From Candidatus Parcubacteria bacterium (GTDB lineage: Bacteria; Patescibacteriota; Patescibacteriia; Patescibacteriales; BM507): 42,466 bases of DNA. The DNA lies in NCBI GenBank assembly GCA_002869265.1, contig PKTH01000025.1, positions 1 to 42,466 on the forward strand, in the 5' to 3' direction. This document shows positions 1-42,466 of the stretch, piece by piece; positions within the stretch are counted from its first letter, which is position 1, and each line of letters begins with the position of its first letter. The translations under genes and the position numbers were made by a program. The notes under the pieces were generated by a model. That model did no database searches, was not told the DNA's origin, and saw nothing but the letters and a program-made list of their open reading frames with translations.

Positions 1-192
1 TATCAGTATAGTCGGAATAGTGGCTACTGTTATGTTAATGGTTGGGGGGTTTATATGGTTAACAGCTGGTGGAAGTGGTGAAAAAGTGGGCAAGGCCCGA
101 GATATTATTTTTAGTTCTTTAACTGGCCTTGTGTTAGCTCTAACTTCCTATACAATCCTTAGTGTAATTAACCCCGATTTAGTTAATTTTAA
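1..192 (+). repeat. Direct repeat, copy 1 (pilin helix-hairpin coding segment)
   Basis: Bases 1-192 match 878-1069 with a single difference by eye (A at 100, G at 977). The match ends abruptly at 193/1070, where the cysteine-rich tails begin to diverge. The left end of the repeat is cut by the window edge. Confidence 0.95.
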
Positions 193-622
193 TATTATTG
201 AGCTAAGCAATCCGTTGCCTGGAGCTGCGGGCGAGATTCTCTGTATTGATAGTGATAATGACGGACAAAGAGATGACTGCGCAGATCCAAGCCTTGCCTG
301 TGTTGGTTTTCGATGTGTCGAGTCATCTTCAGTAATAGATCATTCTCAACAAGTTTGTACCTTGGCAGGAAGTGTCTGCCCTCCTCCATGGGAATGTGGT
401 CCTGATGGGTATTGTTTTGTTCCCACACCTCCACCGTCAGAAGCCGCTGCCGCAACCGGTTGCTGCTTAAGCTCATACAATCAACCAACATCGCTTTATT
501 TAGCTTGTTCTGTAACAACCTTTGAGGTGTGCAATACAAAAAGCGATGGATTTTTTTCTATAAACAAAATCTGTGATGAAAAATCTGGACCATTTGGTAG
601 TCAAAAATTCGAATGTAAATAA
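2..622 (+). CDS. TrbC/VirB2-like (T4SS pilin family) membrane protein, 5' end outside window
   Basis: The reading frame is open from base 2, so the start lies left of the window. The visible part begins inside a hydrophobic helix (ISIVGIVATVMLMVGGFIWL), followed by a glycine-rich turn with basic residues (TAGGSGEKVGKARD) and a second helix (LTGLVLALTSYTILSVINP). This two-helix hairpin is typical of the TrbC/VirB2-like pilin family common in Patescibacteria. After it comes an exported-looking tail of about 135 residues with roughly 15 cysteines, an Asp-rich DSDNDGQRDD stretch and a Pro/Ala linker. The gene is the first member of a tandem pair with the next gene; the helices are nearly identical at DNA level while the tails differ. 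The family name is inferred from the helix pattern. A role as a pilus subunit or other membrane component is likely but not shown. Confidence 0.7.
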   Translation: MSIVGIVATVMLMVGGFIWLTAGGSGEKVGKARDIIFSSLTGLVLALTSYTILSVINPDLVNFNIIELSNPLPGAAGEILCIDSDNDGQRDDCADPSLACVGFRCVESSSVIDHSQQVCTLAGSVCPPPWECGPDGYCFVPTPPPSEAAAATGCCLSSYNQPTSLYLACSVTTFEVCNTKSDGFFSINKICDEKSGPFGSQKFECK

Positions 623-668
623 TGATATAATTTAATTACTATAAAATATTAATAAATTAATAAACAAA

Positions 669-1379
669 ATGGTTTCATCCCCTAAATTAATACTAATTAT
701 TATATTCTCTTCTCTCTTCGGTTTTATCGTAAGCCTTAGCTCTGTAGATGCTTCAGATATTAAGTTTTCCCCTCAGGTTACTATCCCGGGGTCCGCCTTT
801 GAAGAGGGAGCCGAGATAGATATTCAAAATGACACAACAGTTCTTGGATTATATTTAAAGGCTATATACACCTATGCTATCAGTATAGTCGGAATAGTGG
901 CTACTGTTATGTTAATGGTTGGGGGGTTTATATGGTTAACAGCTGGTGGAAGTGGTGAAAAAGTGGGCAAGGCCCGGGATATTATTTTTAGTTCTTTAAC
1001 TGGCCTTGTGTTAGCTCTAACTTCCTATACAATCCTTAGTGTAATTAACCCCGATTTAGTTAATTTTAAGATTATAGAACTCAATAAACCGCTGGAGGCT
1101 CCTGGTCAGAAATCCTGCACCGGACCAACTGACTCAAGCTGTGGTGTTGGCTTTGTTTGTTATAATCAAGTATGTGTTGAGGCTAATAAAATTGGATGTT
1201 GTCTTTTTGGTAAAAACTGGCAAGGTGAATGGACTAAATGCACAACAGGTGTAACAAGCACAGGGTGCCAAGATCTAGATAATGTTAGCGATGTGTTTTG
1301 GACACCAAGTCAAACTAAAAAATGTGTAGATGGTGACAATGAACCAGATGACCCTGACTATCAATGTAAAGAAATTTAA
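669..1379 (+). CDS. TrbC/VirB2-like (T4SS pilin family) protein with cysteine-rich tail
   Basis: A complete 236-residue paralogue of the preceding gene. It has an N-terminal signal-type helix (residues about 5-27, ending near VDASD), a short extracytoplasmic stretch, then the two-helix TrbC/VirB2-like hairpin (residues about 66-133) and a cysteine-rich C-terminal tail of about 100 residues (CGVGFVC, IGCCLFG, an Asp-rich end). The ATG at 669 lies in an A/T-rich stretch with no Shine-Dalgarno site. It is 46 bp downstream of the first copy and probably co-transcribed with it. The hairpin DNA is nearly identical to that of the first copy, whereas the tails share only scattered cysteines, so selection or gene conversion seems to act differently on the two halves. 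The tail may be surface-exposed and disulfide-bonded. Confidence 0.75.
   Translation: MVSSPKLILIIIFSSLFGFIVSLSSVDASDIKFSPQVTIPGSAFEEGAEIDIQNDTTVLGLYLKAIYTYAISIVGIVATVMLMVGGFIWLTAGGSGEKVGKARDIIFSSLTGLVLALTSYTILSVINPDLVNFKIIELNKPLEAPGQKSCTGPTDSSCGVGFVCYNQVCVEANKIGCCLFGKNWQGEWTKCTTGVTSTGCQDLDNVSDVFWTPSQTKKCVDGDNEPDDPDYQCKEI
878..1069 (+). repeat. Direct repeat, copy 2 (pilin helix-hairpin coding segment)
   Basis: The second copy of the near-identical segment described for 1-192, at an offset of 877 bp. It encodes the two membrane helices of the complete pilin-like gene. Confidence 0.95.
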
Positions 1380-1383
1380 TAAT

Positions 1384-1593
1384 ATGTTTTCCAAATACTC
1401 AGAACAAAAGTTTGATATCCTAAATAAATATAAAGTTTTTTATACGAAAGAAGAAATTGAGGATGTTGTTAATTCTTCTGATGAAGTAAAAAAAAAGAAT
1501 GAATTTTTTGTGGCGAAGAAAAACAATATAAAAGTTTTATATAAAATAGAGGGCGGGAAGAAAAAAATAATTACTTTCTACCCGGTAAAATAA
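1384..1593 (+). CDS. DUF4258-like small protein (possible toxin of a toxin-antitoxin pair)
   Basis: A 69-residue protein starting at MFSKYSEQK. An upstream ATG at 1330 in the same frame would overlap the pilin gene by 50 bp and is unlikely. The sequence fits the DUF4258 pattern: a helix with YTKEEIEDVV, then two beta strands with basic residues (FFVAKKNNIKVLYKIEG) and a final strand ending TFYPVK. DUF4258 has a RelE/BrnT-like compact fold and is often found beside DUF2283 proteins, as here, where the next gene begins one base after this stop. A toxin role is inferred from that context only. Confidence 0.6.
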   Translation: MFSKYSEQKFDILNKYKVFYTKEEIEDVVNSSDEVKKKNEFFVAKKNNIKVLYKIEGGKKKIITFYPVK

Positions 1594-1594
1594 T

Positions 1595-1828
1595 ATGATT
1601 TACGATGCTGAATCCAATATATTGTGTGTAGAGGTATCAAGTGGTGTTATTGATCACACCATTGAACTTGGAAATTTTATCATTCATGTTTCAAAAACAA
1701 AAAAACCAATTCTAGTCGAGATTCTTGAAGCGAGTAAATTTATTGGCCAGTTCAACAAAAACGAAGATGAGGCTTTGGCAAATTTAAAAAAAGCTTTACC
1801 GGCTAACCTATTTTTAAATAATCATTAG
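1595..1828 (+). CDS. DUF2283 family protein (possible antitoxin partner)
   Basis: A 77-residue protein with the DUF2283 (YuzE-like) signature: IYDAESNILCVEV at the start, a central IDHTIELGNFIIHV, and VEILEASKF near residue 50. The family's usual pattern is YD.E.D.LYI.., followed by ..IDLGNGI.. and ..G.EILDAS, and the match is good over the first 50 residues. The start follows the DUF4258 stop by one base, so the two are surely co-translated. The pair is often seen in cyanobacterial and Patescibacteria genomes and is suspected, without firm biochemical proof known to me, to be a toxin-antitoxin module. The stop codon is TAG. Confidence 0.7.
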   Translation: MIYDAESNILCVEVSSGVIDHTIELGNFIIHVSKTKKPILVEILEASKFIGQFNKNEDEALANLKKALPANLFLNNH

Positions 1829-1917
1829 TAAAATAATAAAAAAGAATTGTGGTTTTAAAATTATAAAAACAACAGTATTCATAATTCTAAATTCATAATT
1901 CATAATTCTAATCAAAT

Positions 1918-2844
1918 ATGTCAAAAACATTAATCAAAAAGAAAAGAGGAAAAAATATAGAAATGCTCAACTCAGGGCATAGAGCTTGCGCTGGTTGTGG
2001 TCAGCTAATTGCAGCCAAGGTTGTCGCTGAAACCCTTGGACCGGACACTATCATTGCCAATGCTACTGGTTGCCTAGAAGTAACAACTACCCCCTACCCT
2101 GAAAGTGCTTGGGGTATGCCTTGGATACATTCGGTTTTTGAAAACGCTGCTGCAGTTGCTTCTGGAATACAAGCCGCTCTTAAGCAACAAGGAAAAGACA
2201 AAAAAATCAAAGTAGTCGCGCAGGGTGGTGATGGTGGAACTTTCGATATTGGTTTTGGTCTTATTAGCGGTATGTGGGAACGAGGAGAAAACATTCTCTA
2301 TGTGGCTTATGATAATGAAGCCTACGCTAATACCGGAATCCAGGCCTCAGGGGCAACCCCTTGGGCAGCGAGCACTACAACCACTCCATCTGGCTCTGGT
2401 AAATCAATAGACGCTATCGGTTCTCATCAACAAAAGAAAGACATGGTTGCTATCGCTCTTGGGCATGGTCTCAAATACGTCGCTCAATCAACAGTGGGCT
2501 ATCTTGAAGACATTAAACAAAAAGTTCAGAAGGCACTTGAGGTAGATGGTCCTGCCTATATTCAAATACTTGTCCCTTGTATTCCAGGATGGAAAACAGA
2601 ACCAAGTAAAACGATAAAAATAGGTAAACTAGCAGCACAAACTGGACTCTACCCCTTACTAGAATATCAAAACGGAGAACTGACTAAGGCGCTAAAGGTT
2701 GGAGAAAAAAATCCAAAAGTAGAAGAATATCTCAAACTCCAAGGAAGATTTGCTCACTTGTTTAAGAATAAGCAAGGCAAAGATCAAATAAAATACATCC
2801 AAGAGCTAGCCAATAAAAACATCGCTAAATACGGATTGAAATAA
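1918..2844 (+). CDS. porB: Pyruvate (2-oxoacid):ferredoxin oxidoreductase, beta subunit
   Basis: A 308-residue TPP-binding subunit that takes part in oxidative decarboxylation of pyruvate to acetyl-CoA with reduction of ferredoxin. Visible signatures are HRACAGCG near residue 21 (Cys24 and Cys27, ligands of the proximal [4Fe-4S] cluster), Cys52 in ATGCLEV, a further Cys in LVPCIPGW, and the TPP/Mg motif GGDGGTFDIG around residue 103. The YDNEAYANTGIQ.S stretch is also diagnostic. The length is normal for PorB. No alpha (PorA), gamma or delta subunit gene is adjacent, so this is an orphan within the window. A strong terminator follows. The start has no Shine-Dalgarno site; the upstream 60 bp contain repeats of CATAATTCTAA. 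Substrate could be another 2-oxoacid. Confidence 0.9.
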   Translation: MSKTLIKKKRGKNIEMLNSGHRACAGCGQLIAAKVVAETLGPDTIIANATGCLEVTTTPYPESAWGMPWIHSVFENAAAVASGIQAALKQQGKDKKIKVVAQGGDGGTFDIGFGLISGMWERGENILYVAYDNEAYANTGIQASGATPWAASTTTTPSGSGKSIDAIGSHQQKKDMVAIALGHGLKYVAQSTVGYLEDIKQKVQKALEVDGPAYIQILVPCIPGWKTEPSKTIKIGKLAAQTGLYPLLEYQNGELTKALKVGEKNPKVEEYLKLQGRFAHLFKNKQGKDQIKYIQELANKNIAKYGLK

Positions 2845-2875
2845 TTAGGCACTTTTGACACAAAACCCCTAGTAC

Positions 2876-2914
2876 AAAACGATGAACAATATCTATGTGT
2901 TCGTCGTTTTTTTT
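2876..2914 (+). terminator. Rho-independent terminator of porB
   Basis: The inverted repeat AAAACGATGAACA (2876-2888) pairs with TGTTCGTCGTTTT (2898-2910), 13 bp with one G-T wobble, around a 9-nt loop, and runs into T's up to 2914. Confidence 0.85.
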
Positions 2915-2921
2915 ACTTAAT

Positions 2922-2949
2922 TTGACAAAATGATAGATTGTGTTATCAT
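2922..2949 (+). promoter_or_regulatory. Sigma70-type promoter for the small gene at 2992
   Basis: A perfect -35 TTGACA (2922-2927), a 16-bp spacer, and -10 TATCAT (2944-2949). It lies 43 bp before the start codon and just after the porB terminator. Confidence 0.75.
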
Positions 2950-2991
2950 GCTCTGTTAGATCATTCACAACAAAAAAAGGAGGACAATAAA

Positions 2992-3234
2992 ATGGTAGGT
3001 ATTGTTGTTAGTAAATCATTATCAAAAAAAGACATTGATCAGCTACTGAGTGTGCTAGAAGAATCTGAAATAGGCAAACTAATCACTGTGAAAATCAGCA
3101 AATCATACATGCCTCCTGTGTGGTTTGCGGACTTAGCAATAGACGAACAAGCCATTTCAGAATTTGAAAACTTAGTAAGATTTGGACCTTTAGGGAATTG
3201 GGAAGATAACCTTCTAAGAGCTAAACACCCTTAA
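2992..3234 (+). CDS. Small conserved-looking protein of unknown function (paralogue A)
   Basis: An 80-residue soluble protein not recognised as any family. The ATG at 2992 is chosen because AAAGGAGGA lies about 8 bases before it; an in-frame upstream ATG at 2938 would sit inside the promoter. The N-terminal part contains SKKDIDQLLSVLEESEIGK, a helix with alternating acidic and leucine residues, then a VKISKS strand, a Trp (VWFADLAID), and a C-terminus with FGPLGNWEDNLLRAKHP. The same arrangement recurs in the 78-residue protein at 3465, although identity is low. It is a single-gene transcription unit with a perfect -35 box, a strong Shine-Dalgarno site and a terminator, so it is probably well expressed. 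Confidence 0.7.
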   Translation: MVGIVVSKSLSKKDIDQLLSVLEESEIGKLITVKISKSYMPPVWFADLAIDEQAISEFENLVRFGPLGNWEDNLLRAKHP

Positions 3235-3242
3235 AGAAAAAT

Positions 3243-3274
3243 AAAGACGTTTACACATTAAACGTCTTTTTTTT
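3243..3274 (+). terminator. Rho-independent terminator
   Basis: AAAGACGTTTA (3243-3253) pairs with TAAACGTCTTT (3259-3269) around a 5-nt loop, 11 bp without mismatch, followed by T's to 3274. It lies 8 bp after the stop codon of the gene at 2992. Confidence 0.92.
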
Positions 3275-3350
3275 GTTTTTCTTCTATAAACCATAAAACT
3301 TGGAATAAATTTATTTACAAATGAATACGATTTGAAGTAAAAATTTTTTA

Positions 3351-3383
3351 TGTCTATACATATGTATAGACACTTGTATAGAC
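3351..3383 (+). promoter_or_regulatory. Palindromic operator candidate with an extra half-site
   Basis: Bases 3351-3372 form a perfect 22-bp palindrome with half-site TGTCTATACAT. The half-site core TGTATAGAC (3363-3371) is repeated directly at 3375-3383, 12 bp further on. The array ends 7 bp before the -35 box of the promoter at 3390. The centre fits the TACANNTGTA motif of CopY/BlaI-type repressors, but that assignment is speculative. In the 3235-3464 stretch this is the main feature besides the terminator and promoter. Confidence 0.7.
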
Positions 3384-3389
3384 TTATTA

Positions 3390-3418
3390 TTGACAAACCG
3401 CAAATAATTATCTAAACT
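3390..3418 (+). promoter_or_regulatory. Sigma70-type promoter for the small gene at 3465
   Basis: A perfect -35 TTGACA (3390-3395), a 17-bp spacer, and -10 TAAACT (3413-3418). It lies immediately downstream of the palindrome at 3351. Confidence 0.7.
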
Positions 3419-3464
3419 AAAATATTGTTCTTTATCAACCCCCCCTCATTTAGGAGATTGAATA

Positions 3465-3701
3465 ATGGGCGAAAACCTAGCACAAACAGAAAAAATCACC
3501 AAGGTAGATTTGATCGAAATCATGGAAATGCTTGAAGAAATCGAAGTTGGCCTGTACGTTGAAATCCGTATTCGGCAGGTCGAGAGAAAACACTGGGTAA
3601 TTGTATTTGGCGTCAAAGACTTTGCAAGAGATTTGTTTCTTGCATCCATCAAAGACGGCATGTTAAGTAAGTGGTCCTCAGTAATAAAAATTCAACATTA
3701 G
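3465..3701 (+). CDS. Small protein of unknown function (paralogue B)
   Basis: A 78-residue protein of no recognised family. It starts at ATG 3465, preceded by TAGGAG at 3451-3456. The segment ITKVDLIEIMEMLEEIEVG lines up with LSKKDIDQLLSVLEESEIG of the gene at 2992. This is followed in both by a charged beta strand (YVEIRIRQ / TVKISKS), a Trp, and a C-terminus with a Trp and a basic residue near the end (LSKWSSVIKIQH / GNWEDNLLRAKHP). I infer distant paralogy from this pattern. Like its neighbour it is monocistronic, with its own promoter and terminator, but it also has a palindromic operator candidate, suggesting regulated expression. Confidence 0.7.
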   Translation: MGENLAQTEKITKVDLIEIMEMLEEIEVGLYVEIRIRQVERKHWVIVFGVKDFARDLFLASIKDGMLSKWSSVIKIQH

Positions 3702-3723
3702 TCCTAGCAGAAATTTTCAACAA

Positions 3724-3753
3724 AAAAACACCCACCAAAGGCGGGTGTTTTTT
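3724..3753. terminator. Bidirectional terminator between small gene B and rpoC
   Basis: AAAAACACCC (3724-3733) pairs with GGGTGTTTTT (3743-3752) around a short partly paired loop. An A-run on the left and T-run on the right allow it to stop transcription from both converging units. Confidence 0.9.
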
Positions 3754-3764
3754 CTATGTGAGAA

Positions 3765-6700
3765 CTAATAAACTTTTCTTTCTTCTCTTGGTTTGTAACC
3801 AGTTCCAGCTGGAATCAATCTACCAATAATAATATTTTCTTTCAAACCTTCTAGATAATCAATCTTTCCACTAACAGCAGCATCAATCAATACTCTAGCG
3901 GTTTCTTGGAATGAAGCAGCTGATAAGAATGAATCTGTAGTTAGAGAAGCCTTGGTTATACCCAGTAACAGTTGATCCACCTTAGCTTGATCTTCTTTTT
4001 TACTTACCTTTAAATTAGCCCTATTAAGGACTGATCTTTCAACTATCTCGCCAGGAAGTAAATCAGTCTTATTCGCATCGTTAATGAAGTATCTAGAGAA
4101 CATCTGTCTAACAATAATCTCAACGTGTTTATCATTTAGGGGCTGTCCCTGAGATGAATAGACTTCTTGAATTTCCTTAATAATATACTTCTGTGTCTCT
4201 AGTCTTCCTCGCAAGGCAAATAGTTTCTGTAAGTGCATACTTCCATCGGTTAGTTGAGCTCCAACATCTACTTTGTCGCCTTCTTTAACTTTTATAGCAG
4301 TTCCTTTTGGAATCACAAACTCTTTAACCTTGTTGGTTTTTCCGCTCACCTTTACATATTTGTCTTTGAGGGTAACCACTCCAGGATTTTCAGCTTTTTG
4401 AGTTTTCTTTCCAACCTTGAATAACTCTTGGCCTTTTTTAACTTTATCTCCATCCTTAACAAGTGTTTTTGCTTTACTTTCCTTATCTTTTTCGTCTGTT
4501 AATTCAGAGAAATAATATTTATCGCTTTCTTCTCCTTTATAGCTTATTTTCAAGATTTTACTCTGACCACTGGCAACAATAACTTTTCCTGCCGGGTCTT
4601 CAATTGTTCTAGTCGCCTCTTCAATTGAAACAGTCCCCTCTACATCAGCTAGCAATGCCTCTTTCTTTGGTGGTCTTGTTTCAAAAATTTCTTCTACACG
4701 AGGTAGACCCTGAGTAATATCGTCTGATCCAGCAACACCACCTGTGTGGAAAGTTCTCATGGTAAGCTGAGTACCAGGCTCACCAATTGATTGAGCCGCA
4801 ATTGTACCAACTGCTACTCCGATTTCAACCGGTTTATTGTATCCAAGGTCATATCCATAACACTTAGCACAGGTTCCTCTGTCGACTTTACAACTTAGAA
4901 CCGATCTAATATTTGCTTCCTCGATCTCTTCATTTGCTATTTCATCAATAGTGTCCTCTGTAATCAGCTCGCCTTTTTTGACCAATACCTTGCCTTTGGC
5001 ATTTTTCAGATCACTAGCTAAGTATCTACCAACAATCCTTTTCTTAATTTCATAATTCATTTCATCACTTTCTTTCTTTGTGATAAGCACACCCTCTTTG
5101 TCTCCACAATCAACGTCGGTTACGATAACATCCTGTGCTACATCTACCAAACGTCTAGTTAGATAACCAGCGTTCGCAGTACGTAGCGCTGTATCTGATA
5201 AACCTTTACGTACACCATGAGTAGAAATAAAGTATTCTAGTACATCGAAACCTCTTTTAAAGTTTCCTCTAACTGGTAGCTCGATAATATCACCGGAAGG
5301 AGAAGTCACAAGACCTTTCATTCCTAGAATTTGAGTTAACTGCGCCCATGAACCACGAGCACCAGATTCAATCATAGAATATACCGGCCCATCTGTTGGT
5401 AGATCCCTCTTACAAATATTTGTTACGTGTTCCTTAGTATTTGTCCAGATCTCAATAACTTTTGAATATCTTTCAGAATTTGTTAGAAGACCATCGTCAT
5501 ACTGTTCTTGAATTTTCTCAACCTCTTCACCGGCTTGTTTAATCAAATTATCTTTTTCTTCAAAGTAAGGTAGATCATCCATTCCCCAAGAAAGACCAGA
5601 TTTTGTAATAAAGCCAAAACTTAGAGATTTTAATTCATCAACCAATTTAACTGTTCTCTCCTCTCCATAAAAACGAAGACAATCTTTAATAACGTTTCTT
5701 AAGCCACCTTTACCAACAACTTCATTAACAAAACGAAGTTTTTCAGGAATAATATTATTATACATTACTCTTCCGGCAGTGGTTACAAGCACTCCCTTGT
5801 CTGAGGTTCTTACTTTTATTGGAGCATGAAGAGTGATAGCTTTTGAGTTGTAAGCTAGTTCAACTTCCATTTCGTTCGCAAAATATTTTAAGGCCTTTTC
5901 ATCAATCTCACCCTCATCCATTTGTGTTAGATAAAAAGCTCCCCACACAATATCTTGACCAGGGGCTACAATCGGATCTCCAGTTGCTGGTTTTAATAAG
6001 TTGTGAGATGAAAGCATGATATCTCTAGCTTCCTCTTTGGCTTCTTTGGTAAGTGGTACATGAACAGCCATTTGGTCACCGTCAAAGTCAGCGTTAAAAG
6101 CTGAGCAAACTAGTGGATGAATCTGAATAGCCTTACCTTCAATCAATGTTGGCTTGAAAGCTTGGATACCAAGTCTGTGCAAGGTAGGAGCACGATTTAG
6201 AAGCACAAAAGCATCTTTAGTGATATTTTCGAGGATATCATAGACTTCGTTGTGCCCAGCATCTATGTATCTTGAAGCAGATCTAACATTATGAACAATC
6301 TCTTCTTTAATCAATTTTGATATTACATATGGCTTGAAAAGCTCAAGAGCCATAATTTTTGGAAGACCACATTGATATAGTTTTAGTTTTGGATTAACCA
6401 CAATAACTGAACGACCAGAATAGTCGATTCTTTTACCTAGAAGGTTTTGTCTGAATCTACCCTGCTTACCTTTTAATGAGTCTGCCAAAGACTTCAATTG
6501 TCTTTTTTGCCCCGTTGAAGCTGTAACTGTTTTACTGGCTCTTGAAGAGTTGTCAATCAAGGCGTCAACTGCCTCTTGAAGCATCCTCTTTTCATTTCTA
6601 CAAATAACTTCTGGTGCATTTAACTCTATTAATTGTTTTAAACGATTATTTCTATTAATCACTCTTCTATATAGATCATTCAAATCTGAAGTAGCAAATC

Positions 6701-7694
6701 TACCACCATCCAAAGCAACCATCGGTCTTAGATCAGGAGGAATAACTGGAATTTGTTCCATAACCATCCATTCAGGTTTTACGTTGTTCGCCTCCAAACT
6801 CTTAATTAGCTTTAACCTTCTCATCAACTTTTCTTTTTTTGAATCAATAGCAGTCTCAAGTTGAGTCGCTATTAGTTTTCCTGTCTTTTTCAAATCGATC
6901 CTAGACAAAAGCTCTCTTACGGCCTCAGCTCCAATACCTGCTTCAAAAATGTGTCCGTATTTCAAACTTAAATTCTGATATGAATTTTCAGAGATGATTA
7001 AAAGAGGTTTTAATTCTTTAAGTTCTTTTTGAGCTTGATCAAAAGCGTCGTTTAAGCTCTCAAACTTTTCTTCTTTTACTTTGGTCAATGAATCAATTTC
7101 CTTTTCTATTTCGTTTTCAATAGCTGCTTTCTCATCTCCATCCTGCGCGTCCTTCTTTTTATTTTTTATTTCAGTAATCTGTTTGCTAAACTCGCTCTCG
7201 ATTGATTTCTTCTTTGATTTGAATTCTTGCTTAATCTGATCAATAGTTGCATTTTTTAAATCTTCATTTACATCAGTAATAATGAAACTAGCAAAATAAA
7301 CAACCTTCTCAAGTGCTCCCATTGATATATCTAGAATTAAACCGATCTTGGAAGAAATACCTCTTAAGAACCAAATATGAGTTGCTGGAGATTGCAGTGT
7401 AATATGTCCCATTCTTTCACGTCTAACAATACTTCTGGTTACCTCTACACCACACTTATCACAAACAATACCCTTATATCTAATTTTCTTATACTTTCCA
7501 CAATAACATTCCCAGTCCTTTGAAGGACCAAAAATCTTTTCACAGAACAAACCGTCTTTTTCAGGTTTTTGTGTTCTGTAGTTAATAGTCTCCGGTCTAA
7601 TAATCTCTCCATGAGACCAGTCCAGAATATCTTCTGGTGATGCTAATTTTAATTTGATTGCATCAAAATCTGTTGTTTTGATTGGATTTATCAT
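3765..7694 (-). CDS. rpoC: DNA-directed RNA polymerase, beta' subunit
   Basis: 1309 residues, about the size expected for a bacterial beta' without large lineage insertions. The catalytic Mg-binding loop [12 protein letters not shown] lies near residue 533. The N-terminal zinc site is CYC..C..C (Cys63, 65, 78, 81), and the second zinc site is the [11 protein letters not shown] region near residue 940. A Lys/Glu-rich coiled coil (residues about 150-235) replaces the usual clamp segment. The trigger-loop region ([20 protein letters not shown]) is present. The start ATG at 7694 gives the standard [14 protein letters not shown] beginning. It follows rpoB with a 27-bp gap and ends 12 bp before a bidirectional terminator, so rpoB-rpoC is one transcription unit. 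The frame is fully open, unlike rpoB. Confidence 0.98.
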
Positions 7695-7721
7695 ATATGT
7701 GAAGTCAATTTATTAATTATA

Positions 7722-10700
7722 TTATTTATCTGTCTCTTCTTTCGTCTCCTCTTTCACTTCTTCCACTTCTGCTTCTTTTACTTCGGCTTTTTCTTCTGTT
7801 TCTTTTCCTTCTTGACCCTCTTCTGCTTCTTCGCCCTCTTCACTGCCTCCAAGCAACTCAACATCTAGACCAAGACCTTTTAACTCTCTAACCAAAACGT
7901 TGAAAGACTCTGGAACATTCATCTTGCTAATCGGCTCACCCTTAATAATTGATTCATAAGCTTTTGATCTTCCAGGAACATCATCTGATTTAATTGTTAG
8001 AATCTCTTGTAAGAGGTGGGAAGTACCATAAGCTTGCAATGCCCAGACTTCCATTTCTCCAAATCTTTGTCCACCAAATTGTGCTTTACCACCTAAAGGT
8101 TGTTGAGTGATTAATGAGTATGGACCAATTGAACGTTGGTGAATTTTATCTTCAACCATGTGGTTAAGTTTAAGCATGTACTTATAGCCAACTGTCACCT
8201 TGTGATCATATTTGTCTCCAGTCTTTCCATCATAGAGCACAGATTTTCCATCTTCTGGTAGGCCTGCTTTTCTAAGTTCTTCTTTTATTTGGTCCTCTGA
8301 GATTCCATCAAGAGCTGGGGTTGCAATTTTATAACCCAACTTCTTAGCAGCGAAGCCAAGGTGGGTTTCAAGAATTTGACCAAGGTTCATACGAGAAACA
8401 ATACCCAAAGGAGATAAAATAACATCCACTGGAGTTCCATCTTGCAAGAAAGGCATGTCCTCAGTAGCAACAATCTTTGAAATAACACCTTTATTACCAT
8501 GTCTTCCACTCATTTTGTCACCGACTTGAATTTTTCTTAAATTTGCAACTGAAATTTGAATTGACTGTAAAACTCCTGCTGACAACCTATCGCCATCTTC
8601 TCTAGAAAATATTTTTACATCGACAACCTTACCGTGTTCACCATGCTCTAGATATAGTGATGAGTCACGAACATCTTTAGCCTTTTCCCCAAAAATTGCT
8701 CTAAGAAGTTTTTCTTCAGCTGACAATTCAGTCTCACCTTTTGGAGTGATTTTTCCGACCAAAATATCACCAGAAGATACCTCAGCACCAATTCTAATAA
8801 TTCCCTCTTCACTTAAGTCTTTTAGTTTTTCTTCAGAAATATTTGGTATGTCATTTGTAACTACTTCCGGCCCAAGTTTTGTATCACGAACATCGATTGT
8901 GTAGTTCTCAATATGAATAGAAGAATAAACATCTCCACTAACCATTCTTTCAGAAATAATAATAGCATCCTCATAGTTGAATCCTTCCCAGGTCATAAAC
9001 GCCACAAGAACGTTTTTACCCAAGGCTAACTCACCATTATCAATAGCTGGACCGTCTGTCATTGGCTGTCCTCTTTTAACCTTGTCACCGACATTTACTA
9101 TTGGTCTCTGGTTGATACAAGTAGAAGCATTAGATCTTAAAAACTTAGTTAGATCGTATTTCTCAGCGCCACTATTTTTACCTTTCACTTCGATATTTAG
9201 TCCATCAACTTTTGTAACCTCTCCATCCTCTTTAGAAAGAATAATGTGCCCAGAATCATGAGCAGCAAGAGCTTCAGCTCCGGTTCCTACCAAAGGAGAA
9301 TCAGCGATTACAAGAGGAACTGCCTGACGTTGCATGTTTGTTCCCATCAGAGCACGTTGTCCATCATTGTGTTCCATGAATGGGACCAATGAAGTTGCAA
9401 TAGAAATAATCTGATTAGCAGCAATTCCAATATAATCAATTTTATTTACATCAACTGTTCCTGGCTGACCATATTTTCTAGCCTCAAATTTAGAAACTAA
9501 AAATCCACCCTCATCACTTACCGGAATTGTTGAAGTAGCTGTAATATATTTTTCCTCTTCAAAAGCATCCATATAAACAGTTTCTTCGGTAACAACTGGA
9601 ACGATTGGAATTAATTCCTCTCCAGTTTTCCCGACGATTGCTTTTGCACTCTTAGCATCAATGGTCTCACCAGCTTTTATTAATACCTTTCCCTCTTTGC
9701 CGTTGTCTTTTACCTCTACAATGTCTTCTCGAGCAATTTTGCCTGTAGTCAATTTTGGGTCGTTCTCTATATCATGAAGCACCTTCTTAAATGGTGTCTC
9801 CAAAAAGCCATATTTATTTAAAATAGAGTAGCTAGCTAAGTGGCCGACCAAACCGATATTTGGACCCTCCGGTGTTGCAATCGGACAAATTCTTCCGTAG
9901 TGAGTTGAGTGTACATCACGAACATCAAAGCCTGCTCTTTCACGAGTTAAACCTCCGGGACCAAGAGCTGACAATCTTCTTTTGTGCTCAAGTTCAGCCA
10001 AAGGATTTGTTTGGTCCATAAACTGAGACAACTGAGATGACATGAAAAATTCCTTCACAACTGAGATTAAAGGTCTGGCGTTAACTAATTTGTTTGGAGT
10101 TAAGGTTCCAATCTCGTGAGTACTCATCCTATCTTTAATGATTCTCTCCATACGAGCCAAACCAACTCTAAATTTATTTTGGATCAATTCACCAATAGCC
10201 CTAACTCTTCTGTTACCAAGGTGGTCGATATCGTCTTCAACCCCCTTACCGTTATTTAAATCAATTACACCCTTGATTGTTTCAATAAGGTCTTCTCTTC
10301 TTAAAATTCTTGTTTCTTTATTGTTAGGAATATCAAAACCAAATTTTCTATTTAATTTATATCTTCCAACTCTATCAAAATCATATCTATCAAATCTGAA
10401 AAACATTGAATGAATCAACTGTTTAGCATTTTCAGTGGTTGCTAGATCTCCTGGCCTAATTCTCTTATAAACTTCTTTTAATCCTTCTGCTTAATTCTTT
10501 GAAATATCTTTTGCGATTGTTGCATCAATGTGATTTAAGCTATCTTCAGTAGAATCATTTTCAATCCCTTTAAATATATCTTTAATCTCTTCATCTTCAC
10601 TGAAACCAAAAGCTCTTAGCAGAGCGGTTACAGGGACTTTTCTTTTTCTATCGATTCTTACCCAGATAACTTTGTTAATATCTGTTTCAATCTCTAACCA

Positions 10701-11210
10701 AGCACCTCTGTTTGGAATAATCTTTGCTCCAAATGTTTTTTTACCTCTGTTAAACTCTGAAGTGAAAATAACGCCCGAGCTTCTAATTAGCTGTGACACT
10801 ACTACCCTTTCAATGCCATTAACGATAAATGTGCCGTTTTCTGTCATTAGAGGAAAGTCACCCAAGAAAACCTCTTGAGTTGATGACTCGTTTGTTCTCT
10901 TATTCTCTAGCTTTACTTTTACTCTTAGCGGTGCTTCAAAGGTTAGATTCTTTGCTCTACACTCAACTTCTGTAAACTTTGGTTCGTCTAGAAAATATTC
11001 CTTAAATGATAACTCCAAATCTCTTCCAATAAAATCTGTAATAGGAGAAACTTCATCAAATAAATCTGCAAGACCTTCTTCGATAAACCAATTAAACGAA
11101 TTTTTTTGAACTTCAATCAAACTAACATTATCAATTGGTTTGTAGTTTTCTTTGAAATACTTCCTGTTTCCAATAAATGTTTCATTGGATGTTTGTACTT
11201 GTTTTGACAT
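7722..11210 (-). pseudogene. rpoB: RNA polymerase beta subunit gene interrupted by one in-frame TAA
   Basis: Read through, the gene has 1162 codons, a normal size for beta. Codons 1-239 (MSKQVQTSNE...) encode the protrusion and start of the lobe and end at TAA 10493-10491. The frame continues without shift: [19 protein letters not shown] follows directly, exactly the sequence expected after this point in other beta subunits, then [18 protein letters not shown]. The C-terminal portion has the rifampicin region ([28 protein letters not shown]), the catalytic core and the [16 protein letters not shown] clamp end. About 40 Glu-rich residues form an unusual acidic tail. The start at 11210 is preferred; a GTG 14 codons upstream would add residues unlike the family. 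After the stop, the first possible restart is TTG at 10418. Labelled pseudogene only because the frame is broken; it may be an assembly error or a functional recoded gene. Confidence 0.85.
10491..10493 (-). other. rpoB: In-frame TAA stop inside rpoB (codon 240)
   Basis: The minus strand reads GAT ATT TCA AAG AAT TAA GCA GAA GGA. Both flanks are conserved beta-subunit sequence in the same frame. One base change from GAA, CAA or AAA would give TAA; Glu or Gln would suit the position. Confidence 0.95.
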
Positions 11211-11524
11211 AAAAACTTGTTCGTGCAACAGACTAATAATAGTGGCCACCACGCTAATGCCGGCTTTTCTTGTCCACGAAATATATTAAATTTTCTTTAA
11301 ACAACAAAAAATCTCAATCCAAATTAGGCTTGAGTTATTTTGGGTCGTTAAGAATTTAATCTTAACGAATTATCAACTTTAAATTTTACTAAAAAAATAT
11401 TTATTCACGCTTCTAGAAGTAAAATGACACTTTTTTAGAGCGCACGAGGATTTTGAAAAAAAGATAAAAACAATTAAAAATTGTTTTTATACGCTATTTT
11501 GTTTTTGAAATATTTTTTATTTGT
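11211..11524 (-). promoter_or_regulatory. Long rpoBC leader with three hairpins, two terminator-like
   Basis: The gene-free stretch 11211-11655 holds the rpoBC promoter and about 310 nt of leader. Hairpin 1 is a perfect 10-bp stem (11466-11475 with 11479-11488), followed on the minus strand by ATCTTTTTTTC. Hairpin 2 is an 8-bp stem, CGTTAAGA (11346-11353) with TCTTAACG (11360-11367). Hairpin 3 is CTCAA with TTGAG (11313-11334) plus two inner C-G pairs, followed by a run of six T's (11306-11311). Hairpins 1 and 3 look like intrinsic terminators inside the leader, suggesting attenuation. The last 70 nt before the start contain GC-richer sequence with the palindrome GTGGCCAC. No leader ORF or known RNA family was recognised. 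Confidence 0.5.
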
Positions 11525-11530
11525 TACTAA

Positions 11531-11559
11531 ATAATAACAAAGTGGCCTTATAATGTCAA
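11531..11559 (-). promoter_or_regulatory. Sigma70-type promoter of rpoBC
   Basis: On the minus strand, a perfect -35 TTGACA (11559-11554), a 17-bp spacer and -10 TATTAT (11536-11531). It lies about 97 bp after the upstream ligase gene and about 320 bp before the rpoB start. Confidence 0.8.
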
Positions 11560-11655
11560 GTATTTCTAGACACAAAAGACCTCTAGAATTTTTACCTAAT
11601 ACTAGTCAAAAAGTATTTTCCTGTTAAAATATCTCTCTTCTTATCAACAGGGTTA

Positions 11656-13068
11656 TTATTTGTTTATATTTTCTGAAAGAAGACCTCTGACAACCGCCCT
11701 ATCATCCCATGACTCTTTTTCTCCATTTCTCCTCACTATCGCCTGCTCACTACCCTTTCCGGTTATTAACAGTATATCATTTTCACTACATAATTCCAAA
11801 GCTTTTTTTATAGCTTCTCTTCTATCTAGAATTTTAAAAATATTTTCATTTTCAACCTTACCTGCTTTTTCCGCTCCAACAAAAACTTGATCAATTATTA
11901 TTTCTGGATCATCATCATACGGGTCCTCGTCTGTAACCACAACATAGTCTGCTCTATCTCCAGCCAACTTACCAAGAACTGGTCTTCTTGCCTCATCTCT
12001 TCCTCCTCCGGCAGAACCTAGAACATGTATTATTTTTTCATGAGGAATTAAAGCTACTGTCTCGTATAGTTTTTCTACTGCCCTTGGTTCAAAAGCATAA
12101 TCGACAATTACTGTAAAATTCTGGCCAGCCTCTATTCTCTCAAGTCTGCCTGCAACCCCCTCTATAGAGAGTAGGGCCTTCTTTATCTTCTCTACATCAA
12201 GACCAAGCGTTTTAGCAACAAAATAAGCATTCAATGAATTCTTTACATTAATAGCTCCCAGTAAGCTTAGTTTTATTTCGTTTTCATCAACTGTATATGA
12301 TGTACCATCCTTAGCTATTGAAATGTCTCTATATTCTGAAACATCTATTTCTTTTAGGGCCTTGCCGTCAATTTTAACATTAGCAATATCTCCGGTGTAG
12401 CCTATCTTTTTCTCAGCCCAATGAGACATAAAATATTCAATATGTTCATCTTCTAAATCACCGATAATGGTTTTCTTTACCTTATTAAGTTCTGTTTTCT
12501 TAATTCCACTGTCAGTACGAACCACTTCAAACTCTTCGTTTATATATTTTTCTTTGCAATTCTTTAGATGTTTAAAAAGACTACCTTTAGCTTCTTTATA
12601 GTTTTCAAAACTCCCGTGCGACTCTATGTGCTCGGGGTAGAGGCCGGTTATAAGCAGAATATCGTAATTTATAAATTTGTGCCTAAATTGCCTAATGCCC
12701 TCCGAAGATGTCTCAACTATTGCCACCCGGCATTTGTTTTTTAGCATTCTCGCAAGCATTCTTTGGGTAAAAAATCTTCCCAACATTGTCATTTTTTTGT
12801 CGTTTAGCCATTCACGCTTTCCGTCATTAAACATCGCTGTTGAGGTATATCCTGTTTTTAGTCCAGCCTCTTCCAAAACCTTAGCCATTAAATAAACGCT
12901 GGTTGTTTTCCCTGTGGTTCCTGTTACGCCAACGACTATTAATTTTTCTGATGGCTTTCCATAAAGAATAGATGAAACAAGACTAAAAATATAGTGATAA
13001 GCTGGTTGCAAAGCCAAAAACATTTTATGGGGAATTATTTTTTTTATAATTTGAAACAATTTATTCAT
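11656..13068 (-). CDS. murE: MurE-type Mur ligase (UDP-MurNAc-tripeptide synthetase)
   Basis: A 470-residue ATP-dependent ligase of the Mur family, adding the third amino acid to the peptidoglycan stem peptide. The P-loop GTTGKTT is at residues 50-56. The ETSSEGIRQFRH stretch supplies the central-domain motif, LLGAINVKNSLNA the Asn-containing motif, and GSAGGGRDEARRPVLG the C-terminal-domain entry. The substrate-specificity loop reads DEDPYDDDP. Meso-DAP enzymes have DNPR and Gram-positive lysine enzymes have DNPxxDDP, so a diamino acid other than meso-DAP is suggested. The N-terminal about 40 residues are amphipathic and short compared with E. coli MurE. The gene starts 8 bp after a FemAB-type ligase gene that could build a cross-bridge on the same stem. 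Start at ATG 13068. Confidence 0.85.
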   Translation of the reverse strand: MNKLFQIIKKIIPHKMFLALQPAYHYIFSLVSSILYGKPSEKLIVVGVTGTTGKTTSVYLMAKVLEEAGLKTGYTSTAMFNDGKREWLNDKKMTMLGRFFTQRMLARMLKNKCRVAIVETSSEGIRQFRHKFINYDILLITGLYPEHIESHGSFENYKEAKGSLFKHLKNCKEKYINEEFEVVRTDSGIKKTELNKVKKTIIGDLEDEHIEYFMSHWAEKKIGYTGDIANVKIDGKALKEIDVSEYRDISIAKDGTSYTVDENEIKLSLLGAINVKNSLNAYFVAKTLGLDVEKIKKALLSIEGVAGRLERIEAGQNFTVIVDYAFEPRAVEKLYETVALIPHEKIIHVLGSAGGGRDEARRPVLGKLAGDRADYVVVTDEDPYDDDPEIIIDQVFVGAEKAGKVENENIFKILDRREAIKKALELCSENDILLITGKGSEQAIVRRNGEKESWDDRAVVRGLLSENINK

Positions 13069-13076
13069 ACTTGTAT

Positions 13077-14036
13077 CTAAAATTTCCTTCTTATATATCT
13101 AAAAAACTTGTACATATTATAGCATACGGTTCTAAATGGGATATCGAGAGTCCCCGCATATTCTATCTCCTCTCCGCCAAAGCCTTTTTTGAAACGAGTC
13201 ACCCCTGGCCATTTTTGCTCATCTATTCCATAGAAATCATAGAACTTATAGTCCTTTTCTTTCCCCACGCATATCAAATACCACTGCAAGAGAAAAGGAG
13301 ACATTGTATTTCTAAATTTGTTAGATGATGCTCCATGCAGGTATGTCACCGCATCACCAAAAAAAGAGAATATGCCTGCTGCGATAAAATTATTCTCAAA
13401 TTTTGCAAAATACAACTCTATAAAATCTAGTTTTAAGAGGTTTTCATAATGTTTACGAGAGTGAACTCTAAAAGAATCTCTCCTTGAAGTATCTGACATT
13501 AGGTTCCAAAAATGATCAAAATTCTCAAAGCTCCCTCTACTAATCTCCACGCCCTTCTTTTTAGCTAAACGAATGTTGTATCTGGTTTTTTGGTGCATCT
13601 CTGCCAGTAACTCATCTTCACTTTTTTTTAAGTCAATAACTAGTGTTTTTTGAGGTTGAAGATCAATGGTTTTTCTAGGATTATAGAGTGAAAAATCGCT
13701 CTCCTTGGTCTCAAATCGAAAAAAGACAGCATTGTCCTTTTTGGCCATTTTCTCTATTTCGGTGATTAAAAAATCGCTCGCCTCTTTGTTGCTACTATCT
13801 GCTAAAATAGGCCCTCTAGGTGAATAATAGTAAAAAAGACCTAGGCCGATTCTTTTTTTTATTAATGTGAAAACAGCTACAATCTTCTCTTCTTCCTCAA
13901 TGGCGAGTCTTTTAACGTTTTCCCCATTATTTTTTTGAAACTCTCCCCATGACCAAGATTGGAGAAATTCTGAATGTTCTTTATTGCTTAGAAAGTTGTC
14001 TAAAACCTCTTTATTTGTAATCTCTATTAATCTCAT
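13077..14036 (-). CDS. FemAB/FemX-family aminoacyl-tRNA-dependent peptidyltransferase
   Basis: A 319-residue protein of the double-GNAT FemAB family, which transfers amino acids from aminoacyl-tRNA to the stem peptide of peptidoglycan precursors. Evidence includes an N-terminal LQSWSWGEFQKN, the mid-protein MHQKTRYNIRLAKKKGV (the typical K.R.NI..A.KKGV segment), the TYLHGASS stretch and the C-terminal YDFYGIDEQKWPGVTRFKKGFGG, the most diagnostic signature of the family. The start overlaps the ruvA stop as ATGA and the end is 8 bp from murE, so the three are co-transcribed. Context with murE supports an interpeptide bridge-forming role; which amino acid is added cannot be told. The stop is TAG. 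Confidence 0.85.
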   Translation of the reverse strand: MRLIEITNKEVLDNFLSNKEHSEFLQSWSWGEFQKNNGENVKRLAIEEEEKIVAVFTLIKKRIGLGLFYYYSPRGPILADSSNKEASDFLITEIEKMAKKDNAVFFRFETKESDFSLYNPRKTIDLQPQKTLVIDLKKSEDELLAEMHQKTRYNIRLAKKKGVEISRGSFENFDHFWNLMSDTSRRDSFRVHSRKHYENLLKLDFIELYFAKFENNFIAAGIFSFFGDAVTYLHGASSNKFRNTMSPFLLQWYLICVGKEKDYKFYDFYGIDEQKWPGVTRFKKGFGGEEIEYAGTLDIPFRTVCYNMYKFFRYIRRKF

Positions 14037-14614
14037 TTACTTAAATTTTTAAGAGCTTCTTTAATTCTGGCTCCACTATCCAACACACTTGGGTCAACTG
14101 ATTTTAATGCATCTCTTGCTTGAACCATCGAATATCCCAGAGATATTAGAGCATCTATTTCATCCCCACTGGCTTGTCCGCGTCCAGCGTCTGAATTACT
14201 GGTTGACATCTCAATGTGATCAATCTTATTTCTTAGCTCCAACACGACTCTCTCAGCAGTTTTTGGACCTATCCCTGAAACTTTATTCAGTAGATCCACT
14301 TCACCTCTTGAAATAGAGTTTTTTATTTCATGAATTGTAGCTGCCGCCAAGACATTTAAGGCTGTCTTAGGTCCAATCCCAGAGACTGATAAAACTAATT
14401 CAAAAAATTCTTGTTCTTCCTTATTTTTTAGTCCAAACAAAGAACTACTCTGCTCTGTTATGTGATGATAAATATATAATTCAATATTTTCTGAAGTATT
14501 CACCTGAGAGAAAAGGTCTGCATTAACAAATACCTTGTAGCCAATTCCGTTATTTTTTATAACTAAATAATCTTTGGACTTATTTATAATTTTACCCTCT
14601 AAAAATGCAATCAT
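14033..14614 (-). CDS. ruvA: Holliday junction branch migration protein RuvA
   Basis: A 193-residue DNA-binding subunit of the RuvAB complex. Domain I is an OB-fold (MIAFLEGKIINKSKDYLVIKNNGIGYKV). Domain II has two helix-hairpin-helix motifs (VSGIGPKTALNVL and VSGIGPKTAERVVLELRNKI), both with the Gly-Ile-Gly turn that contacts DNA. Domain III (DEIDALISLGYSMVQARDAL) binds RuvB. The ATG at 14614 is chosen because MIAFLEG matches the family N-terminus; an ATG at 14620 would add only Met-Asn. The stop TGA overlaps the ATG of the FemAB gene. The 65 bp before it contain spaced CATG tetranucleotides of no clear meaning. ruvB and ruvC are not in the window. Confidence 0.95.
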   Translation of the reverse strand: MIAFLEGKIINKSKDYLVIKNNGIGYKVFVNADLFSQVNTSENIELYIYHHITEQSSSLFGLKNKEEQEFFELVLSVSGIGPKTALNVLAAATIHEIKNSISRGEVDLLNKVSGIGPKTAERVVLELRNKIDHIEMSTSNSDAGRGQASGDEIDALISLGYSMVQARDALKSVDPSVLDSGARIKEALKNLSK

Positions 14615-14685
14615 ATTCATGTGTCATGGAACATGAAACATGGAACAATTTGTTCAATGCCACATAATCCATATTTTGTTATATG

Positions 14686-15945
14686 TTACTTAATTTTTCT
14701 CCTAACAACACTCCCTTCAGGAATTTTTACTCTGGTCTTTATTTGAATCTCTGTCCCCTGCCCTCCATGTGCCGCTTCAACAAAATCTTGCTTTTTTATA
14801 TTAAATATTTTTTTTATTATAATTTTGACAATCTCATACTTGGGGTTCAAGATCTCTAAATAGTCTTCAATTTTTATTGAATTATGAACCTTTATATTGG
14901 TATTATATGAGTCCTTTGTCCCTTTAATCTTAGAACTAGCCACAACCTCGCCACAAAACTCCCAATCACCAAAAATATGTGAAACCTCTTTATTCTCTTC
15001 GGCTTTTTTATTAAATAAAAATCCTTCTGTATAACCTCTGTGAACCAGTTTTGTAAACAGCTCTTTATATAGTTTATTTAGCTCTCTTTTCAGGGATAGA
15101 TCCGGAAGCCTCTTGGATAAAAGACTGATAGCTTTTTTGTAGGCACCAACAACAACCGCTAAATAATATATGCTTTTTGCTCTACCCTCTATCTTAAAGC
15201 TATCAATACCAGCTTTTTTTAGTTCGCTTAAATGTTTTATTAGGCAAAGATCTTTTGAGTTTAAGATATAAGTTCCATGCTCTTCCTCCACAATCTCTAG
15301 TGGCATCCCTGGTCTCTTTTCTTCAGATATGAAAAAATTCCAACGACAAGGTTGAACGCAATCCCCAAGATTTGCTGATTTGTCTATAAAGTGTTTAGAA
15401 AGAAAACACCTGCCAGAATAAGACATACACATTGCCCCATGAACAAAATACTCAAGCTCTAACTTGGGCACTTTCTTTTTTATTTCTCTTATTTCTTCTA
15501 GGGTTACTTCTCTTCCTAGGATGACTCTAGATATCCCTTGATCATACCAAAATTTTGCGGATTGCCAATTGGTGCAATTTGCCTGAGTAGATAAATGAAT
15601 CTCTGCTTTTGGCCAGTGTTTCTTTACGATACTTATTACGCCCGGGTCAGATATTATTAGAGCGTCAACTCCAATCTTTTTTAACTTTTTTATATACTCT
15701 GGAAGTTTCTCTAGGTGTTTGTTGTGAGCAAAAATGTTTATTGTAACGTACATTTTTTTCCCAAGAGAATGGGCGTAATCCAGGCCCTCAGCGATTGTTA
15801 CAAGGGAGAAATCATTTATTCTAACTCTAAGAGAAAAATCTGGAATCCCCGCGTATACTGCGTCTGCTCCATAGAGAAAGGCTGTTTTCATTTTTTCTTT
15901 ATTCCCAGCTGGCGCTAATAATTCAATTTTTTTTGTCTTTTTCAT
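14686..15945 (-). CDS. Peptidase U32 family protein, TrhP/YegQ-like
   Basis: A 419-residue U32-family protein. Characterised U32 relatives in bacteria (TrhP/YegQ) act in prephenate-dependent 5-hydroxylation of uridine 34 in tRNA rather than as true proteases. The N-terminal TIM-barrel signature is ELLAPAGNKEKMKTAFLYGADAVYAG. The iron-sulfur/catalytic segment has four Cys in GAMCMSYSGRC...GDCVQPC near residues 170-200, with the family's SYSGRC motif. NSKDLCLIKHL and SFKIEGRAKS follow, then a C-terminal beta domain. Its first 23 bases overlap the end of a small upstream ORF. The assignment to the family is sure; the exact tRNA role is inferred. Confidence 0.85.
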   Translation of the reverse strand: MKKTKKIELLAPAGNKEKMKTAFLYGADAVYAGIPDFSLRVRINDFSLVTIAEGLDYAHSLGKKMYVTINIFAHNKHLEKLPEYIKKLKKIGVDALIISDPGVISIVKKHWPKAEIHLSTQANCTNWQSAKFWYDQGISRVILGREVTLEEIREIKKKVPKLELEYFVHGAMCMSYSGRCFLSKHFIDKSANLGDCVQPCRWNFFISEEKRPGMPLEIVEEEHGTYILNSKDLCLIKHLSELKKAGIDSFKIEGRAKSIYYLAVVVGAYKKAISLLSKRLPDLSLKRELNKLYKELFTKLVHRGYTEGFLFNKKAEENKEVSHIFGDWEFCGEVVASSKIKGTKDSYNTNIKVHNSIKIEDYLEILNPKYEIVKIIIKKIFNIKKQDFVEAAHGGQGTEIQIKTRVKIPEGSVVRRKIK

Positions 15946-16123
15946 TCTTTTTTTGATTAATCTGAGATAATCTAGCAGAAGCTAATTTGCAAGACTTGGC
16001 ATCCTTTTTTAGCATTTTTTCTATAACCTCATCTATTGGATTTGGCTCGCGTGTGAGCGAATCTCCCGGTAGTTGCGAAGCAGCGTTAACCGGGGTGTTT
16101 TCCTTTTTATTTGTCTTATTCAT
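15923..16123 (-). CDS. Small hypothetical protein upstream of U32 gene
   Basis: A 66-residue ORF beginning MNKTNKKENTPVN; an alternative start 10 codons upstream (16153) lies partly in the terminator hairpin. It is rich in Lys, Asn and Glu with no hydrophobic core at the ends, and a central LPGDSLTREPNPIDEVIEKMLKKDAKSCKLASARL. The end overlaps the U32 start by 23 bp. No family is recognised. It could be a genuine short protein or the remnant of a leader ORF; the overlap and direction favour translation coupling with the U32 gene. Confidence 0.4.
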   Translation of the reverse strand: MNKTNKKENTPVNAASQLPGDSLTREPNPIDEVIEKMLKKDAKSCKLASARLSQINQKKNEKDKKN

Positions 16124-16156
16124 ATACAGATACTTTAGCTTTTTTTGCTTCAAAAA

Positions 16157-16195
16157 TCAAATAAGCTCGAGAATTCTCTCGAGCTTATTATTTGA
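16157..16195 (-). terminator. Terminator after the double-receiver gene
   Basis: A perfect 12-bp stem, ATAAGCTCGAGA (16161-16172) with TCTCGAGCTTAT (16177-16188), loop ATTC, extended by TCAA/TTGA outside with a small bulge. On the minus strand it is followed by a T-rich stretch. It separates the regulator gene from the small ORF at 16123. Confidence 0.75.
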
Positions 16196-16209
16196 TTTAT
16201 TTGAAAAAT

Positions 16210-17052
16210 TTATTTTCCTAAATGGCTCTTTATTTTTCCAACTATTTCCTCGGTTGTAAAGTGAGCTTTTACCAAGTAGTCATTAGCCCCCATGTCCAGA
16301 GCTCTTTTAATATCATTGTCTTGACCAAGGTTGGATAGCATAATGATCGGAATTTTATTAATACTTGAATCAGGATTTGATCGAATCTTTTCTAAAATTT
16401 GGAAACCATCGTAAACCGGCAAAATGATATCTAGTAAAATAATATCTGGTTTAACCTGACTAGCTCCCTGTACTGCCTGTTCACCATCTATTGCTTCAAA
16501 AACTGTAAAACCTTCCTTGGTTAATTTCCTGCTTGAAATATCTCTCAAAAAACTATCATCTTCCACTAAGAGAACATTTATATTTAGCTTGGTCGCATTC
16601 GGATCCTCTAATTTTGGTAAGCTAATCTCTGGAGCTGAGCTAGCTGCTTCACCAGTAGACCCTCCCCCTTTTGTAGAATTTTTGTTTTCAAAATACCTTT
16701 CAATCATTGTAATCACATCTGTAGGATTGAACTGAGTTTTAATAAGGTGGTCAATAGCTCCGAGCTGTTTTGTTTTTTCTATCTCTACAGGTTGCCCTGA
16801 ATTTGAAATAATAATAACTGGAGTAGTTAGACCCTCTGCTTTCATTTTCTCCAATACATCATAACCATCCATTTTTGGCATAACAATATCAAGAAGGATT
16901 AAATCAGGGTTAAAATCACTGATCATGTTATAACCTTCTTCACCATCAAACCCAACCTTTATCTCATAGCCCTCCCTTTCTAGCTTTGTGCTCAAAACCT
17001 CAACCAAGGCTTCTTCATCCTCGATCAAAAGTATCTTTAACTTTTTATCCAT
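16210..17052 (-). CDS. Response regulator with two receiver domains and no output domain
   Basis: 280 residues, REC-linker-REC. Receiver 1 (about 5-122) has acidic residues IEDEE, phospho-acceptor Asp55 in LILLDIVMP, a Ser/Asn switch region (IISNSG) and Lys105. Receiver 2 (about 158-278) has VEDDS, Asp208 in IILLDIILP, MLSNLG and the Lys in VKAHF. The linker (about 123-155) is Ser/Gly/Ala/Pro-rich. Both receivers keep all catalytic residues, so both could be phosphorylated. With no DNA-binding or enzymatic domain, it presumably acts by protein interaction or as a phosphate relay or sink. It lies 13 bp downstream of the histidine kinase at 17066, its likely partner. Confidence 0.9.
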   Translation of the reverse strand: MDKKLKILLIEDEEALVEVLSTKLEREGYEIKVGFDGEEGYNMISDFNPDLILLDIVMPKMDGYDVLEKMKAEGLTTPVIIISNSGQPVEIEKTKQLGAIDHLIKTQFNPTDVITMIERYFENKNSTKGGGSTGEAASSAPEISLPKLEDPNATKLNINVLLVEDDSFLRDISSRKLTKEGFTVFEAIDGEQAVQGASQVKPDIILLDIILPVYDGFQILEKIRSNPDSSINKIPIIMLSNLGQDNDIKRALDMGANDYLVKAHFTTEEIVGKIKSHLGK

Positions 17053-17065
17053 ATATTTATATTAC

Positions 17066-18952
17066 TTAATTATTATTATTATTTTCATTAGTAATAGGCA
17101 GGGTCACAATAAATTCTGTTCCAACTCCTTCTTCAGAGTTGCAAAGAATCTTACCACCATGTTTCTCTACAACATTTTTAACAATAAACAGTCCCAGTCC
17201 AGATCCTTCGGTCTGTAGTTTAATAACATTTGAAGCTCTAAAGAATTTTGAAAAAAGTTTCACTTGGTCTTCTTTTGGAATACCAACACCATTATCTTTA
17301 ACCCGTGCTTTTAAGAACTTGTCATCAACCTCAAGACTCAGAGAAAGCTTGCCGTGAGACTGAGTATACTTTACTGCATTTTCAAGCAGGTTTTGCAAAA
17401 CCATCGTCATCTTGGACTTGTCCATATATATATCAGGAACTTGGTCTGGTATACTTACTTCAAACTTCAGGTCAGCCTCAGCAATCTTTGGAGCAAGATT
17501 CATTGACACTTGTTCAAAAACTTCATGGAAGTTAGACATCTCAAACGAATAACCAAATCTACCTTCCTCAATTCTAGAAACATTCAACATGTCGTTTACC
17601 AGTATAATAATTCTTTCATTACTCTGGTAACCTTTAGTTAATATCTCATTTTGCTCTTCATTTAGAGCACCAGCATCACCATCTAGAATCATCTTAATTG
17701 ACCACTTGATAGCGGAAAGTGGTGTTCTCAATTGATGAGCAGCAATCGAAATAAACTCTGACTTTAATTTATCAATCATCTTTTCTCTGGTCAAGTTATA
17801 AAATATTTTCATAACTCCTAAATTCTCTTTATTGTCGCCCACAACAGGAGAAGTAGTAACCTTATATGTTTGCTCTCCATCGCCATTATTTATAACCACT
17901 TCTTCAATTGAATCATCATCAATCTTTAGCTCCTCGGCTATTTTTACGCTATATTCGTATTTAACCATTTTCTCAATATTCTTCATCGAATAATTTCCCT
18001 TTTTGGGGAATTTTTTCCCTAGCTTGGATTTATCAAAACCAAAAATATTCTCCGCTGCTGGGTTGAATAGTGATATTTTGTCCTCTGTGTCTAAAACAAT
18101 TATTGGATCAACAAAGTTAGCAATAATTGCATCAATCTTTTCTTTCTCTAGTTGGGTCTTTTGTTCAGCAACCTTTAAATCACGAAAGGCTCTGATTTGA
18201 GATTTTTGAGCAGTTTCCAATTCTTTAAGCTTTTTGTCTAGCTTATCATTCATTATAATAAGCTCCTTATCTCTTTCTAGTAAAAGACCTGATGTTTTAT
18301 CAAAATCACTCATTTTGTCTGCTCTCATTTTTATCTCATCATCTAGCTTGTCAGATTTTTCTAGAAGCTCCTTTTCTTTAGAAAAAACTGTCTGGGCCCC
18401 GATGCCTGCTAAAAATGAAAACATTAAATAAAAGAAAGACACTGTTAGTGTTTTTGTGGTAAAGGTCCCAAAATCAAAATCATCCAAATTAACAGTTGCT
18501 GGCAAAATATATAAATTTTGTAAAAAATAAACCAATAGGATTAGTAGTCCGGATAAAAAAGAAAAGAAAAGAGAGCCTAAAATACCGAAGATAAAAGAAG
18601 CTGAAAGAATAGAGAAAAAGAAAAATAAATATGGGATAAAATCAAAAGAGCCCACAAGATAAGTGATGAGAACAAAAATACAAATTTCAATAACTAACTG
18701 GGCAATGCTAAGAATATTTATTTTTGTTAAATCTGGTTTTTTTTCTATTTTTAGAGAAAGAATGGAAAATATCTTATTTAGGAAAAGTGAGCCTAAAAAA
18801 ATAAGCAAAAGAAAAGAGAGCTTAAAAGACTCACCAAGGTTTTCAAAATTATAAGCGGAATAACCAACCAAAAATAGTCCTATAACATAAAACCACCTAG
18901 CTTTAATAATAAAGAGGTTAATGTCTATTTTTCTTTTTATCGTTACATTCAT
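17066..18952 (-). CDS. Membrane sensor histidine kinase with PAS domain
   Basis: 628 residues. About six hydrophobic helices occupy residues 12-195 (starting LFIIKARWFYVIGLFLVGYSA), with short loops and no large periplasmic domain. A coiled coil rich in Lys/Glu/Asp follows (about 195-265), then a PAS domain (about 265-385: IIANFVDPIIVLDTEDKISLFNPAAENIFGF), a HisKA domain with the phospho-acceptor His near residue 406 (FISIAAHQLRTPL), and a HATPase domain with N-box (NLLENAVKYT), G1 (KDNGVGIP) and G2 (GSGLGLFIVK). All catalytic motifs are intact. The signal is unknown. It is the first gene of a two-gene unit with the double-receiver protein; an extended -10 promoter lies 42 bp upstream. Confidence 0.93.
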   Translation of the reverse strand: MNVTIKRKIDINLFIIKARWFYVIGLFLVGYSAYNFENLGESFKLSFLLLIFLGSLFLNKIFSILSLKIEKKPDLTKINILSIAQLVIEICIFVLITYLVGSFDFIPYLFFFFSILSASFIFGILGSLFFSFLSGLLILLVYFLQNLYILPATVNLDDFDFGTFTTKTLTVSFFYLMFSFLAGIGAQTVFSKEKELLEKSDKLDDEIKMRADKMSDFDKTSGLLLERDKELIIMNDKLDKKLKELETAQKSQIRAFRDLKVAEQKTQLEKEKIDAIIANFVDPIIVLDTEDKISLFNPAAENIFGFDKSKLGKKFPKKGNYSMKNIEKMVKYEYSVKIAEELKIDDDSIEEVVINNGDGEQTYKVTTSPVVGDNKENLGVMKIFYNLTREKMIDKLKSEFISIAAHQLRTPLSAIKWSIKMILDGDAGALNEEQNEILTKGYQSNERIIILVNDMLNVSRIEEGRFGYSFEMSNFHEVFEQVSMNLAPKIAEADLKFEVSIPDQVPDIYMDKSKMTMVLQNLLENAVKYTQSHGKLSLSLEVDDKFLKARVKDNGVGIPKEDQVKLFSKFFRASNVIKLQTEGSGLGLFIVKNVVEKHGGKILCNSEEGVGTEFIVTLPITNENNNNN

Positions 18953-18993
18953 TGCTTATTTCTTTTCGATAAAACTTTATTTTGTATTGTATT

Positions 18994-19002
18994 ATTATAC
19001 CA
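18994..19002 (-). promoter_or_regulatory. Extended -10 promoter of the histidine kinase unit
   Basis: Minus strand TGGTATAAT, a consensus extended -10, 41 bp before the ATG at 18952. The -35 region (TTACAT, 16 bp upstream) is weak. Confidence 0.6.
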
Positions 19003-19023
19003 AAATTAGTAAATTATGTAAAA

Positions 19024-19050
19024 AAAATCACCCCGTAAAGAGGTGACTTT
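19024..19050 (-). terminator. Terminator of the ileS-to-NIF3 operon
   Basis: On the minus strand AAAGTCACC pairs with GGTGATTTT (TCACC 19028-19032 with GGTGA 19042-19046, plus outer A-T pairs), followed by a seven-base T run. It lies 11 bp after the NIF3-like stop. Confidence 0.85.
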
Positions 19051-19061
19051 TAATATACAAT

Positions 19062-20009
19062 CTACTTAATTCTTTTTATTCTACTTAGTCCGCTTATAGT
19101 GACCACTTCTACCCCCTTTTTCTCAATTTCGTCCAAAAACAGATTCATGCCCAGGGAGTCTGAAGACATGTGTCCCAAGATTACAACATTGATATGATAT
19201 TTTTCAGCTTCTTTTCTGTATTCTTCTCCCATGTGCATACTAAGAATAGTCCCTACCCCTGCCTGGGCCATTTTCTCATAAATCTCTTTTGAACCACTTG
19301 TCCCTCCTGTAAATTCTGTTACAGCTACTTTCCCACATTTATTTTCCGGGCCTCCGTTGAATAGTCTAGGCCCTGCGCTCTGTTTTTCACCTTCTACATA
19401 TTCTGGGATCTTCTTGAGCATATTCAAAATGTCTTCTACGTATTCAGGTTTTTCTTTTTCTAACTTTTTAATAAGAAAATCAGCCCCTAAATTATCCGCA
19501 ATGGTGTGAGTGCACATATAATCTATTTTCAATAGTCTGGCAGCATCAACTCCTCTATTGTGATTCACCGGCGCTAAACCTCGACTAACTTCGGCCACCC
19601 TTCTTTTCATTAATGACTCAGCTATATTAATTGGCACTCCATAACCCGCCAAGACATCTGCTTGAAGATGCATAACATCAGAAAGGTCAGCCAAGGCGGC
19701 CCCTTCTGGGTGGTGAGCAATCACCAAATCCACATCGCCCAACTTATCAGCCAATAAAATTTCTGGAGTTTCCATATCTATCCCCACTAAAACTTTTTTT
19801 ACTTTTTTCTTATTATTATCTACGAGAATTCTAGTATCAGAATACGGGTTAATAAGTTTTTCTGTGTCAAAAGAAGCTTTTTCTTCTTTGCTTAATTTTT
19901 GATATTTCTCTTTTACACGAGTAAGGCTTTTTTTGACATGTTCTGCTCCTCTTAGGTCGCTTTTTATACCTAGTTTAACGGACAGTTCATATATTTCTTT
20001 TGTTGTCAT
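19062..20009 (-). CDS. NIF3-like metal-binding protein
   Basis: 315 residues. The centre resembles the NIF3/DUF34 family: VKKVLVGIDMETPEILLADKLGDVDLVIAHHPEG carries the HH metal-binding pair, and the C-terminal ILGHMSSDSLGMNLFLDEIEKKGVEVV carries the second His plus surrounding residues, as in the usual ..GH...E..G...L. motif. The first about 60 residues are a charged helical extension unlike short NIF3 proteins. The molecular role of the family is unsettled (a dinuclear metal hydrolase fold, sometimes named GTP cyclohydrolase I type 2 without firm proof). It is the last gene of the operon and starts one base after the preceding membrane protein gene. Confidence 0.75.
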   Translation of the reverse strand: MTTKEIYELSVKLGIKSDLRGAEHVKKSLTRVKEKYQKLSKEEKASFDTEKLINPYSDTRILVDNNKKKVKKVLVGIDMETPEILLADKLGDVDLVIAHHPEGAALADLSDVMHLQADVLAGYGVPINIAESLMKRRVAEVSRGLAPVNHNRGVDAARLLKIDYMCTHTIADNLGADFLIKKLEKEKPEYVEDILNMLKKIPEYVEGEKQSAGPRLFNGGPENKCGKVAVTEFTGGTSGSKEIYEKMAQAGVGTILSMHMGEEYRKEAEKYHINVVILGHMSSDSLGMNLFLDEIEKKGVEVVTISGLSRIKRIK

Positions 20010-20010
20010 A

Positions 20011-20544
20011 TTATTTTTCTTTTTTAATTATTTTCTCCTTGGGGTTTTTTAAATATTTAATTGATACTATTTTTAAGATAATAATAGGTAGCAAAATCAA
20101 TGGTGAGTACATTATTGCATCATCCAAGACACAATAATCACTGCAAGATGACTCTTTGTATTTAAAGAAAAAAATTATCCCAGCCAAGTATGTAAGCAAC
20201 ATAAGACTATAAAGGAAAACAACTAAACGATAGAACCTTTCCCATATTATAATTTTCTTTTTGCTCTTGTAAAGCAGAGCAGATCCACCCAGCAATAAAA
20301 GAATTAAGCCGTTAATAAATATTGCGAACATTGTTGCTAAAACCATAACGACCTGTCCGGGGTCAACACTACAAAGAGCTGTTGCTGTATTGAATTCCGT
20401 GAAATTAGATTGTATCAATATATCATCAATAGGAAATTCTTCTCCTTGCCAAGACTCAGACTCCGGAAGAGCCACCTTGGCTGAAAGGCTTGAAGTAAAA
20501 AGTAAAAATAAAAATACAATACTCGCAAATAATCTTTTTTTCAT
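20011..20544 (-). CDS. Membrane protein of unknown function, downstream of htpX
   Basis: 177 residues. An N-terminal signal peptide (residues 1-22, ending LSA) precedes a short extracytoplasmic segment (PESESWQGEEFPIDDILIQSN). Three hydrophobic helices follow, at about 65-92, 103-128 and 143-163, and then a Lys-rich cytoplasmic tail (NPKEKIIKKEK). Four cysteines are visible, including a CSDYC pair between helices 2 and 3. No family is recognised, although the architecture of a signal peptide followed by paired helices resembles the pilin-like genes at 1-1379 superficially. It sits in the lemA-htpX segment with gaps of 1-3 bases. Confidence 0.65.
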   Translation of the reverse strand: MKKRLFASIVFLFLLFTSSLSAKVALPESESWQGEEFPIDDILIQSNFTEFNTATALCSVDPGQVVMVLATMFAIFINGLILLLLGGSALLYKSKKKIIIWERFYRLVVFLYSLMLLTYLAGIIFFFKYKESSCSDYCVLDDAIMYSPLILLPIIILKIVSIKYLKNPKEKIIKKEK

Positions 20545-20547
20545 AAA

Positions 20548-21465
20548 CTAATTTAATTCCAGACCCCTGAGAGCGGCGACCCTCTCCTCTATTGGTGGAT
20601 GGGTCATAAAAGCTTTTGCAAAAAATCCCTTTTTCTTCCCTACTGCATCTTTTTTAAAAGGGCTCGATATATAGAGATGAGCCGTTGCCCTATTGGCTAC
20701 TTCTAGTTTTTCGGTATCGCCTGATATTTTCTCAAGCGCTCTAGCTAGACCCTCTGGGTATCTGGTCAAAAGTGCCGCGTCGGCATCAGCCAAAAATTCC
20801 CTTTTTCTTGATATAGAAAATTGCATAATATATGCAAAGAACGGAGCTAAAATAGAAAGGACAATTGCAACAATCATCATAATTTGCTCAAGGCCATTAC
20901 TTTTACTTGAGCTTCTCCTATTACCTCCATAGAATGTCCAACGCCTGAAGAAATCTGCCAAGAGAACAACAACACCAACCAGCACTGTAACTATGGTCGC
21001 TATCAAAATATCCCTATTGCCAATATGAGAAAGTTCATGAGCAATAACACCCTCCAATTCAGATTTTTCTAGCTTTTGAATAATCCCCGTGGTCAAAGCA
21101 ATCACTGCATGCTCCGGGTCACGTCCTGTAGCAAAAGCGTTTGGGGCTGAATCGTTAATTATATATATTTTAGGCAAAGGAAGTCCAGCCGTTATACAAA
21201 GATTTTCAACAAGCCGATATATCTCTTTGTTACTTTCAAAACTAATTTCGTGAGCTCCACTCATGGCCAAGACCATTTTATCTGAATACCAATAAGAAAA
21301 AAAGCTGGAAAATATACTAAAACCAACAGCAAAAAACAAAATTCCCTGTGAGTCCATCGCTACAGAAAAAACATAACCCACCAGTATTATAAAAACAAAA
21401 AAACCGCTCAGCAGAAACCAAGTTTTTCTTTTGTTTAAATCTGAATGTGTATATAAGGAAGCCAT
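20548..21465 (-). CDS. htpX: M48 family zinc metalloprotease HtpX
   Basis: A 305-residue membrane protease acting in envelope protein quality control. The zinc motif HELSH is at residues 143-147, and the downstream Glu ligand is in SISRKREFLADADAA near residue 215. Two N-terminal helices (16-36 and 40-60) and two further helices after the active site (about 155-172 and 195-218) match the usual HtpX topology. The SAPNAFATG substrate-edge motif precedes the zinc site. The C-terminal THPPIEERVAALRGLE is also typical. Its grouping with lemA, here separated by one unknown gene, is a common bacterial arrangement. The stop is TAG. Confidence 0.95.
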   Translation of the reverse strand: MASLYTHSDLNKRKTWFLLSGFFVFIILVGYVFSVAMDSQGILFFAVGFSIFSSFFSYWYSDKMVLAMSGAHEISFESNKEIYRLVENLCITAGLPLPKIYIINDSAPNAFATGRDPEHAVIALTTGIIQKLEKSELEGVIAHELSHIGNRDILIATIVTVLVGVVVLLADFFRRWTFYGGNRRSSSKSNGLEQIMMIVAIVLSILAPFFAYIMQFSISRKREFLADADAALLTRYPEGLARALEKISGDTEKLEVANRATAHLYISSPFKKDAVGKKKGFFAKAFMTHPPIEERVAALRGLELN

Positions 21466-21466
21466 A

Positions 21467-22228
21467 TTATTTAATACAAGCCCCGTTTTTGCAACCCTCT
21501 GGGCATTGATAAAATTTTACCCCAGAGCTTGTTTGTTTATTATCAGAGTGGACTGGACAACTTTTTTCTAAAACATTGTCACAGGTGTTATCACAATCGT
21601 CATAGATCTTCTTGCCAGCTATCATTATGTACCCTTGTTCAAATATATTGTTTGTGGGGTCAGAATCTACACATTTATAAACATCCCCTCTTGTGCTTGG
21701 GTCATAAGCAACATTCACATCCCTAAAGTATTTCTTTCCAGCCTTGGGATTAAAAATATCAGAAGATTCATATACCGTTCCGCCCACGCTTATATCTATT
21801 CTATAATCAAAGTCTGGATTTAATCCTTCAAAGATACATTTTTTATCTTCAATATTTTTTTCTAAAATGTTCTTAGAAGCTCCGGTCTCATCTCTATCCA
21901 TAAATACAAGGCCACAGTTTACTTTGTCTAATATATTTCTGTCCAACGACCCAACACTAATAGAAATAGAAAAGGTATCTTGGTCACTTTGGTTTACAAT
22001 AGAAAATTCATTTAAAAGAGACCGACTATAGTTATCACCACAGGTTTTATTAAAACCAGAATCAATATCTTCCAGCCCCATATAATCGATTAGGTCATTT
22101 GCGGATCGGTAAATAGCATAACTGACAGAAAACATTATTATATTCCCAATGATTACAAAAATTGAAAATATTATTAAGGCTTTTCTAATTGCTTTGTAAT
22201 TTATACAAATCTTCTTCTTTTTAATCAT
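21467..22228 (-). CDS. Single-pass exported protein with cysteine-rich end
   Basis: 253 residues, family not recognised. A basic N-terminus (MIKKKKICINYKAIRK) is followed by one membrane helix (about 17-42) and a presumably extracytoplasmic domain. That domain contains a beta-rich middle resembling an Ig- or fibronectin-like fold (FSISISVGSL, FDYRIDISVGGTVYES) and a C-terminal segment of about 60 residues with eight or more Cys (CDNTCDNVLEKSC, QCPEGCKNGAC). The Cys spacing suggests disulfides outside the cell. It lies between lemA and htpX with one-base gaps on both sides, so it is co-translated with them and may be a client or partner in envelope maintenance. Confidence 0.65.
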   Translation of the reverse strand: MIKKKKICINYKAIRKALIIFSIFVIIGNIIMFSVSYAIYRSANDLIDYMGLEDIDSGFNKTCGDNYSRSLLNEFSIVNQSDQDTFSISISVGSLDRNILDKVNCGLVFMDRDETGASKNILEKNIEDKKCIFEGLNPDFDYRIDISVGGTVYESSDIFNPKAGKKYFRDVNVAYDPSTRGDVYKCVDSDPTNNIFEQGYIMIAGKKIYDDCDNTCDNVLEKSCPVHSDNKQTSSGVKFYQCPEGCKNGACIK

Positions 22229-22229
22229 T

Positions 22230-22796
22230 TTAGAACTTTACTTTTACATTCTCTTTTTCTTCTTCGTTTTCAATTTCAAAGAAATCTCTAGCAGTAAAGC
22301 CTAATTGTTTGGCTATTAGGTTTGTAGGGAACATCTCAATCTTTGTGTTAAAGTCTCTAACGTTTGTGTTATAAAATCTTCTTGATGCTTGTATTTTATT
22401 TTCTGTGTCAGATAATTCTTGCTGCAATTCAAGAAAGTTTTGATTTGCCTTAAGGTCAGGATAGCTCTCAGACAAAGCGAAAATACTTTTCAGAGTTCCA
22501 GAAAGCATATTCTCAGCTTCACCCTGCGCCTTTGCGTCTCCGCTTTCTTGTGCTCGCATGGCAGAGTTTCTAGCCTCAACTACTCTTTCTAGGGTTTCTT
22601 TTTCATGACTAGCATAGCCTTTCACTACTTCAATCAAATTTGGAATCAAATCATAACGACGTTTTAGCTGAACATCGATATCACTCCAAGCCTCTTCTAC
22701 TCTGTTTTTTAATCTAACTAATCCGTTGTACATCGCTATGACATAGCCTACCAAAAAGACTATGACACCCAGCACAACCCATAAAATAATATCCAT
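22230..22796 (-). CDS. lemA: LemA family protein
   Basis: 188 residues, normal for LemA. An N-terminal membrane helix (about 3-24) is followed by the LemA core: YNGLVRLKNRVEEAWSDIDVQLKRRYDLIPNLIEVVKGYASHE near 25-68, the best-known signature, then a helical bundle including LSDTENKIQASRRFYNTNVRDFNTKIEMFP and the C-terminal ENEEEKENVKVKF. The function is unclear in general; it is a membrane-anchored helical protein frequently paired with HtpX, as here. It starts 32 bp after the PP-loop gene. Confidence 0.95.
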   Translation of the reverse strand: MDIILWVVLGVIVFLVGYVIAMYNGLVRLKNRVEEAWSDIDVQLKRRYDLIPNLIEVVKGYASHEKETLERVVEARNSAMRAQESGDAKAQGEAENMLSGTLKSIFALSESYPDLKANQNFLELQQELSDTENKIQASRRFYNTNVRDFNTKIEMFPTNLIAKQLGFTARDFFEIENEEEKENVKVKF

Positions 22797-22828
22797 TTGT
22801 TTATATTGCCTTACGGCTTAATTTTTAT

Positions 22829-23815
22829 TTATTTCAAGATTACTGAAATCTTTTGTCCTCTCACTTTAGTAGCAAAATACCCTGTCATCATTGCGGCTTT
22901 TTCTATTACTGCATCCTTGTTTTCGGGATATTTGTCTAAGTCCATTTCCTTAGGAATATCTAATTCTATTTTAACAAATTTTTTAAATTTTGTATTTCTT
23001 TTATCCCTGACTAAAACCAAGGGTCCTGTCTCAAGTTCCAGATCAAATATTAAGTCTTTGTCGTTAGCTAGCTTCTCTATTTTTTCGTTATCTTCGCTAT
23101 TTCTTCCAACTACAATCATTATATCATCAGCCCAAAATACTCTCCCCGCTCTCAAAAAATCAACATCATTATTGTTGGCATCTGGCCATTTTTCTAATAA
23201 TACCCTTAATTTATTAGAGTATTCTGAATAAGTAAGAATACACCCTCCCCCTGGAGCTGGATATTCTTTTATGTCATATTTTTTTGCTAATGCAAATTGC
23301 CTTTCCCTGTTTCTCCCCTGTATGTCAAATAGTTTTTCTCTGTTAACTAATCCTTCTTTTTCCATCCTAGTTTCTGGAAGCAACTTAGCAGAAAGTGGTC
23401 TCAAAAGAAAACCCTCATACTCCCCATATTTCTCAACAAGATTTAGAGCACTTTTGTTTTGTGATTTTGGTCTTTGCCCCAAGACTTCTCCGGTTGCTAT
23501 AAAATCGAAACCTTCTTTTTTCATCAGCTCTAAAGATTTTCTAACCATCAGGCCGTGACAATCGATGCAAGGGTTCATGTTTTTCCCGTAGCCGTGTTTA
23601 GGTTTTTTTACCATTTCGAGATGATCTTTCATAAAGTCATATTCTATCAATTCGACTCCAATTTTCTTGGCAGACTCTCGTGATTGCTCTGCATTAAAAA
23701 AAGAACTAACAAATGTTAAGGCCTTAACCTCTATCCCCTGCTCCATTAATACTTTTGCAGCCAACATAGAATCCAACCCTCCCGACATTAGAACCAAGGC
23801 TTTAACTTTTTTCAT
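22829..23815 (-). CDS. PP-loop ATP pyrophosphatase, tRNA-thiolation-like (ThiI/MnmA superfamily)
   Basis: 328 residues. The PP-loop SGGLDS lies at residues 11-16 and gives adenylating activity on a nucleobase or other substrate. A likely catalytic CIDCH pair lies near residue 84, followed by FIATGEVLGQRPKSQNK and LLRPLSAKLLPET. The segment ending PAPGGGCILTY.EYSNKL is typical of the larger ThiI/MnmA-like clade in thermophiles and Patescibacteria annotated as 'tRNA 4-thiouridine' or 'thiouridylase' proteins. It is shorter than true MnmA and lacks the THUMP domain of ThiI. A C-terminal domain of about 110 residues follows (RAGRVFWADDIMIVVGRN). The role in tRNA sulfur modification is inferred from the family. 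Confidence 0.7.
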   Translation of the reverse strand: MKKVKALVLMSGGLDSMLAAKVLMEQGIEVKALTFVSSFFNAEQSRESAKKIGVELIEYDFMKDHLEMVKKPKHGYGKNMNPCIDCHGLMVRKSLELMKKEGFDFIATGEVLGQRPKSQNKSALNLVEKYGEYEGFLLRPLSAKLLPETRMEKEGLVNREKLFDIQGRNRERQFALAKKYDIKEYPAPGGGCILTYSEYSNKLRVLLEKWPDANNNDVDFLRAGRVFWADDIMIVVGRNSEDNEKIEKLANDKDLIFDLELETGPLVLVRDKRNTKFKKFVKIELDIPKEMDLDKYPENKDAVIEKAAMMTGYFATKVRGQKISVILK

Positions 23816-23821
23816 AATTAT

Positions 23822-25018
23822 TTATTCTACAACTCTAATTAATTCTTCTAAACTAATTTCTCCTGAAACAAGTTTGTCCAAAGCAGCGTCTTGCAATGTT
23901 TTCATTCCTTCGCTTATTGCCAATTTATTAATCTGCTCGTCAGAAGGCTTCAATAAAATTGCCTCTTCAATAACTTTTGTAACTGGCAAGACTTCGTGAA
24001 TTCCGATTCTCCCCTTTACTCCTTTGTTGTTACAAGAACTACAACCCTCTGCTCTATAATACGTAATATCTTTTGGTAAACCTTTACTTTCTAAAAATTC
24101 TGGTGGATATTCTGTTGGGGTTTTACATTCATCACAAAGTTTTCTAACCAATCTTTGTCCGGTCACAAACTTCAGAGCAGATGAAAGCATAAACGGCTCA
24201 ATGCCCATGTTAATTAAACGGACAATAGCGCCCGCTGCATTATTAGTATGAATTGTTGCTAAAACTAAATGACCAGTAATTGAAGCTTGCACTGCAATTT
24301 TGGCAGTTTCTCTATCACGAATCTCACCAACCATTAATATGTCCGGATCTTGTCTCAATAAATATCTTAGACCTTCAGCAAAATCCAGTCCTATCTTAGG
24401 GTTTACTTCAGTTTGTCTGACCATGTCCATTTTTCTTTCAACCGGATCTTCAAGGGTGGAAAGAACCCTGTCTGGATCATTTAGTTTGTTTAGAATTGTA
24501 AAAAGGGTTGTTGATTTACCAGAACCAGTAGGACCGGTTACTAAAACTAAACCATTTGGTTTGTGAGTCATTGATTCAAGCATGCCAAGTTGCCCTTCAG
24601 AAAATCCAAGATCAGAATAAGAAGCAAAACGTCCTTTGGTTTCCAAAACACGCATTACGCAAACCTGCCCGGCACTTGTTGGAAATATAGAAATTCTCAA
24701 ATCAACATAATGATCTTTGTTCATTCTGTTGGGATAGAAACGAAAGTTCCCCTCCTGTGGTTTCGCGGGCCCGGTTAAATCAAGATCAGCCATAACCTTA
24801 ATTCTCGAAAGAATTGATTTATAGAGAGATAGGTCACATTCGTAAAAACTATTCATCGAACCATCTATACGAAATCTAGTAATCATTTTTGATTCCTGTG
24901 GTTCAAAGTGAATATCAGAAGCCTTGGCCTCAATTGAGGCTCTAATAATATTGTCTACAATTTTTATCACATCCTCACTAATAGCGGGTGCTTGTTCATT
25001 GTTCTCCTTGTTTAACAT
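23822..25018 (-). CDS. Short PilB/GspE-type secretion ATPase
   Basis: 398 residues, shorter than PilB (about 560) because the N-terminal MshEN-type domains are absent. The N2-like domain occupies about 15-125 (ASDIHFEPQE..., the standard entry motif), followed by Walker A GPTGSGKST (162-170), an Asp box (LEDPVERK), Walker B LMVGEIRD, the His box TGHLVLATIHTNNA, and a four-Cys zinc site (CDEC...CSSC). All catalytic residues are present, so it should power a type IV pilus or related system. The start is 9 bp after ileS, with no upstream coding missing. No pilin, PilC or PilM genes are in this operon. A PilT-like role is less likely because the zinc site and LEDP/E box are PilB-like. Confidence 0.85.
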   Translation of the reverse strand: MLNKENNEQAPAISEDVIKIVDNIIRASIEAKASDIHFEPQESKMITRFRIDGSMNSFYECDLSLYKSILSRIKVMADLDLTGPAKPQEGNFRFYPNRMNKDHYVDLRISIFPTSAGQVCVMRVLETKGRFASYSDLGFSEGQLGMLESMTHKPNGLVLVTGPTGSGKSTTLFTILNKLNDPDRVLSTLEDPVERKMDMVRQTEVNPKIGLDFAEGLRYLLRQDPDILMVGEIRDRETAKIAVQASITGHLVLATIHTNNAAGAIVRLINMGIEPFMLSSALKFVTGQRLVRKLCDECKTPTEYPPEFLESKGLPKDITYYRAEGCSSCNNKGVKGRIGIHEVLPVTKVIEEAILLKPSDEQINKLAISEGMKTLQDAALDKLVSGEISLEELIRVVE

Positions 25019-25027
25019 TTATTTATA

Positions 25028-27934
25028 TTATTTTTTAATTATTCCAATTTTCAGGTCCTCTCCATCAATTTTTACTTCATTTTGGTGCTCAAAATCTTGA
25101 TCTCCTTTTTCTAAATCATCACAAAGTGTTTCTTTTTTGATATCTTTCAAGAAGGTTTTGAAAACTTTTTCTAAAAATTTAGATTCAGACTGCCAATAAA
25201 GGCCGGCTCTATCACCTATGCTTAAGTTTGCCTTTTTCCTTAAAGCATTAACAAAACGTACCACTTCTCTTTTGGCCCCTTCCAATTTGAGTTCCTCACT
25301 TATCTCTGTATCAAGCTCCACCTCAATATTCCCAGATCCTTTTTTGGAACTAACCTTTTTAACATTTAGTTCATCCAAAACTAGATCCTCATATTTATTT
25401 GGTAATTCAAAATTCTGAATTCGTATTTCGCTTAATGGTTGTCTTACTCTAATGCCAACCTCGTCTCTTTTGGCAAGCCCAAGCTCAACAATCTTCCTCA
25501 CTTCATTCATTTCATTTACTAGCTTATCGTCTATTTCTCCAGCCTCTGGCCAAGCTTCAAGATGAACTGATTTTTCTTTATCTGAAAAATTATTTCCAGT
25601 CATCTTCTGCCATAAAGTTTCTGCTAAAAATGGCATAAATGGAGCCATGACTTTTGATAGCTCGGTTAAAACATATTTCATGGTAGCCAGAGCACTTTGT
25701 TTATCTCCTTCGTTCTCAGACTTAAACCTATCTCTAGATCTTCTCAAATACCAAGTTGAAAGATCGTCTATAAAAGCTTCGATCGGCCTAACTGATTTTG
25801 GCAAATTATAAGCATCCATTTCAGTGCTTACTTCTTTAATCAACTCATTCAATCTAGAAACAATCCATTGATCCAAAATGTTCTTACTATCCAAACCATC
25901 TTGCTTTAAATCGTCCGCATACAATTCATAAAATTTATAAACATTCCAAAGTATCATGTTGTTCTTCCTTAGAGCCTCTTTTACTCCCGCTTCCATAAAA
26001 TTAAAATTCTCAGCCAACATAACCGATGAACTCAATAGATAGTAACGAAGAGCATCAGAGCCATAAGTTTCCATGATTATCGCTGGGTCAGGATAGTTTG
26101 ATAATCTCTTAGACATCTTTTTACCATCCTCAGCCAAAACAGTTCCGTTGACTATAACATTTTGAAAAGCGTTAGTTTCTTTCACTCCTCCCGATATAAC
26201 ATGAAGATAATAAAACCAAGCCCTTGTTTGGTCTACGCCCTCAGCTATAAACTTCGCTGGGAAATTTGCTTCAAATAATTCTTTGTTTTCAAATGGGTAA
26301 TGCATTTGAGCATAAGGCATGGACCCTGAATCAAACCAAGTATCTAGAACATCTGGAATACGTTTCATCTCTCCTGAGCACTTATCGCAAGAGAATATAA
26401 CCTTATCTACAACATCTTTGTGAAGATCATCTACTCGTACTCCACTTGCTTGCTCTAGTTCATCAATCGAACCAAACACTTTTATCTCTCCACATTCGCA
26501 TCTCCAAAGAGGCATAACCGAAGCCCAAAAACGTTGACGAGAAATAGACCAATCACGAGCCCCCTCCAACCACTTACCAAAACGACCCTCTTTCATGTGA
26601 GCCGGAGACCAGTTTATATTCTTAGCACTCTTAAGTAAATTATCTTTTATTTTTGTGACACTCACAAACCAAGAAGAGGTTGCATAGTTCAAAAGCGGGG
26701 TATCACAACGCCAGCAGTGTGGATATGAATGTTCGTATTTTTCTTTATGAAAAAGCTTTCCAGTATGTGCTAGTTTTTTAATCACCTCAATATCAGTCGC
26801 CATGTGGTTACCAGCTTCTTTTACATTCATACCAGTAAAATCAGTAGCTTCCTTTCGGATAACCCCATCCATCCCTAAATGCTGAACAAATGGCAGACCA
26901 TGCTCTTCTCCTAGCCTCATATCATCTTCACCAAAAGCTGGAGCAATATGGACTATTCCCGTCCCCTCTTCTGTGGTCACAAAATCACCAGCATAAATTG
27001 TCCAACCCTTATCATGCCCTTCTAAGTTTTCATCTTTAGAATAATAATCAAATAGTGGTATGTATTTTAGTCCGACCAAATCTTTTCCTTTAATGGTCTC
27101 TATTATTTCGTATTCATTTTCTTTAATAATATCCTCTAGTCTTTCTTTAGCAAAGAGAAATATTTCTTCTTTTTCATCTTTTTCTATCTTTGCTTTTACA
27201 TAGTCAATATTTTCACCAATCGCCAAAGCGACATTACCGATCAGAGTCCAAGGAGTTGTGGTCCAAGCAAGAACAAAGGTTCCAGGCTCATCAACTAATT
27301 CAAACTTTGCGATAGCTGATAGATCTTTAATTGTTTCATAGCCTTCAGAAACCTCCATCTGAGAAAGAGTTGTCTCACAACGAGGACAAATGTGCATTGA
27401 ACGAAAACCTTCATAAACAAGGCCTTTATCCCAAAGTTGTTTAAAAACCCACCAAATAGACTCCATAAAATCAAGATCCATGGTCCTGTATGAATTCTCC
27501 ATATCTGCCCAACGACCAAGTCTGGTAACAACCTTCTCCCAAACTTCAGCATAGCCTTCAACTCTTTGCCGACAGAGGTTGTTAAACTTCTCTACTCCAA
27601 TCTCTTCAAGATCTTTTTTGCTTTTTGATCCAAGTTCCTTCTCAACAATGTTTTCAATAGGAAGCCCGTGACAATCCCAGCCCCATTTTCTCTCAACCTT
27701 AAAACCTTTCATGGTCCAATATCTTGGAACCACGTCTTTCATTATACTAGCCACCAAATGTCCGTAATGAGGGGTTCCGGTCGCAAAAGGAGGTCCATCA
27801 TAAAAAACGTAGTCACCTTGTGGCGCTTCTTTTTCAACTGATTTTTGAAATATTTTATTTTCCTCCCAAAATTTTAACGCCTCTTCTTCCATTCCAGGAA
27901 ATTGGCTCTTTGCTTGCTTATTCTCTTTCATCAC
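25028..27934 (-). CDS. ileS: Isoleucyl-tRNA synthetase
   Basis: 968 residues charging tRNA-Ile. The HIGH-type motif is HYGH (residues 56-59, in PPFATGTPHYGHL) and the KMSKR signature (GKKMSKRLSNYPDP) is near residue 605. The CP1 editing domain includes WTTTPWTL and GTGIVHIAPAFGEDD; several CxxC pairs (CPRC, CECG, CDKC) lie between, as in the type with internal zinc sites. The C-terminal anticodon-binding domain runs from about 660. The HYGH motif and length match the ileS2-like clade often found in Patescibacteria, but clade placement is inferred. A promoter with perfect -35 starts 24 bp upstream and the gene heads the operon. Confidence 0.97.
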   Translation of the reverse strand: MMKENKQAKSQFPGMEEEALKFWEENKIFQKSVEKEAPQGDYVFYDGPPFATGTPHYGHLVASIMKDVVPRYWTMKGFKVERKWGWDCHGLPIENIVEKELGSKSKKDLEEIGVEKFNNLCRQRVEGYAEVWEKVVTRLGRWADMENSYRTMDLDFMESIWWVFKQLWDKGLVYEGFRSMHICPRCETTLSQMEVSEGYETIKDLSAIAKFELVDEPGTFVLAWTTTPWTLIGNVALAIGENIDYVKAKIEKDEKEEIFLFAKERLEDIIKENEYEIIETIKGKDLVGLKYIPLFDYYSKDENLEGHDKGWTIYAGDFVTTEEGTGIVHIAPAFGEDDMRLGEEHGLPFVQHLGMDGVIRKEATDFTGMNVKEAGNHMATDIEVIKKLAHTGKLFHKEKYEHSYPHCWRCDTPLLNYATSSWFVSVTKIKDNLLKSAKNINWSPAHMKEGRFGKWLEGARDWSISRQRFWASVMPLWRCECGEIKVFGSIDELEQASGVRVDDLHKDVVDKVIFSCDKCSGEMKRIPDVLDTWFDSGSMPYAQMHYPFENKELFEANFPAKFIAEGVDQTRAWFYYLHVISGGVKETNAFQNVIVNGTVLAEDGKKMSKRLSNYPDPAIIMETYGSDALRYYLLSSSVMLAENFNFMEAGVKEALRKNNMILWNVYKFYELYADDLKQDGLDSKNILDQWIVSRLNELIKEVSTEMDAYNLPKSVRPIEAFIDDLSTWYLRRSRDRFKSENEGDKQSALATMKYVLTELSKVMAPFMPFLAETLWQKMTGNNFSDKEKSVHLEAWPEAGEIDDKLVNEMNEVRKIVELGLAKRDEVGIRVRQPLSEIRIQNFELPNKYEDLVLDELNVKKVSSKKGSGNIEVELDTEISEELKLEGAKREVVRFVNALRKKANLSIGDRAGLYWQSESKFLEKVFKTFLKDIKKETLCDDLEKGDQDFEHQNEVKIDGEDLKIGIIKK

Positions 27935-27957
27935 AAAATTTTACTAATTATAGAAGT

Positions 27958-27986
27958 ATTTTAACTAAAAATGGGGTCATTGTCAA
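27958..27986 (-). promoter_or_regulatory. Sigma70-type promoter of ileS operon
   Basis: On the minus strand a perfect -35 TTGACA (27986-27981), a 17-bp spacer and -10 TAAAAT (27963-27958), 24 bp before the ileS ATG. No T-box-type leader is possible in so short a distance. Confidence 0.75.
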
Positions 27987-28113
27987 AGCAGAATATTGCC
28001 ACAAATGACTAAAAATAGCAAATATTATAGACAAGCTAGCCTATATTTATTAAATCTTTAATGTTTACTTAGCTCATAGAGTATATTATTCTTATGTATG
28101 CTAATATTTATGT

Positions 28114-29934
28114 ATGGATTTTCAATTTCAATCAAAATTTAAGCCAAAGGGAGATCAGCCAAAAGCAATTAAGGCAATTAGTGATGCTTTGCTAGATAAT
28201 CTTCAATCACAAACCCTCTTGGGAGTTACAGGTAGTGGTAAGACTTTTACTATGGCCAAAATTATAGAAAATTTGCAAAGGCCTACTCTGGTGATGTCAC
28301 ATAACAAAACCTTGGCGGCGCAACTATACTCGGAGTTTAAACAATTTTTTCCAAATAATGCTGTCCATTATTTTGTTTCTTACTATGATTATTATCAACC
28401 AGAGGCCTATATCCCCCAGTCCGACACCTACATAGAAAAAGAAGCAACCATCAATGAAGAAATCGATAGATTAAGACATGCCGCTACCCAGTCCTTGGTA
28501 AACAGAAGAGACGTAATAATAGTCGCCTCTGTGTCTTGCATCTATGGCATAGGAGACAAACAGGACTACATTGAACAAGGAGTAATTTTTAGAGAGGGTC
28601 AAGAAATAAAAAGAGAGCTTTTATTAAAAGAGTTGGTACGTATGCAATTCGATAGAAACGACACAGCCTTTTACCGAGGACAATTCAGAGTAAAGGGCGA
28701 CACGGTCGATATTCATCTCAGCACTGGAGAAAATGTTATTAGAATAATTCTTTTTGGAGATATTATTGAAAAAATTCTTTTATTCAATATTAAACCTTCG
28801 GCCGGAAACCCAATATGGGCAGGTGAACTTAAAAACAAAGAAGCATCTGAGCTCGAACAAATAAATCTTCTGCCAGCTAAACATTTCATGACCCCAGAAG
28901 ACAGAATGAAAAAAGCTATCAAGCAAATAAAGCTTGAACTAAAACAAAGACTGAAAGTATTACAAAAGAATAAAAAAGACGTTGAGGCTTATAGACTAGA
29001 GAGAAAAACAAATTACGACATAGAGATGATGGAAGAGTTGGGATATTGTAACGGAATCGAAAATTACTCTCGCCACCTGTCAGAAAGAGAGGCTGGCTCA
29101 GCTCCTTCGACTTTAATTGATTTCTTCCCTGAAGATTATTTAACTTTCATCGATGAGTCACATGTAACTGTCCCTCAAATCAGAGGGATGTTTGCGGGTG
29201 ATAAAGCCCGAAAAGAAACATTAATCGATTTCGGATTCCGACTCCCCTCCGCTCTCGATAATCGGCCGCTAAATTTTGAAGAGTTTAATTCTAAAATAAA
29301 TCAAATTGTGTATGTAAGTGCTACCCCTAGTGAATACGAAATAAACAAATCAAAACAAGTTGTAGAACAGCTAATCAGACCAACCGGACTTCTAGATCCA
29401 ATAATCGAACTCAGGAAAAAGGATAATCAAGTTGCTGACGTTTTAAACGAAATTGACCAAACAATCGCCAAAGGGCAAAGAGTGCTAATAACAACTCTCA
29501 CCAAGAGAATGGCTGAAGAGCTAGCCGAATTTATTGCTGAAAGAGGAGTGAAAGTAGAATACCTCCACAGTGAAATAGATACCCTAGAAAGAGTAGAAAT
29601 TCTTAAACGTTTACGTAATGGCGAAATAGATGTTTTGGTAGGAGTCAATCTCCTGAGAGAAGGCCTTGATTTACCAGAGGTTTCTTTGGTGGCAATCCTC
29701 GATGCTGATATTTCAGGTTTTCTTCGCAATGAAACAGCCCTGGTTCAAACCATCGGCCGTGCTTCAAGACATATAGAAGGAAGAGTTATTATGTATGCTG
29801 ACAAGCAAACCCCGGCCATTAATTACGCTGTTGCTGAAACAAAAAGAAGAAGAAGACTGCAAGAGGACTACAACAAGAAAAACGGCGTTAAGCCTGAGGC
29901 TATCCAAGCTAAAATACATGAAAGCATAATATAA
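28114..29934 (+). CDS. uvrB: Excinuclease ABC subunit B, lacking the C-terminal UVR domain
   Basis: A 606-residue DNA damage-verification helicase. Walker A GVTGSGKT is at 37-44; the damage-probing beta-hairpin YYDYYQPEAYIP is near 95-106; the DEAD-like helicase motif is in FIDESH and motif VI in QTIGRASRHIEGRV. E. coli UvrB has 673 residues and ends in a UVR helical hairpin that binds UvrC. Here the protein ends soon after motif VI, at PEAIQAKIHESII, and a terminator begins at once, so the loss is not a frame break. The start at 28114 gives the standard MDFQFQSKFKPKGDQPKAI. It is transcribed away from ileS in the plus direction; the upstream 179 bp contain only the ileS promoter and A/T-rich sequence. 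Confidence 0.97.
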   Translation: MDFQFQSKFKPKGDQPKAIKAISDALLDNLQSQTLLGVTGSGKTFTMAKIIENLQRPTLVMSHNKTLAAQLYSEFKQFFPNNAVHYFVSYYDYYQPEAYIPQSDTYIEKEATINEEIDRLRHAATQSLVNRRDVIIVASVSCIYGIGDKQDYIEQGVIFREGQEIKRELLLKELVRMQFDRNDTAFYRGQFRVKGDTVDIHLSTGENVIRIILFGDIIEKILLFNIKPSAGNPIWAGELKNKEASELEQINLLPAKHFMTPEDRMKKAIKQIKLELKQRLKVLQKNKKDVEAYRLERKTNYDIEMMEELGYCNGIENYSRHLSEREAGSAPSTLIDFFPEDYLTFIDESHVTVPQIRGMFAGDKARKETLIDFGFRLPSALDNRPLNFEEFNSKINQIVYVSATPSEYEINKSKQVVEQLIRPTGLLDPIIELRKKDNQVADVLNEIDQTIAKGQRVLITTLTKRMAEELAEFIAERGVKVEYLHSEIDTLERVEILKRLRNGEIDVLVGVNLLREGLDLPEVSLVAILDADISGFLRNETALVQTIGRASRHIEGRVIMYADKQTPAINYAVAETKRRRRLQEDYNKKNGVKPEAIQAKIHESII

Positions 29935-29960
29935 AAGACCCTTAGTTATAAGGGTCTTTT
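29933..29960. terminator. Bidirectional terminator between uvrB and the secreted protein gene
   Basis: A perfect 12-bp stem, AAAAGACCCTTA (29933-29944) with TAAGGGTCTTTT (29949-29960), loop GTTA, with T's following on the plus strand and A's preceding it, serving both converging genes. Confidence 0.95.
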
Positions 29961-29981
29961 TCTTTTAAATAACTTTAACTC

Positions 29982-32537
29982 TTAATAGAAATTGAAACTA
30001 TCCACCATGTAGTTAATAATGCTTCCGTAATCGTCATCTTTGCTGCAGGTTTCAAAGTCCATTTCAATATTAGTACTAGTATTTTCGTTGTACTTACAAA
30101 GCATTAATTCATAACATTCTTTTCCTTCATGTGTTCTGCTCCATGAATTTTTAGCAATCACTGTGCCATAACTATCAACGTCAACAAATTCTGCGCTTGT
30201 CCCATTATTTTCTAATATTTCGAATAAAGACTGATTCTCTGCTATTTTGAACTCTTTCCACTCTGCCTCACTAAAACTCTTAGTGGTCCAAGTTCCATTT
30301 GAATACTCTTTATAAACATTCTTATCCGTAACCGAAATCTCAACACCTTCTACCATGATATTCCCAATAGAGTTGTACTCTATAACTGGGCTCTCTACCT
30401 TAAAGTAAGCTCCTTCCCAATCTCCTGTATTGTTAACAAAATGGCCAGGATACTTTAATTCAAAGTTAAATTCATCATTTCTGTATGTAAGCCAATTTAT
30501 TAAGCCTGGATCTTTTGGATTATATATTGAGTTTGAATCTACACTAAATTCTGGTGTAAAACTTTCACAGCCCAATGTTGAACATTCATTTCTAGTTAGA
30601 AGGTCATTATATCCACACTCTAAACCAGGGGTAGCATCACAGGTAACAAATTCGGCCTCAGCCTTAGCCCAGGAATCATTTGCCGCCAATTTAGCATTTA
30701 CAATAAGTGGAGTCTTCTCATTGTATCCAAATATATTTGAATAACCACTATTAAATATTTTTACCTGAAACTCTCCATTATCATCAGGACGCAAACAAAG
30801 AACATCAGACAGAATGTAATCATTCACACCGTCAATTTTATCCCATTTTGTAGGATAAAAAGGACAGCTATAATAATTCTCATCATCGACCAGAGTTCCT
30901 CCGCTAGACTCATCATCTGAAACAGGAAGGGTTACCGGCTCACCTTTTGTAATTATTGGCAAATCACTACATCTATTATAAGCACATCCTTCGACGCTTA
31001 GATTATATGAACTGTGCTCAGCTCCGGTATTGTCCAGCTCCTTCATTTGCTCTGAGAGTGGTACATACAAAAACACTCTAAGCACTTCATCTGTTTTTGC
31101 CACACCATTTATAACCATATCGGTTCCTGCCTTAACGAGACTGTTCTCAACAGACAACTCTATATCTACTGGATCGTAGAATGGATAGTTAACCTTCTCA
31201 TAAACAAATCTATAGCTTTCATTGTATTCCTCGCTTTTTGCTATAAAAACTAAGTTTCCATTTTCTATTTCATATTTTGTCGGCGTTATCCATGGTCGTC
31301 TTTTAGGAAAGTAGCCCATAAGATAAAAGCCTTCAAAACTCTCTGCAAATACATGTTCCTCTGAAAAGCTAACCGCATCTCCATTAAATGTTATTGGTAA
31401 ATACCCCTTATGACAAACTATACCTAATTCATCTCCTTCTTTGTTGTGACTAATTCCAGAACAGATTCCATTAGATTTTATATTTTTTATTCTCAAATCT
31501 AACGGAACTCTTTCTAATTCTGCTTTTGTTATCTGTCCATTTCTTTCTAAATATATATCTTTATATCTCCATAGGCCAATTGCCTTTTCCTTGTTGTCTA
31601 CTGGCTCATCTTCTACAGCTTCAGCTTCAATACTAGGATCTTCAGTCGCTGGGTTATTGTCGGAGCTTGATCCCGTATTATCATCTACTTCTTCTGCCTC
31701 GGTGCTGCTTTCTGAATCTTCCTTGTTGCTATCTAATACTTCTTCTGGTTCATCATCGGTTTTATTGCTATCCACACTCTCTGATTCTTGTGAGGCTTCT
31801 TTGTTCTGCTCAGATTCTTGTTGGTTTTTCTGATCGATATTTTCTTCGACTTCCGATTCTTCAAGCAACTTATCATCACTAACCACTGCTTCCCTCTCTT
31901 CTAGCTCCTCACTACTTAACTCAACAATGCTGTCTTCGAAGTGTTTCATGTTCTCATTTGATATTCCTAGACCAAGATTTCTCATTACACTAAATGCATC
32001 GGCTGGCCTACCTAGAAAATATCTCCTACTGTCATCTGGGTTTATATACCAAGCTTCACCATTTCTCTCTACTTGCAAAAAAATCTTCCCTTTTTGTTTT
32101 TCAGCAAAGCCCTCATCCAGATTTTGTCTTCCATCCCCCCAAGGACTATAACCGTTCACTAGCTCTTCCATATCTCCATAACCATCATTGTCTGTGTCCC
32201 CAGAATTTTTATCCAAACCTAAAGCATCCTCAAGGCCGTCTGACAAACCATCGCTATCAGTATCAACATCCTCAGCACTTACGCCTACTTTTATTTTATA
32301 TAAATCTTTATTAGAAATGCCCACCCCCTGCTCTCTCATTATTCCAAATGCATCTTTCGGACGTCCCAAATAAAAAGCCTTATTATTAAGAGGGCTAAGA
32401 TAATATGCCTTTCCGGAGTCCTCTACTTTTAAAAGAATTTTACCCCTTAGTTTTGAATGCAGGCTACTTGCAGCCATAGATTCAAAAGCAAAAGCAAATA
32501 CAATAAGCAAGAAAAAATATAATATTGGTTTTTTCAT
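29982..32537 (-). CDS. Large secreted surface protein with YLGRP repeats and a calcium-type Asp-rich segment
   Basis: 851 residues. A signal peptide (1-23, ending SMAA) is followed by two copies of a 50-residue domain at about 32-81 and 150-199, with pattern GKI.L.VE..G.A.Y..P.....[FY][YF]LGRP.DAF..MR..G.GISN. Between them lies DTDSDGLSDGLEDALGLD and DTDNDGYGDMEEL, typical of thrombospondin-3-like calcium-binding repeats. A very acidic Ser/Glu/Asp linker occupies about 200-330, then a long C-terminal region with several Cys pairs (CGYNDLLTRNEC, CSTLGC) and beta-sandwich-like segments. The YLGRP repeat is a recurrent domain on secreted Patescibacteria proteins; its role is probably in binding or cell-wall attachment. 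It is monocistronic with its own promoter and terminator. It has no sortase signal and ends without a C-terminal membrane helix. Confidence 0.8.
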   Translation of the reverse strand: MKKPILYFFLLIVFAFAFESMAASSLHSKLRGKILLKVEDSGKAYYLSPLNNKAFYLGRPKDAFGIMREQGVGISNKDLYKIKVGVSAEDVDTDSDGLSDGLEDALGLDKNSGDTDNDGYGDMEELVNGYSPWGDGRQNLDEGFAEKQKGKIFLQVERNGEAWYINPDDSRRYFLGRPADAFSVMRNLGLGISNENMKHFEDSIVELSSEELEEREAVVSDDKLLEESEVEENIDQKNQQESEQNKEASQESESVDSNKTDDEPEEVLDSNKEDSESSTEAEEVDDNTGSSSDNNPATEDPSIEAEAVEDEPVDNKEKAIGLWRYKDIYLERNGQITKAELERVPLDLRIKNIKSNGICSGISHNKEGDELGIVCHKGYLPITFNGDAVSFSEEHVFAESFEGFYLMGYFPKRRPWITPTKYEIENGNLVFIAKSEEYNESYRFVYEKVNYPFYDPVDIELSVENSLVKAGTDMVINGVAKTDEVLRVFLYVPLSEQMKELDNTGAEHSSYNLSVEGCAYNRCSDLPIITKGEPVTLPVSDDESSGGTLVDDENYYSCPFYPTKWDKIDGVNDYILSDVLCLRPDDNGEFQVKIFNSGYSNIFGYNEKTPLIVNAKLAANDSWAKAEAEFVTCDATPGLECGYNDLLTRNECSTLGCESFTPEFSVDSNSIYNPKDPGLINWLTYRNDEFNFELKYPGHFVNNTGDWEGAYFKVESPVIEYNSIGNIMVEGVEISVTDKNVYKEYSNGTWTTKSFSEAEWKEFKIAENQSLFEILENNGTSAEFVDVDSYGTVIAKNSWSRTHEGKECYELMLCKYNENTSTNIEMDFETCSKDDDYGSIINYMVDSFNFY

Positions 32538-32565
32538 ACTATAATCTTTTATTTATCTTAGCCTA

Positions 32566-32574
32566 ATTATAGCA
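32566..32574 (-). promoter_or_regulatory. Extended -10 promoter of the secreted protein gene
   Basis: Minus strand TGCTATAAT, a consensus extended -10, 28 bp before the ATG at 32537. No convincing -35 is visible. Confidence 0.55.
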
Positions 32575-32606
32575 AAATATCACCCTTCTTTCTAGTAGAT
32601 TTCTCG

Positions 32607-33899
32607 CTACTTTTTAGCTTTTGTGAATAGTTTTTTTGTTCGCAACTCCCGGTGGTATTTTATTGCAAAACGATGAGCCTCATCCCTCACTCTTTTAATA
32701 AGATGAAGCGCGGGAGAACTCAGTGAAAGCTCTAAAGGCTTTTTCTCTCCAGGGAAAAATATCTTATCAGGAGCCTGAGCTGACCTTAGCCCTGCCCCCT
32801 TAGAAATAGCGATGAGCGGAATATCTAATTTATTTTTCTTAAGCAACTTACTAACTACATTCAGCTGCCCCTTGCCTCCATCAAGAATCATCAAGTCAGG
32901 TAAGGGCCAAGCCTTCTCGCCATCAACACTTCTTGCCAGACGTCTTTCCATCACTTCTTTTATCATGCCAACATCCCCGTCTTTCTCACTTACTTTTATT
33001 TTAAATTTTCTGTATTAACTTTTGTTTTCCTCCCCTTCTTCAAAGACAACCATAGAACCAACAGCCTCCGCCCCAAAGATATTTGAGATATCATAGCCTT
33101 CTATTCTTCTGGGGGTTTTGGGAAGAGACATAACTTTAGCCAATTCTATTACATCTGTTGCGTACTTATCTACCAGCCCAAGAATATTTGTGTGCTCCAA
33201 AACATTTTGCATGTGTTTTATATAAAAATCAATCTTTTTAGCCTCCTCTATGTCACCTGCTTTTTCAAATTGTTTTTTTTCTTTGATAAGATTTTTTACA
33301 ATTCTCTCTTTTTTCCCTTCAAAAAATAAAGTAATAGGCTTGATAACTTTTTTTATGTACTCATTTCTATCAACCAGGCCACCACAAACCCCCACACATC
33401 TGTTTATTTGATAATAAAAACATGGCTTCTTTTGCAATTTCTTTTCATTGCAGTAAGGCCAAATCTTTCGAATAGCTTTTAGGGTTTCTTTGACAGCTTG
33501 AGCGCTTACGAAGGGACCAAAGTATTTCCCAGATTTCCCAATTGTCCTGGTAGTGAAAATCCCCGGTATTTCATCTTCAGTTGAAATACACACATACAAA
33601 AAACGTTTATCATCTCGAAGCATTACATTGAACTGTGGTTGATGTTTCTTTACTAGATTCGACTCAAGTAACAGGGCCTCTATTTCAGAATCTGTTTCTA
33701 TCCAGTCGATACCACAAATGTTTTTCATCATAGCATGTTTATCCGGAGAGTGATTGGTGCTTTTCTGCCAATAAGAAAGAACTCTACTCCGCAGATCGGC
33801 CGCTTTACCTATATATATTATCTTGCCGGCTTTATCCAAAAACTGATAAGAACCTGGCTTCTTTGGTATATTTTTGTTTTTTACGTCTTCAATATTCAT
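32607..33899 (-). pseudogene. uvrC: Excinuclease ABC subunit C gene interrupted by one in-frame TAA
   Basis: Read through, 430 codons. The GIY-YIG nuclease domain is at the N-terminus (KPGSYQFLDKAGKIIYIGKA...), with the Cys-rich segment typical of UvrC (KPCFYYQINRCVGVC) near residue 160 and a UVR-like helix (KEKKQFEKAGDIEEAKKIDF) near 215. The RNase H-like domain opens with GYDISNIFGAEAVGSMVVF. TAA at 33017-33015 (codon 295) comes right after GEENKS. The same frame continues YRKFKIKVSEKDGDVG, exactly where UvrC usually reads [E/D]YR.[FY].I, then the catalytic ILDGGKGQL and RVRDEAHRFAI. The tandem helix-hairpin-helix C-terminus of longer UvrC proteins is absent. Restart at ATG 32966 would give only a C-terminal fragment. 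Whether the stop is real or a sequence error is unknown. Confidence 0.85.
33015..33017 (-). other. uvrC: In-frame TAA stop inside uvrC (codon 295)
   Basis: The minus strand reads GAA AAC AAA AGT TAA TAC AGA AAA TTT. In homologues the residue before YRKFKIK is usually Glu or Asp, so GAA to TAA is the simplest change. Confidence 0.95.
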
Positions 33900-33925
33900 G
33901 GCATTAATCTAACATTTTATGTACT

Positions 33926-33955
33926 AAAAAACAACTCTGGCTAGAATTGTTTTTT
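33926..33955. terminator. Terminator after the ferredoxin gene
   Basis: AAAAAACAA (33926-33934) pairs with TTGTTTTTT (33947-33955), with inner TCT/AGA pairs, a 9-bp outer stem with T-runs on both strands. It ends the large minus-strand operon before uvrC. Confidence 0.9.
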
Positions 33956-33962
33956 AAATAAA

Positions 33963-34139
33963 TTATGAAACCGTTATCGCTTGAACCGGACAAATATTGG
34001 CTGCCTCACTTACACAAGGATTGGTCTCTTGGCTTGTGGCTTCAGACTTTCCTTCAGCATTCATTTCAAAATTTGAAGGGCAAATTGCAGCGCAAGAACC
34101 ACAACCAATACAAGTTTCTTGATTTACTTTAATAGACAT
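33963..34139 (-). CDS. Small 4Fe-4S ferredoxin
   Basis: 58 residues, too short for automated lists. Start ATG 34139, MSIKVNQETCIGCGSC; stop TAA 33965-33963. Cysteines are at 10, 13, 16, 20, 42 and 50, with Cys50-Pro51 near the end (ICPVQAI). This spacing matches single-cluster ferredoxins of the Desulfovibrio type. There Cys at the first three positions and the last bind one [4Fe-4S] cluster, and Cys20 and Cys42 may form a disulfide. It starts 6 bp after the receiver gene and ends at a terminator, so it is the final gene of the histidine-kinase operon. It could carry electrons for PorB, encoded 32 kb away, but no evidence links them directly. Confidence 0.9.
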   Translation of the reverse strand: MSIKVNQETCIGCGSCAAICPSNFEMNAEGKSEATSQETNPCVSEAANICPVQAITVS

Positions 34140-34145
34140 ATTTTT

Positions 34146-34511
34146 TTATATTAATTCATTTATTTTTTCAAGCAACTGGGTCGGAGTCAAATGCGCCTTA
34201 ACAAAAAAACCATTTGCTCCCAAATTCATCCCTTTTTCAATCTCTTCCTTCTGGCCCATGTTTGAAAGGATATATATTTTTAAATCCTTTGTGCCGTCCT
34301 CTTCTCTCAACTCTTTCAAGGTCTGGTATCCATCTTTTTGGGGCATCAAAAGATCCAACAAAACTAAGTCCGGCAATCTCTCATGAGCCGCACTAACTCC
34401 TTCCACCCCATCATGAGCGAGAAAAACCTCATAGCCTGCACTTTCAAACTTTATCTTATACATCTCAGCAATAAATATCTCGTCCTCCACTATTAAAATT
34501 TTCTTTGCCAT
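34146..34511 (-). CDS. Single-domain response regulator (CheY-like receiver)
   Basis: 121 residues, one receiver domain only. The acidic pocket is IVEDE (residues 7-11), phospho-acceptor Asp53 in LVLLDLLMP, Ser/Thr switch in LSNMG, and Lys104 in FFVKAHL. All conserved residues are present. The FFVKAHL end matches that of the second receiver at 16210, suggesting common ancestry. Two complete histidine kinases lie directly upstream in the operon with overlaps or short gaps, so it is the probable phosphoryl acceptor. With no output domain it may act on another protein, as CheY does. Confidence 0.9.
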   Translation of the reverse strand: MAKKILIVEDEIFIAEMYKIKFESAGYEVFLAHDGVEGVSAAHERLPDLVLLDLLMPQKDGYQTLKELREEDGTKDLKIYILSNMGQKEEIEKGMNLGANGFFVKAHLTPTQLLEKINELI

Positions 34512-34517
34512 ATATTT

Positions 34518-36692
34518 TTACTTATTATTATATATTGGAATCCAAAAAATAAACTCTGCGCCCTTCCCTTCACCTGCACTTTTTACCTCAACACTGCCGC
34601 CGTGTTCTTCAACTATTTGTTTAGCAATATAGAGACCCAGCCCTGTTCCTTCTGTGGCAGCAATCGATCTATCATGACCTCGATAAAATTTGGTGAAAAG
34701 ATTTTTCATATCACTTTGAGTTATACCAAGACCATTATCCTTAACTTTAACTACTAGTATTTTTTTCTTTTCGTTCTCTTCAATGGTAACTTTTACACAG
34801 GCATCACTCCTTTCTGCCTTACTAGTATATTTTATAGCATTTTCGATTAAATTCATACAAGACTGCCTCAATTTTTCTTTATCTAGTTTTATCGATGGTA
34901 GTGGCTTCTTCGGCTTTTCCCATATCAATTTAACCTTCTTGCTTTCTGCACTCATTGCCAGTGAGTCTATCATACTGTCTATAAGATCTTCCAATTGACC
35001 TTCCTTGAACTGATATGTTTGTCTGCCAGACTCGATTCTTGAAATATCCAGGAGATCTTCAACTAACTCAATCAATCTCTCCGAAGATATAAAAACCTTT
35101 TTCATGGCCTTGGTGGTAGTTTCTTCTAGCTTGCCAAAATTGTCTTCAATAAGCATAGAAGCATATCCTTTTATAACAGTTAGCGGAGTCCTAAGCTGAT
35201 GCGAAGCAATAGAAATAAAGCCAGTCTTGTCCGCATCTACTCTTTTCAACTCTTCGTTTACTACTCGAAGCTCTTGGGTGGATCTTTTGACTTCACGCTC
35301 TAGTTTAAACTTAAACTTTTTAATCTCTTCGTATTTAAGGGCATTATCAATAGCTACGGTAGCCTGAGAACTAATAACATCCAAAACCCCAATATCTTCT
35401 TTGTTGTAAGCATCTCCAGACTTTTTACCCGTAACAACTATTACCCCTAAAACCCTATCCTTAATAACCAGAGGGATAACTAATTCTATGCCAAAATGTT
35501 CAAAAATCTTAACCATTTTTCTCCCCTGGAACTGAATGTCTTTCAACAGCTTACTCATTATAATAACCTTATCCTGCTCAATAAATTTTCTAAAAAGCAT
35601 AGAATCACTTTCAAATTCAACGTCACTATAAATATCAAAACCAGAGTTATAACTAATAGAATATTTTTTATCAGCACTATCATAAAAGAGTAATCCAAAA
35701 GATTTATTGTGAAAAGTTCTTGAGAAGGTCTTGTCTAGAAGTTTAAAAATCTCATCAATTTCAATAATACTTCTTAGATTTTTATTGAATTTTGTTATAA
35801 CTGTTCCCGGGTCATAAAGAGAAGTAAAGAAAAATCTATTAGCAACTTTGAAAAGTCTTTCTTTTAAAATCGGATAAATAAGTATTGCTAAAACCAAAAG
35901 AGCATAGTCATCCCAATAGGTGTCATCCAAGATAAACCGAGCCAAAACAAATCTAGCGCCAATTATTGCAACAAACATTAGCAAGAGAGAAGAGACCGTA
36001 ACAGTTGATTTACGAATTGCTAGTTTGAAATCGATAATCCGTTTGGATAAAAGAAAATAAAATACCAATAGAAATAGTGCATTCATTATTAAATTACCAA
36101 ACGGTGGTATGCTCACATCATGCCAAAGATAAAGATCAATAATCAAAGAAATATAAAATACAAAAATAGCAATAACGCTATATCTTATTCTTTGCTTAAC
36201 TGCTATATAGGCCTGAGAATAACTTAAATACAACATATAAAAAGCATAAGCCATCAAGGCGAAGAAAAAGATATTGTAATACTCAAAGTTAGCACTAGCC
36301 AATGGCCAGTTCGCAAATCCAAGTTTTGGCCCCACAGATTCAATAAACAAACCATAGAAGTTGGCAATCAAATAAATAGCAACTAAAATCAAAATAGCAA
36401 TACATCTTTTTTTGTGAGCAATTCTCTTACCCAAAAATATCATAACCGACCGAATGGTAAAGAAAGGCAAAACTATCATCCAGGCCATTAAAAACCTAGC
36501 AAAAAAAGCGTTAGCCAAAGAGTTGCTAACAAATTGCATACCAAACAGAGTTAAATAAAAAGAGGCCGTTACCAAAAGCAAATAACTAAAATTTCTGTAG
36601 ACTTCTCCCCCACCCTTTTTTCTCCAGGAAATTATACTGAGCAATGCTGCCCCCAGTCCATTAAATAAAATTGAAATATAATATATACTCAT
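34518..36692 (-). CDS. 7TM-GAF sensor histidine kinase (copy 2)
   Basis: 724 residues. About eight hydrophobic helices lie at 5-265, the first seven resembling the HisKA_7TM N-terminal module (weakly conserved, helix spacing similar to copy 1). A GAF domain follows (about 295-455), with EHFGIELVIPLVIKDRVLGVIVVTGKKSGDAYNKEDIGVL, then a coiled coil with the recurrent VNEELKRVDADKTGFISIASHQLRTPL, the acceptor His near residue 498. A HATPase domain carries the N-box ENAIKYT, G1 KDNGLG and G2 GTGLGLYIAKQIVEEHGGS. All motifs are intact. It shares structure and much of its C-terminal sequence with the upstream kinase at 36692; the two overlap by one base (TAATG), pointing to tandem duplication. Confidence 0.92.
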   Translation of the reverse strand: MSIYYISILFNGLGAALLSIISWRKKGGGEVYRNFSYLLLVTASFYLTLFGMQFVSNSLANAFFARFLMAWMIVLPFFTIRSVMIFLGKRIAHKKRCIAILILVAIYLIANFYGLFIESVGPKLGFANWPLASANFEYYNIFFFALMAYAFYMLYLSYSQAYIAVKQRIRYSVIAIFVFYISLIIDLYLWHDVSIPPFGNLIMNALFLLVFYFLLSKRIIDFKLAIRKSTVTVSSLLLMFVAIIGARFVLARFILDDTYWDDYALLVLAILIYPILKERLFKVANRFFFTSLYDPGTVITKFNKNLRSIIEIDEIFKLLDKTFSRTFHNKSFGLLFYDSADKKYSISYNSGFDIYSDVEFESDSMLFRKFIEQDKVIIMSKLLKDIQFQGRKMVKIFEHFGIELVIPLVIKDRVLGVIVVTGKKSGDAYNKEDIGVLDVISSQATVAIDNALKYEEIKKFKFKLEREVKRSTQELRVVNEELKRVDADKTGFISIASHQLRTPLTVIKGYASMLIEDNFGKLEETTTKAMKKVFISSERLIELVEDLLDISRIESGRQTYQFKEGQLEDLIDSMIDSLAMSAESKKVKLIWEKPKKPLPSIKLDKEKLRQSCMNLIENAIKYTSKAERSDACVKVTIEENEKKKILVVKVKDNGLGITQSDMKNLFTKFYRGHDRSIAATEGTGLGLYIAKQIVEEHGGSVEVKSAGEGKGAEFIFWIPIYNNK

Positions 36693-38878
36693 TATTCTTT
36701 TTTATGTGCTCTTGGTAGGTCAAAATATATTTTTGATCCCAAATCACGCCCAGAGCTCTCTACATATATATGGCCGTTGTGCGCTTCAATTATCTGCTTG
36801 GCAACGTAAAGACCTAAACCAGTCCCCTCCGTATAAACTGTAGAAATATTTTTACCACGTGAAAATTTCTTAAATAAATTAACTTTGTCTTCCTCTCTAA
36901 TCCCCATCCCATTGTCTTCCACCACAAACCTGATCTTATCTCTTTCTTTTAATTCTTCAATTCGCACCAAAATAAATCCTCTTTTTGTTTCAGTTCTATA
37001 GGTATATTTGATTGAGTTGTCTATCAAAGAAGAAATAATCCCTCGCATTTTTGTAACATCAATATCCACCATCGGTTTAAATCCTTTAGGGGGAGAATAT
37101 GACAAGTCTAGACCTTTCTTTATCGCCCCATAGCGTATTCCCTCCATAACTCCCTTAACAACCTCTGATAAATCTGCCTCCTCAAAGTCGTATTTTATTC
37201 TGCCGGACTCAATCCTAGAAATGCTAAGTAGCTGCTCAACCAATTTAATCAATCTTTCGTTAGAATCATAAATCTTTTCGGTTGGTTCCCTGGCAACTTC
37301 AGGTAGCTTCCCAAAGTTTCCTTCAAGAATCATGGATACATAACCCTTGATAACTGTTAGCGGAGTTCTTAATTGGTGTGAAGCGATCGAAATAAAGTCC
37401 GATTTGGCCGTGTCTAGTTTTCTTAACTCTTCATTGGCCTTTCTGAGTTCCATAACAGCTTTTTCAACCTCTCTTTCTAGAAGGATATTAAAGTTTTTCG
37501 CTTCTTCAAATTTCAGAGAGTTATCAAGAGCAAAAGACGATTGGGTTGCTAGAACTTGAAGCAACTGAACGTCTTCGTTGTTGTACATTTCCCCTGACTC
37601 TTTTTCTCCCATCAAAAACAGTCCGACATCTTTATCTTTTATACTTAGAGGAATGATTATCTTAATATCTTTTTGCTTGAAAGTCTTTTTTATTCTTAAA
37701 TAATCTTCCATTGAAGACTCTCTAATTTCCTCTATCAAAATAAAACCATTATTGTTCATGTATTTTGTTAGAGCACAGTTTTTCAAACTAAAGGAATCTC
37801 TTTTCTTAAAAGCACCACCAGCACTAAAGGCTGAATAGAATCTATTGTCTTTTTCGTTAAAAAGAAATATCGACATTAGCTTCGGATAAAATGATCTATT
37901 GATTTCACTGGCAATGGAAGCTAATAACTTTTCAATCTCAAGCGTAGTAGAAAGTTTTTCACTAAAATGAGCAATCACCTCTTGTGTATCATAGAGAGAA
38001 GCAAAGAAGTATTTATTGGAAATATGCGAAAAATAATCTTTAACCATCGGGAAGATTCCAATAATCGCGAATATAATAATAAGTTCAGAAAACAACTCAG
38101 CCCCCACATTAATTCTAAGAAAAATATATTTAAGACCGGTGGCAATAAGCAAGGAAAAAGAAAGAGACAGAAGATAAACTGAAGATTTTCTAAGAACAAA
38201 CTTAAGGTCCATTAGCTGGTGGCGAACTATTGAAAAAGAAACTACAACAACATAAAAAACTAGAAAAAAATTTCCAAACGGATATATTCCAAAAAGTTGG
38301 GGAAAAAAATTTGTCGGACCTCCGCTAAAACCAATTATGGCTGAAAAAAGAATATAGCTTATTTGTTTCTTTTTTATACCACTGGCTCTTCTACGATAAG
38401 ATATAAGATAGTAAAAGAACAATGAAATATTCACCAAATAAAAGATTGGTAAGAAATAATAAATAGGTCCCGGAACAACCCAATAGTTAAAATCCATTAT
38501 CGGGGATAAACCTGTTTTATAGATTGGTGAAAATGTTAAAAAAGACAAAAAAATAGCAAAAATAAAGCTGGAAAACAAGATAAGCTTTTTCTTTTTATAT
38601 ATTCCTAAAAATACTAAAATAAAAAACAAATAAGAGGATGGAATAAAAATTGCTGCCACATCCAAAACCAGTTGCCACATCTCGGCTTCCTCTATTGAGC
38701 CAGCCCTAACAACTCCCCACAAACACAAGCTCCAAACAGAAATTAGTAGGGTTGTTGCAGCCCAAGAAATATTTAAAAGTGACCTTTTATTTCTATGGTA
38801 AGTAAAAAAGCTTAGCATTAAACTAAGAAAAAATGTTAAAAGAGTTGATATTATGAATAAATTATACATATTACTCAA
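36692..38878 (-). CDS. 7TM-GAF sensor histidine kinase (copy 1)
   Basis: 728 residues. Hydrophobic helices occupy about 8-290; the first seven have the HisKA_7TM pattern (LLNISWAATTLLISVWSLCLWG). A GAF domain follows (about 310-465) with IIPLSIKDKDVGLFLMGEKESGEMYNNEDVQLL, then a coiled coil and HisKA with acceptor His near 501 (DFISIASHQLRTPL) and HATPase domain with N-box (DNSIKYT), G1 (EDNGMGI) and G2 (GTGLGLYVAKQIIEAHNG). It overlaps the HAD gene upstream by 8 bp and the second kinase by one base. The paralogue similarity is strongest from the GAF domain onward. The sensed signal is unknown; membrane or lipid state is suggested by neighbours only. Confidence 0.92.
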   Translation of the reverse strand: MSNMYNLFIISTLLTFFLSLMLSFFTYHRNKRSLLNISWAATTLLISVWSLCLWGVVRAGSIEEAEMWQLVLDVAAIFIPSSYLFFILVFLGIYKKKKLILFSSFIFAIFLSFLTFSPIYKTGLSPIMDFNYWVVPGPIYYFLPIFYLVNISLFFYYLISYRRRASGIKKKQISYILFSAIIGFSGGPTNFFPQLFGIYPFGNFFLVFYVVVVSFSIVRHQLMDLKFVLRKSSVYLLSLSFSLLIATGLKYIFLRINVGAELFSELIIIFAIIGIFPMVKDYFSHISNKYFFASLYDTQEVIAHFSEKLSTTLEIEKLLASIASEINRSFYPKLMSIFLFNEKDNRFYSAFSAGGAFKKRDSFSLKNCALTKYMNNNGFILIEEIRESSMEDYLRIKKTFKQKDIKIIIPLSIKDKDVGLFLMGEKESGEMYNNEDVQLLQVLATQSSFALDNSLKFEEAKNFNILLEREVEKAVMELRKANEELRKLDTAKSDFISIASHQLRTPLTVIKGYVSMILEGNFGKLPEVAREPTEKIYDSNERLIKLVEQLLSISRIESGRIKYDFEEADLSEVVKGVMEGIRYGAIKKGLDLSYSPPKGFKPMVDIDVTKMRGIISSLIDNSIKYTYRTETKRGFILVRIEELKERDKIRFVVEDNGMGIREEDKVNLFKKFSRGKNISTVYTEGTGLGLYVAKQIIEAHNGHIYVESSGRDLGSKIYFDLPRAHKKE

Positions 38879-39518
38879 TAATTTCCCATTTATTGTCTAA
38901 AGCTTTTTTTCTTAAAATTTTATCAGGTGAAACAGCTATCTTGGTGTCAACTATTTCAAACAAAGGTATGTCTGAATAGTGATCAGAATAGAAAACAGTT
39001 TTAAAGAGTCCCTCCTCTTTGGATAATAGATTTAACACTAACTTAGATTTGTTTTCACCATAAACAATATCTCCAACTATTTGACCGGTAAATCTTCCCC
39101 TAGATTCACCCAAAGTAGTTGAGATGTTTTTATTTATGCCAAGTTCGTTACCAATCTTTTCCACTATCTTGTTGGGGGCATTGCTGATAATGTATACTGA
39201 GCAATCGCTATTTATGTGGTTCTTTATTCTGGTAACAACCTCAATATTCAATAAGTCAACTATTTTTGTCCTATAAAAGTCATCTAACAAATCTTCGACA
39301 TGTGTAACACTCCACCCATTTATGAAAGAATACGCTCTCTCCATTGTTCTTTTAGGATTTTTTACAATTCTGTACTTATACAAAGCAAACCAAAAATATA
39401 CATAAAAAAGGAAAATAATATTAATTTTCCGTATTTCAAATAAATAGCTTATGAATAATTTCTGAGTGTAGCCTCTAACAATCGTATTGTCTAAATCAAA
39501 AAAAACTATATTTTTCAT
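38871..39518 (-). CDS. HAD-superfamily phosphatase (HAD-IB/SerB-like)
   Basis: 215 residues. HAD motif I is FFDLDNT (Asp8 nucleophile and Asp10). Motif II is the Ser/Thr in YIISNAPN, motif III a Lys around KSK, and motif IV SDHYSDIPLFE. The cap region between motifs I and II contains hydrophobic and aromatic residues (IFLFYVYFWFALYK), as in HAD-IB enzymes paired with PlsC acyltransferases. It follows two PlsC genes with a 37-bp gap, so dephosphorylation of a phospholipid intermediate such as lysophosphatidate or phosphatidylglycerol phosphate is a plausible role. It overlaps the next gene (histidine kinase) by 8 bp. Confidence 0.8.
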   Translation of the reverse strand: MKNIVFFDLDNTIVRGYTQKLFISYLFEIRKINIIFLFYVYFWFALYKYRIVKNPKRTMERAYSFINGWSVTHVEDLLDDFYRTKIVDLLNIEVVTRIKNHINSDCSVYIISNAPNKIVEKIGNELGINKNISTTLGESRGRFTGQIVGDIVYGENKSKLVLNLLSKEEGLFKTVFYSDHYSDIPLFEIVDTKIAVSPDKILRKKALDNKWEIIE

Positions 39519-39555
39519 ATAGTTATTATAACATAAATTGGTGTATAAAATAAAT

Positions 39556-40299
39556 TTAATTTTTTGGCATATCTATCACATTGCTGTCAGTTTTCTGAAA
39601 AGAATAATGATGTTTATATTCTTTTCCGATAAGCGCAGCAATTAAATTCATCAAATCGTCAGTTAGTTTCCTAAGAAGCTCTTCTGTGTGTTCTTTTTCA
39701 AAATGATCATGATGATGAACAGGTTCACTAATTTTTATATTACACTTTTTTAGCTTCGGAATTTTTTTATGCGGTGGGAGAATTTCGAAAGTCCCTTCTA
39801 TCCCAACGGGAATAATTGGCGCCTTTGAAGTAAGAGCAAACTTAGTAACCCCTGTAAATGCTTTCCCCATTTCACCTGTCCTAGATCTTGTCCCTTCAGG
39901 AAATATCCCAAGCATTCCTTCATTTTTTAAAACGTATTGAGCTTTTTCATGCACACTCGCTTTGTCACCACTAGTTCTTTCAACCTTAATTTGGCCAGTT
40001 GCAACCATGAGTGGTTTCCAAAATTTTGAAGCATAAAACTTTTCTGCAGCTAAATACTGAACTTTCCTTGGTGAAATAGCATAAAAAATTATAAAATCAA
40101 AATAGCTTTCGTGGTTAGACGCAATAATAACTGGTCCATTTTTAGGAATGTGGTGCATGCCTTCTATTTTTCTAACCCATAAAAACTTAATAACTGGTGA
40201 TAGTATAAATTTTACAAAAAATTCAAATAAGTAGCTACTTAAAACTCCTGGTATCCCAAGATCATAATCGTTCTTTCTTTTTTTTATGTGTTTTATCAT
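39556..40299 (-). CDS. PlsC family lysophospholipid acyltransferase (copy 1)
   Basis: 247 residues. The catalytic HX4D motif is NHESYFD (His63, Asp68), and the second block is FPEGTRSRTG (residues 132-141), the usual substrate-phosphate motif. A hydrophobic N-terminal helix (about 25-40) fits membrane association. It has a C-terminal His-rich HHHDHFEKEH segment of unknown role. This is a well-conserved 1-acyl-sn-glycerol-3-phosphate acyltransferase type; acyl-donor specificity is unknown. It is one base after the second PlsC-type gene and precedes the HAD phosphatase gene. Cells of this lineage are often thought to lack full lipid synthesis, so these may remodel scavenged lysolipids. Confidence 0.9.
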   Translation of the reverse strand: MIKHIKKRKNDYDLGIPGVLSSYLFEFFVKFILSPVIKFLWVRKIEGMHHIPKNGPVIIASNHESYFDFIIFYAISPRKVQYLAAEKFYASKFWKPLMVATGQIKVERTSGDKASVHEKAQYVLKNEGMLGIFPEGTRSRTGEMGKAFTGVTKFALTSKAPIIPVGIEGTFEILPPHKKIPKLKKCNIKISEPVHHHDHFEKEHTEELLRKLTDDLMNLIAALIGKEYKHHYSFQKTDSNVIDMPKN

Positions 40300-40300
40300 T

Positions 40301-40933
40301 TTATATAAGAGTTTTTTCCTTTATCGCTTTTGCAAGTTTTATTAAATCCATCCCCTCATCATAAACGTCTTTGTAATAGAATGGCCTACCAAAAGCAATT
40401 CTAACTTTTCTGTTTCTTTTTAGAAAATCTATAAACTTTGTGTTTCTTGTTCCGCTTATGTTCACTGGAACAATTTGCGGGTTTAGCTCTTTGGCAAGAT
40501 AAGCCACGCCTGGCTTAGCTTCGATTATCCCATTTTCATCTCTCTTTTTTCCGCCGGGAAACATCATTATATTATATCCTTGTTTTAGTTTTTTAACAGT
40601 GCTTTCTAATACGTCTTTCAATTCGCCTTTCTTGGGATAAACCGGGTAAGCCCCTTGCCAAATAATGTATGGCGAATAAAGCCTCTGCCAGATAAACTTA
40701 TAATAAGTCATATATCTAAATCCTTTGGTTTTTATGTAATACCAAAAAGGAGTAGCTCCTCCAATCAAAAAAGGATCTAGTGACGAATGGTGACTGGAAA
40801 TAAAAAGGACTCCACGAGTCTTTATGTCTTTAAAATTTTCTTGTCCTTCAACTTTTAAGTTCAGCAAACATCTTCCAATAAATTTGTAAACTATCCAGGT
40901 AATCAGCTGAGAACTAAGATAAACTATATACAT
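40301..40933 (-). CDS. PlsC family acyltransferase (copy 2)
   Basis: 210 residues. The HX4D motif is HHSSLD (His48, Asp53). The second block is FPGGKKRDENG (125-135), with Gly in place of the Glu in the usual FPEGT. The loss of this Glu could alter specificity or activity. It is preceded by a short hydrophobic helix (about 3-18). It is the first gene of the operon and is one base from copy 1. The promoter lies at 40958-40986. Whether the protein acts alone or with its neighbour cannot be told; low similarity between the two suggests different substrates. Confidence 0.85.
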   Translation of the reverse strand: MYIVYLSSQLITWIVYKFIGRCLLNLKVEGQENFKDIKTRGVLFISSHHSSLDPFLIGGATPFWYYIKTKGFRYMTYYKFIWQRLYSPYIIWQGAYPVYPKKGELKDVLESTVKKLKQGYNIMMFPGGKKRDENGIIEAKPGVAYLAKELNPQIVPVNISGTRNTKFIDFLKRNRKVRIAFGRPFYYKDVYDEGMDLIKLAKAIKEKTLI

Positions 40934-40957
40934 TTTTTTATAAATATTTACTTTTAC

Positions 40958-40986
40958 ACAGTATCACAAAATACTGTCTTTATCAA
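40958..40986 (-). promoter_or_regulatory. Promoter of the PlsC-kinase operon with an inverted repeat
   Basis: On the minus strand -35 TTGATA (40986-40981), 17-bp spacer and -10 TACTGT (40963-40958). The spacer and -10 hold a perfect 7-bp inverted repeat, ACAGTAT (40958-40964) and ATACTGT (40971-40977), separated by 6 bp; a repressor site is possible. Confidence 0.6.
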
Positions 40987-41003
40987 TCCTTTCCCAAAAG
41001 AAA

Positions 41004-41029
41004 AAGAGTGCCTTTTGAAAGACACTCTT
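41004..41029 (-). terminator. Terminator of the DAHP synthase gene
   Basis: On the minus strand AAGAGTG (41029-41023) pairs with CACTCTT (41010-41004), with four more inner pairs, followed by TTTTTCTTTT. It lies 10 bp after the TAG stop. Confidence 0.9.
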
Positions 41030-41038
41030 GATTTTTAT

Positions 41039-42139
41039 CTACATCCAAGCTTCTATTGCATGAACTTGGTCTTGTTTCTTTGTTCCTTTGGCTGCAACTT
41101 TTTTATCAAACTTTGTAAGCATCGCTTCTGTGGTATCTACCGAGACACAACCATCGGTCACAGAAACTCCGTACTCGAGCACTTTTTTTTCTTTTGTCGG
41201 AGGCTTTTGTTTACCAGCTTTAATGTTACTTTCAATCATGACGGAAGTAATAGAATCGTTCCCTTCTTCAATTTGGTCTCCAACATCATTGAGAACATTA
41301 ACTTGAATTTCAGGATTTCCTAAACAATTCTTATGACTACAGTCGACCATCAAAGAAAGAGGAAAGCCATTTTCTTTTAGCTGTTTCTCTACCTTGGCAA
41401 TTGAATCACGATCATTGTTCGGCTTATCCTTCCCGCCCCGCAAAACAACATGAAGATCAGGATTTCCAAACGTAGTAACCGTTGATAATTCTCCATAGGC
41501 ATTCAGGCCAAGAAATGAGTGTCCAGTCCTTGATGTCTTTATAGCGTCAATCGCCACCTGAAGGTCACCATCGGTCGCATTTTTAAACCCAACTGGAAAA
41601 GAAAGACCACTAGCTACTTCACGATGAGTTTGTGACTCTGTAGTCCGGGCGCCAATTGCCCCCCAAGAAATATAATCTGAATAAAATTGAGGAGTCATCG
41701 GATCAAGAACTTCACTAGCGATAGGAATACGTAGCTTTGTAATATCAGAGAAAAGCTTTCTGGCGATACCAAGTCCTTTACTGATGTTGCAGGAACCGTC
41801 CATATCAGGATCATTAACGAGTCCTTTCCAGCCAATGTTCGTTCTTGGTTTTTCAAAATACACTCGCATCACCAGGAAAAGGTGAGGCAGATTCTCCTGC
41901 ATCTTTACCAAACGCTTAGCGTAGTCCAAAGCCGCTACCGGATCATGAATTGAACAGGGACCTACTACCACCATAACTCGCTGATCTTCTTTGTAAATAA
42001 TTTTCCGTATTGTTTCCCTTGATTGATTGATAAATGCCGCATCGCTATCAGATAAAACGATCCTTTTTCTGAGACTCATGGGTGTTTCAATTGGTTCGAT
42101 GCTCTCGATGTGCTTATTGCTTGTTGTCATATTAACCAT
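41039..42139 (-). CDS. aroG: 3-deoxy-D-arabino-heptulosonate-7-phosphate (DAHP) synthase, AroF/G/H type
   Basis: 366 residues. It condenses phosphoenolpyruvate and erythrose-4-phosphate, the first step of aromatic amino-acid synthesis. Conserved type I-alpha sequence: VGPCSIHDPVAA with metal ligand Cys62, RVYFEKPRT (Arg/Lys substrate contacts at 97-100), WGAIGARTTESQTHREVASGL, PVGFKNATDGD and HVVLRGGKDKPN. The sequence resembles E. coli AroG over most of the length. The start at 42139 is chosen because AAAGGAGGA lies 7 bases upstream; an in-frame ATG 14 codons earlier would be inside the leader. The stop is TAG. No other aromatic-pathway gene is nearby. Given the paired leader, lateral acquisition as a unit is possible. 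The symbol is by type; aroF or aroH would be equally fitting. Confidence 0.93.
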   Translation of the reverse strand: MVNMTTSNKHIESIEPIETPMSLRKRIVLSDSDAAFINQSRETIRKIIYKEDQRVMVVVGPCSIHDPVAALDYAKRLVKMQENLPHLFLVMRVYFEKPRTNIGWKGLVNDPDMDGSCNISKGLGIARKLFSDITKLRIPIASEVLDPMTPQFYSDYISWGAIGARTTESQTHREVASGLSFPVGFKNATDGDLQVAIDAIKTSRTGHSFLGLNAYGELSTVTTFGNPDLHVVLRGGKDKPNNDRDSIAKVEKQLKENGFPLSLMVDCSHKNCLGNPEIQVNVLNDVGDQIEEGNDSITSVMIESNIKAGKQKPPTKEKKVLEYGVSVTDGCVSVDTTEAMLTKFDKKVAAKGTKKQDQVHAIEAWM

Positions 42140-42210
42140 AGTGTATCCTCCTTTGGGTGAATGGTCAAAAGTTAAAAGCACTATTGCTTATAGATAAATT
42201 ATAAAGAACG

Positions 42211-42245
42211 TAAAATAAAACCGGCCCTCTTTCGAAGACCGGTTT
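42211..42245 (-). terminator. Attenuator terminator hairpin upstream of DAHP synthase
   Basis: On the minus strand AAACCGG (42245-42239) pairs with CCGGTTT (42224-42218). Inside, TCTT (42238-42235) pairs with AAGA (42231-42228), with a 3-nt bulge and a 3-nt loop. A U-run TTTTATTTTA (42220-42211) follows. It is about 70 bp upstream of the aroG start, after the leader peptide stop. Confidence 0.85.
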
Positions 42246-42355
42246 CGTTTTCCCTAGTGAGTTTAAACTTACGTTAAGTAGTTAAAACACCACAACAAAC
42301 CGACCTTCTCTGGAAAGCCCAAAAAAAGCTAAAATAAAAGTTTGTTCGTTGTGTT
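42237..42355 (-). promoter_or_regulatory. Leader pairing segments 1, 2 and 3 of the aromatic attenuator
   Basis: Segment 1 (42340-42355, codons 5-10 of the leader peptide, just before the aromatic codons) pairs with segment 2 (42286-42300): AACAAAC with GTTTGTT, and AACAC with GTGTT. Segment 2 (42297-42305, GGTCGGTTT) can instead pair with segment 3 (42237-42245, AAACCGGTC, the 5' arm of the terminator), 9 bp including two wobbles. The two pairings share three bases and exclude each other. Segment 3 pairing with segment 4 gives the terminator. This is the classic 1:2 / 2:3 / 3:4 arrangement of trp- or phe-type attenuators. Confidence 0.8.
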
Positions 42356-42369
42356 GTCTTGTAAGTCAT
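42274..42369 (-). CDS. Aromatic leader peptide of the DAHP synthase attenuator
   Basis: A 31-residue ORF, ATG 42369 to TAA 42276-42274. Residues 10-19 read NFYFSFFWAF: five Phe, one Tyr and one Trp among nine codons (42339-42313). A further Tyr is at 3. The remainder (MTYKTTQRT and QRRSVCCGVLTT) has no hydrophobic export signal. The aromatic codons fall directly after segment 1 and before segment 2 of the RNA switch, where a stalled ribosome would free segment 2. It begins about 18 nt after the predicted transcription start, with only a weak AAGAG ribosome site. It is comparable in style with the pheA and trp leader peptides of enterobacteria, but the mix of Phe, Tyr and Trp suits a first-step enzyme sensing all three. 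Confidence 0.85.
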   Translation of the reverse strand: MTYKTTQRTNFYFSFFWAFQRRSVCCGVLTT

Positions 42370-42393
42370 AAGTTTTCTAAACTCTTGTGGATA

Positions 42394-42421
42394 ATTATAA
42401 CACAATAATTAAATAAATCAA
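42394..42421 (-). promoter_or_regulatory. Sigma70-type promoter of the DAHP synthase leader
   Basis: On the minus strand -35 TTGATT (42421-42416), 16-bp spacer and a perfect -10 TATAAT (42399-42394). The predicted start is near 42387. The region to the window edge holds only A/T-rich sequence. Confidence 0.8.
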
Positions 42422-42466
42422 ATCTTTTTTTAATAAATCGTTTTTTATTGCTAATTTTAGATAAAA

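Follow-up and report, generated by a model that had tools for sequence, protein, structure and literature searches.

Two neighbouring orphan genes in a Patescibacteriales genome and a recurring operator-like palindrome shared with an AbrB/MazE-like gene

Two small genes lie side by side between a TPP-enzyme gene and the opposite-strand rpoC in a Candidatus Parcubacteria bacterium, and the locus raises the question of what these genes are, whether they are related and what might control them. To our knowledge, little is known of how genes are regulated in such bacteria, which have small genomes and are mostly uncultured. The DNA analysed, here called the window, is the whole of contig 32 (42,466 nucleotides) of a 1.27 Mb genome distributed over 49 contigs. 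The original prediction, made from the letters of the window, was that the pair forms an undescribed small-protein family under independent control and carries unusually strong expression signals.

Two single-gene units and their expression signals

Gene 1 and gene 2 each form a single-gene unit downstream of the TPP-enzyme gene, which matches PF02775 and ends at 2844 (Table 1). Scored by the window's own codon usage, the annotated frames gave values of 0.195 (gene 1) and 0.147 (gene 2) and the five other frames negative values; both are genuine coding genes. The TTGACA hexamer predicted as the -35 element of both genes was present in each case, and is rarer in the window than in Markov sequences (16 occurrences against 29.5 ± 5.4 expected). 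The promoters are indeed strong but not unusually so, as an equally good site (11/12) was found in the region before rpoB at 11559 on the minus strand and positions 1–12000 contain no more promoter-like sites (36) than shuffled sequences do (36.5); promoter strength alone is therefore weak evidence. Shine-Dalgarno sequences were found 8 nt upstream of both start codons (AAGGAGG for gene 1 and AGGAG for gene 2), and their predicted rarity elsewhere in the window held, with a sequence of comparable strength at only one of 31 other genes scored (AAGGAGG, at the gene at 41039–42181), a count in which the start codons of the two rpoB pieces and of the 41039–42181 gene were mis-set. The good terminators expected after both genes were also found, that of gene 2 being common with rpoC. 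Separate promoters and terminators agree with the independent control proposed originally, and an operator-like palindrome is present at gene 2 only.

Table 1. Features of the region between the TPP-enzyme gene and rpoC (positions in the window)
Feature	Position	Strand	Evidence or match
Hairpin resembling a terminator, following the TPP-enzyme (PFOR-beta-like) gene	2876–2910	+	Inverted repeat I4, then T-run
Gene 1 promoter-like site, TTGACA-16-TATCAT, TG before second hexamer	2922–2949	+	11/12 match
Gene 1, 80-aa orphan protein, start ATG 2992	2992–3234	+	
Gene 1 terminator-like hairpin, then T-run	3243–3269	+	
Perfect 22-bp palindrome, putative operator	3351–3372	.	Inverted-repeat scan and genome recurrence
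Third half-site TGTATAGAC, direct repeat 12 bp from second half, gene-proximal	3375–3383	+	
Gene 2 alternative promoter, TAGACT-18-AATAAT, overlapping third half-site	3379–3408	+	
Gene 2 promoter-like site, TTGACA-17-TAAACT	3390–3418	+	10/12 match
Gene 2, 78-aa orphan protein, start ATG 3465	3465–3701	+	
Bidirectional terminator common to gene 2 and convergent rpoC	3723–3753	.	Inverted-repeat scan

Elsewhere in the window, rpoB (7722–11252, minus strand) is interrupted by stops that divide it into ORFs of 898 and 253 aa; the gene may be split, carry an insertion or contain a frameshift introduced in assembly. A gene at 32607–33899 on the minus strand, which we take to be uvrC-like, is likewise divided, perhaps by a frameshift, into ORFs of 294 and 119 aa. 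Two T4SS-pilin-like genes stand in tandem at 20–1379 on the plus strand, almost the same in DNA sequence over the membrane portion but with cysteine-rich tails that differ; in the part read of a sister species there is one such gene.

Relatedness, distribution and predicted folds of the two proteins

A sequence pattern common to the 80- and 78-residue proteins had been proposed and was borne out. The proteins are 21% identical across 73 columns, their Smith-Waterman score of 64 was reached in none of 5000 composition-keeping shuffles (26 ± 4.7), and in a genome-wide search (E up to 10 for gene 1 and up to 0.1 for gene 2), where the tool's initial pass filters candidates, the sole non-self match of each was the other. 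Two-sequence BLASTP with composition adjustment, however, gave only E 0.64, so that the case for relatedness depends on the position of the genes side by side, on their reciprocal matching and on the codon pattern, aligned codons being identical at positions 1, 2 and 3 in 28, 39 and 22 of 77 cases. Two unrelated genes encoding short charged helix-strand-strand-helix proteins could share such a pattern by chance, and the low identity and BLASTP value would fit this, as would the very common occurrence of ferredoxin-like arrangements and structural matches that stay below Z 8 (see below). We consider this unlikely, given the result of the composition-preserving shuffles, the finding by each gene of its neighbour as sole other match across a whole genome and the greatest conservation being at second codon positions. 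The similarity is weak but credible, and its features suggest that the two genes are probably paralogues.

Structure prediction, which had been proposed as a check on this relationship, was carried out by AlphaFold2 with two-row alignments and gave mean pLDDT values of 80.1 for gene 1 and 92.6 for gene 2 (pTM 0.79 for the latter). Both predictions have the same ferredoxin-like order of elements, beta-alpha-beta-beta-alpha, and are not independent, the other gene being the sole aligned row of each. The best matches among solved structures were of the ferredoxin-like class with Z scores of 7.3 and 7.1, below the value of 8 that would be telling and, at about 7, subject to the tool's warning that a match may reflect only a common arrangement. 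The best Foldseek E values were 0.04–0.06, and matches to viral structures were all weak. The predicted order is that of small ferredoxin-like proteins of the ACT, PII and CutA type, to which no sequence relation was found. A working guess, from the fold class alone, is that both may be small soluble ligand- or partner-binding proteins.

No credible relative of either gene was detected in the order (111 genomes, the one sister species among them) or in a sample of 379 genomes of the phylum. Besides the window genes, seven matches in the order (E 0.0026–0.0735) were rejected, five lying inside frames of more than 290 aa and two containing internal stops, as was a single match in the phylum (E 0.007) that spans 29 positions of a 1325-aa frame. 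Searches of IMG/VR and of PDB sequences and two GTDB genome-contig scans gave no convincing relative, and the sole matches in phage records were to an RNA phage polymerase at E 8. Pfam scores were below cut-off (13 and 14.8 bits against 27), PHROGs matches reached E about 0.02 at best, NCBIfam and PADLOC gave no match, and nothing in Rfam matched across 2800–3800. In the sister species (G001) the order pilin, 70-aa ORF, DUF2283-like ORF, TPP enzyme, rpoC is kept, with a comparably long gap (about 925 bp). This gap contains neither gene 1, gene 2 nor alignable DNA beyond a terminator, and therefore the pair was gained in the window species or lost in the sister species. As far as searched, the genes appear to represent a species-level, two-member orphan pair rather than a widespread family. 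The proposed family is accordingly undescribed, in that no curated family matches above cut-off, but was not found beyond this genome, and the notion of a wider family was not upheld by the searches of the order, phylum sample, IMG/VR and GTDB, in which no homologues were found. Among open-licence PMC papers, none was found that combines orphan genes and small proteins with the candidate phyla radiation.

A palindrome recurring before scattered genes

The region upstream of gene 2 contains a perfect palindrome followed by a third half-site, together spanning 3351–3383, an element missed in the earlier reading of the sequence. It is located upstream of the -35 hexamer, with 81 bp between its end and the gene 2 start codon; the corresponding distances at the AbrB-like gene and the VF530 gene described below are shorter. 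Upstream of gene 1 there is no comparable element, the best palindrome having 6-bp arms. Exactly three copies of the 20-bp core are present in the genome, at gene 2, on contig 27 (C27) and on contig 37 (C37:131810), and a fourth copy (C37:67047) differs at two positions from the core and at one under the N4 pattern; a reversed-pattern control gave no match in the genome. The C27 core is 18 bp before the ATG of a solitary 55-aa AbrB/MazE-like gene, with the third half-site 6 bp before it, and the C37:131810 core is 31 bp before the ATG of a VF530-family gene (114.8 bits against a cut-off of 27), with the third half-site 19 bp before it. The C37:67047 copy is situated between convergent gene ends and has no evident target. 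Beside this copy, three consecutive small or mid-size ORFs without a Pfam match were observed (L027, 2807–3982). In the order, GTCTATAC-N4-GTATAGAC was found in this genus only (2 of 111 genomes). The sister species has two exact sites, with the core 16 bp before a gene that is presumably prfB in one case and 30 bp before an unassigned gene in the other.

Such an element might be a small dispersed repeat of a mobile or attachment type with no operator function. There are few exact copies, some directly following stop codons (C27 and C37:67047), and the genes beside the sites differ between the two species, as would be expected of a dispersed repeat. This reading is nevertheless quite improbable in our estimation, as only the half-sites are conserved and the centre varies in the sister species, every site seen is intergenic, and in four of five three-part sites the third half-site lies towards an adjacent gene start. 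An operator is the preferred interpretation of the palindrome. Its centre, TACATATGTA, resembles the cop/mec box; a binder of the BlaI/MecI/CopY type was rejected, as the only product of a Penicillinase_R search of this genome was a sub-threshold match with an internal stop, and the sister species gave no match. Among the open-licence PMC papers listed for TGTATAGACA, none was by its title on this subject.

AbrB-like genes, their palindromes and a candidate binder

The 55-aa protein encoded on C27 matches PF04014 (AbrB/MazE; 32.8 bits against a cut-off of 24.7) and is below cut-off for NCBIfam antitoxin models (28.7 bits against 55.9 for TIGR02609, and lower for VapB models). Its gene has neighbours that we take to be argS-like and leuA-like but no toxin neighbour, and no same-strand ORF of at least 40 aa starts within 150 bp downstream. 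A palindrome directly before the gene's own start codon is a property of autoregulated antitoxins. The C27 protein is like the swapped-hairpin regulators of PF04014 in consisting of an AbrB/MazE domain of 55 aa with a palindrome before its own start, but differs from PF04014-type antitoxins in being solitary, with no toxin-like partner seen. With respect to PF04014 regulators, the paralogues here each own a palindrome, and that of C27 recurs before unrelated genes.

The first six AbrB-like genes read, from two species, had palindromic or repeated elements upstream, for the most part different in sequence. Using a profile built from six sequences, we searched 109 genomes of the order and identified AbrB-like genes at 55 places in 20 genomes, and 53 of these had sufficient upstream DNA for a palindrome survey. 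A palindrome score of at least 9 within 100 bp upstream was obtained for 39 of the 53 but for only 6 of 57 control genes at the same loci (Mann-Whitney p 1e-12, related loci being non-independent); the remaining 14 scored below 9. The palindrome ended 4–25 bp before the start codon in 34 of the 39. At one locus (L048) the palindrome counted is an automatic AT-rich pick, and TGTTACGTAGCATGTTACGTAACA-like repeats are also present upstream. Palindrome similarity was correlated with protein similarity in 37 usable genes (Mantel r 0.59, not reached in 2000 permutations, related loci again being non-independent), and the correlation persisted when only pairs with a protein similarity under 0.7 were taken (630 of 666; r 0.39, 0 of 2000 permutations). 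The group of proteins beginning RKLKNNNIRK has the palindrome GTATACATT...AATGTATAC, whilst the group with LEERNIRK or LEKRNIRR has ACAGAGTT...CTCTGT. This association across the order supports the existence of cognate protein-operator pairs, although it remains a correlation. The genes that come after the AbrB-like genes are of many kinds, and several of them begin only a few bases away; inspection revealed no recurring toxin-like partner among them.

Some genomes of the order contain strongly amplified sets of AbrB-like genes; one of these genomes (G049) has 12 in 1.2 Mb (L055, L088, L091 and others), including two nearly identical copies on one contig that share one palindrome. At three loci (L083, L078 and L087, in G053, G052 and G051, respectively) a short ORF whose product begins MWHIYIL, and which we take to be GIY-YIG-like, directly abuts the downstream end of the AbrB-like gene (0 bp between them).

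Because AbrB-like genes and palindromes look like cognate pairs across the order, the C27 protein is most likely the binder of the gene 2 operator, a prime candidate on correlative grounds. The operator could instead be bound by another protein, of LexA, XRE or ribbon-helix-helix type or the VF530 protein itself, the AbrB-like gene being just one target among several. The VF530 gene, of an annotated DNA-binding family, has an identical site, an array of three half-sites spaced 12 bp apart would also be compatible with other small proteins that bind cooperatively, and among the eight AbrB-like genes of the sister species none was seen carrying the GTCTATAC-N4-GTATAGAC palindrome, though sites are present there. 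We nonetheless judge another binder to be somewhat unlikely, as private palindromes at AbrB-like gene starts are general in the order and track the protein subgroup, and no recognised SOS gene lies beside the four sites in this genome. LexA/SOS operators are likewise palindromes common to a small set of scattered genes, and differ in having SOS genes beside them; the damage network of Patescibacteria has reportedly been compared in a study that is cited in PMC8565304.

Open-licence PMC papers yielded none combining AbrB with Patescibacteria, none on AbrB, the candidate phyla radiation and transcription, none on AbrB-like proteins, operators and CPR bacteria, and none on SpoVT-AbrB, palindromes and autoregulation; for MazE, Patescibacteria and antitoxin there was a single paper, on marine biofilm viruses, and for Patescibacteria, transcription factors, binding motifs and palindromes there were two, PMC8565304 among them.

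A rather probable account, and in our view the best explanation, is that of a tandem-duplicate pair of which gene 2 is under the operator of the C27 AbrB-like autoregulator. The two genes would be an ancient tandem duplicate encoding one small soluble protein of ferredoxin-like fold, now transcribed separately and, as far as searched, confined to this species. Gene 1 would retain a plain sigma-70-type promoter, whilst gene 2 would have been captured by an operator of three half-sites, an inverted pair and a gene-proximal direct repeat with 12-bp spacing. The likeliest binder, the C27 AbrB/MazE-like protein, has the identical operator before its own start codon and would presumably repress itself, and the VF530-family gene, preceded by the same operator, would belong to the same small regulon. 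Relative to the putative transcription start of gene 2 the bound stretch would fall at roughly -46 to -63, and binding there would most likely cause repression, either by covering an overlapping promoter or by hindering polymerase, with activation as the alternative. Repression is less obvious here than at the AbrB-like gene because the site is upstream of the -35 hexamer and 81 bp from the ATG.

More generally, the solitary AbrB/MazE-fold proteins of about 50–65 aa in this order may be mutually insulated switches, each with its own palindromic operator at the start codon, that would have co-diverged with these operators and captured unrelated genes, gene 2 among them; we regard the case for this as evenly balanced. 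If each small AbrB-like protein does have a private palindrome, natural pairs could reveal the protein-DNA recognition code, and the regulons of uncultured genomes could become predictable from sequence alone. The proteins of genes 1 and 2 would then offer a first handle on the output of one such regulon.

Follow-up and report, generated by a model that had tools for sequence, protein, structure and literature searches.

How is a gene for the first step of aromatic biosynthesis controlled when it stands alone, and to what signal could the leader ahead of it respond? The window, which is the whole contig C32 of genome G000 (42,466 bases), carries such a gene, aroG, and on the minus strand ahead of it, near the right end of the contig, a leader at 42421-42213. 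The initial annotation had taken this leader for a complete attenuator in which low charged tRNA-Phe, -Tyr or -Trp turns on DAHP synthase. Our analysis makes it very probable that the leader is a ribosome-mediated transcription attenuator that senses aromatic aminoacyl-tRNAs and that it belongs to an RNA family, hitherto undescribed, from a single order of Patescibacteria. The organism itself is consistent with Patescibacteria: uL30 is absent from 41 of 41 relatives and present in 13 of 14 controls, and the genome measures 1.27 Mb, those of the relatives 0.6-1.7 Mb.

The AroG of the window scores 441 bits against TIGR00034 (cutoff 173), the level at which a protein is assigned to the type I-alpha DAHP synthases (aroFGH) as an equivalog; it also matches PF00793, and its best PDB match is E. 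coli AroF (344 bits). Its downstream neighbours encode acyltransferases, a HAD hydrolase and histidine kinases, with no aro genes among them. Upstream, contig C27 overlaps the end of the window and continues with a complete leuA and then argS.

Every element that had been proposed for the leader is present (Table 1). The promoter has the consensus -10 (TATAAT, 42399-42394) with TG just upstream, and its position is conserved and its sequence, TTGATT...TGTTATAAT, identical in the same-genus genome G001. The 31-codon ORF with FYFSFFWAF at codons 11-19 was confirmed, and the terminator with its U-run, the Shine-Dalgarno site and aroG follow on the same strand. The 1:2 pairing, placed initially at 42340-42355 with 42286-42300, is present as 42360-42340 with 42300-42284. 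The 2:3 pairing also exists, and its extent (42297-42305 with 42237-42245) had to be revised: it is longer, 12 bp, from 42308-42297 with 42245-42234, and has an inner helix as well, at about 42296-42280 with 42266-42246. The stretch 42246-42234 doubles as the 5' arm of the terminator. Calculated energies for the window are -26.6 kcal/mol for 1:2, -20.3 kcal/mol for the terminator and -20.1 kcal/mol for the 2:3 antiterminator before segment 4 exists, so that the choice of fold depends on whether segment 2 is free.

Table 1. Leader elements and aroG in the window, with positions on the forward-strand numbering
Feature	Position	Strand	Details
Sigma-70-type promoter	42394..42421	-	-35 TTGATT (42421-42416), 16-nt spacer, extended -10 TGTTATAAT
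DnaA-box-like 9-mer TTATCCACA	42386..42394	-	Joined directly to the -10, where transcription should begin; putative function
Leader peptide ORF, 31 codons, MTYKTTQRTNFYFSFFWAFQRRSVCCGVLTT	42274..42369	-	ATG at 42369, UAA at 42276-42274
Regulatory codons FYFSFFWAF (codons 11-19)	42313..42339	-	Within the 1:2 hairpin loop
Segment 1 (codons 4-10)	42340..42360	-	Partner: segment 2
Segment 2, 5' side of antiterminator	42280..42308	-	Alternative partners: segment 1 or segment 3
Segment 3, 3' side of antiterminator	42234..42266	-	42245-42234 plus conserved AAACTCACTAGGGAAAAC
Intrinsic terminator 3:4 with U-run	42212..42246	-	Arms 42246-42234 and 42229-42217, 13 pairs
Shine-Dalgarno site of aroG, AAGGAGG	42147..42153	-	Ahead of the aroG ATG
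aroG, DAHP synthase type I-alpha, 366 aa	41039..42139	-	ATG at 42139; TIGR00034, PF00793

The leader is conserved far beyond this locus. In G001 the whole leader is retained (81% identity over 207 nt, with an in-frame 3-nt indel); its peptide is MNYKTIQQSNFYFSFWSFSQRSFRCGVLIT, and its promoter, stems and terminator are as in the window. A DNA search with 213 bases of the leader (E about 1e-5 or better) recovered homologues in at least 34 of the 109 genomes of the order, spread over about ten families, nearly all of them in genomes without aroG. We retrieved 36 such places, and 34 leaders entered the alignment. When 381 genomes sampled from the class were scanned with a covariance model built from this alignment, all strong matches fell within the order. 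Scanning the leader against Rfam 15 at gathering and permissive thresholds gave no family match, the best chance match being an unrelated sRNA (E 0.59); none of the known leader families (Trp, Phe, His, Leu leaders and others) reached its gathering score, and the T-box covariance model had no match in the leader. The leader represents an undescribed RNA family that very probably uses a known mechanism. One relative, G028, carries two leaders in tandem (L142:452-613 and L142:632-763), the second with the peptide MKKILQTTSFYFYLYFFR, and in G419, G432 and G433 (L133, L151 and L152) the ORF has been lost while the stems and terminator are kept.

Whether aromatic codons and both pairings hold up together in related genomes, a check that had been proposed for this locus, could be answered with the 34 aligned leaders, and compensatory changes were found in all three helices. 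The 1:2 helix (24 pairs) is paired in 91.5% of cells, with 10 of the 24 pairs changed on both sides; the 2:3 helix, assessed through per-sequence duplexes, is paired in 85.6% of cells with 12 of 27 pairs doubly changed, and the 3:4 helix in 86.0% with 11 of 18. For each helix, the observed number of doubly changed cells exceeded that in all 500 shuffles, and shifting the partner by 1-3 columns destroyed the pairing. A C-to-U change at column 162, in segment 3, is accompanied by G-to-A changes at both column 95 (segment 2) and column 188 (segment 4), which is what mutually exclusive pairing demands. Because relatedness among sequences can inflate shuffles, we added an arm-swap test on 29 sequences, no two of them more than 85% identical; none of the 5000 permutations paired as well as the own arms, whether for 1:2, 2:3 or 3:4.

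The peptides of the family share M-I-K-T-x-Q-K-T, followed by 5-9 aromatic residues and then R-x-V-F-C-G-V-L-T. Of 30 intact leaders, 28 keep the ATG in frame with the conserved core, although the distance between the two varies from 69 to 84 nt, and indels inside the aromatic block come in multiples of three. The block is found in nearly every intact homologue, with family totals of 160 Phe, 49 Tyr and 18 Trp; a short ORF with such a surplus of codons for the amino acids of the pathway is what one expects of an attenuator. The same logic in different sequences recurs ahead of aroG in G039 of the same order (MEKLIIKTSWSFYFTS...), in G128 of the same class (MHYAHANFFGFTYFT...) and in G555 and G710 of the same phylum (MTHSGIFFGAYWYPF... 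and MTSNMFFNGYWSFAF...), each right behind promoter-like sequence and ahead of a terminator or terminator-like hairpin. Judged from their sequences, these four are independent attenuator-like elements. The aroG copies that lie inside aro operons of other Patescibacteria (G293, G281, G070 and others) have no such leader. Outside the phylum, the proteobacterial DAHP synthase of a Pseudomonadales MAG (L033) is preceded by an aromatic leader and a terminator; this leader, MNLTLQKRSAEFTNETTTGFFWFGFYYFFEK, lies 388 nt ahead of the GPCS motif of the enzyme.

The genes behind the leader point to the pathway a second time. DAHP synthase I-alpha follows it in G000, G001 and G034 (with small ORFs between in G034), DAHP synthase I-beta in G032, and ADH synthase, the archaeal-type alternative first step, in G005 (TIGR01949, 376 bits). 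Prephenate dehydratase (PDT) follows it in G022, G011 and G027, and PDT with TyrA and an aminotransferase, mostly with chorismate mutase, in G017, G040, G045, G046, G048 and G433. Aromatic genes thus stand behind the leader in about 13 further genomes besides the window, and this tie to Phe and Tyr genes is evidence for the sensed signal that does not rest on the codons. Elsewhere, in roughly half of the genomes, no recognisable aromatic gene follows the leader, but small uncharacterised ORFs with Shine-Dalgarno sites. These ORFs are about 45-100 codons long (L123, L129, L131, L134, L135, L137, L145, L148 and others), and some are zinc-ribbon-like or share C-terminal motifs such as KRSKANFADVGR and TFVRKPWL. 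Several genomes have a leuA-like gene directly upstream of the leader (L141:131-1726; L204, L205, L206, L207, L208), and no leuB, leuC or leuD was seen near these genes.

We propose the following mechanism. Transcription would start from the promoter and a ribosome would translate the leader peptide. With charged tRNA-Phe, -Tyr and -Trp plentiful, it would reach the UAA just past segment 2, where it would cover segment 2 or, on release, let it re-pair with segment 1; segment 3 would then pair with segment 4, and the terminator would halt RNA polymerase ahead of aroG. With a charged aromatic tRNA scarce, a stall at codons 11-17 would open the 1:2 stem, the freed segment 2 would pair with segment 3, no terminator would form and aroG would be made. 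In this arrangement the regulatory codons come after segment 1 and occupy the 1:2 loop, so that a ribosome stalled as late as codon 19 would sit on part of segment 2, and late codons should work poorly. If codons 11-17 are effective and codon 19 is not, Trp should evoke a weaker response than Phe and Tyr, which agrees with the residue totals of the family. Promoter use, peptide translation, stalling and read-through are steps that we infer. The proposal that low charged tRNA turns on DAHP synthase by attenuation is supported by the conserved elements, the reading frame and the three-helix covariation, with the response to charged tRNA as its inferred part. Counting against it are the leaders, in roughly half of the genomes, that lack a recognisable aromatic gene, the ORF-less copies, the incomplete pathway described below and the late-codon geometry.

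Other readings of the same elements have to be weighed against attenuation. The C-terminus of the peptide is conserved beyond the aromatic codons, as it would be if a free amino acid or a drug, rather than scarce charged tRNA, caused the nascent peptide to arrest the ribosome, after the logic of TnaC or ErmCL. The conserved C-terminal codons are, however, those that form segment 2, and RNA pairing accounts for their conservation; the most variable aspect of the peptide is how many aromatic residues it has and in what sequence they come, a pattern more in keeping with codon counting than with a specific arrest motif, and we regard peptide arrest as decidedly improbable. A direct RNA sensor such as a T-box or riboswitch, or an RNA-binding protein, might instead toggle the helices with the ORF incidental, and the long conserved stretch AAACTCACTAGGGAAAAC in the antiterminator could be taken to point that way; yet no Rfam match was obtained, T-box and riboswitches included, the conserved stretches fall in the competing helices and not in an aptamer, and the frame of the ORF is kept, which leaves such a sensor barely credible.

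Control by DnaA is suggested by the promoter itself. The 9-mer TTATCCACA (42394-42386) is a perfect DnaA box that runs on from the -10. About 30 of the 36 homologous leaders (L122-L156) show this arrangement, and elsewhere in 312 kb of sequence of the order the 9-mer is rare; a role of DnaA in E. coli his attenuation has been proposed (PMC10989985). In several relatives (e.g., G046 and G013), the leader transcript would be nearly leaderless. DnaA acting at this site, at the promoter or in the RNA, as the main controller that couples the gene to replication and makes attenuation secondary, would nevertheless leave the aromatic codons, the frame and the three-helix covariation unexplained. We consider that very improbable, and DnaA could be an extra layer. 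Finally, the missing middle of the pathway and the ORF-less copies in G419, G432 and G433 would suit a relic, a degenerate or constitutive terminator-leader that no longer regulates in this lineage. Against this, G000 and G001 have diverged considerably, yet both keep the ORF, stop codon, stems and Shine-Dalgarno site, and the differences between them include an indel that preserves the frame and changes that compensate each other; a relic is highly improbable.

The attenuators of the proteobacterial trp, phe and his operons (trpL, pheL, hisL) are alike in having an ORF rich in regulatory codons, 1:2, 2:3 and 3:4 helices and a U-run terminator before a pathway gene. They differ from the present leader, in which the regulatory codons come after segment 1 and the stop codon after segment 2, Phe, Tyr and Trp codons are mixed, Rfam has no match, and the sequence is conserved across families ahead of non-homologous genes. 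T-box leaders also exert tRNA-dependent terminator/antiterminator control over amino-acid genes; here there is no T-box match, and sensing would need a translated ORF. An attenuator on an isolated first-step gene had been called unexpected, but it has two precedents. The aroF gene of C. glutamicum has a Phe-Tyr-Phe leader and an attenuator before its first-step DAHP synthase (PMC4046766), and Shewanella aroF is listed, as a prediction, as an attenuator sensing tRNA-Tyr (PMC2659441). The former is alike in its aromatic peptide and its attenuator before DAHP synthase, and the latter in the proposed tRNA-sensing attenuation of that enzyme, both leaders being likened by description; Shewanella belongs to a different phylum, and C. 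glutamicum is an actinobacterium that, unlike the order of the window, has chorismate synthase (where it served as a positive control). The initial annotation knew of no attenuator in Patescibacteria, and we likewise found no report of attenuators or leader peptides from this phylum among the open-licence papers searched.

The window aroG appears to have been laterally acquired. Among the 111 genomes of the order, this type of aroG is confined to 4, and in a phylogenetic tree the AroG proteins of G000 and G001 are sister to AroG of Desulfuromonadia (support 93/78 for the pair and 99/95 for the joint clade). G034 AroG falls elsewhere, near a verrucomicrobial sequence, and G032 has another enzyme type. 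Since these AroG groupings differ and G032 has a different enzyme, a resident leader was apparently joined to foreign genes repeatedly; from the tree and the distribution, an order-native leader appears to have met incoming genes more than once. Inheritance of the leader with aroG from the donor was rejected, as the nearest AroG is from Desulfuromonadia and, in the sample of the class, the leader has strong matches in its own order only.

What the regulated enzyme does for the cell is the harder part of the question. All 109 genomes of the order lack chorismate synthase, whereas 14 of 14 controls have it, which makes an incomplete genome an unlikely reason for the missing pathway. A joint AroB/AroC/AroE/AroQ/AroA query found nothing above MurA-level similarity in G000, G001, G034, G128, G555 and G710, and convincing AroB and AroA were found within the order in G039 only. 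Prephenate dehydratase is present in 19 of 109 genomes of the order. In G000, contig C37 (L159:6261-8943) carries an operon of PDT, a TyrA-chorismate mutase fusion and an aminotransferase, without the leader. By its predicted genes, G000 thus encodes the first and last steps and no recognisable middle between DAHP and chorismate. With that part missing, the regulated product alone cannot relieve the starvation sensed. Uptake of chorismate or prephenate, undetected enzymes, or a division of labour with a host may explain the gap. As a possible though rather unlikely scenario, a starved cell would make DAHP that it cannot convert, supply it to the shikimate pathway of its bacterial host so as to bypass feedback control there, and recover chorismate, prephenate or aromatic amino acids for its own last steps (chorismate mutase, PDT, TyrA and aminotransferase). 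On at least three occasions the leader seems to have been combined with first-step enzymes that are not orthologous (DAHP synthase I-alpha, I-beta and ADH synthase), and the leuA-like genes beside it are themselves first steps.

If the attenuation reading is true, the leader would be a dedicated amino-acid-sensing RNA family for a phylum in which we found no such regulator described. The family is defined well enough for an Rfam entry and could help to annotate uncharacterised downstream genes. It also suggests that a resident leader can adopt laterally acquired genes, and it poses a testable question: why would presumably host-dependent bacteria retain both ends of a pathway, under tight regulation, when they lack its middle? 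What surprises is that the leader reaches across an order, that it has repeatedly come to stand before different first-step enzymes and that the pathway between the two ends is missing.

Elsewhere in the window, an 851-aa ORF at 29982-32537 has no Pfam or NCBIfam match, and at 32610-33899 uvrC is split into two reading frames that correspond to its N-terminal and C-terminal parts.
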